From: an uncultured Pelagibacteraceae bacterium
GTDB lineage: Bacteria; Pseudomonadota; Alphaproteobacteria; Pelagibacterales; Pelagibacteraceae
Assembly: GCA_902613915.1 (NCBI GenBank)
Contig: CACMJB010000008.1
Span: 1 to 47,713, forward strand
DNA: 47,713 nucleotides
Direction of reading: 5' to 3'
The notes under the pieces are model-generated. The model saw only the letters and a program-made list of their open reading frames with translations, did no database searches and was not told where the DNA came from. Each line of letters begins with the position of its first letter. Within the stretch, counting starts at the first letter, position 1. Below are positions 1-47,713 of the stretch, piece by piece. The translations under genes and the position numbers were made by a program.

Positions 1-1977
1 AAATATTTAAAAAAAAGAAAAATAGAAAAAATAAAGGATATAATTTTAAATCTCCCCTATTCTGAAACGGATAGGTCAAAAATACTTAAATTAAATGAAC
101 TTGAAGTCGGAACCATTTGCTCAATTAAAGTAAAAGTAAAAAAACTTAATTTTCCTAGAATAAGAAATTTACCAAATAAGATAATCTGTGAAGATGAAAC
201 TGGAAAAATTGATATTGTTTATTTTAATAGCCGTGAAGGATATCTAAGAAAACTTTTTCCCTTAAATGAATGGATCATTATTAGTGGAAAAATTAATTTT
301 TTTAATAAAAAATATCAAATAACAAATCCTGATTACGTCACAACAATAGAAAATCAAGATTATGTTGTTAAGAATATACCTAAGTACAATTTAACAAAAG
401 GTATTAATGAAAAAAAATATAGATCAATAAGTGAAAAAATCATATCGAATATTCCTGAAATTAATGATTGGCTTGATGATCAATTTATCAAAAAAAATAA
501 GCTACTTAATTGGAGTCATGCTATTAAAAATCTTCATTTAAACGAAAAAAAGGATAATAAATCAAATAGTTTTAGAAGAATAGTATTTGACGAAATTTGT
601 GCAAATTTTTTATCTTTATCAGAAAATAGAAAACGAATTAGAAAAAGAAAAAAAGCAAAAGTATTTGATAATCAAAAAGTTGAGTTTCTTATAAAAAAAC
701 TACCATTTAAACTAACTAATAGTCAAAATGCAGTTCTTGAAGAGATTAATCAAGATTTACTTAGCAATAAAAGAATGTTTAGAATTATTCAAGGCGATGT
801 AGGTTCAGGCAAAACTATTGTTTCACTTTTATCAATTTATAATGTTACACAAAGCGGTTATCAAACTGCTTTAATGAGTCCAACTGAAATTTTAGCAAAA
901 CAACATTTTGAGTTATCAAAAAAAGTATTTGGTAATTTAGTAAAAATAAGATTTTTAACTGGAAAAACTGAGTACAAAGAGAGGAAAAATATATTAAAAG
1001 AATTAAAAGAAGGAAAGATTGATTTAATTATTGGAACACATTCATTATTCCAAAAAAAGATTGAATTTAATAATCTAGGTTTAATTGTAATAGATGAACA
1101 GCACAAATTTGGTGTAAAACAAAGAAGTGACTTAGCAAAAAAAGGTGGAAACAATTGTGATGTGCTATTAATGTCTGCTACTCCAATTCCAAGAACTATG
1201 ATGATGTCACTCTATGGGGATATGGATATTTCTAAAATTAATGAAAAACCTGCTGAAAGAAAACCAATACAAACATTAAGCAAGCCAGAGAAAAAAATAA
1301 ATGAGTTATGGCCATCCATTAAAAGACAAATCGAGTCTGGAAATCAAGTTTTCTGGGTATGTCCATTAATTGAAACGTCTAGTTTTTTAGATTATTCATC
1401 AGCAAAAAAGAAATATGAAATTATTAATAAAAAATTTCCCAATAAAGTTGGGCTTATACATGGGGAATTAGATAAAGAAGAGAAAGACATAATCTTAAAT
1501 AAATTTCTAAAAAAAGAAATTTTTATTTTAGTTTCAACGACTGTTATTGAAGTTGGTATAGATTTTCCTAATGCAAATTTAATTATAATTGAAAATGCTA
1601 ATAAATTTGGTCTAGCTCAGTTACACCAATTAAGGGGAAGAGTTGGCAGAGGTCAAAAACAAGGCGTATGTATTTTATTATTCAAAGAAGGATTAAGTAA
1701 AAATGCAATAAAAAGAATTAAAATATTAAAAAACTCGGATGATGGTTTTTTTATAGCTGAAGAAGATTTGAAATTAAGAGGTTTTGGAGATCTAATTGGA
1801 TATCAACAAAGTGGGATTAAAAACTTTAGATTTGCAGATCCTTTACATCATGAGGACTTGTTTCAATTAGCGGAAAAATATGTTTTAGATATTCGAGATA
1901 ATATTAATGAAAAAAGATACTCTTTTCTTTTAAAGTTATTTGATAAAGCTGAAATTATTAACGTAGAAGAATTTTAA
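1..1977 (+). CDS. recG: ATP-dependent DNA helicase RecG (5' end cut by window)
   Basis: Branch-migration helicase that remodels stalled replication forks and Holliday junctions. The frame is open from base 1, so the gene begins upstream; 658 residues are present and only a short N-terminal piece is missing compared with the roughly 690-residue family. The Met at 775 is internal. The wedge/OB-fold region lies at about residues 15-170 (LPYSETDRS near 18-26, resembling the family LPxRYxDR). Walker A GDVGSGKT is at 265-272, the DEQH box at 365-368, and then come SATPIPRT, TTVIEVGID and QLRGRVGRG. The last 4 bases overlap the convergent DUF502 gene. Identification is secure. Confidence 0.96.
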   Translation, partial: KYLKKRKIEKIKDIILNLPYSETDRSKILKLNELEVGTICSIKVKVKKLNFPRIRNLPNKIICEDETGKIDIVYFNSREGYLRKLFPLNEWIIISGKINFFNKKYQITNPDYVTTIENQDYVVKNIPKYNLTKGINEKKYRSISEKIISNIPEINDWLDDQFIKKNKLLNWSHAIKNLHLNEKKDNKSNSFRRIVFDEICANFLSLSENRKRIRKRKKAKVFDNQKVEFLIKKLPFKLTNSQNAVLEEINQDLLSNKRMFRIIQGDVGSGKTIVSLLSIYNVTQSGYQTALMSPTEILAKQHFELSKKVFGNLVKIRFLTGKTEYKERKNILKELKEGKIDLIIGTHSLFQKKIEFNNLGLIVIDEQHKFGVKQRSDLAKKGGNNCDVLLMSATPIPRTMMMSLYGDMDISKINEKPAERKPIQTLSKPEKKINELWPSIKRQIESGNQVFWVCPLIETSSFLDYSSAKKKYEIINKKFPNKVGLIHGELDKEEKDIILNKFLKKEIFILVSTTVIEVGIDFPNANLIIIENANKFGLAQLHQLRGRVGRGQKQGVCILLFKEGLSKNAIKRIKILKNSDDGFFIAEEDLKLRGFGDLIGYQQSGIKNFRFADPLHHEDLFQLAEKYVLDIRDNINEKRYSFLLKLFDKAEIINVEEF

Positions 1978-2588
1978 TTAATATTTGTTGTCCCTGCTGA
2001 AACAATAAATTTAGATGCCTGTTCAAACGAAATATCAAGAAAAATCAAATCTTTCTTCGGAACTAGTAAAAGGAAACCACTTGTAGGATTTGGTGTTGTT
2101 GGAACAAAAACATTAATTAAATCTTCTTTAATCTTTTCTTTAATTAAACCTTCATTTTCTTTGGTTGCAAATCCAACAGCCCATACACCTTTGCGTGGGT
2201 ATTCTAATAATACAACACTTTTTTGTTTGTTGTCTGTTTTAGTGAAACTTTCAGTCATTTGACCGATTGCAGAATATATCGTTCTTAAAATTGGGATCTT
2301 TTTAAGTATATTATTAAATAACTCAAAAAATTTTTTTCCCAAAAAAGAAAGCGACAACCATCCAATAAAAGTAATGATTACTAGTGCTATTAAAATTTCA
2401 ACACCAGGAATATCAAAAGGTAGGTAATTATTAGGGTTAATTTCTTTTGGAATAACCTTGCTAGAAATTCTTATAATAAACAATGTTAAATATAATGTTA
2501 TTCCAATTGGAATTAAAACAACAACACCCGCTATAAAATTATTTCTTATTTTTGCAAAAATTGACTTTTTTAATGATGGCTCAGACAT
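1974..2588 (-). CDS. DUF502 family inner-membrane protein
   Basis: This 204-residue protein matches the DUF502 family. It has a basic N-terminus, two hydrophobic segments (about residues 16-37 and 60-85), the conserved piece KKIPILRTIYSAIGQ, and a soluble part containing VLLEYPRKGVWAVGF and VFVPTTPNPTSGFLL, which are hallmarks of the family. The function is not established. It is convergent with recG and overlaps its stop region by 4 bases. It is divergent from the M48 protease gene across 92 AT-rich bases that must hold both promoters. No catalytic motif was recognised. Confidence 0.88.
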   Translation of the reverse strand: MSEPSLKKSIFAKIRNNFIAGVVVLIPIGITLYLTLFIIRISSKVIPKEINPNNYLPFDIPGVEILIALVIITFIGWLSLSFLGKKFFELFNNILKKIPILRTIYSAIGQMTESFTKTDNKQKSVVLLEYPRKGVWAVGFATKENEGLIKEKIKEDLINVFVPTTPNPTSGFLLLVPKKDLIFLDISFEQASKFIVSAGTTNIN

Positions 2589-2680
2589 ATATTAAGTATA
2601 GCTTGAGTAAATAATAAAAACTATTATCAAAATAAAAATTGCAATTAATATTTTATTATTTAAAATCATGAATCTAATAA

Positions 2681-3514
2681 ATGTATAACATAAATAGACG
2701 TAAATTTCTTGGCTATTTTGGTTGTGGATGCTGTTCTTTACTTTTACCTTCTTGCTCCACTGTTCCAATTACTGAACGAAAGCAACTTAGTATAATTCCA
2801 GAGTCTAAAATTAATGCACAAGCTGCTGCTGCGTATGAACAATTTAGAACAAAAACAAAATTAATTACCTCTGGATCTCAATTAGAAGAAATAAGAGAAA
2901 TAGGAAAAAAAACGGAAGTTGCGGTAAGTTCTTTTTTTGAAAATCAAGGTAAAGATGATCCTACTAGAAATTTTGGATGGGATTATGTTTTAGTAGATAA
3001 CGATAAAGTTGTAAATGCATGGTGTATGCCTGGTGGTAAAATTGCTGTGTATACGGGTCTTCTTAAAGTAACAAAAAATACAAATGCTCTTTCAGTTGTT
3101 ATGGGTCATGAAATAGCTCATGCTGTTGCAAGACATTCTGTTGAAAGAATGAGTCACGCAATGACAATAAATTTAGGAACTACTGTTGCAGATATTTTTT
3201 TAGGTGGGGCAATTAATAGAACAAGAAATACTATAGGACAAAACACTGGTTTGGATATATTTCAATTAGGTATTATGAATCCATTTGGTAGAAAACAAGA
3301 AACAGAAGCAGATTATTTAGGTTTAATTTTTTCTTCACTATCAGGATATGATATTAGAGAGTCGGTTAAACTCTGGGAGCGTATGGCTGAAAAAAATAAA
3401 GGTAAGGAACCTCCCGTATTTTTAAGTACGCATCCAAGTAGCAAAAAAAGAATTGAGAATTTAAATAACTGGATAAGTGATGTTATAATTAAATATCCAC
3501 CAATTAAAACGTAA
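2681..3514 (+). CDS. M48 family metalloprotease, predicted Tat-exported lipoprotein
   Basis: Zinc metallopeptidase of the M48 / LoiP-BepA type, 277 residues, probably involved in envelope protein quality control. The zinc motif HEIAH is at residues 143-147 and the third ligand is probably Glu209 in ETEADYLGL. The N-terminus carries a twin-arginine motif NRRKFLG at 5-11, then a Cys-rich hydrophobic stretch and a lipobox-like LPSC ending at Cys25. That suggests Tat export followed by lipid anchoring. An ATG at 2668 is out of frame, so 2681 is the start. The stop codon is one base from the 3' end of the opposite-strand tRNA-Lys. The Tat operon lies about 13 kb away in this window. Confidence 0.9.
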   Translation: MYNINRRKFLGYFGCGCCSLLLPSCSTVPITERKQLSIIPESKINAQAAAAYEQFRTKTKLITSGSQLEEIREIGKKTEVAVSSFFENQGKDDPTRNFGWDYVLVDNDKVVNAWCMPGGKIAVYTGLLKVTKNTNALSVVMGHEIAHAVARHSVERMSHAMTINLGTTVADIFLGGAINRTRNTIGQNTGLDIFQLGIMNPFGRKQETEADYLGLIFSSLSGYDIRESVKLWERMAEKNKGKEPPVFLSTHPSSKKRIENLNNWISDVIIKYPPIKT

Positions 3515-3515
3515 T

Positions 3516-3591
3516 TGGTGAGCCCTGATGGACTCGAACCATCGACACCCTCCTTAAAAGGGAGGTGCTCTACCAACTGAGCTAAGGGCCC
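3516..3591 (-). tRNA. tRNA-Lys (anticodon TTT)
   Basis: The minus strand folds as a cloverleaf. The acceptor GGGCCCT pairs with AGGGCTC (one G-U), the D-arm is TTAGCTCAGTTGGTAGAGC, the anticodon stem CCTCC/GGAGG encloses loop CTTTTAA, and the T-loop is GTTCGAGTC. The discriminator is A and the CCA end is encoded. It lies 44 bases downstream of tgt on the same strand, so it may be co-transcribed with it. Confidence 0.97.
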
Positions 3592-3635
3592 TTAAAAGAG
3601 ATCTTTTATATACTTATATTAAAGATTTCAAATAA

Positions 3636-4751
3636 TTAATTAAATAATTTTATATATTTTTTGTAGAAAGGTTTAAATGTGCCTTCTTTTATATTTTTTC
3701 TTATTTCGCGCATAAATTGTTGGTAAAAATTAATATTATGTAATGAAATAAGCATTGAAGCCAACATTTCATTGGATCTGATTAAATGATTTAAGTAACT
3801 TTTCGAATATTTATTCAAATTTCTTATAGTGCAATTTTCATCTAAAGGTGTCTTGTCATTTTGATATTGTGAATTTTTTAAATTTATCTTCCCTTCCCAA
3901 GTAAAAGCTAAACCTGTTCTGCCTGATCTTGTAGGCATTACACAATCAAACATGTCTATACCTTCATTTACAGCACCCAAAATATCTGAGGGAGTGCCTA
4001 CACCCATTAAATATCTTGGTTTATTTTTTGGTAGATAATCTACAGTTTCATTTAAGATTTTAAACATATCAGACTGTTTTTCTCCAACAGCTAGACCACC
4101 CATGGCATATCCGTTAAAATCGATATCAATTAATTTTTCTATACTCTTCATTCTTAGATCTTTAAATAAGCCACCTTGGGTTATACCAAATAAACCTTTT
4201 GATTTATCATTTCCAAACTCTATTTTGCTTCTTTTTGCCCACTTTGTAGAAACATCTATTGCTTTAGATAAAATTTTTTTATCTAAAGTTAGTTTAGGGC
4301 ATTCATCAAGAACCATTAGTATATCTGAATTTATACTTTTTTGAACTTGTATGCTTTTTTCTGGACTTAATATTATTTTTTTTCCATCTAGATGTGAAAA
4401 AAATATAGCTCCTAAATTTTCATCAATTTTATTAAACTTAGATAAGGACATTATTTGATATCCACCTGAGTCTGTAAGAACAGGCTTATTCCAATTCATA
4501 AAATTATGAATTCCATTAAATCGATTTAGTATTTCGATACCTGGCCTGAGTAAAAGATGATATGTGTTACCTAAAATAATTTGAGTGTTAGTCTTTAAAA
4601 TATCATCATTGAATACTCCTTTCACTGTACCTTGAGTACCAACTGGCATGAAAGCAGGTGTATCAATTTCTCCTCTTGAAGTATTTATTTTACCTAGGCG
4701 AGCTTTATCGTCTTGAGTAATTAACTCAAAAGAAAATTCTTTTTTGAGCAT
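3636..4751 (-). CDS. tgt: tRNA-guanine transglycosylase with degenerate zinc site
   Basis: Tgt exchanges G34 of GUN-anticodon tRNAs for preQ1 in queuosine synthesis. The protein has 371 residues, the normal length. Base-recognition and catalytic residues are all visible: TDSGGYQ with Asp94, DEC at 149-151, Gln192, GLAV at 219-222, and the nucleophile region MFDCVMPTR with Asp269. The bacterial zinc motif CxCxxC...H is broken. An ungapped alignment through LDxxC and YSxxYLxHL gives Cys307 and His338 retained, but Ile309 and Leu312 in place of the second and third cysteines. It is the last protein gene of ssb-gyrA-coaD-ppi-tgt; queA, a frequent neighbour in relatives, is not here. Either the fold is stabilised without zinc, or the site uses other ligands. 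Confidence 0.93.
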   Translation of the reverse strand: MLKKEFSFELITQDDKARLGKINTSRGEIDTPAFMPVGTQGTVKGVFNDDILKTNTQIILGNTYHLLLRPGIEILNRFNGIHNFMNWNKPVLTDSGGYQIMSLSKFNKIDENLGAIFFSHLDGKKIILSPEKSIQVQKSINSDILMVLDECPKLTLDKKILSKAIDVSTKWAKRSKIEFGNDKSKGLFGITQGGLFKDLRMKSIEKLIDIDFNGYAMGGLAVGEKQSDMFKILNETVDYLPKNKPRYLMGVGTPSDILGAVNEGIDMFDCVMPTRSGRTGLAFTWEGKINLKNSQYQNDKTPLDENCTIRNLNKYSKSYLNHLIRSNEMLASMLISLHNINFYQQFMREIRKNIKEGTFKPFYKKYIKLFN

Positions 4752-4756
4752 TTAAA

Positions 4757-5311
4757 CTATTTTGATTTTAAGGAAATTATTTTGTCAGGATCTGGAACAG
4801 CGCCACTATTAGGGTCACCTTTTTTTATCATATCAATAAATTCCATACCTTTGATTACTTTTCCAAAAGCAGAATATTGTCTATCTAAATGTGGAGCTGA
4901 GTCGAAACAAATAAAAAATTGGCTGTTAGCGCTATCAGGGTCTGCAGATCTAGCGGCAGATAAAATTCCTCTAGTGTGAGCTATATCAGTAAACTCTGCT
5001 TTTAAATTTGGCAGATCTGATCCTCCGGTGCCGGCTAAAGATAGATTAAAATCTGGACTGTTAGTGTTACCAAACTTTACATCGCCTGTTTGTGCCATGA
5101 ATCCATCTATTACTCTATGAAAAACTACTCCATCATACTTTCCAGAGTCAGCTAACTCTTTAAATCGTTTTACGTGATTAGGAGCTTTTTCTGGATAAAG
5201 TTCTATTTCAACGTCACCATAAGTTAATTTTAAAATCATAATATTTGCTTTCGCTGATAAACTAGCAGATAAACTAAAAATTAGTATAAATAAATAAAAA
5301 AATTTCTTCAT
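4757..5311 (-). CDS. Peptidyl-prolyl cis-trans isomerase, cyclophilin type, exported
   Basis: Cyclophilin-type prolyl isomerase, 184 residues. A signal peptide covers about residues 1-22 (basic start, hydrophobic core, ASLSAKA), so the enzyme is probably periplasmic. The domain shows FHRVIDGFMAQTGD, NSQFFICF and PHLDRQYSAFGKV, the canonical active-site blocks. Its ATG overlaps the coaD stop as ATGA, indicating translational coupling, and tgt follows after 5 bases. Many alphaproteobacteria have one or two cyclophilin genes at this position. Confidence 0.93.
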   Translation of the reverse strand: MKKFFYLFILIFSLSASLSAKANIMILKLTYGDVEIELYPEKAPNHVKRFKELADSGKYDGVVFHRVIDGFMAQTGDVKFGNTNSPDFNLSLAGTGGSDLPNLKAEFTDIAHTRGILSAARSADPDSANSQFFICFDSAPHLDRQYSAFGKVIKGMEFIDMIKKGDPNSGAVPDPDKIISLKSK

Positions 5312-5799
5312 AAAATTTTATTTTTTAACATTTTTACAGTTGATTTCGTCACAAATCTATTAATATTTCCTCCTAGACTTGCAATTTCTTTTACGAATTT
5401 AGAAGAAATAATTTGATTTTCAACATCTGACATTAAAAACATAGTTTCTATTTTTGAATTAAGTTTTTTATTCATTCCAGCTAATTGAAATTCATACTCA
5501 AAATCTGAAACTGCCCTTAAACCTCTGATTATAGTATTTGCTTTAAATTTTTTACAAAGATCTATTGTTAGATTGTCAAAACTAATTATTTTAATTTTTT
5601 TTTTACTTAATTTTAAATCTTTAAATAAAGAATTATTAATTATATCTAGTCTTTCATTTATTGAAAAATGATAGTGCTTATTTACATTATCTGTAGTTGC
5701 AACAATAACTCTATCAAATATATTTAATGATTTTTTAATAACATCAATATGTCCAAAAGTTATTGGATCGAAAGTTCCTGGATAAATAGCTGTATTCAT
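5308..5799 (-). CDS. coaD: Phosphopantetheine adenylyltransferase
   Basis: Transfers AMP from ATP to 4'-phosphopantetheine, the penultimate step of coenzyme A synthesis. The 163 residues match the family length. The nucleotidyltransferase motif YPGTFDPITFGHIDVI is at residues 6-21. IIRGLRAVSDFEYEFQLA and the C-terminal block IISSKFVKEIASLGG complete the signature. It abuts gyrA with no intergenic base and overlaps the cyclophilin gene by 4 bases. Confidence 0.96.
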   Translation of the reverse strand: MNTAIYPGTFDPITFGHIDVIKKSLNIFDRVIVATTDNVNKHYHFSINERLDIINNSLFKDLKLSKKKIKIISFDNLTIDLCKKFKANTIIRGLRAVSDFEYEFQLAGMNKKLNSKIETMFLMSDVENQIISSKFVKEIASLGGNINRFVTKSTVKMLKNKIL

Positions 5800-8370
5800 T
5801 TATTTTATATTATCTTCAATTTTAATAACTGAAACTACTTTTTCTGTACCTTTTAAACTTTTTATCCGCACACCTTGTGTATTTCTGCCAGCAACTCTAA
5901 TTTCTTTTACAGCACAACGCATGATACTTCCTTTATCTGTTGATAATATTATTTCATCACTATCATTGACTACTAATGTAGAAGAAATATTACCGTTTCT
6001 AGGGGAATTAATAATCCCTATTATACCTTTACCCCCTCTATTTGTAACTCTGTAATCAAGATATGATGAACGCTTACCATAACCATTCTCAGAAACAGAT
6101 AAAATGAATTTATCTACACCATTTTTAATTTTTTTATCATTGCTAATTGTCTTAGCATCTATTTTTGTATTATCTAAAATCGAAAGAGAAATTACCTTAT
6201 CTTTTTCTTTAAGTTGAATTCCTTTAATTCCTTTAGATGATCTGCCTTTAAATAATCTTAATTTTTTTGATTTGAATCTTATGCATTTTCCAAATTGACT
6301 ACTAAGCAAAATATCTTGATCATCTTTGCAAATCTTAACACCTATAATTTTATCGTCTTGATCTAATTTCATTGCTATTTTTCCGCTATTATTAATATTG
6401 ATAAAATCCTCTAAGGTATTTTTTCTTACATTTCCTTTTGATGTTGCAAAAACTACCATTAAATTTTTCCATTCTGCCTCATCTTCAGGCAAGGGCATTA
6501 TAGAGCTAATAGAATGATGGCTTTTAAGTGGTAAAATATTAAATATAGATTTTCCTTTAGAAGCCGCTGTCCCTTCTGGTATTTTGTGTGCTTTAATTTT
6601 ATAGACTAATCCTTGCGTAGAAAAAAATAATACTGGTGTGTGAGTATTGGCAGTAAATATTTGTACAACAAAATCCTCTTCTCTCGTGGATATACCAGTT
6701 TTTCCTTTTCCACCTCTTTTTTGAGCTTTCAGAGAGCTCAATGGACTTCTTTTGATATAACCTTGATTTGTAATGCTTATAACTACAGACTCTTTTTGGA
6801 TTGTCTCTTCAATATTATAATTAAGAACAGCATCGATAATTTGTGTCTTTCTGGGAGATGCAAATTTATCTTTTATATTTTCCAATTCTTTTACTATAAG
6901 TTTATAAAGTTCTTTTTTAGAATTAATTATTTTATTATATTCAACAATTAGCTCAGCTAATTTGCTAATTTCATTTTCAATTTCACCTATTCCATATGCA
7001 GTAAGCTTTTGTAATCTTAATTCTAAAATTGCGTTTACTTGTTCATTAGATAATGAGTAACTTGTAATATTTTTCTTTTTTTCAATAAGAGATATTAGTT
7101 TTGTGCTTTTTTTAATTTTCCATTTTTTTGAAAGTAAGTTTTTTTTAGCTGTCTCTGTATCTTTAGAGTTTTTAATAATTTTAATTATTTCATCAATATT
7201 TTCAACAGCAGTGGCAAGACCAATTAATATGTGAGCTCTTTCTTCTGCTTTTTTTAAATCAAATTTTACTCTTTTAATGACAGTATCTTCTCTGAACTTT
7301 AAAAATTCAGAAATAAATTCTTTTAGGTTTAAAATTTTTGGTTTGTTGTTAACTATTGCTAATGTATTAAAACCAAATGAACTTTCTATGTTAGTTAATT
7401 TATAAAGTTGTCTTCTAATTGTTTCAGGCTCGATACCTTTTCTTAATTCTATAACTACTCTAATACCTTCACGGTTAGACTCGTCTCTAATATCTCTTAT
7501 ACCTTCAATTTTTTTATCTCTAACTAATTGTGCAATTTTTTCTATTAATATAGATTTATTAACTTGATACGGAATTGATTTGATTATTAAAATATCTCTG
7601 CCACCTTTTTTATCCTCAAATTCTATTTCCCCTCGGATTTTAAATGAACCTCTTCCTTTATTGTATCCTTGTTTAATAATATCTTTTCCTATTATTATCC
7701 CACCAGTTGGAAAATCAGGTCCAGGAATGTGCTTCATCAATTGCGCAACTGTGATATCTTTATTGTTAATATAAGCTATGGTGCCATTAATTATTTCACC
7801 AAGATTATGTGGGGGTATACTTGTAGCCATTCCAACTGCAATTCCTCCTGCCCCATTTACTAAAATATTTGGATATTGAGATGGTAAAACTTCAGGTTCT
7901 TTTTCAGTTTCATCATAATTGCTTCGGTAAGAAACAGTATTTTTTTCTAAATCTTCAGTTAAAAATTGAGCAATTTTTCCAAGTTTAGTCTCTGTGTATC
8001 TCATGGCTGCAGGTGGATCGCCATCAATAGAACCAAAGTTACCTTGGCCTGATATCAATGGAACGCTCATTGAAAAATCTTGGACTAATCTTACCAAAGC
8101 ATCATAGACAGATTGATCTCCGTGTGGATGATATTTACCAATAACATCTCCCACTATTCGAGCCGATTTCCTGAAGGGTTTAGACCAGTCGTAACCTCCT
8201 TTATACATTGCATAAATTATTCTTCGGTGAACAGGTTTTAAACCGTCTCTAACGTCTGGTAATGCCCTACTTACAATTACGCTCATAGCGTAAGATAGAT
8301 AAGAAGAACTCATCTCATCTTGAACGAATATAGGTTTGAATGTTTTGTTCGTTACCGTATTTTTTTCCAT
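5800..8370 (-). CDS. gyrA: DNA gyrase subunit A
   Basis: Breakage-reunion subunit of gyrase, 856 residues. The catalytic tyrosine is Tyr125 in AAMRYTE. The GyrA box QKRGGKG, required for DNA wrapping and therefore for negative supercoiling, is present before the C-terminal beta-pinwheel, so this is GyrA and not ParC. In the quinolone-contact segment [10 protein letters not shown], Gln86 stands where E. coli has Ser83, while Asp90 matches Asp87. It lies between ssb (6 bases upstream) and coaD (no gap). Confidence 0.97.
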
Positions 8371-8376
8371 GAAATA

Positions 8377-8835
8377 TTAGAAAGGAATTTCATCATCTAA
8401 ATCAGAATTATCTTGACTTAGGTTATCATTAGGTAAGGCACTTTTGTTATCTGATACTAGATTTGAATTACTATTATTTCCTCTGCTGTCTAACATTGTT
8501 AAACTTGAGTTATACCCTTGTAGAACTATTTCTGTAGAATATTTATCTTGGCCAGTTGCTTCGTCTTTCCATTTTCTTGTACTTAATGCACCTTCAATAT
8601 AAACATTAGCACCTTTTTTTACATATTGCTGAACTACATTTACTAAACCTTCATTGAAAATTACTACTCTGTGCCATTCTGTTTTTTCTTTTCTTTCACC
8701 GCTCGACTTATCTTTCCAGCTTTGGCTTGTGGCAATACTTAGCCTTGCAACGCTTTTACCATTAACCATTTGCTTTATTTCTGGATCTGCGCCTAAACGA
8801 CCTATTAATTGAACTTTATTTAAACTTCCTGCCAT
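8377..8835 (-). CDS. ssb: Single-stranded DNA-binding protein
   Basis: 152 residues with an N-terminal OB-fold of about 110 residues (NKVQLIGRLGADPEIK, KTEWHRVVIF, GANVYIEGALSTRKW), then a disordered Asn/Ser/Asp-rich linker and the acidic tip DDEIPF that recruits partner proteins. It is the first gene of the minus-strand run ssb-gyrA-coaD-ppi-tgt. It is divergent from uvrA across 95 bases. I see no GTTC-N7-GTTC alphaproteobacterial SOS box in that gap. Confidence 0.97.
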   Translation of the reverse strand: MAGSLNKVQLIGRLGADPEIKQMVNGKSVARLSIATSQSWKDKSSGERKEKTEWHRVVIFNEGLVNVVQQYVKKGANVYIEGALSTRKWKDEATGQDKYSTEIVLQGYNSSLTMLDSRGNNSNSNLVSDNKSALPNDNLSQDNSDLDDEIPF

Positions 8836-8930
8836 ATTAATTTGAATAAGTTGTGATTATTTATTAAAACTATAAATTTATATCATAATAAGCCAATAAA
8901 TATAAGATGTATGTTTAATTAAAAAAAAAT

Positions 8931-11810
8931 ATGTTGAAAAAAATCGTTGTAAAAGGCGCAAAAGAACACAATTTAAAAAATGTTTCTCTTGAAATACCAA
9001 AAGAGAAATTAGTTGTAATAACTGGTCTATCTGGGTCAGGTAAATCATCTTTAGCTTTTGATACAATTTACGCTGAGGGACAGCGAAGATACGTAGAAAG
9101 TCTATCATCTTATGCAAGACAATTTTTAGATAAAATGAAAAAGCCGAAAGTTGACCTTATTGAGGGATTGAGTCCGGCAATTTCAATTGAGCAAAAAAAT
9201 ACATCAAAAAATCCAAGGTCAACAGTAGCGACAGTTACAGAAATATACGACTATATGAGAGTATTGTTTGCAAGGGTTGGGATACCCTACTCACCATTCA
9301 CTGGTAAACCCATAGTTTCACAGCCTATAAGTGAGATGGTAGATAAAATTAAAAAATTACCTAAGGATAGTACTATCTATCTTTTAGCACCAATTGTTAG
9401 AGGTAGAAAAGGAGAATATAAAAAAGAAATTCTAAATTATAAAAAGCGAGGTTTCACTAAAATTAAGGTAAACGGAAAATACTTGAATATTGATGATTTT
9501 CCAAATTTAAACAAGAAATTAAAACATGAAATTTCAATAGTTGTAGATAGAGTAATTCTAAACTCAAATCTTGGAAATAGACTAGCGGATAGTGTTGAAA
9601 CAGCTGTTAATCTCTCAAACGGTTTATTGGTTGTTGAGTATGAAAATGAAACTTTACCAAAGAAATTTAGAAAGTTAGAATCTGTAACATTCTCGTCTAA
9701 GTTTTCGTGTCCAGAGAGTGGTTTTACCATAGAGGAAATTGAACCTAGACTTTTCTCTTTTAACTCACCTTATGGAGCCTGTGAAGAATGTGAAGGTATA
9801 GGTCACAGTCTTAATGTAGACCCTAACTTAGTAGTATCAGATCCAAAAAAAAGTCTTCAAGATGGCGCTATTGAACCATGGGCTAAATCTACTTCTATGT
9901 ACTATGCCCAAACATTAGCCTCTTTAGCTAAGCACTATAAAATCTCAATGAGTGATCCATGGAGAAAAATACCAAAAAAAATACAAGATGTTATTTTATT
10001 TGGATCAGATGAAGATGAAATAAAATTTTCTTACGATGATGGTTATGAAGCTTATACAACAAAAAAAACATTTGAAGGAGTCGTAAACAATTTAGAGAGA
10101 AGATATTTAGAAACTGACAGCGAGTGGAAAAGAGAAGAGATTTCACAATATCAAAGCGAAACTAATTGTGAAAAGTGCAAAGGCATGAGATTAAAAGATG
10201 AAGCTCTTTGTGTAAAAATTAATAAGTTAAATATAAGTGAAGTAACAGAAAAATCTATAGATGATGCCCAACAATGGTTTGAAAATCTTAAAAACGTATT
10301 AACAGAAAGAGAAAATAAAATTGCGCAGCACATTTTGAAAGAAATAAATGAAAGATTAAATTTTTTATTGAATGTTGGTTTGAACTATCTAACATTATCA
10401 AGAGAGTCAGGTACCTTATCAGGGGGTGAAGCTCAAAGAATTAGATTAGCATCGCAAATAGGTTCAGGTTTGACAGGTGTTCTTTATGTACTTGATGAAC
10501 CATCGATTGGTTTACATCAAAGAGATAATAAAAAACTTATTAAAGCTTTAAAAAAATTAAGAGATCTTGGAAATACTGTGATTGTTGTAGAACATGATAT
10601 TGAAACAATGGAAAATTCTGATCATATTATTGATATAGGGCCTGAAGCAGGACTAAATGGAGGTCAAATTGTTGCGGACGGATCTGTTAAACAAATAATT
10701 CAAAATCCAAAAAGTATTACTGGAGATTATTTATCTGGAAAAAAATTTATAGCTGTTCCAAAAAAACGTAGATTAGCAAAAAATGGAAGGTTTATTGAAA
10801 TAAGTGGAGCAAGTGGAAATAATTTAAAAAAAGTAAATTTAAAAATACCAGTTGGAACTTTTACTTGTGTAACTGGAGTTTCTGGAAGTGGAAAATCAAC
10901 TTTAATATTACACACTCTTTATAACGCATTTAATTTACTTTTGAATAAAAATAAAAGCCGTAAAGTTCCAAAAGCTTTTACAGGTTTTAAAGGTACAGAA
11001 TTAATTGACAAGATTATAGATATAGATCAATCCCCTATTGGACGAACGCCTAGATCGAACCCAGCTACTTACACAGGTGCATTTGGTCCGATTAGAGATT
11101 GGTTTGCGGGATTACCTGAGTCAAAAGCACGTGGATATAAAGTTGGAAGATATTCTTTTAATGTAAAAGGCGGTAGATGTGAAACATGTGAAGGAGATGG
11201 TGTGATCACTTATGAAATGCATTTTCTTCCTGATGTTTTTATACCGTGCGATACATGTAAAGGAGCTAGGTACAACAGAGAAACCTTAGAAATTAGATTC
11301 AAAAATAAAAATATAGCAGATGTTTTAGATATGACTGTTGATGAAGGATGTGAATTTTTTGAAAATATACAAAGTATTAGATCAAAGCTGATCACACTTA
11401 AACATGTAGGTTTAGGTTACATGAAAATTGGTCAACAAGCTACCACGCTATCAGGAGGTGAAGCTCAAAGAATTAAATTAGCTAAGGAATTATCAAAAAG
11501 ACCAACTGGAAGAACATTATATATTTTAGATGAGCCCACGACCGGCCTACACTCTCATGATATAAAAAAACTGTTAGAAATTCTTCAAGCTTTCGCTAAT
11601 ACTGGAAATACCGTTGTTGTGATAGAACATAATCTTGACGTTATAAAAACAGCAGATCATATAATTGATATGGGTCCTGAGGGTGGTATAAATGGTGGTA
11701 GAATTATAGCTGAAGGTACTCCTGAAAAAGTGGCTGAGGTAAAAGAGAGTTTTACTGGTAAATTTCTTAAAGAAATCATGGGTGATAACTCAATGAAAAA
11801 AACTGCCTAA
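8931..11810 (+). CDS. uvrA: Excinuclease ABC subunit A
   Basis: Damage-recognition ATPase of nucleotide excision repair, 959 residues with two ABC modules. Walker A GLSGSGKS is at 32-39 and a second copy VSGSGKST lies in the C-terminal half. Two signatures LSGGEAQRI and the switch blocks [13 protein letters not shown] and [13 protein letters not shown] are present. The second zinc module is intact (CETC ... CDTC). The first begins CPES rather than CPxC, losing one cysteine, while its partner CEEC is kept; I recall this as common in alphaproteobacterial UvrA. The start is followed directly by the conserved [15 protein letters not shown]; no clear Shine-Dalgarno is seen in the A-rich leader. 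Confidence 0.98.
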
Positions 11811-11837
11811 AGGCTTTAATTATGTTATAAAGGAATC

Positions 11838-12440
11838 ATGACAGGTATATTGCAATCATTATCAAAAACAGTTCACCTTTCTCTAGCTTTAGCGATTTTA
11901 TTGTTTTTAGGTTTACATTTTTTTGGTGATGGTTTTGCATTTGACACAATCTTTTGGAGCTGGTTGTTTAGATACATTCATGTAACAGTAGGAATTATGT
12001 GGATTGGTTTGTTATGGTATTTTAATTTCGTTCAGATACCTAATATGCCTAAGATTTCAGATGAACAAAAACCAGCGATTGGAAAAGTAATTGCGCCTGC
12101 CGCTTTATTCTACTTTAGATGGGCAGCAGCTTTTACAGTTATATCTGGATTAATTCTAGCGTGGCTGAATGGTTATGTTCACAGTGCAATGATACTTGGA
12201 TTAGATGGTTCAGGCGGTAAAAACTCTGCTATCGGTATTGGTATGTGGTTAGGTTTGGTAATGGCTTTCAACGTATGGTTCGTAATATGGCCAAATCAAA
12301 AGAAAGCTCTAGGTATGGTGGAATGTACACCAGAAGTAAAAGCTGCTTCTGCTAAAACAGCAATGTTATTTTCAAGAACAAATACCCTGCTCTCTTTACC
12401 AATGCTATTAACAATGGTAGCAGCTCAAAATATTTATTAA
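11838..12440 (+). CDS. PuuD-like membrane protein (urate hydroxylase N-terminal family), short form
   Basis: A 200-residue integral membrane protein with about five hydrophobic segments and conserved pieces YIHVTVGIMWIGLLWYFNFVQ and GMWLGLVMAFNVWFVIWPNQ, recognisable as the membrane domain of the PuuD family, sometimes mislabelled as an antitermination protein. Full-length PuuD has a C-terminal cytochrome c domain; no CxxCH is present here, so urate oxidation should not be assumed. A good ribosome site AAAGGA precedes the ATG, and uvrA ends 27 bases upstream, so read-through from uvrA is likely. It is convergent with secF with one base between stop codons. Confidence 0.75.
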   Translation: MTGILQSLSKTVHLSLALAILLFLGLHFFGDGFAFDTIFWSWLFRYIHVTVGIMWIGLLWYFNFVQIPNMPKISDEQKPAIGKVIAPAALFYFRWAAAFTVISGLILAWLNGYVHSAMILGLDGSGGKNSAIGIGMWLGLVMAFNVWFVIWPNQKKALGMVECTPEVKAASAKTAMLFSRTNTLLSLPMLLTMVAAQNIY

Positions 12441-12441
12441 A

Positions 12442-13338
12442 TTAAGGGACTATTTTTTCTTCCTCTTTTTCAAGAGTTTTGTAGCTAACTTTAAAAAATT
12501 TTAATATTGGGGAAGCAACAAATATCGAAGAGTAAGTACCAATAAAAACACCTAAAATCATTGCAAAAGAAAAACCTCTTAAAATTTCTCCGCCCAAAAT
12601 AAATATTGAGAATAAAGCTAATAAGGTTGTTACTGATGTAATTATTGTTCTAGCAAGTGTTTCGTTAATAGATAAATTGGCGATATTTGCTATTTCAAGT
12701 TTATGATACTTTCCTAAATTTTCTCTAACTCTATCATAAATTACCACTGTATCATTCATAGAGTATCCAACTATGGTAAGTACCGCTGCAATAATAGATA
12801 AATTTATCTCTAAAGACAAAAGTGAAAATACACCAAGTGTAATTACAACATCATGAAATAATGCTACAATAGCACCAACGCTAAACTGCCATTCAAATCG
12901 AACCCATATATAGAAAAGCATTGCGGCTAATGATAAAGTAATAGCCATTATTCCTGATTGTAAAAGTTCTGCGCTAACTTTTGGCCCAACGTTTTCAACA
13001 CGTCTAAAATTTATTTCAGAATTTAAACTATCAGAGAGTTTTTTTTTTATTTTAGGTATTAGATTGTTGTTATCACCTTGTTCTTCAACTTTAATTAAAA
13101 AATCACCTTCTTTACCAAACTTTTTAACATTTACATCACCTAGGTTCATGTCATTCAAAATATTTCTTATTGAAGAAACGTCTGTATTAGTTGTTCTTAA
13201 TTCTATTAAAGTACCTCCTTTAAAATCAATTCCGTAATTCAATCCTTTAAAAGTTATGAAAAAAACACTTAATATAAATAAAATAATAGAAAGAATATTT
13301 GCCGGCTTAAATTTTGATGAAAAATTATAATTAATCAT
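12442..13338 (-). CDS. secF: Protein translocase subunit SecF
   Basis: Inner-membrane subunit of SecDF, which uses proton motive force to complete Sec export. 298 residues with six predicted membrane segments, the SecF motif GIDFKGGTLIE near the N-terminus, and the conserved block SMNDTVVIYDRVREN. Its ATG overlaps the secD stop by one base (TAATG). It is the last gene of the long minus-strand block. Confidence 0.97.
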   Translation of the reverse strand: MINYNFSSKFKPANILSIILFILSVFFITFKGLNYGIDFKGGTLIELRTTNTDVSSIRNILNDMNLGDVNVKKFGKEGDFLIKVEEQGDNNNLIPKIKKKLSDSLNSEINFRRVENVGPKVSAELLQSGIMAITLSLAAMLFYIWVRFEWQFSVGAIVALFHDVVITLGVFSLLSLEINLSIIAAVLTIVGYSMNDTVVIYDRVRENLGKYHKLEIANIANLSINETLARTIITSVTTLLALFSIFILGGEILRGFSFAMILGVFIGTYSSIFVASPILKFFKVSYKTLEKEEEKIVP

Positions 13339-14873
13339 TAAATTTTGATTTCCTTATTATTATTTAACACTACGAGAGATGTTAAATGTCTCGCTAAAAA
13401 ATATGCTGTAAATAACGTAGTCACAATTCCAATTCCTAATGTAATAGCAAATCCTTTCACTGGACCAGATCCAAAAGCAAATAATATCGCTGCTGCGATT
13501 AATGTAGTTATATTGGCATCTAGAACTGTAATTTTAGCTCTAGCATATCCGCTATCAAAAGCATGAATAATAGATTTTTCTGTTTTTAATTCTTCCCTTA
13601 TTCTCTCAAAGATCAAAACATTAGCATCAACAGCCATACCAACTGTTAATATAATTCCAGCTATACCTGGTAAAGTTAATGTGGCTTCAAGAATAGTTAA
13701 AATTCCAACTAACATAATTAGGTTAGCAATTAGGGCAGTATTGGCAATTAAACCAAATATCCTGTATTTAAAAAACATAAATAGTATTACCAAAACAAAA
13801 CCTATAATTAATGATGTTACCCCAGATTTAATTGAGTCTTCACCTAAATCAGGACCTACTGTTCTCTCTTCAACTACTAAAAGAGGTGTTGGTAAAGCAC
13901 CTGATCTTAAAAGTAATGCAAGATCAGTAGCCTCTTGAAAAGTAAAATTTCCTGAAATCATTCCATTTCCAGAAGTTATCGGTTCGTTAATATTTGGAGC
14001 ACTCACTATCTCACCATCAAGAACTATTGCTAGCCTCTTTCCTACATTATCAGTAGTAGCTCTTCCAAATTTTTGAGCACCTAATCTATCTAGAGTAAAA
14101 GATACTGTAGGCTCATTATTTTGATTTTGTATACTTGGTTGAGCATCTATTAAATTTTCACCACTCATAACAATTCTCTTGCTGACAAATAATTTTTCTC
14201 CATTTTCAGAAATGAGTTCTTCAGAACCAAACTCATCATTTTCAGAAACTAGCCTAAAGTTTAATTGAGCAGTTTGTCCTAACAAAGATTTTATTCTTTC
14301 TGGATCTTTTAAACCTGGTAATTCAACTAAGATTCTTTTTTCACCTCTTTGAAGAATGGTGGGTTCTTTTGTTCCCACATCATCAATTCTTCGTCTTACT
14401 ATTTCTATTGACTGTTTCAAGGCAGAGTTATTGATAGTTAATAATCCAAATTTAGAAAAACTAATTTCGATCTCATTATTGTTATTTTTTTTATAATCTA
14501 GTTCGAAAGACCTATAATTATCTAGATAAGGGTTAACCACATTATCTTTTTTAGAGAAAAAGAGTAATTCAAATTTTTCGACATCGTCAACAATCAAATT
14601 CAAATTTTGATTATTAATTTTGAAATTTTGATAGCTTAATCCATTGTCTTTCAATAATTTTTTAATTGGAATTACTTTTGATTGAATTTTTTCTTCAACC
14701 AAATTGTCAGAGTTTATTTCTAATAAAAGATAAGATCCTCCTTGAAGATCTAAACCTAAGTTAACTTTTTTATTTATTATTTTATTTTCTTGAAAATTTA
14801 AAATAGAGAAAAAACTAATAAAAAGAAAAATAATGTAAATTATTAATACATTTATTTTTGAGAAATTTAACAC
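13338..14873 (-). CDS. secD: Protein translocase subunit SecD
   Basis: Partner of SecF, 511 residues, shorter than the 615 of E. coli because the periplasmic part is compact, as is usual outside enterobacteria. It shows the N-terminal membrane anchor, LGLDLQGGSYLLLE, the P1-base motif VRRRIDDVGTKEPTI, LNFRLV, and the membrane block GMAVDANVLIFERIREEL. It lies 9 bases after yajC and overlaps secF by one base. Confidence 0.97.
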   Translation of the reverse strand: MLNFSKINVLIIYIIFLFISFFSILNFQENKIINKKVNLGLDLQGGSYLLLEINSDNLVEEKIQSKVIPIKKLLKDNGLSYQNFKINNQNLNLIVDDVEKFELLFFSKKDNVVNPYLDNYRSFELDYKKNNNNEIEISFSKFGLLTINNSALKQSIEIVRRRIDDVGTKEPTILQRGEKRILVELPGLKDPERIKSLLGQTAQLNFRLVSENDEFGSEELISENGEKLFVSKRIVMSGENLIDAQPSIQNQNNEPTVSFTLDRLGAQKFGRATTDNVGKRLAIVLDGEIVSAPNINEPITSGNGMISGNFTFQEATDLALLLRSGALPTPLLVVEERTVGPDLGEDSIKSGVTSLIIGFVLVILFMFFKYRIFGLIANTALIANLIMLVGILTILEATLTLPGIAGIILTVGMAVDANVLIFERIREELKTEKSIIHAFDSGYARAKITVLDANITTLIAAAILFAFGSGPVKGFAITLGIGIVTTLFTAYFLARHLTSLVVLNNNKEIKI

Positions 14874-14882
14874 GAAAAAGAA

Positions 14883-15167
14883 TTATTTTTTAACTTCTTC
14901 TTTTTTAAGCAAGCTAGTGATTGTCGATCTAATAATTTGTACTTTTGTATTCTCCCCAATAATTACTTCGATGCGATCATCTTCCATAACTCGATCGACT
15001 ATACCGATTATACCACCAGATGTTATTACTTCATCGCCTCTTTTGAGTGAATCAACCATTGTCTTATGGTCTTTAACTCTTTTTTGCTGTGGTCTGATTA
15101 GAAAAAAGTAAAAAATAATAAATATTAAAATTAGTGGAATGAATTGTGCAAATCCTTGTCCGCTCAT
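14883..15167 (-). CDS. yajC: Preprotein translocase subunit YajC
   Basis: Small membrane subunit associated with SecDF. 94 residues with one hydrophobic helix (about 8-26) ending in YFFLIRPQQKR, the family signature, followed by the cytoplasmic domain GDEVITSGGIIGIV. It lies 47 bases after serS. In many alphaproteobacteria surE, pcm and a LytM-domain gene separate serS from yajC; they are absent here. Confidence 0.96.
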   Translation of the reverse strand: MSGQGFAQFIPLILIFIIFYFFLIRPQQKRVKDHKTMVDSLKRGDEVITSGGIIGIVDRVMEDDRIEVIIGENTKVQIIRSTITSLLKKEEVKK

Positions 15168-15214
15168 GCAGAAAGAAATATAGGAAAAGTTCTAATTAAA
15201 CAAGCAAATTTTAA

Positions 15215-16462
15215 TTAAATTTTATCTTGGTTATTCATGTACTTTCTCAAAACAAGTGGAATATTTACGGAACCATCTTCGTTTTGATTGTTCTCTAATA
15301 AAGCTATCATTAATCTGCCTACAGCCAATCCTGAGCCATTTAACGTTCCAAGAAATTCTGAACCTTTTTCTGATTTAAATTTTGCACCCATTCTTCTTGA
15401 TTGAAAAACGCCACAAGAAGAACAACTAGAAATTTCTCTATATTTATTTTCAGAGGGTATCCAAGCTTCTATGTCGTAGGTTTTTTCAGCACTAAATCCC
15501 ATGTCACCAGATGACAAAAGCATAACTTGATAAGGGATTTCAAGTTTTTCTAAAATTTTTTCAGCACAATTCAGCATTCTATTTAGCTCTTCAATGCACT
15601 TATCGGGCTCAACTACACTAACAAGCTCAACTTTATAAAACTGATGCTGTCTGATCATGCCTTTTGTATCTTTTCCGTAACTTCCAGCTTCTTTTCTAAA
15701 ACAAGGTGTAGAAGCTACGAATCTTTTTGGTAATTGTTTCTTATCAATATTTGATTTCCTTACAAGATTTGTAAGCACTACTTCAGCAGTTGGTATTAAA
15801 AACTTTCTCTGGTCAGTATTTTCAAATTTTATTTCAAATTGGTCTTCCTCAAATTTAGGCAGTTGACCCGTGCCAAACATAACCTCTTCATTTACTATCA
15901 AAGGTGGTGAAATCTCAGTATATTTGAATTCATTAACATGTGTATCAAGCATAAAATTAATTAATGCTCTTTCCAGTAACGCATAGTTTTCTTTTAAAAC
16001 AACAAACCTTGATCCTGATAATTTAATTGAGCTTTCAAAATCGATATTGTTATTTTTTGAACCTAACTCAACATGAGATTTTATTTTGAAGGAAAACTTT
16101 TTTATGCTGCCCTCTTGTTTAATTAATTTATTAGATTTTTCATCCTTTCCGATGGGAACATCATCTAAAGCAATATTGGGAAGAGCGTGAATTATTTTAT
16201 TGATCTCGCTCTGACTATCAGATTGCTTTTTTGATAAAATTTCAATTTCGTCCGAAATTTTTTTTGATTTTTCAAAATTTATTTTATCTTTTGATTTAGA
16301 TAAAGATTTTTTTTCTTGTTCCAGGCTTTCTTTTTTACTTATTAATTCTCTATTTAAAGCATCCTTTTTAGTAAAATCCTCTATATTAAAATTAATATTT
16401 CTTTCCATTAATTTTTTTTGAAAGGTTTCTAAGTTTTTTCTTAAATCTTTTATATTATGCAT
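15215..16462 (-). CDS. serS: Seryl-tRNA synthetase
   Basis: Charges tRNA-Ser. 415 residues: an N-terminal coiled-coil arm (about 1-110, rich in Lys, Glu and Ser) that binds the long variable arm, then the class II catalytic core. Motif 2 shows FVASTPCFRKEAGSYG and the following MIRQHQFYKVEL. Motif 3 is GSGLAVGRLMIALLENNQ. The start overlaps tatC by 8 bases. Confidence 0.97.
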   Translation of the reverse strand: MHNIKDLRKNLETFQKKLMERNINFNIEDFTKKDALNRELISKKESLEQEKKSLSKSKDKINFEKSKKISDEIEILSKKQSDSQSEINKIIHALPNIALDDVPIGKDEKSNKLIKQEGSIKKFSFKIKSHVELGSKNNNIDFESSIKLSGSRFVVLKENYALLERALINFMLDTHVNEFKYTEISPPLIVNEEVMFGTGQLPKFEEDQFEIKFENTDQRKFLIPTAEVVLTNLVRKSNIDKKQLPKRFVASTPCFRKEAGSYGKDTKGMIRQHQFYKVELVSVVEPDKCIEELNRMLNCAEKILEKLEIPYQVMLLSSGDMGFSAEKTYDIEAWIPSENKYREISSCSSCGVFQSRRMGAKFKSEKGSEFLGTLNGSGLAVGRLMIALLENNQNEDGSVNIPLVLRKYMNNQDKI

Positions 16463-17228
16463 CTTTTAATTTTTCTTTATTGGCTTTTTTTTCAGTGAAT
16501 TTAACAGTTATTATAGATAACTCATAAAGTAATAAAAGTGGAATTGCCAAACCTACTTGTGTTATTGGATCTGGTGGAGTTAGGATAGCTGCAACTGTGA
16601 AAATTATCACTATAATATATCTTCTTGATTTTTTTAAATATTCTGAGTTAACAACTCCAATTCTTGCTAGAAGATTTAATAATATTGGTAATTGGAAACT
16701 AATTCCGAAAGCAAAAATTAATCTCATTATTAAAGATAAATACTCGTTCACTTTTGCTTCTAGTTGAATTGGTAAACTTGAACTTGTACCCATTGTTTCA
16801 AAAGATAAGAAGAATTTAATAGCTAGTGGCATCACCAAATAATAAACTAGCATTCCACCAAATAAAAATAGTATTGGTGTTGATATTAAATAAGGTAATA
16901 AAGCTTTTTTCTCATTTTGATAGAGCCCTGGAGCTATAAATTTATAAATTTGTATTAATAAAACAGGACTTCCAATAAAAATTGCTGAAAAAAAAGCAAC
17001 TTTTAAATAAGTAATAAAAGTTTCGTGTAATGCAGTAAATATAAGTCGTCTAGATGTCGGGTCATCTTTAACTGCTTCAGCGTACGGATTTACTAAAAAT
17101 GCGTATATGTATTCTGCAAAAGTGTAAGAAATTATAAAAATTATAAATATAAATACGATTGATTTTATCAATCTTGAACGTAATTCTGAAAAATGACTTG
17201 TGAATGAATTATTTTCGCTCATTCTCAT
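16455..17228 (-). CDS. tatC: Sec-independent protein translocase TatC
   Basis: Twin-arginine signal receptor and core of the Tat translocase, 257 residues with six predicted membrane helices. It has the N-terminal FTSHFSELRSRLIKS, the periplasmic-loop motif ALHETFITYLKVAFF, and YQNEKKALLPY. Either Met1 or Met3 could be used; the overlap with tatB is 20 or 14 bases. Directly followed by serS with an 8-base overlap. At least one plausible client, the M48 protein with an RR signal, is in this window. Confidence 0.96.
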   Translation of the reverse strand: MRMSENNSFTSHFSELRSRLIKSIVFIFIIFIISYTFAEYIYAFLVNPYAEAVKDDPTSRRLIFTALHETFITYLKVAFFSAIFIGSPVLLIQIYKFIAPGLYQNEKKALLPYLISTPILFLFGGMLVYYLVMPLAIKFFLSFETMGTSSSLPIQLEAKVNEYLSLIMRLIFAFGISFQLPILLNLLARIGVVNSEYLKKSRRYIIVIIFTVAAILTPPDPITQVGLAIPLLLLYELSIITVKFTEKKANKEKLKDA

Positions 17229-17448
17229 TTTTTTCTTTATTGATTTGATCAGAATTAGTTATATTTTTTTCAATATCTACTTCATCTGTAACTGAAGTAA
17301 CTTCCCTTTGAAAACTGCTTATAGTATTTTTTAATTTTCCAAAGAAAGAACCTATTTTTTTAAGAGCTATTGGAAATTCTTTTGGACCTAAAACAAGAAT
17401 TGCAATTATAACAACCGTTAAAATCTCTAACCAACCAATTTGAGGCAT
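17209..17448 (-). CDS. tatB: Sec-independent protein translocase TatB
   Basis: 79 residues, short for TatB. The N-terminal helix GWLEILTVVIIAILVLGPK carries the Glu of the xGxxEL motif and ends in the Gly-Pro hinge typical of TatB. An amphipathic helix (FPIALKKIGSFFGKLKN) and a charged tail follow. It lies 6 bases after tatA and overlaps tatC. The GPKEFP hinge separates it from TatA, which has FGKGKI here. Confidence 0.93.
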   Translation of the reverse strand: MPQIGWLEILTVVIIAILVLGPKEFPIALKKIGSFFGKLKNTISSFQREVTSVTDEVDIEKNITNSDQINKEKNENERK

Positions 17449-17454
17449 ATTGGA

Positions 17455-17652
17455 TTATTTATTTTCAGAATTATCGTCTGAATCTTTTTCTGAATTATTG
17501 CTTCCAGCAGATGGGTCATCGGACATACCTTTTTTAAAACTTTTAATACCTTTAGCAAGATCTCCCATAATGCTTGATATTTTTCCTTTTCCAAAAAGGA
17601 TCACAACTAAAATTGCTATAATTATTATTCCTGTCCAGCCTATATTTCCCAT
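17455..17652 (-). CDS. tatA: Sec-independent protein translocase TatA
   Basis: 65 residues. Membrane helix [19 protein letters not shown] with the Phe-Gly hinge, then amphipathic helix [19 protein letters not shown], a close TatA match, and an acidic Ser/Asn tail. It is the first of tatABC, 40 bases after scpB. Confidence 0.95.
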
Positions 17653-17692
17653 ATAGAAATTATATACAATAAATCTTCTTAAATATATATGT

Positions 17693-18379
17693 TTATTTTT
17701 CTTCCTCTGGTGCTTTTTTTATCGCCTCATCAATATCTTCATAAATATTGTTTTTTTCTTTGAGTGACTGCTCTTTAAAAAATTTGCCTGTACCAAATAT
17801 TGACTTATCAATACTAGATGTATCAATTAACCCTGCTGTACCAAGTTCATCAATTGTTGGTAAATCAGAAAGTTTCTGGATATTAAAATGATTTAAAAAA
17901 TTTTCAGTCGTCGCATATTGTATTGGCTTACCAGGAACATCTTTTCTGCCAGCAGGTCTAACCCAATCCAATTCGAGTAATATATCTAACGTGTTAGAGG
18001 CAAACGATACGCCTCTTATTTCCTCAATTTCTGATCTAGTAACTGGTTGGTGATAAACAATAATAGCTAATGTTTCTACTGTAGCTTTAGAAAGTTTTTT
18101 TTGTGTTGATTTTTGAAGCGCCATTAATTTAGATAAATCCTCAGCTGTTCTAAATGACCACTTATTTTTTATGCAAACCAAATTAATTCCCCGGTTTTTA
18201 TAAATTTCTTTTAAATTATCTAAAATTTTTTTGATGTTTGTATCTGTTTGAATTCTTTTTTCTATAGTTTCAATATCAAGTGGTTCAGATGCAGCAAATA
18301 ATATTGCTTCAACTTGTCTTTCTAATTTTGAAGGTAAAGATGGAAAATTAATTATATTATCTTTTTTTTTGCTAGACAT
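17693..18379 (-). CDS. scpB: Segregation and condensation protein B
   Basis: ScpB pairs with ScpA and SMC in bacterial condensin. 228 residues with tandem winged-helix domains: [20 protein letters not shown], then [20 protein letters not shown] and the block [20 protein letters not shown] are family hallmarks. One base separates its start from the scpA stop. The C-terminal 40 residues are charged and poorly conserved. Confidence 0.95.
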
Positions 18380-18380
18380 T

Positions 18381-19106
18381 TTAAGCTTTTTTAATCATCA
18401 ATTTTTCAAATAATTTTCTTTGAGATACTTTTACTATTCCTTCTTTAGTTAATTCTAAACTAGCTGCGAAAATTCCTGCAATTCCAGATTTTTTCATCTC
18501 ATTTTTTGAATAAAATTTTGGAATTAATTCATTAAGATTTTTCCAATCTTTAATTTTATCTAAATTATTTCTTATTTGTTTAATTCCTTCCTCTGTAGTT
18601 AAAACTGGTAATTTTGGAATACTTATACTTTGAAAAGTTTTTTGCATCTGAATACCAGCATATGTTTTAAGAAGTTCGTATAGAGATACGTCATATACAG
18701 GAGTATTTATAGATCTAATACCTCCTTTCATACCTCTAGTAAATATATGAACTCCTAATCTTTTTTTTTGTAACATTTGATCTGACAATATTCTAATTAA
18801 TTCAAGTTTTTTTAGTTGTAGTTTAAGTTTTTCTGCTACTTCTAATGCTTTAAAATCATCATCTTCATCTTCAGGTAACAAAAGTTTAGATTTTAAATAA
18901 GCCAACCAAGTAGCCATAAGTAAAAACTCCGAAGCAGTTTCTAAATTTAGATTTTCATTTTCTTTGATAAATTCTAAAAATTGATCAGCTAGCTTAGTGA
19001 TTGATATCTCAGCTAAATTAACTTTTTGTGATTTTGCTAAATCTAAGAGAGCTTCAAGCGGACCACTATAATTAGGAATGTTAACTGAAATTTGATTTGA
19101 TTCCAT
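18381..19106 (-). CDS. scpA: Segregation and condensation protein A
   Basis: Kleisin subunit of the SMC-ScpAB condensin. 241 residues, with YSGPLEALLDLAKSQKVNLAEI near the N-terminus, the helix FLLMATWLAYLKSKLLLPED, and a C-terminal winged helix (FAASLELTKEGIVKVSQ). It lies 8 bases after nagZ and one base before scpB. Confidence 0.95.
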   Translation of the reverse strand: MESNQISVNIPNYSGPLEALLDLAKSQKVNLAEISITKLADQFLEFIKENENLNLETASEFLLMATWLAYLKSKLLLPEDEDDDFKALEVAEKLKLQLKKLELIRILSDQMLQKKRLGVHIFTRGMKGGIRSINTPVYDVSLYELLKTYAGIQMQKTFQSISIPKLPVLTTEEGIKQIRNNLDKIKDWKNLNELIPKFYSKNEMKKSGIAGIFAASLELTKEGIVKVSQRKLFEKLMIKKA

Positions 19107-19114
19107 TAATAATT

Positions 19115-20059
19115 TTACCTTAAAATTTTATAAATTTCTGATGTTTTTTTTACAGTAAATTTGTCTATATATGGAACAGATTTAATCAATTTTAAGTTGT
19201 CTTTAATTTTTCCTTCACAATAAAGAACTAAATTGCAACCTGCCTCGAGGGCTTTTTTTGCATTTGTTACTAGATCATAGTTTAAAGCTTTCATTGAAAT
19301 ATCATCTGACATTAAAATTCCTTTAAAACCAATTTTTTTTCTAATAATTTTATTAATAATTTTTTTTGAAAAAGTAGATACATTTTTATTATCAATTTTT
19401 GAAAACAGTATATGCGCTGTCATTGCTAATTTTGCTGAATTAGATTTAAAAGGAAAAAAATCTATTAAATTTAAATTTTTTTCACTTAAATTTACCTTAG
19501 GTAAAAAAATATGACTATCTTGAGCTGCACATCCGTGACCAGGAATATGCTTAATTACAGAAATGATTTTATGTTTTTGACACTCACGAACTGTAATATC
19601 ACCTAAAATTTTAACTATTTCTCTATTATTTGAAAAACTTCTTAAGCCAATAATTTTACTAGTATTCTTCCTTAATACGTCTAAGACAGGTATAGTATTA
19701 ATATTTACACCAATAATCTTGAGTAAATTGCATAAAGATTTTAAATAATTTTTATAAATAGATATTGCAGATTTTTTATCTTTCTCAAAAATTTTCCCAA
19801 AGTAATTAGCATTCGAATGATGATTAAAAATATTTTTTAATCTTGAAACTGTTGAACCTTCTTCATCAATTAAAATTGGAAAATTTTTACTTTTAGAACA
19901 TTTTTTAATTTGATTAACCAGTCTTTGTGTTTGTTTTAATGAATAAATATTTCTTTTAAATAGAATTACACCCCAAGGATTTTCTTTTGAAAGAAGAATT
20001 TTCTCCTTTTTACTTAAAGTTTTTCCTTTCAAACTAATAATAATAGCTTTTTTTTTCAT
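19115..20059 (-). CDS. nagZ: Glycoside hydrolase family 3, NagZ-type beta-N-acetylhexosaminidase
   Basis: Cytoplasmic enzyme that removes GlcNAc from recycled muropeptides. I take the ATG at 20059 (314 residues) rather than the upstream Met at 20080, because it makes a 4-base ATGA overlap with the preceding gene and puts MKKKAIIISLKG at the start of the domain. The catalytic loop KHIPGHGCAAQDSH matches the NagZ KHxPGHGxxxxDSH signature, and the nucleophile Asp lies in SDDISMKAL. ENPWGVILFKRNI and LIDEEGSTVSRL are further family blocks. Confidence 0.92.
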   Translation of the reverse strand: MKKKAIIISLKGKTLSKKEKILLSKENPWGVILFKRNIYSLKQTQRLVNQIKKCSKSKNFPILIDEEGSTVSRLKNIFNHHSNANYFGKIFEKDKKSAISIYKNYLKSLCNLLKIIGVNINTIPVLDVLRKNTSKIIGLRSFSNNREIVKILGDITVRECQKHKIISVIKHIPGHGCAAQDSHIFLPKVNLSEKNLNLIDFFPFKSNSAKLAMTAHILFSKIDNKNVSTFSKKIINKIIRKKIGFKGILMSDDISMKALNYDLVTNAKKALEAGCNLVLYCEGKIKDNLKLIKSVPYIDKFTVKKTSEIYKILR

Positions 20060-20319
20060 TCTGATTTGAGAAGATTCCAAAAACTTCTTGGTCTATCATT
20101 TTTTATTTCGTTAGAAAAACCATCATTAAATTCAATTACATTATCAGTATCATTCTTAAGAATTGGCAAACTTGATATTTTATCATTAAGTATTTGATCA
20201 ATATTATTCCGATTAAACTCTTTATTTTTAATGTTTTTGTTAGAGGAATAGTATTTATATGTACTTCCAAAAAATATTATAACTAAAATAAACAAAACTA
20301 TACTTACAAATTTTTGCAT
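20056..20319 (-). CDS. Small single-pass membrane protein in the SPOR-gene position
   Basis: 87 residues, no recognised domain. A hydrophobic helix at about residues 5-20 (FVSIVLFILVIIFFG) follows a two-residue polar start, then a Tyr-Ser-Asn-rich charged periplasmic-type tail. The gene sits between argS and nagZ, with 1-base and 4-base overlaps, exactly where many alphaproteobacteria encode a SPOR-domain peptidoglycan-binding protein. No SPOR fold is possible in the remaining 65 residues. It may be a reduced descendant that keeps only the anchor. Its reality is supported by tight coupling on both sides. Confidence 0.8.
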   Translation of the reverse strand: MQKFVSIVLFILVIIFFGSTYKYYSSNKNIKNKEFNRNNIDQILNDKISSLPILKNDTDNVIEFNDGFSNEIKNDRPRSFWNLLKSE

Positions 20320-22043
20320 TACATTTTATCAGGTAAAGAGACTCCAAGTATTCCCATGCCATTTTGAAGTACAATGACAATAAGGTTCATAATTGCTAAA
20401 ATTTCATTTCTTCTTATTTTTTCATTCTTAATAAATTTATATTTTTCGTCTTCATTACCTTTACTCCAATAAGAATGAAATAAAGTTGCTAAATCATATA
20501 AGTAAACAGGTATTTTATGTAGATCAAATTTATTTGAAGTAGACTCAATTATTTTTGGCCATTCGAATACTTTTCTCAGTATTTTTTGTTCAATTTCATT
20601 TAATTGAAAATCCTTATCATTTAATTCTACTTTATTAGTAAATTTAATTTTTAATGATCTTAAAATTGAATTTATTCTTGCATAAGCATATTGAACATAA
20701 AAAACAGGATTGTCTTTGTTTTTTTCTTTAAATTTATCAAAATCAAAATCTATTTCTACATCATTACTTCTGTTTAACATCATGAATCTAATTGGATCTT
20801 TCTCTACTTCATCAAGAAGATCTTGAGCTGAGATAAATTCCCCAGCTCTTTTTGACATTTTAAATGGTTGACCATTTTTATAAAATTTGACTAATTGGCA
20901 AATTTTACAATCCAACAAAATTTTATTATCTGATAAAGCTGATACAGCTGACTTAATTCTTTTTATGTAACCGGTATGGTCAGCGCCTAATATATTAATA
21001 AGTTTATCATATTTTCTATCGACTTTGTCCATATGATAAGCAATATCATTCGCAAAATAGGTCCAAGATCCATCATTTTTCTGAAGAGCTCTGTCTGTAT
21101 CATCACCAAATAAGGTAGATTTAAAAATTAATCTTTTAACTTTTTTCCAATTCCTTATATTTTCGCCCTTTGGTGGATCAAGATATCCTTCTTCCACACA
21201 ATTTTTTGCTTTTAAAGTATTTATCGCTTTATCAACCATGTTTTTGTTTACTACGTCTGTTTCAGACAAAAAGTTATCATGTGATATGCCTAACTTTTTT
21301 AAATCATTTTTGATTAAATACATTGAAGCTTCTAGTGATTTTTTTTTTAAAAAATCATAATTTTTATCAAAATCAGTCAAGTTGAGTTTTTTGTTTTCAC
21401 TCAGAATATTTTTAGCTATATCTTTGACGTAATCGCCTGGATAAAGATTTTCTTTATTTGGAAATGGTTTTTTTTCTTTAATCTCTATGATTCTGTGATG
21501 CACTGACTCAACAAAATTTTTTATTTGGTTACCATAATCATTAATATAATATTCTTTAGTTACTTTATTCCCATTAAACTTCAGTAAGTTAGCCAACACA
21601 TCGCCATATATTGCTCCTCTACAATGACCTACATGCATTGGACCGGTTGGGTTAGCTGAAACAAACTCTATATTGTAAGTTTTATTTGATTTGAAACTTC
21701 CATACTTTTTATAGTTTTCTAAAATAAAATTTATGTTTTTGATTAAAGCAGAATTAGAAAGTTTAATATTAATAAAACCTGGTCCTGCAATTTCGATATC
21801 AGCAAAATTTTCTATATTATCAAAAAAAAGTTTCTTTAATTTTTGAGCTAAATCTTTAGGATTTAATTTATTTGATTTGCCTAAAACCATTGCAATATTG
21901 CAAGACAAATCAAAATTAAATTGTGAAGGTGGTATCTCTAAACTAACATTCTTTAAATTATCGATATTATTTAAATTTAAAAGAGATTTATTTTTTAAAA
22001 CTAGATTTTCTATCTCTTTAAAATGATTTTCGAAAATATTCAT
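20319..22043 (-). CDS. argS: Arginyl-tRNA synthetase
   Basis: Class I synthetase, 574 residues. N-terminal tRNA-binding domain to about 115, then NPTGPMHVGHCRGA with the HIGH-type motif at 137-140, and the KMSK-type loop PFKMSKRAGEF. The C-terminal anticodon-binding helical domain ends with the usual GMGILGVSLPDKM. It overlaps dgt by 4 bases. Confidence 0.97.
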   Translation of the reverse strand: MNIFENHFKEIENLVLKNKSLLNLNNIDNLKNVSLEIPPSQFNFDLSCNIAMVLGKSNKLNPKDLAQKLKKLFFDNIENFADIEIAGPGFINIKLSNSALIKNINFILENYKKYGSFKSNKTYNIEFVSANPTGPMHVGHCRGAIYGDVLANLLKFNGNKVTKEYYINDYGNQIKNFVESVHHRIIEIKEKKPFPNKENLYPGDYVKDIAKNILSENKKLNLTDFDKNYDFLKKKSLEASMYLIKNDLKKLGISHDNFLSETDVVNKNMVDKAINTLKAKNCVEEGYLDPPKGENIRNWKKVKRLIFKSTLFGDDTDRALQKNDGSWTYFANDIAYHMDKVDRKYDKLINILGADHTGYIKRIKSAVSALSDNKILLDCKICQLVKFYKNGQPFKMSKRAGEFISAQDLLDEVEKDPIRFMMLNRSNDVEIDFDFDKFKEKNKDNPVFYVQYAYARINSILRSLKIKFTNKVELNDKDFQLNEIEQKILRKVFEWPKIIESTSNKFDLHKIPVYLYDLATLFHSYWSKGNEDEKYKFIKNEKIRRNEILAIMNLIVIVLQNGMGILGVSLPDKM

Positions 22044-23176
22044 CGTATTTTATTATATAAATTTATTGCATATCTATCAGTCATACCAGCAATATAATCA
22101 CAGATAGTTCTCTCCAAATCACTATTGTTTCTAATATTAGTTATAAATTTTTTTGGATTTTTTCTAATTTTAACAAAAAGTTTTTTAATTATATTCCTTC
22201 CTAAATTTGTTTTTGAGTGTACTTTTTGATGAAAATACATTTTTTTTTTCAAAAAACTTTTAATTTGGTTATCAAATTTTTTCATTTTATCTGAAAAAGT
22301 CACTATTTGATTTTTTGCATTATAAACGTCTGTTAAATTTAAAATCTTATTTTTTTTCAAATTTTTTTTAGTTGTTTCAATAACATCACTTACCATTTCA
22401 TTTATTGTCTCCCTTATAATTTGTCTGATAATTATATCGATTGAGTATTTTTTTTGCTTTTTTTTATGCTTTAATACTATCTTATTTAAAACTGGTATAT
22501 TTTTTAAATCACTTAACATGAATAAATTTGATTTTAATCCATCCTCTAGATCATGACTATTATATGCAATATCATCAGAAATTGATGCGATCTGTGCCTC
22601 TAAAGATGAGTTAGTCTTAAAATTAATTTTCTTTCTAAAAAAATCTCTTCCTAAAATTTTATTAATTTTTGATAAGTTTTTAACTGGTCCATTATGTTTT
22701 ATTAAACCATCAATAGTTTCAATTGAAAGATTTAAACCTTTGAATTCATAATATCTATTTTCTAAGATTGTAATAATTCTTAAAGTTTGTACATTGTGAT
22801 CAAAACCTCCGTAATTTTTCATACATTTATTTAAAGCCTCTTCTCCAGCGTGGCCAAAAGGAGTGTGTCCTAAATCATGGGCTAAACTTAGAGTTTCAGA
22901 CAAATCCTCATTTAAGTTAAAAAATTTTGATAAGGTTCTAGCAATTTGTGAAACTTCTAAAGAATGTGTAATTCTTGTTCTAAAATGATCTCCAGAAGTA
23001 TTAACAAATACTTGGGTTTTGTGTTTTAACCTTCTAAATGCAGTTGAATGAATAATTCGGTCTCTATCTCTTTGAAAGTCATTTCTTAAATCAGTTCTTT
23101 TTTCTATAAAGAATCTTCCGCTAGATTTAAGTGGAACTGCATATTTAGCTAATTTTTCAATTGATTTTTTTTGCAT
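22040..23176 (-). CDS. dgt: Deoxyguanosinetriphosphate triphosphohydrolase-like protein
   Basis: HD-domain dNTPase that splits dGTP to deoxyguanosine and triphosphate, 378 residues. The metal site shows RTRITHSLEVSQIAR (His71) and LAHDLGHTPFGHAGE (His100-Asp101). FQRDRDRIIHSTAFRRLKHKTQV is the conserved N-terminal block. It heads the 13-gene minus-strand block. Its start codon is only 38 bases from that of erpA on the other strand. Confidence 0.93.
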   Translation of the reverse strand: MQKKSIEKLAKYAVPLKSSGRFFIEKRTDLRNDFQRDRDRIIHSTAFRRLKHKTQVFVNTSGDHFRTRITHSLEVSQIARTLSKFFNLNEDLSETLSLAHDLGHTPFGHAGEEALNKCMKNYGGFDHNVQTLRIITILENRYYEFKGLNLSIETIDGLIKHNGPVKNLSKINKILGRDFFRKKINFKTNSSLEAQIASISDDIAYNSHDLEDGLKSNLFMLSDLKNIPVLNKIVLKHKKKQKKYSIDIIIRQIIRETINEMVSDVIETTKKNLKKNKILNLTDVYNAKNQIVTFSDKMKKFDNQIKSFLKKKMYFHQKVHSKTNLGRNIIKKLFVKIRKNPKKFITNIRNNSDLERTICDYIAGMTDRYAINLYNKIR

Positions 23177-23214
23177 GCTTAATACATAGATTATATACTA
23201 GATATACATTGTTT
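23177..23214. promoter_or_regulatory. Compact divergent promoter between dgt and erpA
   Basis: All upstream signals for two divergent genes must fit in or near these 38 bases. On the minus strand a perfect TATAAT (23195-23190) lies 13 bases before the dgt ATG. On the plus strand TATACT (23194-23199) lies 15 bases before the erpA ATG, and a second candidate TATACA is at 23203-23208. The two -10 elements overlap. Either transcript would start within a few bases of its start codon. Predicted from sequence only. Confidence 0.5.
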
Positions 23215-23529
23215 ATGGAAAAGAAATTAAATTTTACTGATCAAGCTTTAAATCAAATAAATATAATAACTAAAGATAAAGATAAGAAGTTTTTTAGAAT
23301 CACTGTCCAAGGTGGAGGTTGTTCTGGATTTAAATATAATTTTGGTTTTGATACAAAAACTAATGATGATGATGTTGTTTTTGGTAAGGTAATTATTGAT
23401 AGATCCTCTCTTGATATCATCTCTGGGTCTGTTGTTGATTTCAAAAAAGAGATGATTGGAGAGTCATTTGTAATTGATAATCCTAAAGCAACTGCCTCTT
23501 GTGGTTGTGGTCTGTCATTCTCAGTTTAA
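23215..23529 (+). CDS. erpA: Iron-sulfur cluster insertion protein, A-type carrier
   Basis: A-type [Fe-S] carrier, 104 residues. I start at the ATG at 23215, where the family sequence begins (EKKLNFTDQAL); an upstream TTG at 23161 would fall inside dgt. The cluster ligands are Cys36 in GGGCSGFKYNF and Cys96 and Cys98 in the terminal SCGCGLSF. ErpA and IscA are hard to separate by sequence; the position next to dgt-argS is the usual alphaproteobacterial erpA site. The stop overlaps the xthA start as TAATG. Confidence 0.9.
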   Translation: MEKKLNFTDQALNQINIITKDKDKKFFRITVQGGGCSGFKYNFGFDTKTNDDDVVFGKVIIDRSSLDIISGSVVDFKKEMIGESFVIDNPKATASCGCGLSFSV

Positions 23530-24305
23530 TGAAAATTATATCTTGGAATGTCAATTCTGTAAGAGCAAGAATAGAAAATATAAAAAATTATATTAAGGAC
23601 TCTGATCCAGATATACTCTTGTTACAAGAAATTAAAACACAAAATGAGAATTTTCCAACCGATGAATTTAAAAATTTAGGTTACGTATCATACGTATTTG
23701 GTCAAAAAAGTTACAATGGCGTTGCTATAATTTCTAAAAACGAACTTAATAATATCAATCTTAATTTTATCAAGGACGATTTAAAGCAATCACGAATAAT
23801 TACCGCTGATTTAAAGTTTAAAAAAAAAATTATAGTCCTTGTAAATATATATGTCCCTAACGGAAACCCTGTTGATACAGAAAAATATGAATACAAGAAA
23901 ACATGGTTAAAAAAATTTATAAATAATATTAAAAAAAATGTTCAAAAAAAATCAAGTATACTCATCGCTGGGGATTTTAACATTATTCCTGAAGAAATTG
24001 ACGTGCATGATTTCAAAAGATATGAAAATGATGCATTAGGAAGATTGGAAATTAGAAAAAAATATAGAGAACTAATTAATTTGGGTTTTAAAGATGTCTA
24101 TCGTTTTAAAAATAAAACAAAACAAGAGTATACTTTTTGGGACTATTTTGCAGGGTCTTGGCAGAAAAACTATGGTATGAGAATAGATCATTTTTTACTT
24201 TCACATAATTTAATTGAAAATGTAAAATCAATTAAAATAAATAAAAAACCAAGATCTAAAGAGAAACCTTCTGATCACACACCAATCGAATTAGAAATTA
24301 TTTAA
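23529..24305 (+). CDS. xthA: Exodeoxyribonuclease III
   Basis: AP endonuclease / 3' exonuclease of base excision repair, 258 residues from the ATG at 23529, which overlaps the erpA stop by one base. The motifs are WNVNSVRAR, LLQEIKTQNENFP (metal-binding Glu), AGDFNIIPEEIDV, and the terminal SDHTPIELEI with the catalytic His. An upstream in-frame start at 23499 would lie inside erpA and precede the conserved N-terminus. It is convergent with manC with an 8-base overlap. Confidence 0.95.
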   Translation: MKIISWNVNSVRARIENIKNYIKDSDPDILLLQEIKTQNENFPTDEFKNLGYVSYVFGQKSYNGVAIISKNELNNINLNFIKDDLKQSRIITADLKFKKKIIVLVNIYVPNGNPVDTEKYEYKKTWLKKFINNIKKNVQKKSSILIAGDFNIIPEEIDVHDFKRYENDALGRLEIRKKYRELINLGFKDVYRFKNKTKQEYTFWDYFAGSWQKNYGMRIDHFLLSHNLIENVKSIKINKKPRSKEKPSDHTPIELEII

Positions 24306-25500
24306 CTCTACCGTATATATCTTGATACCTAACAATATCTGTCTCTTTTAAAATTGAGCCTAATTGAGCTTCAATCATCTTAACCGGTTTTTTATAAGGA
24401 TTTTCAATTCTGTGTATAGATTTTACTGGAATAAAAATAGTTTCATTAGGCTTCAAAACAAATTTTTTTTTATTTAGTGTGATTTTTGGAGTACCTTGAG
24501 TTACTACCCAATGTTCAGAACGATGAAAATGTTTTTGAAGACTTAAAACTCCTTTAGATTTAACATATAATTCTTTAATTAAAAAATTTTTTCCATTATA
24601 CAAATTTGTATATCTGCCCCAAGGTCTGTAAAAAATATTTTTTTTTCTTTGATATTTTGTTTTTAATTTATCATAAACTTTACAAATCTCTTTCCAGCTG
24701 CCTAGATCAGACCAGGGTATATTTAAATTTATAGCATTAATATATTTTGATTTTTCCAATATTGCATAATCAAAAGAAATTGGTTTGCATTTTAAAAAAT
24801 CATTTTTATGAAGATAGTAAATATTATTTTTTAATTTTGATTTGTTTACGGAATTTAAACAATTATTAAAGTTTCTATTTTGGAACTTTTTAAAGTTATT
24901 AATTATTGATTTTTTTGTTAAGAAAAACATTCCAGAATTCCAATAGGCATTTTTTTTAATAATTTTTTTTGCCTTTTCAAAATTAGGTTTTTCAATAAAT
25001 TTTGTAACCTTGTTTTTGTTTTTTATTTTTTTCGATAAAAAATAACCAAATTCAGAAGAAGGATTAGAAGGTTTAATACCAAATATAAAAATATTATTAT
25101 CTGTCAAATATTTTTGGTTTTGCTTAATGGATCGATTAAACAGTTTTGTTTTTTCAATTAAATGGTCCGAGGTTAAAAAAATTAAAGGTTGTTTTTCCGG
25201 GATTTCTTTTATTAAAACTGAACTAAGCATAGCAGGTGCAGTATTTCTTTTTGCTGGTTCAAGTATAATTTTATATTTTTTAAAACCTTTTAATCTTAAA
25301 TTTTTTTTAATCTCACTTATGTATTTTTGATTGGTGCTTATTACTGGATAATCGAAAATCGAATTTTTAACTCTCTCTAAAGTTTTTCCAAATAGTGTCC
25401 AATTTCCAAAGTCGATAAATTGTTTTGGTTGATGATGTTTTTTATCAGACCAAAGTCTTGTGCCAGAACCACCACATAAAATAACTGGACGTATTTTCAT
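24298..25500 (-). CDS. manC: Mannose-1-phosphate guanylyltransferase / mannose-6-phosphate isomerase
   Basis: Makes GDP-mannose for surface polysaccharides. 400 residues, shorter than the usual 470 or so. Nucleotidyltransferase domain: GGSGTRLW at about 10-17 and PKQFIDF, EPAKRNTAPA, FIEKPNFEKA. A C-terminal cupin follows, with RPWGRYTNL and LQKHFHRSEHWVVTQGTP. Both activities are plausible, but whether the isomerase works in this short form cannot be told from sequence. It overlaps the ilvD stop by one base and is last of valS-ilvD-manC. Confidence 0.88.
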   Translation of the reverse strand: MKIRPVILCGGSGTRLWSDKKHHQPKQFIDFGNWTLFGKTLERVKNSIFDYPVISTNQKYISEIKKNLRLKGFKKYKIILEPAKRNTAPAMLSSVLIKEIPEKQPLIFLTSDHLIEKTKLFNRSIKQNQKYLTDNNIFIFGIKPSNPSSEFGYFLSKKIKNKNKVTKFIEKPNFEKAKKIIKKNAYWNSGMFFLTKKSIINNFKKFQNRNFNNCLNSVNKSKLKNNIYYLHKNDFLKCKPISFDYAILEKSKYINAINLNIPWSDLGSWKEICKVYDKLKTKYQRKKNIFYRPWGRYTNLYNGKNFLIKELYVKSKGVLSLQKHFHRSEHWVVTQGTPKITLNKKKFVLKPNETIFIPVKSIHRIENPYKKPVKMIEAQLGSILKETDIVRYQDIYGRVK

Positions 25501-27218
25501 TAAATTTTTGAATATTCTTTAACTTCTTTTTTCTTACCTGGGTGAGTTGGAGCTCCGAGGTAAGCAGGTCCAACTGTTTGAGCATATTTCCATATTGTAC
25601 CCGATCCAAAACTTGATTTTTTTTCTTTCCATTTTTTTCTTCTAGCTTTTAATTGAGCGTAAGTTAGTCTAACATTAATCGAACCTTTTTTCGCATCAAT
25701 ATCAATTACATCTCCATTTTTAAGAAGTGCAATTGGGCCGCCCATTGCAGCTTCTGGACCAACATGACCAACACAAAAACCTCTAGTAGCACCTGAAAAT
25801 CTTCCATCAGTAATAAGTGCAACCTTTTCACCTTTACCTTGGCCATAAATAGCTCCAGTTGTTGAAAGCATTTCCCTCATTCCTGGGCCACCTTTTGGAC
25901 CTTCGTATCTGATTATTATTACATCTCCATCTTTGTATTTTTTTGTTTGCACTGCTTTCATTGCGTCTTCCTCATTATCAAAACATCTAGCTTTACCTGT
26001 AAATTGTAATTTTTTTAATCCCGCAATTTTTACGATTGCTCCTTCTGGGGCTAGATTGCCTTTTAACCCAACAACACCTCCATCTGGAGAAAGTGGGTTA
26101 TTATATTCTCTTAAAACTTTTTGATTAGTATTAAATTTTATATTTGCTAAATTATCTTTCATAGTTTTTCCTGTAACAGTCATACACTCACCATGAATAT
26201 AACCGCCCTCATATAAAGTTTTTAATAACATAGGAACACCACCTGCTTCCCACATATCTTTAGCTACATATTTTCCACCAGGTTTCAAATCTGCAAGATA
26301 AGGTGTTTTTTTAAATATTTTTGCAACGTCCATAAGATCAAATTTTATTCCAACTTCATTTGCTAAAGCTGGTAGATGTAAAGCAGCGTTAGTTGATCCT
26401 CCGGTAGCTGCAACTATTGTAGCAGCATTTTCTAAAGCTTTTTTTGTTACGATATCACGTGGTTTAATATTTTTTTCTAATAAGTTCATTACTGTTTGAC
26501 CACTATCAAAAGCATACTTATCTCTTTCTTCATAAGGTGCTGGTGTTCCTGCGGAATATGGTAATGCAAGACCTATTGCTTCAGATACACAAGCCATAGT
26601 ATTAGCAGTAAATTGCCCCCCACACGCTCCTGCACTTGGACAAGCAACTAATTCTAATTCTCTTAATTCGTCTGAAGACATTGTTCCTGATGAATGTTTG
26701 CCAACAGCTTCGAACACATCTACGACTGTAACGTCTTTTCCCTTAAATTTTCCAGGTAAGATAGAGCCACCATAAATAAAAACACTAGGAACATTTAGTC
26801 TCAGCATGGACATCATTAAACCTGGTAATGATTTATCGCAGCCAGCAATCCCAACTAAAGCATCATAGCAGTGCCCTCTAACAGTAAGTTCGGCAGAGTC
26901 AGCTATTATCTCTCTTGAAATTAAAGATGATTTCATACCCTCATGACCCATTGCTATACCGTCCGTAACGGTTATTGTGCAAAATTCTCTTGGTGTCCCA
27001 CCGCTCTCTTTCACTCCTTTTTTAACCGATTGCGCTTGTCTCATTAAAGCTGTGTTGCAAGGAGCAGCTTCGTTCCAAGTTGAAACAACACCAACAAATG
27101 GTTTTGCTACATCTTGTTCTGTTTCTCCCATAGCATAGTAAAATGATCTATGAGGAGCTCTGTCTGGACCTAGAGAAGTATGACGACTTGGTAATTTTTT
27201 TTTATTAAATTTTGACAT
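25500..27218 (-). CDS. ilvD: Dihydroxy-acid dehydratase
   Basis: Fe-S dehydratase of branched-chain amino acid synthesis (dihydroxy-isovalerate to ketoisovalerate), 572 residues. Cluster-ligand cysteines are visible in [24 protein letters not shown] and [34 protein letters not shown] and the terminal [12 protein letters not shown] complete the pattern. It lies 2 bases after valS; valine synthesis and valine charging are thus co-expressed. Confidence 0.96.
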
Positions 27219-27220
27219 TT

Positions 27221-29866
27221 TTAATTGATACTAGATACAATACTTCTTAATTTGCTATCTTCAATAGTTAATTCTTTAAGTAATTTTTTATCATTTTGAA
27301 CAATTTCCTTGGGAGCATTTTTTATATAAGCCTTATTTTTAAGTTTATTATCCAAAGCATTTATCTGTTTATTTAAGTTATCAATTTTTTGAGAAATTCT
27401 AATTTTCTGTGATACTAAATCAATATCTTCATTAAAATTTAAAGAAATTTTTTCATTTTGGGACAAAATTTCAATTGAGTTATTATCGATTTTTTTCGAT
27501 TTTAAAATATTTTCTATTCTGCCGACATGTTTAGCTAGAATTAAGTTATTTTGAATTATTTTTCTTAACTTAGATGATTTTTCCAAAAAATGAACATCAC
27601 AATATAATTTAGGAGTAATTTTTAATTCTGATTTTGATGATCTTATACTTGAAATAAATTCAATTAAATCATTTATATCTGTACAGTTTTTTTTAAACTT
27701 ATTTATCGTTTTATATTCTGGCCACTCAGATAGAATCAAGTTTGTTTTAGTTAATTTTTTATAATTGTTCTTAATCCAAACTGTTTCGGTAAAAAAAGGA
27801 ATAAATGGATGCAACAATTTAAGTATATTCGACATCATAAAAGAGGAAAATAATCTAGCTTCATTTAATTCAGCTTTATTTTTAGAGTTAAAAATTGGTT
27901 TTAAAAATTCTAAATACCAATCACAATAATAGTGCCAAACAAATTGATAGATATGTTTAGCGGCCTCATCAAACCTAAAAATTTCAAGACTTTTAGTTAC
28001 TAAATTTTGAGTTGTTACAAATTCATTATAAATCCAGTGATTAATTGATAATTTGATAGAATTAATATTTATTTTCTTATCAAATTTACATTTATTTAAT
28101 TGTAAGAAATTATTTGCACTCCAAATTTTTGTAATAAAGTTCCTATTACCTATCACTCTATCTTTTGCTAACTTTACATCTCTACCAGGTGATGCCATTG
28201 AAATTAAAGTAAACCTTAAACTGTCTGCTCCATATTCATTTATTAATTCTAATGGATCAATTACATTCCCTTTAGATTTGGACATCTTCTGTCCTTTTTC
28301 ATCTCTTACTAGCGCATGAACATAAACTTTATTAAAAGGGGTTTTATTCTTAAAATAATTTCCCATCATAAGCATTCTTGCTACCCAGAAAAAAATAATA
28401 TCAAAGCCTGTTACTAACACAGATGTAGGATAAAATTTTGAAAGTTCTTTGGTTTTGTTGGGCCAACCTAATGTTGCGAACGGCCATAAAGCTGATGAAA
28501 ACCAAGTATCAAGAACATCTGTTTCTTTTCTAAGTTTGAGAGTTTTTTTATTTTTTTTCTTAGCTAATATTAAAGCTTCTTTTTCATTTTCAGCTACAAA
28601 AATATTATTCTTATCATCATACCAAGCCGGAATTCTGTGGCCCCACCAAATTTGACGGGAGATACACCAAGGCTCAATATTTTTCATCCATTGAAAAAAA
28701 GTTTTTGTCCAAGTTTCGGGAAAAAAAGATGTTTTACCTTCTTGAACAATTTTAATAGGTTTTTTTGCTAACTTTTTTGCATCAACAAACCATTGTTCTG
28801 TTAACAATGGCTCAATAATTGAATTGGATCTATCACCATAAGGAACTTTATTTTTAATATTTTCTATTTTTACTAAGAAACCATTTTCCTTAAGTTTCTT
28901 AATTAATAATTTTCTTGCTTCAAATCGATCTAAACCAACAAATTCTTTTATTCCATTTTTGTTAATTGAACCATTTTTTTCTAATATGTTTATTACTTTT
29001 AGATTATTTCTTTTTCCAACGTCATAATCATTAAAATCATGTGCAGGCGTAATTTTAACAGCTCCAGAACCTTGTTCAGGATCAGCGTAATGATCAGCAA
29101 TTATTTTTATGGACCTATTAACTAATGGTATTGAAACATTTCTACCGATTAATGACTTATATCTTTCATCTTTTGGATTTACCGCTATAGCTGTGTCACC
29201 CATCATTGTTTCAGGTCTCGTAGTTGCAATAGTGATCTTATCTTCGGTTCCTTCAATAATATAATCTATGTAATATAATTGAGATTGAACGTCTTTTTGT
29301 ATAACCTCTAAATCAGAGATAGCTGTTTGAAGTTTTGTGTCCCAATTCACTAGTTTTTTGTCTTTATAAATTAATTTTTCATTATAAAGATCTACAAAAA
29401 CTTTGATTACAGCCTTGGATAAGTCTTTATCCATTGTAAACCTGGTTCTAGACCAATCGCAAGAGCAACCTAATTTTTTTAATTGATCTAAAATTATGCC
29501 ACCAGATTCTTCTTTCCATTCCCAAATTTTTTTTATAAAATTATCTCTTCCTATCTGATTTTTATTTAAATTTTCTTTTTCAAGATTTTTTTCTACAACT
29601 GCTTGAGTGGCTATACCTGCATGATCTGTGCCTGGTTGCCATAATGTTTCAAATCCACTCATTCTTTTAAATCTAACTAAAACATCTTGTAGGCTATTAT
29701 TTAAAGCATGGCCCATATGTAATTTTCCAGTTATATTTGGTGGTGGTATTACAACTGAAAATTTTTTATTTGATTTAGTTTTTTTAGGTATAAAACACTT
29801 ATTTTTTATCCAATAATCAGTGATTATTTTTTCTTCTTTAGAATGGTCGTATTTCTTAAATTCCAT
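27221..29866 (-). CDS. valS: Valyl-tRNA synthetase
   Basis: Class I synthetase, 881 residues. HIGH motif as HMGH at 50-53 in [17 protein letters not shown], editing domain with [17 protein letters not shown], zinc-type [22 protein letters not shown] in [16 protein letters not shown], and a C-terminal coiled coil (about 815-881, [19 protein letters not shown]). It opens the operon valS-ilvD-manC. It is divergent from tRNA-Cys across 115 bases. Confidence 0.97.
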
Positions 29867-29981
29867 AATTTTTGAATAATTTCTAATTTACTTTATATCT
29901 ATAAGCCTACAACCCCTAATAGTTAGATTTTTCTTTATTAAAATAATTAAATGCTTTAATAAATAATTAATTTCTAAGTTT

Positions 29982-30055
29982 GGCCACGTGGCGGAATGGT
30001 TACGCAGAGGATTGCAAATCCTTTTATCCCAGTTCGATTCTGGGCGTGGCCTCCA
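29982..30055 (+). tRNA. tRNA-Cys (anticodon GCA)
   Basis: Cloverleaf with acceptor GGCCACG/CGTGGCC, anticodon stem AGGAT/ATCCT around TTGCAAA, and T-arm CCCAG TTCGATT CTGGG. Discriminator T and encoded CCA. 74 bases, single copy in the window. It is followed by tRNA-Asn after 46 bases on the same strand. Confidence 0.97.
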
Positions 30056-30101
30056 AAAATTAGTTGTTTTATTTAGTTAAAAAAAGTATGTTGCGATTTA
30101 T

Positions 30102-30177
30102 TCCTCGGTAGCTCAGTTGGTAGAGCAGTTGACTGTTAATCAATTGGTCGCAGGTTCGAGTCCTGCCCGAGGAGCCA
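30102..30177 (+). tRNA. tRNA-Asn (anticodon GTT)
   Basis: Cloverleaf with acceptor TCCTCGG/CCGAGGA, anticodon loop CTGTTAA closed by TTGA/TCAA, and T-loop GTTCGAGTC. Discriminator G and encoded CCA. This is a GUN tRNA and therefore a potential Tgt substrate. Only one base separates its end from the stop codon of the convergent Cro/CI regulator gene. Confidence 0.97.
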
Positions 30178-30178
30178 A

Positions 30179-30544
30179 CTAACCAACTTTTTCAAATTTA
30201 GACGTGTTATTTAAAATCTGTAAAATCTTTTGTTTTTGAGTTGATGAAAGCGATGAGAACGTTCTACTTAAAAATGAGTAATTTAAGTCATCATTTGTAT
30301 CTTCACCTGGGTTTACATCTTTAAATTCTTTATAATCCTCAAAAAAATAAATAATTGGAACTTTTAAAAACTGAGATAATTGCATTAATCTATTTGAACT
30401 TACTCCATTAGTACCTTTTTCGTATTTTTGAATTTGTTGAAAAGTAACATTGATTGCTTGAGCGACCTTTGTCTGGGTTAAACCTAAAGACAATCTTCTC
30501 ATTCTTAATTTTTTACCTAAATGAATATTGAAATTTTCTTCCAT
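30179..30544 (-). CDS. Cro/CI (XRE) family DNA-binding regulator
   Basis: 121 residues. An HTH_3 domain spans about 10-68: LGKKLRMRRLSLGLTQTKVA, then FQQIQKYEKGTNGVSSNRL and LSQFLKVPIIYFF, close to a group of single-domain regulators widespread in alphaproteobacteria. The C-terminal 45 residues are acidic then Ser-rich. A strong ribosome site (AAGGGAG, minus strand) lies 9 bases before the ATG. Targets are unknown; autoregulation is possible. Confidence 0.9.
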   Translation of the reverse strand: MEENFNIHLGKKLRMRRLSLGLTQTKVAQAINVTFQQIQKYEKGTNGVSSNRLMQLSQFLKVPIIYFFEDYKEFKDVNPGEDTNDDLNYSFLSRTFSSLSSTQKQKILQILNNTSKFEKVG

Positions 30545-30593
30545 TAGAACTCCCTTTTTTTTAATTAATTAACCCCATAACGGACAATTAAGC

Positions 30594-30622
30594 AATATAT
30601 AAAAAAAAAAAAATTAACTTAA
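30594..30622 (-). promoter_or_regulatory. Candidate promoter of the Cro/CI regulator
   Basis: On the minus strand, TTAAGT (30622-30617) and TATATT (30599-30594) are 17 bases apart, and the spacer is largely one A/T homopolymer (13 A on the plus strand, 30601-30613). A GGACAA at 30582-30587 near the expected start site has an inverted partner TTGTCC at 30658-30663. It is prediction only; AT-rich DNA gives many chance matches. Confidence 0.35.
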
Positions 30623-30687
30623 AAAATGGTTAAATTTTTAAAAAAACGTATTGACTCTTGTCCAAAAAATATGACTAAATTTTAGTA

Positions 30688-31371
30688 TTATCTCTTTTCT
30701 TTTAATCTATATTCCCAAAATCCAGTTTTATCAAAAGCAGCTTTAACCCAAAGATATGTGTCTTCTTCATACCAGATATCTATATTTAACTTTTTATCCT
30801 TCGATAAACTAGGATCAGTTGAACTAAAATTAAATTTAAGTGTTTTGTAAGTTTTATCTCCAAAAGTAACGTCTTCCTTTCCTAAAAATTCAACTTTTTG
30901 TTCAATAATCCTTCCTGAAACAGCACTAATTTGAGCTTTCTTTTGAACAATTTCATGGTTCCACCAAGTACCAATTATAAAATCTTTATCAGCTTTCCCT
31001 TTATAGGACGATCCGTCTATGATCAAATTCTTATCAGTAGTATCAATAGAAATATTTACATATTTTTCTTTTTTATTTTGATTAGTTTCTGAACTAAAAC
31101 CAGAAAAAACACCGTTAGTGTATTCCTCTTGGCCTGTAGCGTAATATTGATACAAATTTATACCTAATTTTGTAATATTAAATCTTATTTCACTATCAAT
31201 TATTAAATTTTGACCCTCTCGTTTGAAATCAAATTTATGGTAGCCTATTGGGGTATTATTTCTAAATAATTCATATTCTAGGTAATTTAATTTAGCATAA
31301 TGATCGACGTGGCTAAATGTTTTAAAACTGATTGAAGAAAATATTAAAATTGAAAGTAAAAGTTTTTTCAT
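30688..31371 (-). CDS. Secreted protein of unknown function, DUF6134/DUF3108-like
   Basis: 227 residues with a signal peptide at about 1-20 (MKKLLLSILIFSSISFKTFS). The mature part is beta-rich: YELFRNNTPIGYHKFDFKREG, then GINLYQYYATGQEEY, WWNHEIV, and the C-terminal IDIWYEEDTYLWVKAAF. This layout recalls the DUF6134/DUF3108 periplasmic families, but the assignment is by impression only. Its start is 12 bases from that of cysK on the other strand. No catalytic motif seen. Confidence 0.7.
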   Translation of the reverse strand: MKKLLLSILIFSSISFKTFSHVDHYAKLNYLEYELFRNNTPIGYHKFDFKREGQNLIIDSEIRFNITKLGINLYQYYATGQEEYTNGVFSGFSSETNQNKKEKYVNISIDTTDKNLIIDGSSYKGKADKDFIIGTWWNHEIVQKKAQISAVSGRIIEQKVEFLGKEDVTFGDKTYKTLKFNFSSTDPSLSKDKKLNIDIWYEEDTYLWVKAAFDKTGFWEYRLKEKR

Positions 31372-31376
31372 ATATT
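31350..31376 (+). promoter_or_regulatory. Candidate leaderless promoter of cysK
   Basis: TTGAAA (31350-31355) and TATATT (31371-31376), spacer 15. The -10 element ends 7 bases before the cysK ATG, so transcription would begin at or next to the start codon. The promoter lies within the signal-peptide codons of the divergent gene. The spacer is shorter than ideal. Confidence 0.4.
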
Positions 31377-31383
31377 TAGTGAT

Positions 31384-32379
31384 ATGGAAACAAACTCAGT
31401 TATTTCGCAGATTGGAAATACACCATTAGTAAGATTAAAACAAGCCTCAGAATTAACAGGTTGCCATATTTACGGTAAGGCTGAATATTTTAATCCAGGG
31501 GAGTCTGTAAAAGATCGAGCTGCATTATTTATTGTTAAAGACGCCTTAAAAAGGAAATTAATATCAAAAGGCGGAACTATAGTTGAAGGAACCGCAGGTA
31601 ATACCGGTATTGGGTTAGCAGTGGTCTGTAAAGAATATGGTTTAAATTTAAAGATTGTCATTCCTAAAACCCAATCTATTGAAAAAAAAGAAACTTTAAA
31701 AGAATTAGGTGCTGAACTAATTGAAGTTGATGCTGTTCCTTACGCGGATCCAAAAAACTATATAAAGCAATCAAAACAAATAGCTGAGGATTTGAATAAA
31801 ACTAACTCTAGTGGTGTTTATTGGGCTAACCAATTCGACAATATTGTAAATACGGAATCTCATATTCAAACAACAGCTGAAGAAATATGGAGTCAAACAG
31901 CTGGATCTGTAGACGGTTTTACTTGTGCAGTGGGTACTGGGGGTACATTAGCAGGCGTATCAATTGGTTTAAAAAATAAAAATAAAAATATTAAAATTGC
32001 ACTATCAGACCCAATGGGATCATCTTTATACTCACATATCAAAAATAATAAGCTTGAGAGCACTGGGAGTTCAATAACAGAAGGTATTGGAACAGGGAGA
32101 ATTACAAAGAATTTCGATAAAGCGCTAGTAGATGAGGCTTTTCAAACAGATGATACAGAAGCATTAAATATTGTCTTTGATTTAATTGAAAAACAAAAAA
32201 TCGTATTAGGTGGATCCTCAGGGATTAATATCGCTGGAGCAATTAAATTAGCTAAGAAAATGGGTCCTGGTAAAACTATCGTTACTATCTTATGTGATCA
32301 CGGAAAAAGATATGCCAGCAAGATATTCAATAAAGAGTTTTTAAAAAGTAAAAATTTACCTATACCAAAATTTTTATAA
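31384..32379 (+). CDS. cysK: Cysteine synthase A (O-acetylserine sulfhydrylase)
   Basis: PLP enzyme making cysteine from O-acetylserine and sulfide, 331 residues. It shows [10 protein letters not shown], the PLP lysine in [13 protein letters not shown], the substrate loop [13 protein letters not shown], the phosphate-binding GTGGTLAG, and [11 protein letters not shown]. It is convergent with the ABC ATPase gene, overlapping its stop by 6 bases. There is no Shine-Dalgarno and only 12 bases to the divergent start codon, so a leaderless mRNA is likely. Confidence 0.92.
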
Positions 32380-33105
32380 TATTTGACTTAAGAATAGTTT
32401 CGTTCGATCAGATTTAGGATTTTCAAAGAATTCTTTTGTTTTAGCTCTTTCTACAATTTTACCTTCATCCATGAAAATCATATAATCAGCAACTTCTTTG
32501 GCGAATCCCATTTCGTGTGTCACAACTATCATTGTCATTCCACCTTTTGCTAAATCAACCATCACATCTAAAACTTCTTTAATCATTTCTGGATCTAATG
32601 CAGATGTTGGTTCATCAAATAACATTATTTTGGGTTCCATGCACAAAGCTCTTGCTATTGCAGCACGTTGTTGTTGACCACCTGAAAGTTGTCCAGGGAA
32701 CTTCAATGCCTGATCATCAATTTGAACTCTTTTTAAATTATTCATTGCTATTTCTTCAGCTTGTTTTTTTGGAAGTTTTTTAACCCATATAGGTGCTAAA
32801 GAACAATTATCTAAAATAGATAAGTGAGGAAATAAGTTAAATTGTTGAAATACCATTCCAACTTCAGCTCTTATTTTTTCAATATTTTTTGTGCTCTCAG
32901 AAAGTTCTGTGCCATCAACAATAATATTTCCTTCTTGGTGCTCTTCTAATCTATTAACACATCTAATTAGCGTTGACTTACCAGATCCAGATGGCCCACA
33001 TATAACAATTTTTTCTTGTGGAGCTACTTCAAGGTTTATGTCCTTTAGAACTTGAAACTTATCAAACCATTTATTTACATTTTTAAGTTCAATTATTTTT
33101 GACAT
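32374..33105 (-). CDS. aapP: General L-amino acid ABC transporter, ATP-binding protein
   Basis: Cytoplasmic ATPase of the AapJQMP importer, 243 residues. Walker [10 protein letters not shown] at about 36-44, Q-loop [12 protein letters not shown], signature [15 protein letters not shown], Walker [15 protein letters not shown], and the switch VVTHEMGFA. Two bases after aapM. The polar amino-acid class (GlnQ/AapP) is clear. Confidence 0.95.
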
Positions 33106-33107
33106 AA

Positions 33108-34361
33108 TTATCTTTCTGTACTTAATTTTCTCTCTAAATTTTGACTGTATCTACTCATTGCATAACATATTACCCAGAAAACTAAACCTGCAAAAACATA
33201 GCCCTCCATTGCCATTCCAAGCCATTTTGGATTAGTTTTTGCTAAACCTATCATACCTGCTAATTCCATCAACCCTACAACAAAAATTAATGGCGTATCT
33301 TTTACTAAAGCTAGAAGAGTATTTGCTATTCCAGGTATCACTAATTTAAGTGCTTGAGGCAAAATTATTAGCGCGTTCATTCTCCAGTAGCCCATTCCTA
33401 AAGATTTAGCAGCTTCGTATTGACCTTTTGGTAAAGCTTGTAACCCTCCTCTTACAACCTCCGCCATATAAGCTGCTTCAAATAATGTAATTGCTATCAA
33501 AACTCTAATTAATTTATCAATAAAAGTACCATCAGGTAGAAACATAGGAAACATTACAGCTGACATAAATAAAACTGTAATTAAAGGAACTCCTCTCCAA
33601 AGTTCTATAAAACCTATGGAAATATATTTGATTGCTGGTAAAGAAGATCTTCTTCCTAGGGCTAAAATTACACCAATTGGAAAACAAAAAAGTATTGCAA
33701 AAGCAGAAATAATAAAAGTTAATGAAAGGCCGCCCCAAGCAGCACTTTCTACATACTCTAGTCCAAAACTTCCACCTGAAATAAGTTTAATTCCTAGAAA
33801 TGGGAAAACGAAAACTAGGAACAAGATAAAATATTTTTTAAGTTTTTGAGATACAAAAAATGAAACTCCAACAACAGCAAATAAGATTAGGAAAGCAGTA
33901 TTTATTCTCCATTGTTCAGCATCAGGATAAAGACCGTACATAAACCTATTAAACCAAACTTTTATAAAAACCCAACATGCACCATCACCTGTACAATCAT
34001 CTTTTGAATTACCTACAAAATTAGCCTCTAAAATAAACCAGTCCAACATTGGAGGAATAGATTTTATAATAATGAAAATTGTGAAAAGTGTTAATAAAGC
34101 ATTAAAATTACTAGAGTTTATATTTTTATTTAAAACATCTAAAGAACGAACACCGCTAAACTCAATTCTGATAAGGTAAAATCCAATAAAGCCTAATATC
34201 AATGGTAAAAAATAGCTTAATTGAGAAGGCAAAAAACCCATTAAATTAAAATTAAAAAAAGCGTTAACAAAAACATCTAAAAAACTTAAAGATGCAAGTG
34301 ATAAACCTATAGGAACATAAGTTTTAATATTATCTTTTGAAGGCTTTGCAATTAAATTCAT
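33108..34361 (-). CDS. aapM: General L-amino acid ABC transporter, permease AapM
   Basis: Inner-membrane permease, 417 residues. The conserved HEAA-type domain lies in the C-terminal half: [31 protein letters not shown], and the EAA-like loop [21 protein letters not shown]. An N-terminal extension with several helices and a periplasmic loop around [16 protein letters not shown] is typical of AapM, which is longer than HisM-type permeases. It overlaps aapQ by one base. Confidence 0.93.
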
Positions 34362-35536
34362 TATTTTTCCTTTATCGCCATTTTTTTATTATACCAATTC
34401 ATAAATATTGAAATTGAAATACTTAAAGTTAAATAAGTAAGCATAGTGATCGAAATTATTTCAATAGCTCTACCAGTTTGCATTAGGGCAGTTCCCGCGA
34501 AAACTAATACTATATCTGGATAAGCAATAGCGGCTGCTAATGAGGAATTTTTTGTTAAATTTAAATACTGATTTGTAGTTGGTGGAATAATTATTCTCAA
34601 TGCTTGAGGCATCACTACGAGTTTTAAAATTTGATTTTTATTTAATCCTATACTTGCTGCAGCTTCTTTTTGACCTTTTCCAACTCCTAAGATTCCAGCT
34701 CTTACATTTTCAGCAATGAATGTAGCAGTGTACATTGATAAAGCTAAAGCTAGTGCAATTAATTCTGGAATAATGCTAACACCACCCGCATACGTAAATA
34801 CTGTAGGAGAGAGTTGTTTTAAAACAGGATATTCAAACGTAAGAGATACTCCAAGAAAAAGAAATGTAATTAAAGGTATTAGTATTAATGTTGCTAAAGA
34901 AATAATTGTTGTTGGTATTTGTTTTCCAAATTGTTCTCTTTGTTTTGTTGCATAAGAATTAATAAAATAAATTGCTATAAACGCTGCTATTACGGATAAA
35001 AGGAAAATATTAAAATTAGTCCATATAAATTTTGGAACATACCAACCTTTAATTGTTAAAAATGAAATATCATAAAAATTTATACCATTTTCAGGTAAAG
35101 GTAATGCTCTTAAAGCTGCAAAATACCAGAAAAATATTTGCAAGATTAAAGGAATGTTTCTAAAGATTTCTACATACCATTCTGCTACTTTAGCTATCAA
35201 GTAATTATCTGATAGTCTTGATATACCCACTACTACTCCTATAATTGTTGCAAAAAATATTCCAATTGCTGAGACTAAAATTGTATTTAATAATCCTACT
35301 AAAAATGCTCTTCCGTATGAATGCGAACCATCATATTCGATCATTGAAAATGTAATATCAAATGATGCTTCTTGATTTAAAAAACCAAAGCCAAATGATA
35401 TTCCTCTGTTACCCATATTAATTTGAGCATTAGTTGCAAAGTAAATAATTACAGAAAGTAAAGCTAAAACAGTTATTGCTTGAGGAATTAAATCCCTTGC
35501 TTTTTTGTTTTCAATATTGAATTTTTTAAAAATCAT
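34361..35536 (-). CDS. aapQ: General L-amino acid ABC transporter, permease AapQ
   Basis: Permease partner of AapM, 391 residues, with GFGFLNQEASFDI and YGRAFLVGLLNTILVSAIGIF near the N-terminus, WYVEIFRNIPLILQIFFWYF, and the EAA-like loop NVRAGILGVGKGQKEAAASIG. A long periplasmic/linker part lies between helices. Its ATG overlaps the stop of the small CxxC protein gene by one base (TAATG), so the insert and aapQ are translationally coupled. Confidence 0.93.
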   Translation of the reverse strand: MIFKKFNIENKKARDLIPQAITVLALLSVIIYFATNAQINMGNRGISFGFGFLNQEASFDITFSMIEYDGSHSYGRAFLVGLLNTILVSAIGIFFATIIGVVVGISRLSDNYLIAKVAEWYVEIFRNIPLILQIFFWYFAALRALPLPENGINFYDISFLTIKGWYVPKFIWTNFNIFLLSVIAAFIAIYFINSYATKQREQFGKQIPTTIISLATLILIPLITFLFLGVSLTFEYPVLKQLSPTVFTYAGGVSIIPELIALALALSMYTATFIAENVRAGILGVGKGQKEAAASIGLNKNQILKLVVMPQALRIIIPPTTNQYLNLTKNSSLAAAIAYPDIVLVFAGTALMQTGRAIEIISITMLTYLTLSISISIFMNWYNKKMAIKEK

Positions 35537-35904
35537 TAAAATGTTTTAAGTGTTAAGAACCCAGGATTTTTATCTAAAAATGAAGTTGCTTCATTAATGT
35601 TGTTAATTGAATTTGAAGTTTTTTTTATTTCACCATATTTGAAACCTGTTTTTTCAACTACTCTTTTAAAATCAGCTTCAGTTATTTTACCGTCGTTTGG
35701 AACGCTTACAATTCCTAGTCCTTTTTCCCATGATACTGTAATTGATACATTTGAGCCAAACTCATCTTTAAAAGCTTTAGCTAATTTTTTTTGACATTCA
35801 ATACAAAACATCCCTTCGACACTTCCCATAATTGACTCAGCTGCTTTTAAATTTGTAAAACTTAAAATTATCAAAGAGAGTGCTAAAATTTTGATTTTTT
35901 TCAT
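35536..35904 (-). CDS. Secreted small protein with HMA-like CxxC motif, inside the aap operon
   Basis: 122 residues. A signal peptide covers about 1-21 (ending NLKA/A). The mature protein begins with an HMA-like segment, GSVEGMFCIECQKKLAKAF, with Cys34 and Cys37 in the GMxCxxC arrangement of MerP/CopZ-type metal-binding domains, followed by SVPNDGKITEADFKRVVEKTGF as in that fold. A tail of about 35 residues has no recognised domain. Periplasmic metal or thiol chemistry is the obvious guess; no function is proven. It lies between aapJ and aapQ, after a terminator hairpin. Confidence 0.85.
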   Translation of the reverse strand: MKKIKILALSLIILSFTNLKAAESIMGSVEGMFCIECQKKLAKAFKDEFGSNVSITVSWEKGLGIVSVPNDGKITEADFKRVVEKTGFKYGEIKKTSNSINNINEATSFLDKNPGFLTLKTF

Positions 35905-35917
35905 TATCTATTAGAGT

Positions 35918-35950
35918 AAAAAAAAGGGCCAGATAAATCCAGCCCTTTTT
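35918..35950 (-). terminator. Intrinsic terminator / attenuator after aapJ
   Basis: Read on the minus strand: AAAAAGGGC (35950-35942), a 12-base loop, then GCCCTTTTT (35929-35921) continuing into more T. The stem is 9 bp and perfect, with a GC core and a U tract. It sits 14 bases past the aapJ stop and before the CxxC gene. It would give more aapJ mRNA than transporter mRNA, as is common for binding-protein genes. Confidence 0.85.
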
Positions 35951-35964
35951 AATTTTATTAGCAA

Positions 35965-37011
35965 TTATCTTGCTGGTGGTACGTAAAGAATTCCACCTTT
36001 AGTCCATAATTGATTTGGACCTCTATTAGGTAAAATTCCAGTATCAGCTATGTGTTTTTTATAGCTTTCACCGTAGTTACCAACTTGCTCGATAATTCTT
36101 AAGCTCCACTCGTTATCTAAACCGAATGCTGCACCTAATTCTCCTTCAGATCCCACTAATCTTTTGATTGCAGGGTTTTCAGAGTCTTTTAGGCTAGAAG
36201 CGTTTGATGAATTAACACCGTACTCTTCTGCTTCGATCATAGTATTAAGAGACCATCTTACGATATCTTCCCATACTGCATCCCCTTGTCTTACAACAGG
36301 ACCTAATGGTTCTTTAGAAATCGTTTCAGGTAATACTTTGTGCTCATCTGGATTTGACATTTTAGTTCTTTGTGCCGCTAAACCAGATTTATCTGTAGTG
36401 TAAGTATCACATCTTCCAGCATCATAAGCTTGAACAACTTCGTCTGCTTTTTCAAACGCGATTGGTTCGTAACTTATGTTTTTAGAGTTAAAGAAGTCTC
36501 TCATGTTAAGCTCGGTAGTTGTACCTGTGTTTGTACAAGCAGAAATACCGTTTTTGAAATCATTCACAGAATTAATTCCAGAATTCTTTCTTACCATGAA
36601 ACCTTGTCCATCATAAAAGTTCACACCAACGAAAGTTAAGCCAATGTCAGCATCTCTTGATAATGTCCAAGTTGTGTTACGTGCAAGTACATCGATTTCA
36701 CCTGATGTTAATGCCGTAAATCTTTCTTTAGCACTTAATGGAGTGTATTTAACTTTGTCAGCATCGCCTAATACAGCAGCTGCAACAGCTCTACATACAT
36801 CTACATCAATACCAGTCCAGTTACCAGATGCATCAGCATTTGAGAAACCAGGAAGACCTTGTGAAACACCACATTTCACAAAACCAGCTTTCTTAGTATT
36901 GTCTAATGTTTTTGATTTTTTTGAACCAGCTCCACCTCCGCCTTGGCCGCAAGCGACTAAAAGCAAAGAAGCAAATCCAACTAAAATCCAAGTTTTGATA
37001 GATTTGATCAT
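35965..37011 (-). CDS. aapJ: General L-amino acid ABC transporter, substrate-binding protein, predicted lipoprotein
   Basis: AapJ/YhdW-type binding protein, 348 residues from the ATG at 37011. That start has a ribosome site AGAGGA about 10 bases upstream and gives a proper signal; an upstream TTG at 37044 is less likely. Family blocks: CGVSQGLPGFSNADASGNW, FYDGQGFMVRKNSG, FEKADEVVQAYDAGRCDTYT, SKEPLGPVVRQGD. The signal ends in LLLVAC, a good lipobox with Cys21, then a Gly-rich linker, implying lipid anchoring. It is first in its operon and probably the most expressed gene in this part of the window. Confidence 0.94.
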   Translation of the reverse strand: MIKSIKTWILVGFASLLLVACGQGGGGAGSKKSKTLDNTKKAGFVKCGVSQGLPGFSNADASGNWTGIDVDVCRAVAAAVLGDADKVKYTPLSAKERFTALTSGEIDVLARNTTWTLSRDADIGLTFVGVNFYDGQGFMVRKNSGINSVNDFKNGISACTNTGTTTELNMRDFFNSKNISYEPIAFEKADEVVQAYDAGRCDTYTTDKSGLAAQRTKMSNPDEHKVLPETISKEPLGPVVRQGDAVWEDIVRWSLNTMIEAEEYGVNSSNASSLKDSENPAIKRLVGSEGELGAAFGLDNEWSLRIIEQVGNYGESYKKHIADTGILPNRGPNQLWTKGGILYVPPAR

Positions 37012-37047
37012 ATTAATGATTTCCTCTTGAGTTATTGTTAACAATAT

Positions 37048-37068
37048 TTTTGAATTAAGAATTCAAAA
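37048..37068 (-). repeat. Perfect inverted repeat in the aapJ leader
   Basis: TTTTGAATT, a 3-base loop, then AATTCAAAA: 9 bp perfect. With the promoter predicted at 37076-37104, this would be the first 21 or so bases of the aapJ mRNA, forming a 5'-terminal hairpin, which in other bacteria protects mRNA from RNase E. It could also be a regulator-binding palindrome. Confidence 0.6.
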
Positions 37069-37075
37069 CGGGCGG

Positions 37076-37104
37076 ATTATGATTCATTTCAGGTTAAAAT
37101 TCAA
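37076..37104 (-). promoter_or_regulatory. Candidate promoter of the aap operon
   Basis: Minus strand TTGAAT (37104-37099), 17-base spacer, CATAAT (37081-37076). The expected start is near 37069, just before the inverted repeat. The 161-base gap between zapE and aapJ is one of the longest in the window, in keeping with an independent promoter. Confidence 0.5.
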
Positions 37105-37172
37105 ATTGAGAAAGATACTATATATGGTATTACTAGGAAGATACAAACTAAATGAGAAAATTTACAACTCAA

Positions 37173-38210
37173 TTAACTTTTAAAACTAACAGTCATCTCA
37201 TAAAGTCTACTAAGTGCTCGCTTAAATGTTTCTTTATGTAATTTTGATGAACCTAAAAGTTCTAAACTATTTTCACAAGAAATAGTAAGCTTAATGTTCT
37301 TTTCGTAAAGAATATCAATCAAAGTAATAAATCTTAACTGTTGATTTGAATTTACGTCGTTAAAAACTGGAATATTTAAAATAAATACATGTTTGCTAAC
37401 ATTAGCTATATTAATGTAATCTTCACTACCAAGTTTTTTATCACACAAATCATTAAAATTAAATTTAGCTATCCCCTCATAAAAATTATCAATCAAAAAC
37501 TTTCTTCCTTTAGTCTCAATATTTTGTGGTTCTCTTTTTTTATCTCTAGTTAAAATTCTAAAATTTTGATTTATTTTGAATGTAGTTTTTTCGTTAAGAG
37601 GATAGTAAATTCTTCTAAAGTTTTCTAAGTTTTGTTTTCTATAATCGTCATCCAAAACTAGTTCTTTTTGAATAGAATTTTTTTTTATAATTTCAATAAA
37701 GGGTAAAAACTGATCTCTTTGAAGACCATCTTTATAAAGGTCATTTAGTTTAATATTTGTAGTAATTATTATCTTAATATTTTCTTTAAAAATCACTTCA
37801 AATAATTTTCCTAAAATCATAGCATCAACAATATTAGTAACTTGAAATTCATCTAGATAAATTAAATCATATTTTTGTTTTAAGATTTTGACAAAATTTG
37901 TAATAGAGTTATCATTTTTTTCTTTATGTCTATAATTGTGAAAATTAATCATAAATTCATTGAAATGCATTCTCACCTTTTTATTTTCAATTTTGCTATA
38001 AAGAAAATTTAATACCATTGTTTTTCCGACCCCTACTCCTCCGTGTAAATAAAAACAAAGTTTTGTACTTTTTTTAAATATGTTTAAAAATTTTTTTTTA
38101 GAATTTATAAAATCTTCTAGTAAATCTAAAATTTCTACTTGTTTTGGATTTATTTCGAATTGATTAATTTGACAAAATTTTAAAAAGGATTGTTGTAATT
38201 TTCCGCTCAT
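37173..38210 (-). CDS. zapE: Cell division protein ZapE / AFG1-like ATPase
   Basis: 345-residue P-loop ATPase. Walker A GGVGVGKT at 57-64, Walker B DLIYLDEFQVTNIVDAMIL, sensor-type IIITTNIKLNDLYKDGLQRDQFLPFI, and the family's C-terminal RALSRLYEM. ZapE acts at the division ring in E. coli. Relatives often have it near sucA/mdh genes; here it stands between the aap operon and tRNA-Arg. Confidence 0.92.
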   Translation of the reverse strand: MSGKLQQSFLKFCQINQFEINPKQVEILDLLEDFINSKKKFLNIFKKSTKLCFYLHGGVGVGKTMVLNFLYSKIENKKVRMHFNEFMINFHNYRHKEKNDNSITNFVKILKQKYDLIYLDEFQVTNIVDAMILGKLFEVIFKENIKIIITTNIKLNDLYKDGLQRDQFLPFIEIIKKNSIQKELVLDDDYRKQNLENFRRIYYPLNEKTTFKINQNFRILTRDKKREPQNIETKGRKFLIDNFYEGIAKFNFNDLCDKKLGSEDYINIANVSKHVFILNIPVFNDVNSNQQLRFITLIDILYEKNIKLTISCENSLELLGSSKLHKETFKRALSRLYEMTVSFKS

Positions 38211-38266
38211 TTGTAAGGTTTTATCAAAGGCGATATTAAATCCAAATCAAATATTCAAAAAAATGA

Positions 38267-38343
38267 TGGCGCGCCCTGAAGGATTCGAACCTACGACCCT
38301 CGGTTTAGAAAACCGATGCTCTATCCAGCTGAGCTAAGGGCGC
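38267..38343 (-). tRNA. tRNA-Arg (anticodon TCT)
   Basis: Minus-strand cloverleaf: acceptor GCGCCCT/AGGGCGC, D-arm TTAGCTCAGCTGGATAGAGC, anticodon stem TCGGT/ACCGA with loop TTTCTAA, T-loop GTTCGAATC. Discriminator G, CCA encoded. It reads AGA, the favoured Arg codon in this AT-rich sequence. It lies 27 bases after the small ORF that ends the iron operon, on the same strand. Confidence 0.97.
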
Positions 38344-38370
38344 AACTTGATTAATATATATTAAATTATA

Positions 38371-38589
38371 TCACTTTTTATTAGCTGGTCTAAGATAATT
38401 TTCAGCTTGTTGAATTAATTTCTCAGTATCTAATGGTATACTATCTTCTTTTAAAAGCTTAGTGTTAGAAACTACTTCTTGATCTTTATCTAAAATTAAA
38501 ACTTCTTTATCCTTTTTTCTTTTTTCGCTTAGAAGATCAATTTCTTCCATTGCTTTAAAAATATCATCTAGATCATTACTTTTATTCAT
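38371..38589 (-). CDS. Small acidic/charged protein coupled to the iron ABC ATPase gene
   Basis: 72 residues, no signal peptide or membrane segment, no recognised family. The composition is rich in Lys, Glu, Asp and Leu, probably helical (DDIFKAMEEIDLLSEKRKKD; TEKLIQQAENYL). The start overlaps the stop of the ATPase gene as ATGA, which argues for real translation. Being last in the iron operon, it may be iron-regulated; a role in iron transport is only a guess. Confidence 0.65.
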   Translation of the reverse strand: MNKSNDLDDIFKAMEEIDLLSEKRKKDKEVLILDKDQEVVSNTKLLKEDSIPLDTEKLIQQAENYLRPANKK

Positions 38590-39662
38590 GATTTAAAACA
38601 AACTAGATGATCAATAAATATTGGTGATTTAAGACCAAATTTTTCACTTTTTTCATGTTGGTGTATGTGATGGGAGTGTACAAAAACAGGTAAATGTTCA
38701 CCAGATTTAGTTGCTAAAGTATAGATAAAATTTGTACCTCTAAATTTTCTATCTACTACTTCTAACTTTAATTTGCTTTCATCATCGTGGATTAAATCTT
38801 CTGGTTGCAGAAGAAGTTTTACATTTGATCCAGAGGGAAATTTATTAAGTAATTTTCCTTTAATTTCACCTAATTCTTTATGCATAAGACTATGAATAGC
38901 GCATTCGCTATCAATAACTTTCACATTAACAAATACCCCTTTATTTAAAAAATTTGCAACCTCTAATGAGTTTGGTTCGTGATGAACATTATATGGTACA
39001 TCATATTGTTTTAATTCTTGATTAAGTATAATTCCACATTTATCTGCCATTGAAAATGCTTCGTAAGAATCATGGGTTACTATAATAGTCGTTAAATTAA
39101 TTCTTTTAAGAAGTTTTTTTACAGAAATTTGTATTTCTTCTTTTAAACTTTGATCTATATTAGAAAATGGTTCGTCCAAAAGAAGCAAATCTGGTTTAGA
39201 GACCAAAGACCTGGCTAATGAGACTCTTTGTGCTTCTCCTGCACTAATTTGATGAGGAAATTTATCTAAAATAGCTTCTATGTGTAAAATTTTAATAATT
39301 TCTTCAGCTTCAACTGATGCACTGTTTCCATTTTTTCTTTTTTTTCCAAAATTAATATTATCGATCACTTTGTAGTTAGGAAACAAAGAATTATCTTGGA
39401 ATGATAATGCTACATTTCTTTCTTCAGGCTCTACATGAATTTCTTCTGAAGAAATAGTTTTTCCTTTTAAAATGATTTTTCCTTTACTGAGTTTTTGCAA
39501 ACCTGCTATTGTTCTTAAAATTGTAGTTTTTCCAATCCCAGAAGGACCTAAAAGTGAAATAATTTCTCCTTGTTCTTTAATAATCAAGTTTACATTATTT
39601 ACTTTATTTTTTTCACTGGCAATAAAGTTTCCATTTTGAATTTCTAGAAAATTTTCAAACAT
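38586..39662 (-). CDS. fbpC: Ferric iron ABC transporter, ATP-binding protein
   Basis: FbpC/AfuC-type ATPase, 358 residues. Walker A GPSGIGKTT near 39-47, Q-loop SFQDNSLFPNYK, signature ISAGEAQRVSLARS (divergent from LSGGQ), Walker B LLLLDEPFSNIDQ, and switch VTHDSYEAF. The C-terminal part beyond residue 240 is a TOBE-like domain. It lies 12 bases after the permease gene and overlaps the 72-residue ORF. Confidence 0.93.
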   Translation of the reverse strand: MFENFLEIQNGNFIASEKNKVNNVNLIIKEQGEIISLLGPSGIGKTTILRTIAGLQKLSKGKIILKGKTISSEEIHVEPEERNVALSFQDNSLFPNYKVIDNINFGKKRKNGNSASVEAEEIIKILHIEAILDKFPHQISAGEAQRVSLARSLVSKPDLLLLDEPFSNIDQSLKEEIQISVKKLLKRINLTTIIVTHDSYEAFSMADKCGIILNQELKQYDVPYNVHHEPNSLEVANFLNKGVFVNVKVIDSECAIHSLMHKELGEIKGKLLNKFPSGSNVKLLLQPEDLIHDDESKLKLEVVDRKFRGTNFIYTLATKSGEHLPVFVHSHHIHQHEKSEKFGLKSPIFIDHLVCFKS

Positions 39663-39674
39663 TTGGAGATTATA

Positions 39675-41291
39675 TTAGTTTTTCATTGAAAGTATATATC
39701 TTGACGAAAGTAAAATTAATATCGTTGACCAAAATATTAGGAAGAGAGATGGAATGGCTGCTGCTTCTAATAAATCTTGTGAGGCATAAATATAAGCTTG
39801 TGTGGCAAATGTTTCAAAATTAAAAGGTCTAAGAATCAAAGTTATTGGCAATTCTTTTATCACTTCTAAAGAAATCAGAAGCATGACTAAAATTATATTA
39901 GTTCTTAAATGAGGTATGTGTATCTTTGAAAATGTCTTAACTTTTGAATACCCAAGAAGATATGCACTTTCGTCTATTGAATTATTAATTTTTTCATAAC
40001 TGGATTTAATTCCATTAAAAGACAAAGAAAAAAATCTAATAAAATATGCCAAGATTAGTCCAAAAATTGAACCTATAAAAATACCTTTTGAGCTTTTTAT
40101 ATTCAAATTTTCTGAAAGAATATCACTTATATTAGAAAAAAAGGTAATGAAAGCTACAGCCAGTATAACACCAGGTATTGCATAGCCAGAAACAGAAAAA
40201 TTTGTAAGATAATTTAAAATTTTACTTTTTGAAACTCTACCGCCATAATTTATAAATAAAGAAACAAAAACTATAAATATACTTGCAAGTAACACTAGAT
40301 ACAGTGTGTTTAAATTCAAAGTAATAATATTTAAGTCATGAAAATATTTTGGAAATTTGATTGACCAATAAATCATTTGAGAAACTGGAAATAAGAAGCT
40401 TATAAATAATATAACTGAACAAATAATAAATGGAATCGAAGCTTTTTTTCCAACTAACTTAATCTTTGAAATTGGTTTAAATCCTCTACCTGGTTGATGA
40501 TATCTTGCCTCTTTTCTAGAGTAAATTTCAATAGAAAAAAGAAAAAGAATAAAAAGAAGAAGTATGAAAGAAATCTGGTTTGCGGTGTTCAAATCATCAA
40601 AAGAAAGCCATGAATTATAAATTCCTGTTGTTAAGGTGTTTATACTAAAAAAAGATACTGTTCCAAAATCTGATAAGCATTCCATTGAAACTAATGCTAG
40701 TCCTGCTACGATAGCCGGTCTCGCAGAAGGTAAGATTATTTTAAAAAAAGTTTCCCTTGACGAAAGACCTAAGTTTTTGCCAACCTCTATATAATTATTG
40801 GACTGATAATGAAATGATGCTCTTGTTAAAACATAAACATATGGGAAAAGTGAAAATGAAATTGCAAAAATAGCTCCCTTGATTCCATCAATTTTAGGTA
40901 TAAATAAATTATAATTGTTTTCTCCAAACAAAAAAGTCAATAATGAAAATGCTGTCCCATAATTCTCAAAAAAAGCTATAATTGAAAATGCATAAATATA
41001 TCCTGGAACAGCAAATGCTAAAATTAATGCCCAGCTAAAGAAGTTTGAAAATGGAAATTTATAAAACGATAAAAAATAAGCTGAAATAACACCTAAAAAA
41101 AAAGTAATTAGAATTACAAAAAATAATATTATTATAGAATTAAAAATATAGTCATAAAGAAAAGTGTTTTTTAACACTGAATAATAACTGCTTGTTTCAC
41201 TAAAAAAACTAAAAAAAACAGTAATTATAGGAAAGGCAACAATTGAAGCAATAATTACTGAACTAAAAAACCAGATATTATATTTTGTCAT
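39675..41291 (-). CDS. fbpB: Ferric iron ABC transporter, fused permease
   Basis: 538 residues with two permease halves and about twelve helices, as in FbpB/SfuB. Each half has an EAA loop: VGKNLGLSSRETFFKIILPSA region, and SAYLLGYSKVKTFSKIHIP. The pattern WSTILILLSSRY at the end is typical. It lies 23 bases after the binding-protein gene. Confidence 0.93.
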   Translation of the reverse strand: MTKYNIWFFSSVIIASIVAFPIITVFFSFFSETSSYYSVLKNTFLYDYIFNSIIILFFVILITFFLGVISAYFLSFYKFPFSNFFSWALILAFAVPGYIYAFSIIAFFENYGTAFSLLTFLFGENNYNLFIPKIDGIKGAIFAISFSLFPYVYVLTRASFHYQSNNYIEVGKNLGLSSRETFFKIILPSARPAIVAGLALVSMECLSDFGTVSFFSINTLTTGIYNSWLSFDDLNTANQISFILLLFILFLFSIEIYSRKEARYHQPGRGFKPISKIKLVGKKASIPFIICSVILFISFLFPVSQMIYWSIKFPKYFHDLNIITLNLNTLYLVLLASIFIVFVSLFINYGGRVSKSKILNYLTNFSVSGYAIPGVILAVAFITFFSNISDILSENLNIKSSKGIFIGSIFGLILAYFIRFFSLSFNGIKSSYEKINNSIDESAYLLGYSKVKTFSKIHIPHLRTNIILVMLLISLEVIKELPITLILRPFNFETFATQAYIYASQDLLEAAAIPSLFLIFWSTILILLSSRYILSMKN

Positions 41292-41314
41292 TGTTGCTCT
41301 ATGTTAATTAATCG

Positions 41315-42334
41315 CTACTTCCATCCTGCAGCTGTCATTACTTCTAAAGCATCTGCTTGTCTTTTTCCGTAATTAATAACTTTAGTTTTTAGATCTTGTT
41401 TAAAATCTAATCCCATATTCACCACAAGTGGATGTGGAGACACGCCTTTTATCATAGGGTACTCAAAAGTATTATTAACAATATGTTTTTGAGCTTCTTC
41501 ACTTAATAAGAACTCAACTAATTTAATTGCATTAGCTTTATTTGGTGCACCTTTAACAAGACCTGCCCCGCTAATATTCATATGAGTTCCTCTTCCATCT
41601 TGATTAGGAAAGTAAGGTTTTACTTTTTTAGCAGCTGCTTTTTGTTCTGGACCTTTTTTTCCAGAGAGCATTAGCGCCAAATAGTAAGTGTTAGCTACAG
41701 CTATATCAGCTTCACCTGCAGCAACAGCAAGTATTTGAGCTCTGTCATTCCCTTTAGGCGATCTTGCCATGTTGGAAACCATTCCTTTTGACCACTCAGC
41801 TACTTTTCCTTTTCCATTATTTTTAATTAATGAGGCTACTAAAGATTGATTATATATATTATTTGAAGCTCTTATTACTAATCTACCTTTCCATTTAGGA
41901 TCAGCTAAGCTTTCATAAGTTAAACCTGTTAATTCAGCACCGCTAACTCTTTCTGGTGCAAAATATACAATTCTAGCTCTCTTCGCTATACCAGTCCATT
42001 TTGATGTTCTGAAGTTACTTGGCACGACAGATTTAATATCTGCGCTTGTAAGCCCGCTTTGAAGATTAGCTTCAAACGCGCCTAATCTGCCTGCATCTGC
42101 AGTTATATAAAGGTCTGCCTGGCTATCAGCTCCTTCTTCGATTATTCTTTTTTCTAAAGCACCTGATTTTCCCGATACAACATTTACTTTAATACCGGTT
42201 TTAGTAGTAAATTTCTCATAAAGTTGAACATCAGAGTCATAATGCCTAGCGCTAAATATGTTTACTTCATTCGCGAATAAATTCCCCACGAATGAGACCA
42301 AGAATAGATAGCTGATTATTATCGTTTTTTTCAT
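41315..42334 (-). CDS. fbpA: Ferric iron ABC transporter, substrate-binding protein
   Basis: FbpA/FutA/IdiA-type periplasmic iron binder. I take the ATG at 42334 (339 residues), which gives a clean signal peptide of about 21 residues (MKKTIIISYLFLVSFVGNLFA/NE); an in-frame GTG at 42346 adds four. Iron ligand candidates are the Tyr in FSARHYDSD and the Tyr pair in VANTYYLALM; GKSGALEKRIIEEG is a family block. The promoter upstream carries two Fur-type palindromes, so iron repression is expected. Confidence 0.95.
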   Translation of the reverse strand: MKKTIIISYLFLVSFVGNLFANEVNIFSARHYDSDVQLYEKFTTKTGIKVNVVSGKSGALEKRIIEEGADSQADLYITADAGRLGAFEANLQSGLTSADIKSVVPSNFRTSKWTGIAKRARIVYFAPERVSGAELTGLTYESLADPKWKGRLVIRASNNIYNQSLVASLIKNNGKGKVAEWSKGMVSNMARSPKGNDRAQILAVAAGEADIAVANTYYLALMLSGKKGPEQKAAAKKVKPYFPNQDGRGTHMNISGAGLVKGAPNKANAIKLVEFLLSEEAQKHIVNNTFEYPMIKGVSPHPLVVNMGLDFKQDLKTKVINYGKRQADALEVMTAAGWK

Positions 42335-42354
42335 TTTAATTCTCACTAATTATT

Positions 42355-42402
42355 GATAATGATTATCATTTACAATATATCGATAATGATTATCAATTGC
42401 AA
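42355..42402 (-). promoter_or_regulatory. Iron-operon promoter with two Fur boxes
   Basis: Two identical copies of GATAATGATTATC, a 13-base palindrome matching the core of the classical Fur box, lie at 42355-42367 and 42382-42394, 27 bases apart. On the minus strand TTGCAA (42402-42397) and TATATT (42379-42374) are exactly 17 bases apart. The upstream box fills the -35/-10 spacer and the other starts at the predicted start site (about 42367). Bound repressor would block both polymerase binding and early transcription. Confidence 0.85.
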
Positions 42403-42469
42403 TAGTGACGCGGATACTAATTTTGCCACTAATTGTTGATATAAGGACTTAAAGTGAGTTATATGGCTC

Positions 42470-42688
42470 ATGATTTCAATAAATCCAAAAAAGTTTAAAG
42501 CTATTAAAAACAAAGCAATACCTAATCCCCTAAGACCGAAATTTAGAAATAAAGCTCAAGCAAATATATATTTTCTTTCTCAGAGAAAAGTTCAAGGAGA
42601 AAAGAAGGATCAGTTTAAACAAAAGTTTAGAATGATAGCGATAATATCAATAGTTCTTATTGGTGGATATTTTTTATCTAATAAATAA
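42470..42688 (+). CDS. Small basic protein with C-terminal membrane anchor
   Basis: 72 residues, rich in Lys, Asn and Gln; about residues 54-69 form a hydrophobic helix (MIAIISIVLIGGYFL) ending three residues from the C-terminus, a tail-anchor layout. No family recognised. The start at 42470 follows an in-frame stop at 42455. It is divergent from the Fur-boxed iron operon (the nearest box ends 76 bases upstream) and its 3' end overlaps the hydratase gene by 11 bases. Could be spurious; codon and residue make-up look protein-like. Confidence 0.55.
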   Translation: MISINPKKFKAIKNKAIPNPLRPKFRNKAQANIYFLSQRKVQGEKKDQFKQKFRMIAIISIVLIGGYFLSNK

Positions 42689-43454
42689 TTTTAGTAGATA
42701 CAGAACCTATTTTGTCAATTTTGGCATTATAAATTCCTTTGCCTAAAATTGGCACTACACCAACAGAGGATCCAGTAAAAACATAAAAGTTTTTATTAAA
42801 TTTTATTTTATCTTTTTGAAGTTTGTTTAAAACAAATCTTAAAGAGTTTAGAGGATCAATGTAAACGGTATTAGTATTTCCATCAACAGATTGATTAATT
42901 TTTTTATTAGAAATGTTTGTTTTTAAATTTTTAACATTTTGATTTTTGTATTTCTTTTTTGGGCCTACGACAAATTTTACATTTGCTCCAAAATCAGAAC
43001 AAAGATCACCTAAGCTTTTAATTCCTTTTTTCTTTTGCCTATAGCCAACTACCTCAATACATGGTGCTATATGTGTTATAAATTTTCTTATATTATTTTT
43101 TGTTACTTTCTTATTTAAATTGAAAAAGGTTTTTTTTATCAAATAACAAACTTCTAATTCAATTCCCATGGTAAATTTATTTATTCTGACACTTTTTTTG
43201 TTATTTAAAACATTATGTTTATATACAGTTGCATAAAAAGGTTCTTTTTCTTTTAATTTTTTTAATACTGGAATTCCAGTTCCTGCGGCTTTAAATCCAA
43301 TAATGGGCTTATTAATTTTACTTTCACAAAGTTTTCTAAAATTTTCTGCGTTAGATATTTTTTTTGTATATCTTGTTGGTAAAGGAGAAATTATTTTATT
43401 TTTAAGAAATGCATTTGTAATTTTATTCGCATATTTATTATCATTTTTATTCAT
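42678..43454 (-). CDS. FAH-superfamily hydratase, 2-keto-4-pentenoate hydratase type
   Basis: 258 residues resembling MhpD/HpcG hydratases and related decarboxylases. The metal ligands fit Glu99 and Glu101 in MGIELEVCYLI and Glu134 in PCIEVVGYR; IIGFKAAGTG and TGSSVGVVPILGKG are family blocks. Unusually Lys/Asn-rich even for this genome. The ATG overlaps the phosphofructokinase stop by one base, so the two are co-translated. The substrate is unknown; aromatic catabolism is not otherwise visible here. Confidence 0.8.
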   Translation of the reverse strand: MNKNDNKYANKITNAFLKNKIISPLPTRYTKKISNAENFRKLCESKINKPIIGFKAAGTGIPVLKKLKEKEPFYATVYKHNVLNNKKSVRINKFTMGIELEVCYLIKKTFFNLNKKVTKNNIRKFITHIAPCIEVVGYRQKKKGIKSLGDLCSDFGANVKFVVGPKKKYKNQNVKNLKTNISNKKINQSVDGNTNTVYIDPLNSLRFVLNKLQKDKIKFNKNFYVFTGSSVGVVPILGKGIYNAKIDKIGSVSTKIIY

Positions 43455-44542
43455 TAAACTTCATCTCCTAAATAAATACCTAATGATAAAGCTGTTTCAA
43501 CAAGAGAGTCTTTTCTTTCAACATTTTTATAAGTACTTATTCCTTCATCTATAGGAACATCTACTACTCTTCTATCTCTCCACGCTACCATACGGTCAAA
43601 TTTTTTCTGATTTAATAAATCTACTGCATAAACACCAAACGCACTAGCTAAAATTCTATCACTTGCTGTAGGTGGCGCTCCTCTTTGAACATGACCTAGG
43701 GCTGTCACTCTACATTCAGTTTCAGTTTTTTTCATAAGTTCTGATGCAATATAATCTCCAATGCCACCTAATCTTTTTTCACCGTCCATATATTTATGCA
43801 TTACTCTTGAACCATCTTCTTTTTTAACCGCTTCTGCAACTACAATAAGAGAATGTTGTACGTCATGTTTTTTCATCTCATTTAATTTTTTTATAATTCC
43901 ATCAATTGAATATTTAATTTCCGGAATTAAAATAATATCAGCACCTCCAGCTATACCTGCATTTAGTGCAATATGTCCTGCATCTCTTCCCATTACTTCT
44001 AAAATCATTGCTCTTCTGTGACTTGCTGCTGTTGATTGAAGGTTGTCTAAAGCTTGCGTTGCTACATCTACAGCGGTATGAAATCCAATAGAACTTTCTG
44101 TAGCTCCTACATCATTATCAATAGTCTTTGGTATTGCTACAATTTTCATATCACCCTCTTTTGCAAGTTTTTTTAAGATTTGCATGCTTCCATCTCCACC
44201 TATGATGATAAGGCCATCAAGCTTCATCTGATGGTAGCCTTCGATTATTTCTTTTGATGTATCGATGAATTTTCCGTCTTTAGTCGGAAATTTAAACGGG
44301 TTTCCTTTATTAGTAGAACCTAAAAAAGTACCACCTTGTCTTAATAAATAGCCTTCGAAGGTTTTGTGAGTTAATTGAACTGCTGCTACAGGCCTTTGCA
44401 TTAAACCAGCTGTTCCGTCCTTAATTCCGAAAACATCCATATTATATTTGTTTTTTGCTCTATAAAAAATAGATCTGATTGCAGCGTTCAAGCCACCACA
44501 ATCCCCGCCGCTGGTTAGTATTCCAATTTTTTTATTACTCAT
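43454..44542 (-). CDS. pfkA: 6-phosphofructokinase, PfkA family
   Basis: Commits fructose 6-phosphate to glycolysis. 362 residues. TSGGDCGGLNAAIR at 10-23, IIIGGDGSM with Gly118, and PKTIDNDVGATESSIGFHTA with Lys139 and catalytic Asp142. Gly118 aligns with E. coli Gly104, which favours ATP; PPi enzymes have Asp there. Lys139 aligns with Gly124, a position where PPi enzymes and some ATP enzymes have Lys. ATP is therefore the likelier phosphoryl donor, with some doubt. It is divergent from pyk and followed by the hydratase gene. Confidence 0.92.
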   Translation of the reverse strand: MSNKKIGILTSGGDCGGLNAAIRSIFYRAKNKYNMDVFGIKDGTAGLMQRPVAAVQLTHKTFEGYLLRQGGTFLGSTNKGNPFKFPTKDGKFIDTSKEIIEGYHQMKLDGLIIIGGDGSMQILKKLAKEGDMKIVAIPKTIDNDVGATESSIGFHTAVDVATQALDNLQSTAASHRRAMILEVMGRDAGHIALNAGIAGGADIILIPEIKYSIDGIIKKLNEMKKHDVQHSLIVVAEAVKKEDGSRVMHKYMDGEKRLGGIGDYIASELMKKTETECRVTALGHVQRGAPPTASDRILASAFGVYAVDLLNQKKFDRMVAWRDRRVVDVPIDEGISTYKNVERKDSLVETALSLGIYLGDEV

Positions 44543-44604
44543 AATTAATTAGTGTTAAATATTCTTTTTTGAGGCAAGTAATGTTATAACACAATAATTT
44601 CATA
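44543..44604. promoter_or_regulatory. pfkA-pyk divergent intergenic region with a palindrome
   Basis: 62 bases separate the two start codons and must contain both promoters. In it TGTTATAACA (44582-44591) is a perfect 10-base palindrome that also contains a TATAAC -10-like element for pyk. It could be an operator that coordinates the two glycolytic genes; a palindrome this short in AT-rich DNA may be chance. Confidence 0.35.
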
Positions 44605-46017
44605 ATGGAAAAAAAAGCCAAAATTATAGCAACATTAGGACCAGCAATTTATAATGAAACTAAGCTAAAACAGCTCGTCAAATTAGGAGTTGATGCTTTT
44701 AGAATAAACTTTAGCCATGAAACAAAAAATATTTCTTCTATTGTTAAAAGAATAAGAAAAGTTGAAAGAAGTACTGATAAAAAAATTGCTCTTATAGCTG
44801 ATTTACAAGGTGTAAAGCTTAGAGTTGGTAAAATCAAAGACAATGTTCAAAAAATTAAATTTAATCAAAAATTTACTTTTGATGCTAAAAAAGAATTAGG
44901 TGACAAAAACAGAATAAGCTTCCCCTATCCTAAAATTCTAAAGAAATTAAAAAAAGGTAATAAAATTTTAATTGATGACGGTAAATATACTTTTGTTGTA
45001 ACTGGAAAAACAGGAACTTCAGTCAAAACATTATGTAAAAGTCAAAATTGTTTAATGAGGAACAATAAGAGTGTTCACATTCCAAATTTTGATATCGCAT
45101 TTAACAAATTAACAATAAAAGACAAAAAAGATATTAAAACTGCTGTAAAGCTTGGATGTAATTGGATTGCTTTATCCTATTTGCAAAATGAGAAATTAAT
45201 ACTTGAAGCTAGAAAACTAATTAAAAAAGACATGGGAATTATTTCCAAAATTGAAAACAAACATGCACTTCGCAATATAAATAAAATTATAAAAGCAACT
45301 GACTCGATTATGATAGCTAGAGGAGATCTTGCTATAGATATAGGTCATAGTGAAGTTCCAAAAGTTCAATTAAGTTTAATTAAGAAATGCTCTCAATTTT
45401 CTAAATCTGTAATTGTAGCCACTCAAATGCTTGAAAGTATGATTGAGAATAATACTGCAACTCGAGCTGAGATAAATGATATCGCCACAGCTATCTTCCA
45501 AGGTGCAGATACAGTTATGTTATCAGCAGAAGCTGCAATCGGTAAATTTCCAACTCAAGCTGTTTCAACAATGACTGAAACTATCCTCTCAACAGAAAAA
45601 TATAAAAGAGAACACATTGAAGATTTTAAAAATTCTATTTTTTCAGATAATGATCCCGTTAAATCAATTCTTAGATCAGTAAAAAACATTGCTTACAATC
45701 AAAATGTTAAAGCAATAATTGTTTTTTCTAATTCGGGAAAATCTGCAAAACTAGTTTCTGCAATGAGGCCTGCCGCAAAAATAGTAACGATCTCACCAAA
45801 TATAAATGTTTGTAGACAAGTATCATTATTATGGGGTGTCCAATCTAAAAATAGTAGAGACGCTAATGGTTGGAAAGATATGATGTCTATTTCTAGAGAA
45901 ATTATAAGAAAGTTAAAATTTATAAAGAAGAATGACTTCGTTATTATTACAGCTGGCTTACCGTTTGGTAAAGCTGGAATGACGAATATGATTAGACTTT
46001 ATAAAGTAGGAACTTAA
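44605..46017 (+). CDS. pyk: Pyruvate kinase
   Basis: Phosphoenolpyruvate + ADP to pyruvate + ATP, 470 residues. ATLGPAIYN at 9-17, Arg33 and Asn35 in FRINFSH, IADLQGVKLRVG (Asp66), catalytic Lys215 and Glu217 in IISKIEN, Asp241 in ARGDLAIDIG, and Thr273 in VATQMLESM. The B domain (about 70-168) and C-terminal domain are complete. It abuts the stop of convergent gap. Confidence 0.95.
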   Translation: MEKKAKIIATLGPAIYNETKLKQLVKLGVDAFRINFSHETKNISSIVKRIRKVERSTDKKIALIADLQGVKLRVGKIKDNVQKIKFNQKFTFDAKKELGDKNRISFPYPKILKKLKKGNKILIDDGKYTFVVTGKTGTSVKTLCKSQNCLMRNNKSVHIPNFDIAFNKLTIKDKKDIKTAVKLGCNWIALSYLQNEKLILEARKLIKKDMGIISKIENKHALRNINKIIKATDSIMIARGDLAIDIGHSEVPKVQLSLIKKCSQFSKSVIVATQMLESMIENNTATRAEINDIATAIFQGADTVMLSAEAAIGKFPTQAVSTMTETILSTEKYKREHIEDFKNSIFSDNDPVKSILRSVKNIAYNQNVKAIIVFSNSGKSAKLVSAMRPAAKIVTISPNINVCRQVSLLWGVQSKNSRDANGWKDMMSISREIIRKLKFIKKNDFVIITAGLPFGKAGMTNMIRLYKVGT

Positions 46018-47022
46018 TTAAATTAATCCAGCAATTTGAATTGCTGTATCACACATTCTATTAGAAAAACCCCACTCGTTATCATACCAAGAAAGAACTC
46101 TACTGAATTTTCCTTTTATAACTTGAGTTTGAGTTAAATCAAAAATTGAGCTGTGAGGATTATGATTAAAATCTTTAGAAACCAATGGAGCTGAATTTGT
46201 TGCTAAAATACCTTTAAGAGGACCATTTGCAGCTTTAATCATTGCATCATTGATATTTTCAGCAGTGACTTCTTTTTTGGGCACGAAAGTAAGATCAATT
46301 AAAGACACATTTGGTGTTGGAACTCTTATAGCTGTACCATCTAATTTTCCTTTTAAACTTGGTAAAACTAAGCTCATTGCTTTTGCTGCACCAGTTGATG
46401 TTGGTATCATTGCATCTCCTGAAGCTCTTGCTCTTCTAAGATCTTTGTGAAGTGTATCTAATAATTTTTGATCACCAGTGTAACTATGAATAGTAGTCAT
46501 ATATCCATATTCAATTCCAAAACTATTTTCTAAAACCATAGCTACTGGAGCAAGACAGTTTGTTGTGCATGACCCATTCGAGATTATATTGTGATCTTTC
46601 TTAAGCTCTTTACTGTTAACCCCTTGAACTACTGTAAAATCTACCTCTTTAGCAGGAGCAGAGATAATTACTTTCTTAGCACCAGCTTCAATATGTTTAC
46701 CTGCAGAAGCTTTATCTAAAAAGAAACCAGTACATTCTAAAACAACATCTGCACCAATTTTACCCCATGGAAGCTTAGCAGGATCTCTTTCTGCAAAAAC
46801 TTTTATATTTTGATCACCAATTTGAAAACCTTCACTTGTTGTTTTCACATCGTGATTAAGAGTACCATGGGTACTATCAAATTTTATTAAATGAGCGTTG
46901 GCTTCGATTGAACCAAGATCGTTGATACCTACAACTTGAATTTTTCCTTTGTAGTTTTCTAATAATGCTCTTAGGATTAATCTTCCTATTCTTCCAAAAC
47001 CGTTTATACCAACTTTAACCAT
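46018..47022 (-). CDS. gap: Glyceraldehyde-3-phosphate dehydrogenase, type I
   Basis: 334 residues. NAD-binding INGFGRIGRLILRA at 6-19 with Asp35 in GINDLGS, suggesting NAD rather than NADP. Nucleophile Cys152 in SCTTNCLAP, base His179 in TTIHSYTGDQ, and the phosphate-binding block SGDAMIPTSTGAAKA. It lies 5 bases after the DUF2160 gene and so belongs to the transporter operon, rather than the usual gap-pgk pair. Convergent with pyk. Confidence 0.95.
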   Translation of the reverse strand: MVKVGINGFGRIGRLILRALLENYKGKIQVVGINDLGSIEANAHLIKFDSTHGTLNHDVKTTSEGFQIGDQNIKVFAERDPAKLPWGKIGADVVLECTGFFLDKASAGKHIEAGAKKVIISAPAKEVDFTVVQGVNSKELKKDHNIISNGSCTTNCLAPVAMVLENSFGIEYGYMTTIHSYTGDQKLLDTLHKDLRRARASGDAMIPTSTGAAKAMSLVLPSLKGKLDGTAIRVPTPNVSLIDLTFVPKKEVTAENINDAMIKAANGPLKGILATNSAPLVSKDFNHNPHSSIFDLTQTQVIKGKFSRVLSWYDNEWGFSNRMCDTAIQIAGLI

Positions 47023-47027
47023 AATTT

Positions 47028-47384
47028 TTATACGTATTTAAACACTAGTACGAAATAAGCAACACAAATAATTGTTGCTATCCACAAAACACTTCCAACC
47101 AAAGCTAACCAAAATAAATGAATAAATGCACTACCTAGTAAAGAAATAAAAAGTCTATCCCCTCTTGTGGTATCTAATCCTAAAATTCCTCTTCTTGGAT
47201 CTCCCCCTGGAGATTTTTTTTCCCAAATTACCATCACAGTTAGACATAAAGCTATAAAGATAAAAAAAGCTGCTGTTTGCCAAGTCCATGCCATCCAGGT
47301 GACGAATTCAAAGTCAAAGAAACTTTTTTCTTTTTCCTTACCCATGTCACCCCAAGTAGCTGCTTGTAAAACAGAAAATATCAT
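47028..47384 (-). CDS. DUF2160 small membrane protein of a glycerol-type ABC transporter
   Basis: 118 residues with three hydrophobic helices; the conserved WMAWTWQTAAFFIFI, and GGDPRRGILGLDTTRGDRLFISLLG split around the loop, match DUF2160. In rhizobial glycerol ABC operons (glpSTPQV type) a DUF2160 gene sits just after the permease gene glpQ, as here with a 4-base overlap. Its role in transport is not known. Confidence 0.85.
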   Translation of the reverse strand: MIFSVLQAATWGDMGKEKEKSFFDFEFVTWMAWTWQTAAFFIFIALCLTVMVIWEKKSPGGDPRRGILGLDTTRGDRLFISLLGSAFIHLFWLALVGSVLWIATIICVAYFVLVFKYV

Positions 47385-47713
47385 ACTCTACCTAATGCAA
47401 ATCCTTTCGCGATGTAGTTTCTTACAAAGTAAATTACTATTGCACCCGGAACTATTGTTAAGCTACCTGCTGCAGCAAGTAATCCAAGTTCATATCCTGA
47501 GGTACTGGCGGTTCTGGTCATAGTGGCTGCGATCGGTTTTGCTGCTACTGCCGTTAAAGTTTTAGCTAATAGAAGTTCAACCCATGAAAACATAAAACAG
47601 AAAAACATTGTAATACCTATTCCTGCAGTAATTGTTGGAATAAATATTTTAAAGAAAAATCTCCAAAATGAGTAACCATCCACATAAGCTGTTTCATCTA
47701 ATTCTTTTGGCAC
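47381..47713 (-). CDS. Carbohydrate/glycerol ABC transporter permease (5' part beyond window)
   Basis: Only the C-terminal 110 residues are present. The first visible residues, PKELDETAYVDGYSFWRFF, are the EAA loop of a MalG-class permease, so the gene starts outside the window and the apparent initial GTG is internal. Two or three helices follow (FMFSWVELLLA; LLAAAGSLTIVPGAIVIYFV) and the usual terminal KGFALGRV. The DUF2160 neighbour suggests a GlpQ-like glycerol permease; other sugars are possible. Confidence 0.85.
   Translation of the reverse strand: MPKELDETAYVDGYSFWRFFFKIFIPTITAGIGITMFFCFMFSWVELLLAKTLTAVAAKPIAATMTRTASTSGYELGLLAAAGSLTIVPGAIVIYFVRNYIAKGFALGRV

Follow-up and report, generated by a model that had tools for sequence, protein, structure and literature searches.

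The tgt Locus and Its Zinc-Site Residues

The window, by which we mean the whole 47,713-nucleotide stretch of DNA analyzed here from an uncultured Pelagibacteraceae bacterium, contains a gene run that, with names given by reading the translations, is ordered gyrA-like, coaD-like, peptidyl-prolyl isomerase-like, and tgt. The tgt product scores 474.2 bits against TIGR00430 (Q_tRNA_tgt), over the curated equivalog cut-off of 306.75, and 480.5 bits against PF01702; the window genome (a 1.0 Mb draft in 21 contigs) has one tgt copy. The features of the locus are as follows:

3636–4751, minus strand: tgt, tRNA-guanine(34) transglycosylase, zinc-less variant, 371 residues (TIGR00430, PF01702, AlphaFold model)
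4757–5799, minus strand: upstream neighbors in the same direction, a peptidyl-prolyl isomerase-like ORF and a coaD-like ORF (names from translations)
4470–4472, minus strand: Asp94 codon, equivalent to the general acid/base Asp102 of Z. mobilis (Asp in 308/308 distinct Tgts)
4299–4307, minus strand: Asp149-Glu150-Cys151, base-recognition residues (Asp149 in 308/308; Cys151 in 98/98 of the family)
4176–4178, minus strand: Gln192 codon (Gln in 308/308)
4080–4100, minus strand: GGLAVGE loop (residues 218–224), preQ1-type pocket (pocket reading from passages of PMC10723273)
3945–3947, minus strand: Asp269 codon, equivalent to the nucleophile Asp280 of Z. mobilis (Asp in 308/308)
3831–3833, minus strand: Cys307 codon TGC, first zinc Cys position (sequence; Z. 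mobilis Tgt alignment)
3825–3827, minus strand: Ile309 codon ATA, second zinc Cys position, lost (sequence; alignments)
3816–3818, minus strand: Leu312 codon TTG, third zinc Cys position, lost (sequence; alignments)
3738–3740, minus strand: His338 codon CAT, distal zinc His position, kept in the window Tgt (sequence; column counts)

From the LD..C stretch to the distal His, the window Tgt aligns with Z. mobilis Tgt without a gap (phmmer), which places Cys307, Ile309, Leu312, and His338 at the positions usually occupied by Cys, Cys, Cys, and His. The same four residues had been assigned by ungapped alignment in an earlier sequence-only reading, and both phmmer and the codons confirm them; its statement that two of the four ligands are lost is true of the window Tgt, while some relatives have lost three or four. 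The three-Cys-one-His zinc set is thus incomplete in the window Tgt (C/I/L/H), and all four ligands occur together in 0/98 distinct family members. Asp94, Asp149, Cys151, Gln192, the GLAV loop, and Asp269 are all retained, as that reading had noted, and the preQ1-type pocket (Asp156, Cys158, Gln203, and GGLAV in Z. mobilis) is intact in the form of D149, C151, Q192, and residues 218–222. Judged from its sequence, both the ancestry and the active site of the window gene product are those of a Tgt, and we file it as a zinc-less variant rather than as a zinc-type enzyme.

Zinc Ligands in SAR11 Tgt Proteins

A tgt match was found in 120/169 genomes of the genus, and in 14/14 of those with a completeness of 90% or more and a contamination of 5% or less, with one copy each. 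The family and order samples, which overlap, gave 243/297 and 177/197 genomes, respectively, or 119/127 and 141/149 at the same quality thresholds; a match was absent from 8/127 and 8/149 of these more complete genomes, again in overlapping samples. We read 101 Tgt loci of the family (98 distinct proteins), some taken from the best matches and some picked across genera, and 29 loci of the sister family (27 distinct proteins).

The 47 distinct Tgts that we read in the genus all combine C307 and L312 with a hydrophobic residue at 309, and position 338 is occupied by His in 40 and by Asn in seven. Across the family, two ligands remain in 69 of the 98 distinct proteins, one in 16, and none in 13, with more than two in 0; by single position, Cys307 is present in 66/98, His338 in 75/98, and Asn338 in 23/98. 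The sister family has the motif S.N..C..H in 27/27 distinct Tgts, such that Cys312 and His338 remain and the full site is found in none. Loci L166–L172, titled Pelagibacteraceae, nest inside the family on the Tgt tree, and L181, with the same title, has the sister-family motif; this placement and this motif tie the family and the sister family to SAR11. The active site is invariant by comparison: D94, D149, Q192, and D269 are present in 98/98 family Tgts, as are C151 and, in the GGLAV loop, G219, A221, and V222. In a separate case, the Tgt of L147, from a 1.2 Mb alphaproteobacterial genome, lacks one residue in its zinc knuckle, which the multiple alignment shows as WS-H.

An alignment of SAR11 Tgts had been proposed as the check for a local error, and an intact CxCxxC occurs in 0/101 family loci read. 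An assembly or sequencing error, for which nothing was found in favor (the window genome being a draft in 21 contigs), is ruled out for practical purposes, since like substitutions recur across many independent genomes.

No Newly Conserved Cys/His Column in the Window's Family

The sequence-only reading had left two alternatives, a zinc-free lineage or structural metal binding that had moved. In the window's family, seven Cys/His columns are conserved at 70% or more, and each is also conserved in zinc-type Tgts; there is no newly conserved Cys/His column, which leaves moved metal binding unsupported and rules out a relocated Cys/His site in this family. Conserved Cys/His columns that fall short of 70% in the zinc-type group are C175 (all members), H246 (85%), and H26 (70%) in the sister family, and H279 (75%) and H296 (80%) in the remaining zinc-less rows. 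These extra columns of both groups probably reflect shared ancestry.

A metal might still be bound, either by Cys307 and His338 with a further contribution from water, the backbone, or a third side chain, or at a site elsewhere. The leftover residues are frequent enough to keep this idea in view (Cys307 in 66/98 and His338 in 75/98 in the family; Cys312 and His338 in 27/27 in the sister family), the window Tgt's own Cys307 and His338 could bind a metal weakly, and the sister family has its conserved C175 and H246, missing from the zinc-type group. However, 13/98 family members have no ligand at all, the remaining pair varies by lineage, and the window's family has gained no conserved Cys or His, all of which make retained metal binding unlikely. 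The zinc-free alternative is the one that we favor, on sequence grounds.

Selection, Predicted Fold, and Probable Activity

Among 22 sequence pairs, 12 have a whole-gene dS below 0.9, and in these the whole-gene dN/dS is 0.035–0.091. For residues ∼296–345 it is 0–0.11 in the same 12 pairs, with a regional dS of up to 1.7 in one pair. These values argue against relaxed selection and bear out the earlier view that the gene is not in general decay.

The AlphaFold model of the window Tgt, the structural check that had been suggested, predicts that the fold is kept (pLDDT 95.1, pTM 0.93; blocks 301–320 at 93 and 94). It superimposes on the zinc-type structure 1pud with a Foldseek TM of 0.96 and a VIA-align Z of 55.3 (rmsd 1.3 Å, 367 residues), consistent with the TIM-barrel Tgt fold, although its input alignment (A2) included zinc-type relatives and AlphaFold may give the family fold even for a protein not holding that fold. 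As a control, L170, a zero-ligand Pelagibacteraceae Tgt, was modeled with 21 zinc-less sequences only; the model has a pLDDT of 90.0 (87 and 92 for blocks 301–320), forms a short helix over residues 309–314, and reaches a TM of 0.94 to 1pud. The control is partial, in that the training data of AlphaFold presumably included zinc-type Tgt structures. The dimer was inspected through residues only: Y319 and H322, equivalent to Y330 and H333 of Z. mobilis, which we take to be dimer-interface hot spots, are present in 98/98 family Tgts. Mutants of Y330 and H333 occur among the titles of the structure matches.

Genetic evidence bearing on activity comes from Sinorhizobium meliloti, the Tgt of which, in a record labeled strain Ak57 plasmid pSymB, reads S.C..T..N and is zinc-less. 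According to passages of PMC3568095, insertion mutants of tgt (SMc01206) lose the HeLa-cell effect and are defective in nitrogen fixation, preQ1 rescues queC and queF mutants but not tgt mutants, and a queA mutant has little symbiotic defect. The mutants described there are of strain 1021, with complementation given for queF only, while the sequence used here is that of Ak57; zinc is not a subject of these passages. A zinc-less Tgt with mutant phenotypes of this kind implies, by analogy, that zinc-less Tgt is very probably active.

That the gene is decaying, or that Tgt persists as a non-catalytic leftover, could be suspected from the missing tgt match in some relatives and from the zinc residues, which published work describes as highly conserved (passages of PMC4425180). 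The dN/dS values rule out decay; the catalytic residues present in 98/98 family members, the single tgt copy in each of the 14/14 genus genomes at least 90% complete, and the retention of a precursor transporter in 80/84 family genomes likewise leave very little room for either version.

Recurrent Loss of the Zinc Site beyond SAR11

Of 80 named loci, 22 are zinc-less, comprising eight Pelagibacteraceae and 14 others that include Phenylobacterium, Mesorhizobium, Rhizobium, Caulobacter, Xanthobacter, Brucella rhizosphaerae, and an Acetobacteraceae; one of the 14, L183, titled ‘uncultured bacterium’, groups with alphaproteobacterial rows on the tree. Judged by locus titles, the full site is found in Gemmobacter, Paracoccus, Pseudooceanicola, other Rhodobacter relatives, and sphingomonads, and in all 32 loci titled outside Alphaproteobacteria (with Magnetococcales included there); L217 was scored as a full site according to the multiple alignment. 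The class controls were 80 stretches chosen among the ∼150 best-scoring matches listed, of 347 matching genomes among 385. Outside the order, 12/57 family codes have a non-intact site, one of them with three ligands, a count that reflects best-scoring matches and not a class-wide frequency. In 30 loci of the order of G441 (G441 included) the motif is S.C..A, and position 338 is Ile, Asn, or Ser.

Over the 308 distinct Tgts (316 loci minus two short rows, L123 and L124, and six identical-protein loci), four ligands are kept in 124, three in one, two in 109, one in 61, and none in 13, such that three-ligand forms are rare, while D94, D149, Q192, and D269 are present in 308/308, zinc-type or not. 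The sole three-ligand form, L274 (C.C..L..H), is a possible intermediate of zinc loss. The losses are lineage specific (C.I..L, V.K..L, V.C..S, S.N..C, and S.C..A), and leftover ligands that differ among lineages would be expected of residues that bind nothing. On a 227-row Tgt tree built with the zinc columns left out, the zinc state changes at least ten times. This number is an undirected parsimony minimum, and the tree, a quick one, leaves 69/223 inner branches open and has rows of uneven composition. Taken at the level of sequence, the loss of the zinc site is real, recurrent, and family-wide in all loci read, with the rest of Tgt intact.

The occurrence of the trait in rhizobia and caulobacters also bears on its cause: open-ocean zinc scarcity alone is no explanation and is ruled out as the sole cause, because Rhizobium, Mesorhizobium, and Caulobacter are zinc-less too.

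A different kind of variation is seen in the pocket of four zinc-type Tgts, where Cys151 is replaced by Leu (three sphingomonads) or Val (a Blastopirellula-titled locus) in L199, L202, L210, and L233, which may reflect a possible change of base preference.

Queuosine Pathway Context and the Final Wobble Base

Two further features, the second of them in the window itself, concern the supply of the base and the tRNA substrate:

L255 and G000:C2:58728-59138: transporter for queuosine precursors in the window genome (PF02592)
30102–30177, plus strand: tRNA-Asn(GTT), Tgt substrate type, anticodon loop CTGTTAA (U33-G34-U35)

QueA is present in 0/84 genomes of the family and in 41/53 of the sister family, where the 84/53 split of 137 genomes is taken from the transporter listing drawn the same way; QueG is present in 0/28 and 25/30 genomes, respectively. 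These queuosine-finishing steps are sharply lost inside the order, with the sister family keeping them and the sampled family genomes lacking them. QueF reaches its cut-off in 0/58 genomes, and matches below the cut-off, in 56/58, are perhaps GTP cyclohydrolase I. The precursor transporter PF02592 occurs in 80/84 family and 38/53 sister-family genomes, with one in the window genome. At gathering scores, Rfam gave no match in four stretches around the transporter, including 7 kb of the window genome. With QueA and QueG missing from the sampled genomes and the transporter mostly kept, the SAR11 family probably imports preQ1 and leaves it as the final wobble base.

Salvage of preQ1 in Pelagibacter has already been proposed by Quaiyum and others, and loss of preQ1 synthesis genes is reported for Pelagibacteraceae (both in passages of PMC10723273). 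A passage of the same paper, which states that the analyzed alphaproteobacteria except Bartonella harbored tgt, queA, and queG, disagrees with the counts given here and with the paper's own section 6.

QueA adjoins tgt in G365, G370, and G376, the sister-family genomes whose coordinates were compared, and in S. meliloti queA and tgt are SMc01207 and SMc01206 (passages of PMC3568095). The order in a Sinorhizobium locus (L246), coaD-ppi-ppi-(unlisted gap)-tgt, resembles that of the window, and by analogy queA may have been lost from the SAR11 gene run.

Given that the classical product, queuosine, is not makeable by the known route in the family (QueA 0/84, QueG 0/28), Tgt could instead have changed its job in SAR11 to another base or RNA, with the zinc subdomain reshaped accordingly. 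This we regard as very unlikely: the preQ1-type pocket residues G219, A221, V222, and C151 are present in 98/98 family Tgts, and the sister family is also zinc-less yet has QueA in 41/53 genomes, such that the two losses are not tied. The same comparison (zinc-less Tgts in 27/27) rules out that loss of zinc followed from loss of QueA.

Proposed Mechanism and Relation to Known Systems

We propose, with a probability of roughly 0.8 based on sequences and models, that the window gene encodes a true bacterial Tgt that is now independent of structural zinc and that probably works with imported preQ1 as the final base. Its catalytic Asp pair, preQ1 pocket, and dimer hot-spot residues are retained, as is the barrel in the predicted fold, and the small C-terminal subdomain, normally stapled by zinc, would be held by ordinary packing, with Ile and Leu in place of Cys and presumably no bound metal. 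Such an enzyme would exchange G34 of GUN tRNAs for preQ1, which, with the queuosine-finishing enzymes gone and the precursor transporter remaining, would be imported and stay as the final base.

In comparison with zinc-type Tgts (Z. mobilis 1pud, E. coli), the window Tgt shares the whole-length predicted fold, the catalytic residues, the preQ1-type pocket, and the dimer Tyr/His, but it lacks the structural zinc site, having Ile309 and Leu312 where these have Cys. Passages of the literature describe TGT as requiring zinc for activity (E. coli Tgt, PMC9508795, citing Chong 1995) and name the zinc-binding domain as a hallmark of Tgt (PMC6165067). In line with the sequence-only reading, which knew of no described zinc-less catalytic bacterial Tgt, we found no report of a zinc-less Tgt in open-licence PubMed Central text.

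The Tgt plus QPTR salvage system of Bartonella henselae resembles that of SAR11 in having tgt and a transporter without QueA and QueG, and a GGLAVG pocket (passages of PMC10723273 and PMC11570991). Complementation of an E. coli queDF tgt mutant by B. henselae Tgt is reported with preQ1 at levels as low as 10 nM (passages of PMC10723273), and the journal version of the same work calls it partial (passages of PMC11570991). The word zinc has no occurrence in the main text of either version, and the zinc state of the Bartonella Tgt can only be guessed at from its Rhizobiales relatives. The S. meliloti Tgt is, like that of the window, zinc-less, and it is genetically required in published work; S. 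meliloti differs in its full queuosine pathway (passages of PMC3568095) and in other substitutions at the zinc positions. Ribosomal protein S4 likewise has zinc and non-zinc forms in one family; its forms are reportedly shared by horizontal transfer (PMC3087516), whereas in Tgt the change is repeated within one enzyme.

Elsewhere in the window (8931–11810, plus strand), a UvrA-like protein has CPES in its first zinc module. In E. coli UvrA this module reads CxxC, and the UvrA-like protein may be another zinc protein in which a ligand has changed.

Implications

In the queuosine pathway, FolE1, QueD, QueC, and TGT are listed as zinc dependent and QueE, QueG, and QueH as iron dependent (passages of PMC9508795), and on the SAR11 route to the modification all of these metal-dependent steps would be gone. 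More broadly, and with somewhat less than even confidence, we suggest a SAR11 wobble pathway without known metal-dependent steps, in which preQ1 is imported, inserted by a metal-free Tgt, and left as the final base, metal independence having evolved several times in Alphaproteobacteria with zinc as a replaceable staple. A zinc-less Tgt recurring in SAR11 and in genera of rhizobia and caulobacters would mean that the metal is a structural staple open to replacement, and these enzymes would supply a natural set of zinc-site replacements. The finding may also bear on Tgt as a drug target, as dimer-interface residues sit in the zinc-binding domain (passages of PMC4425180). For SAR11 itself, the prediction is that its tRNAs would end at preQ1, reached without the listed metal-dependent steps of queuosine synthesis.
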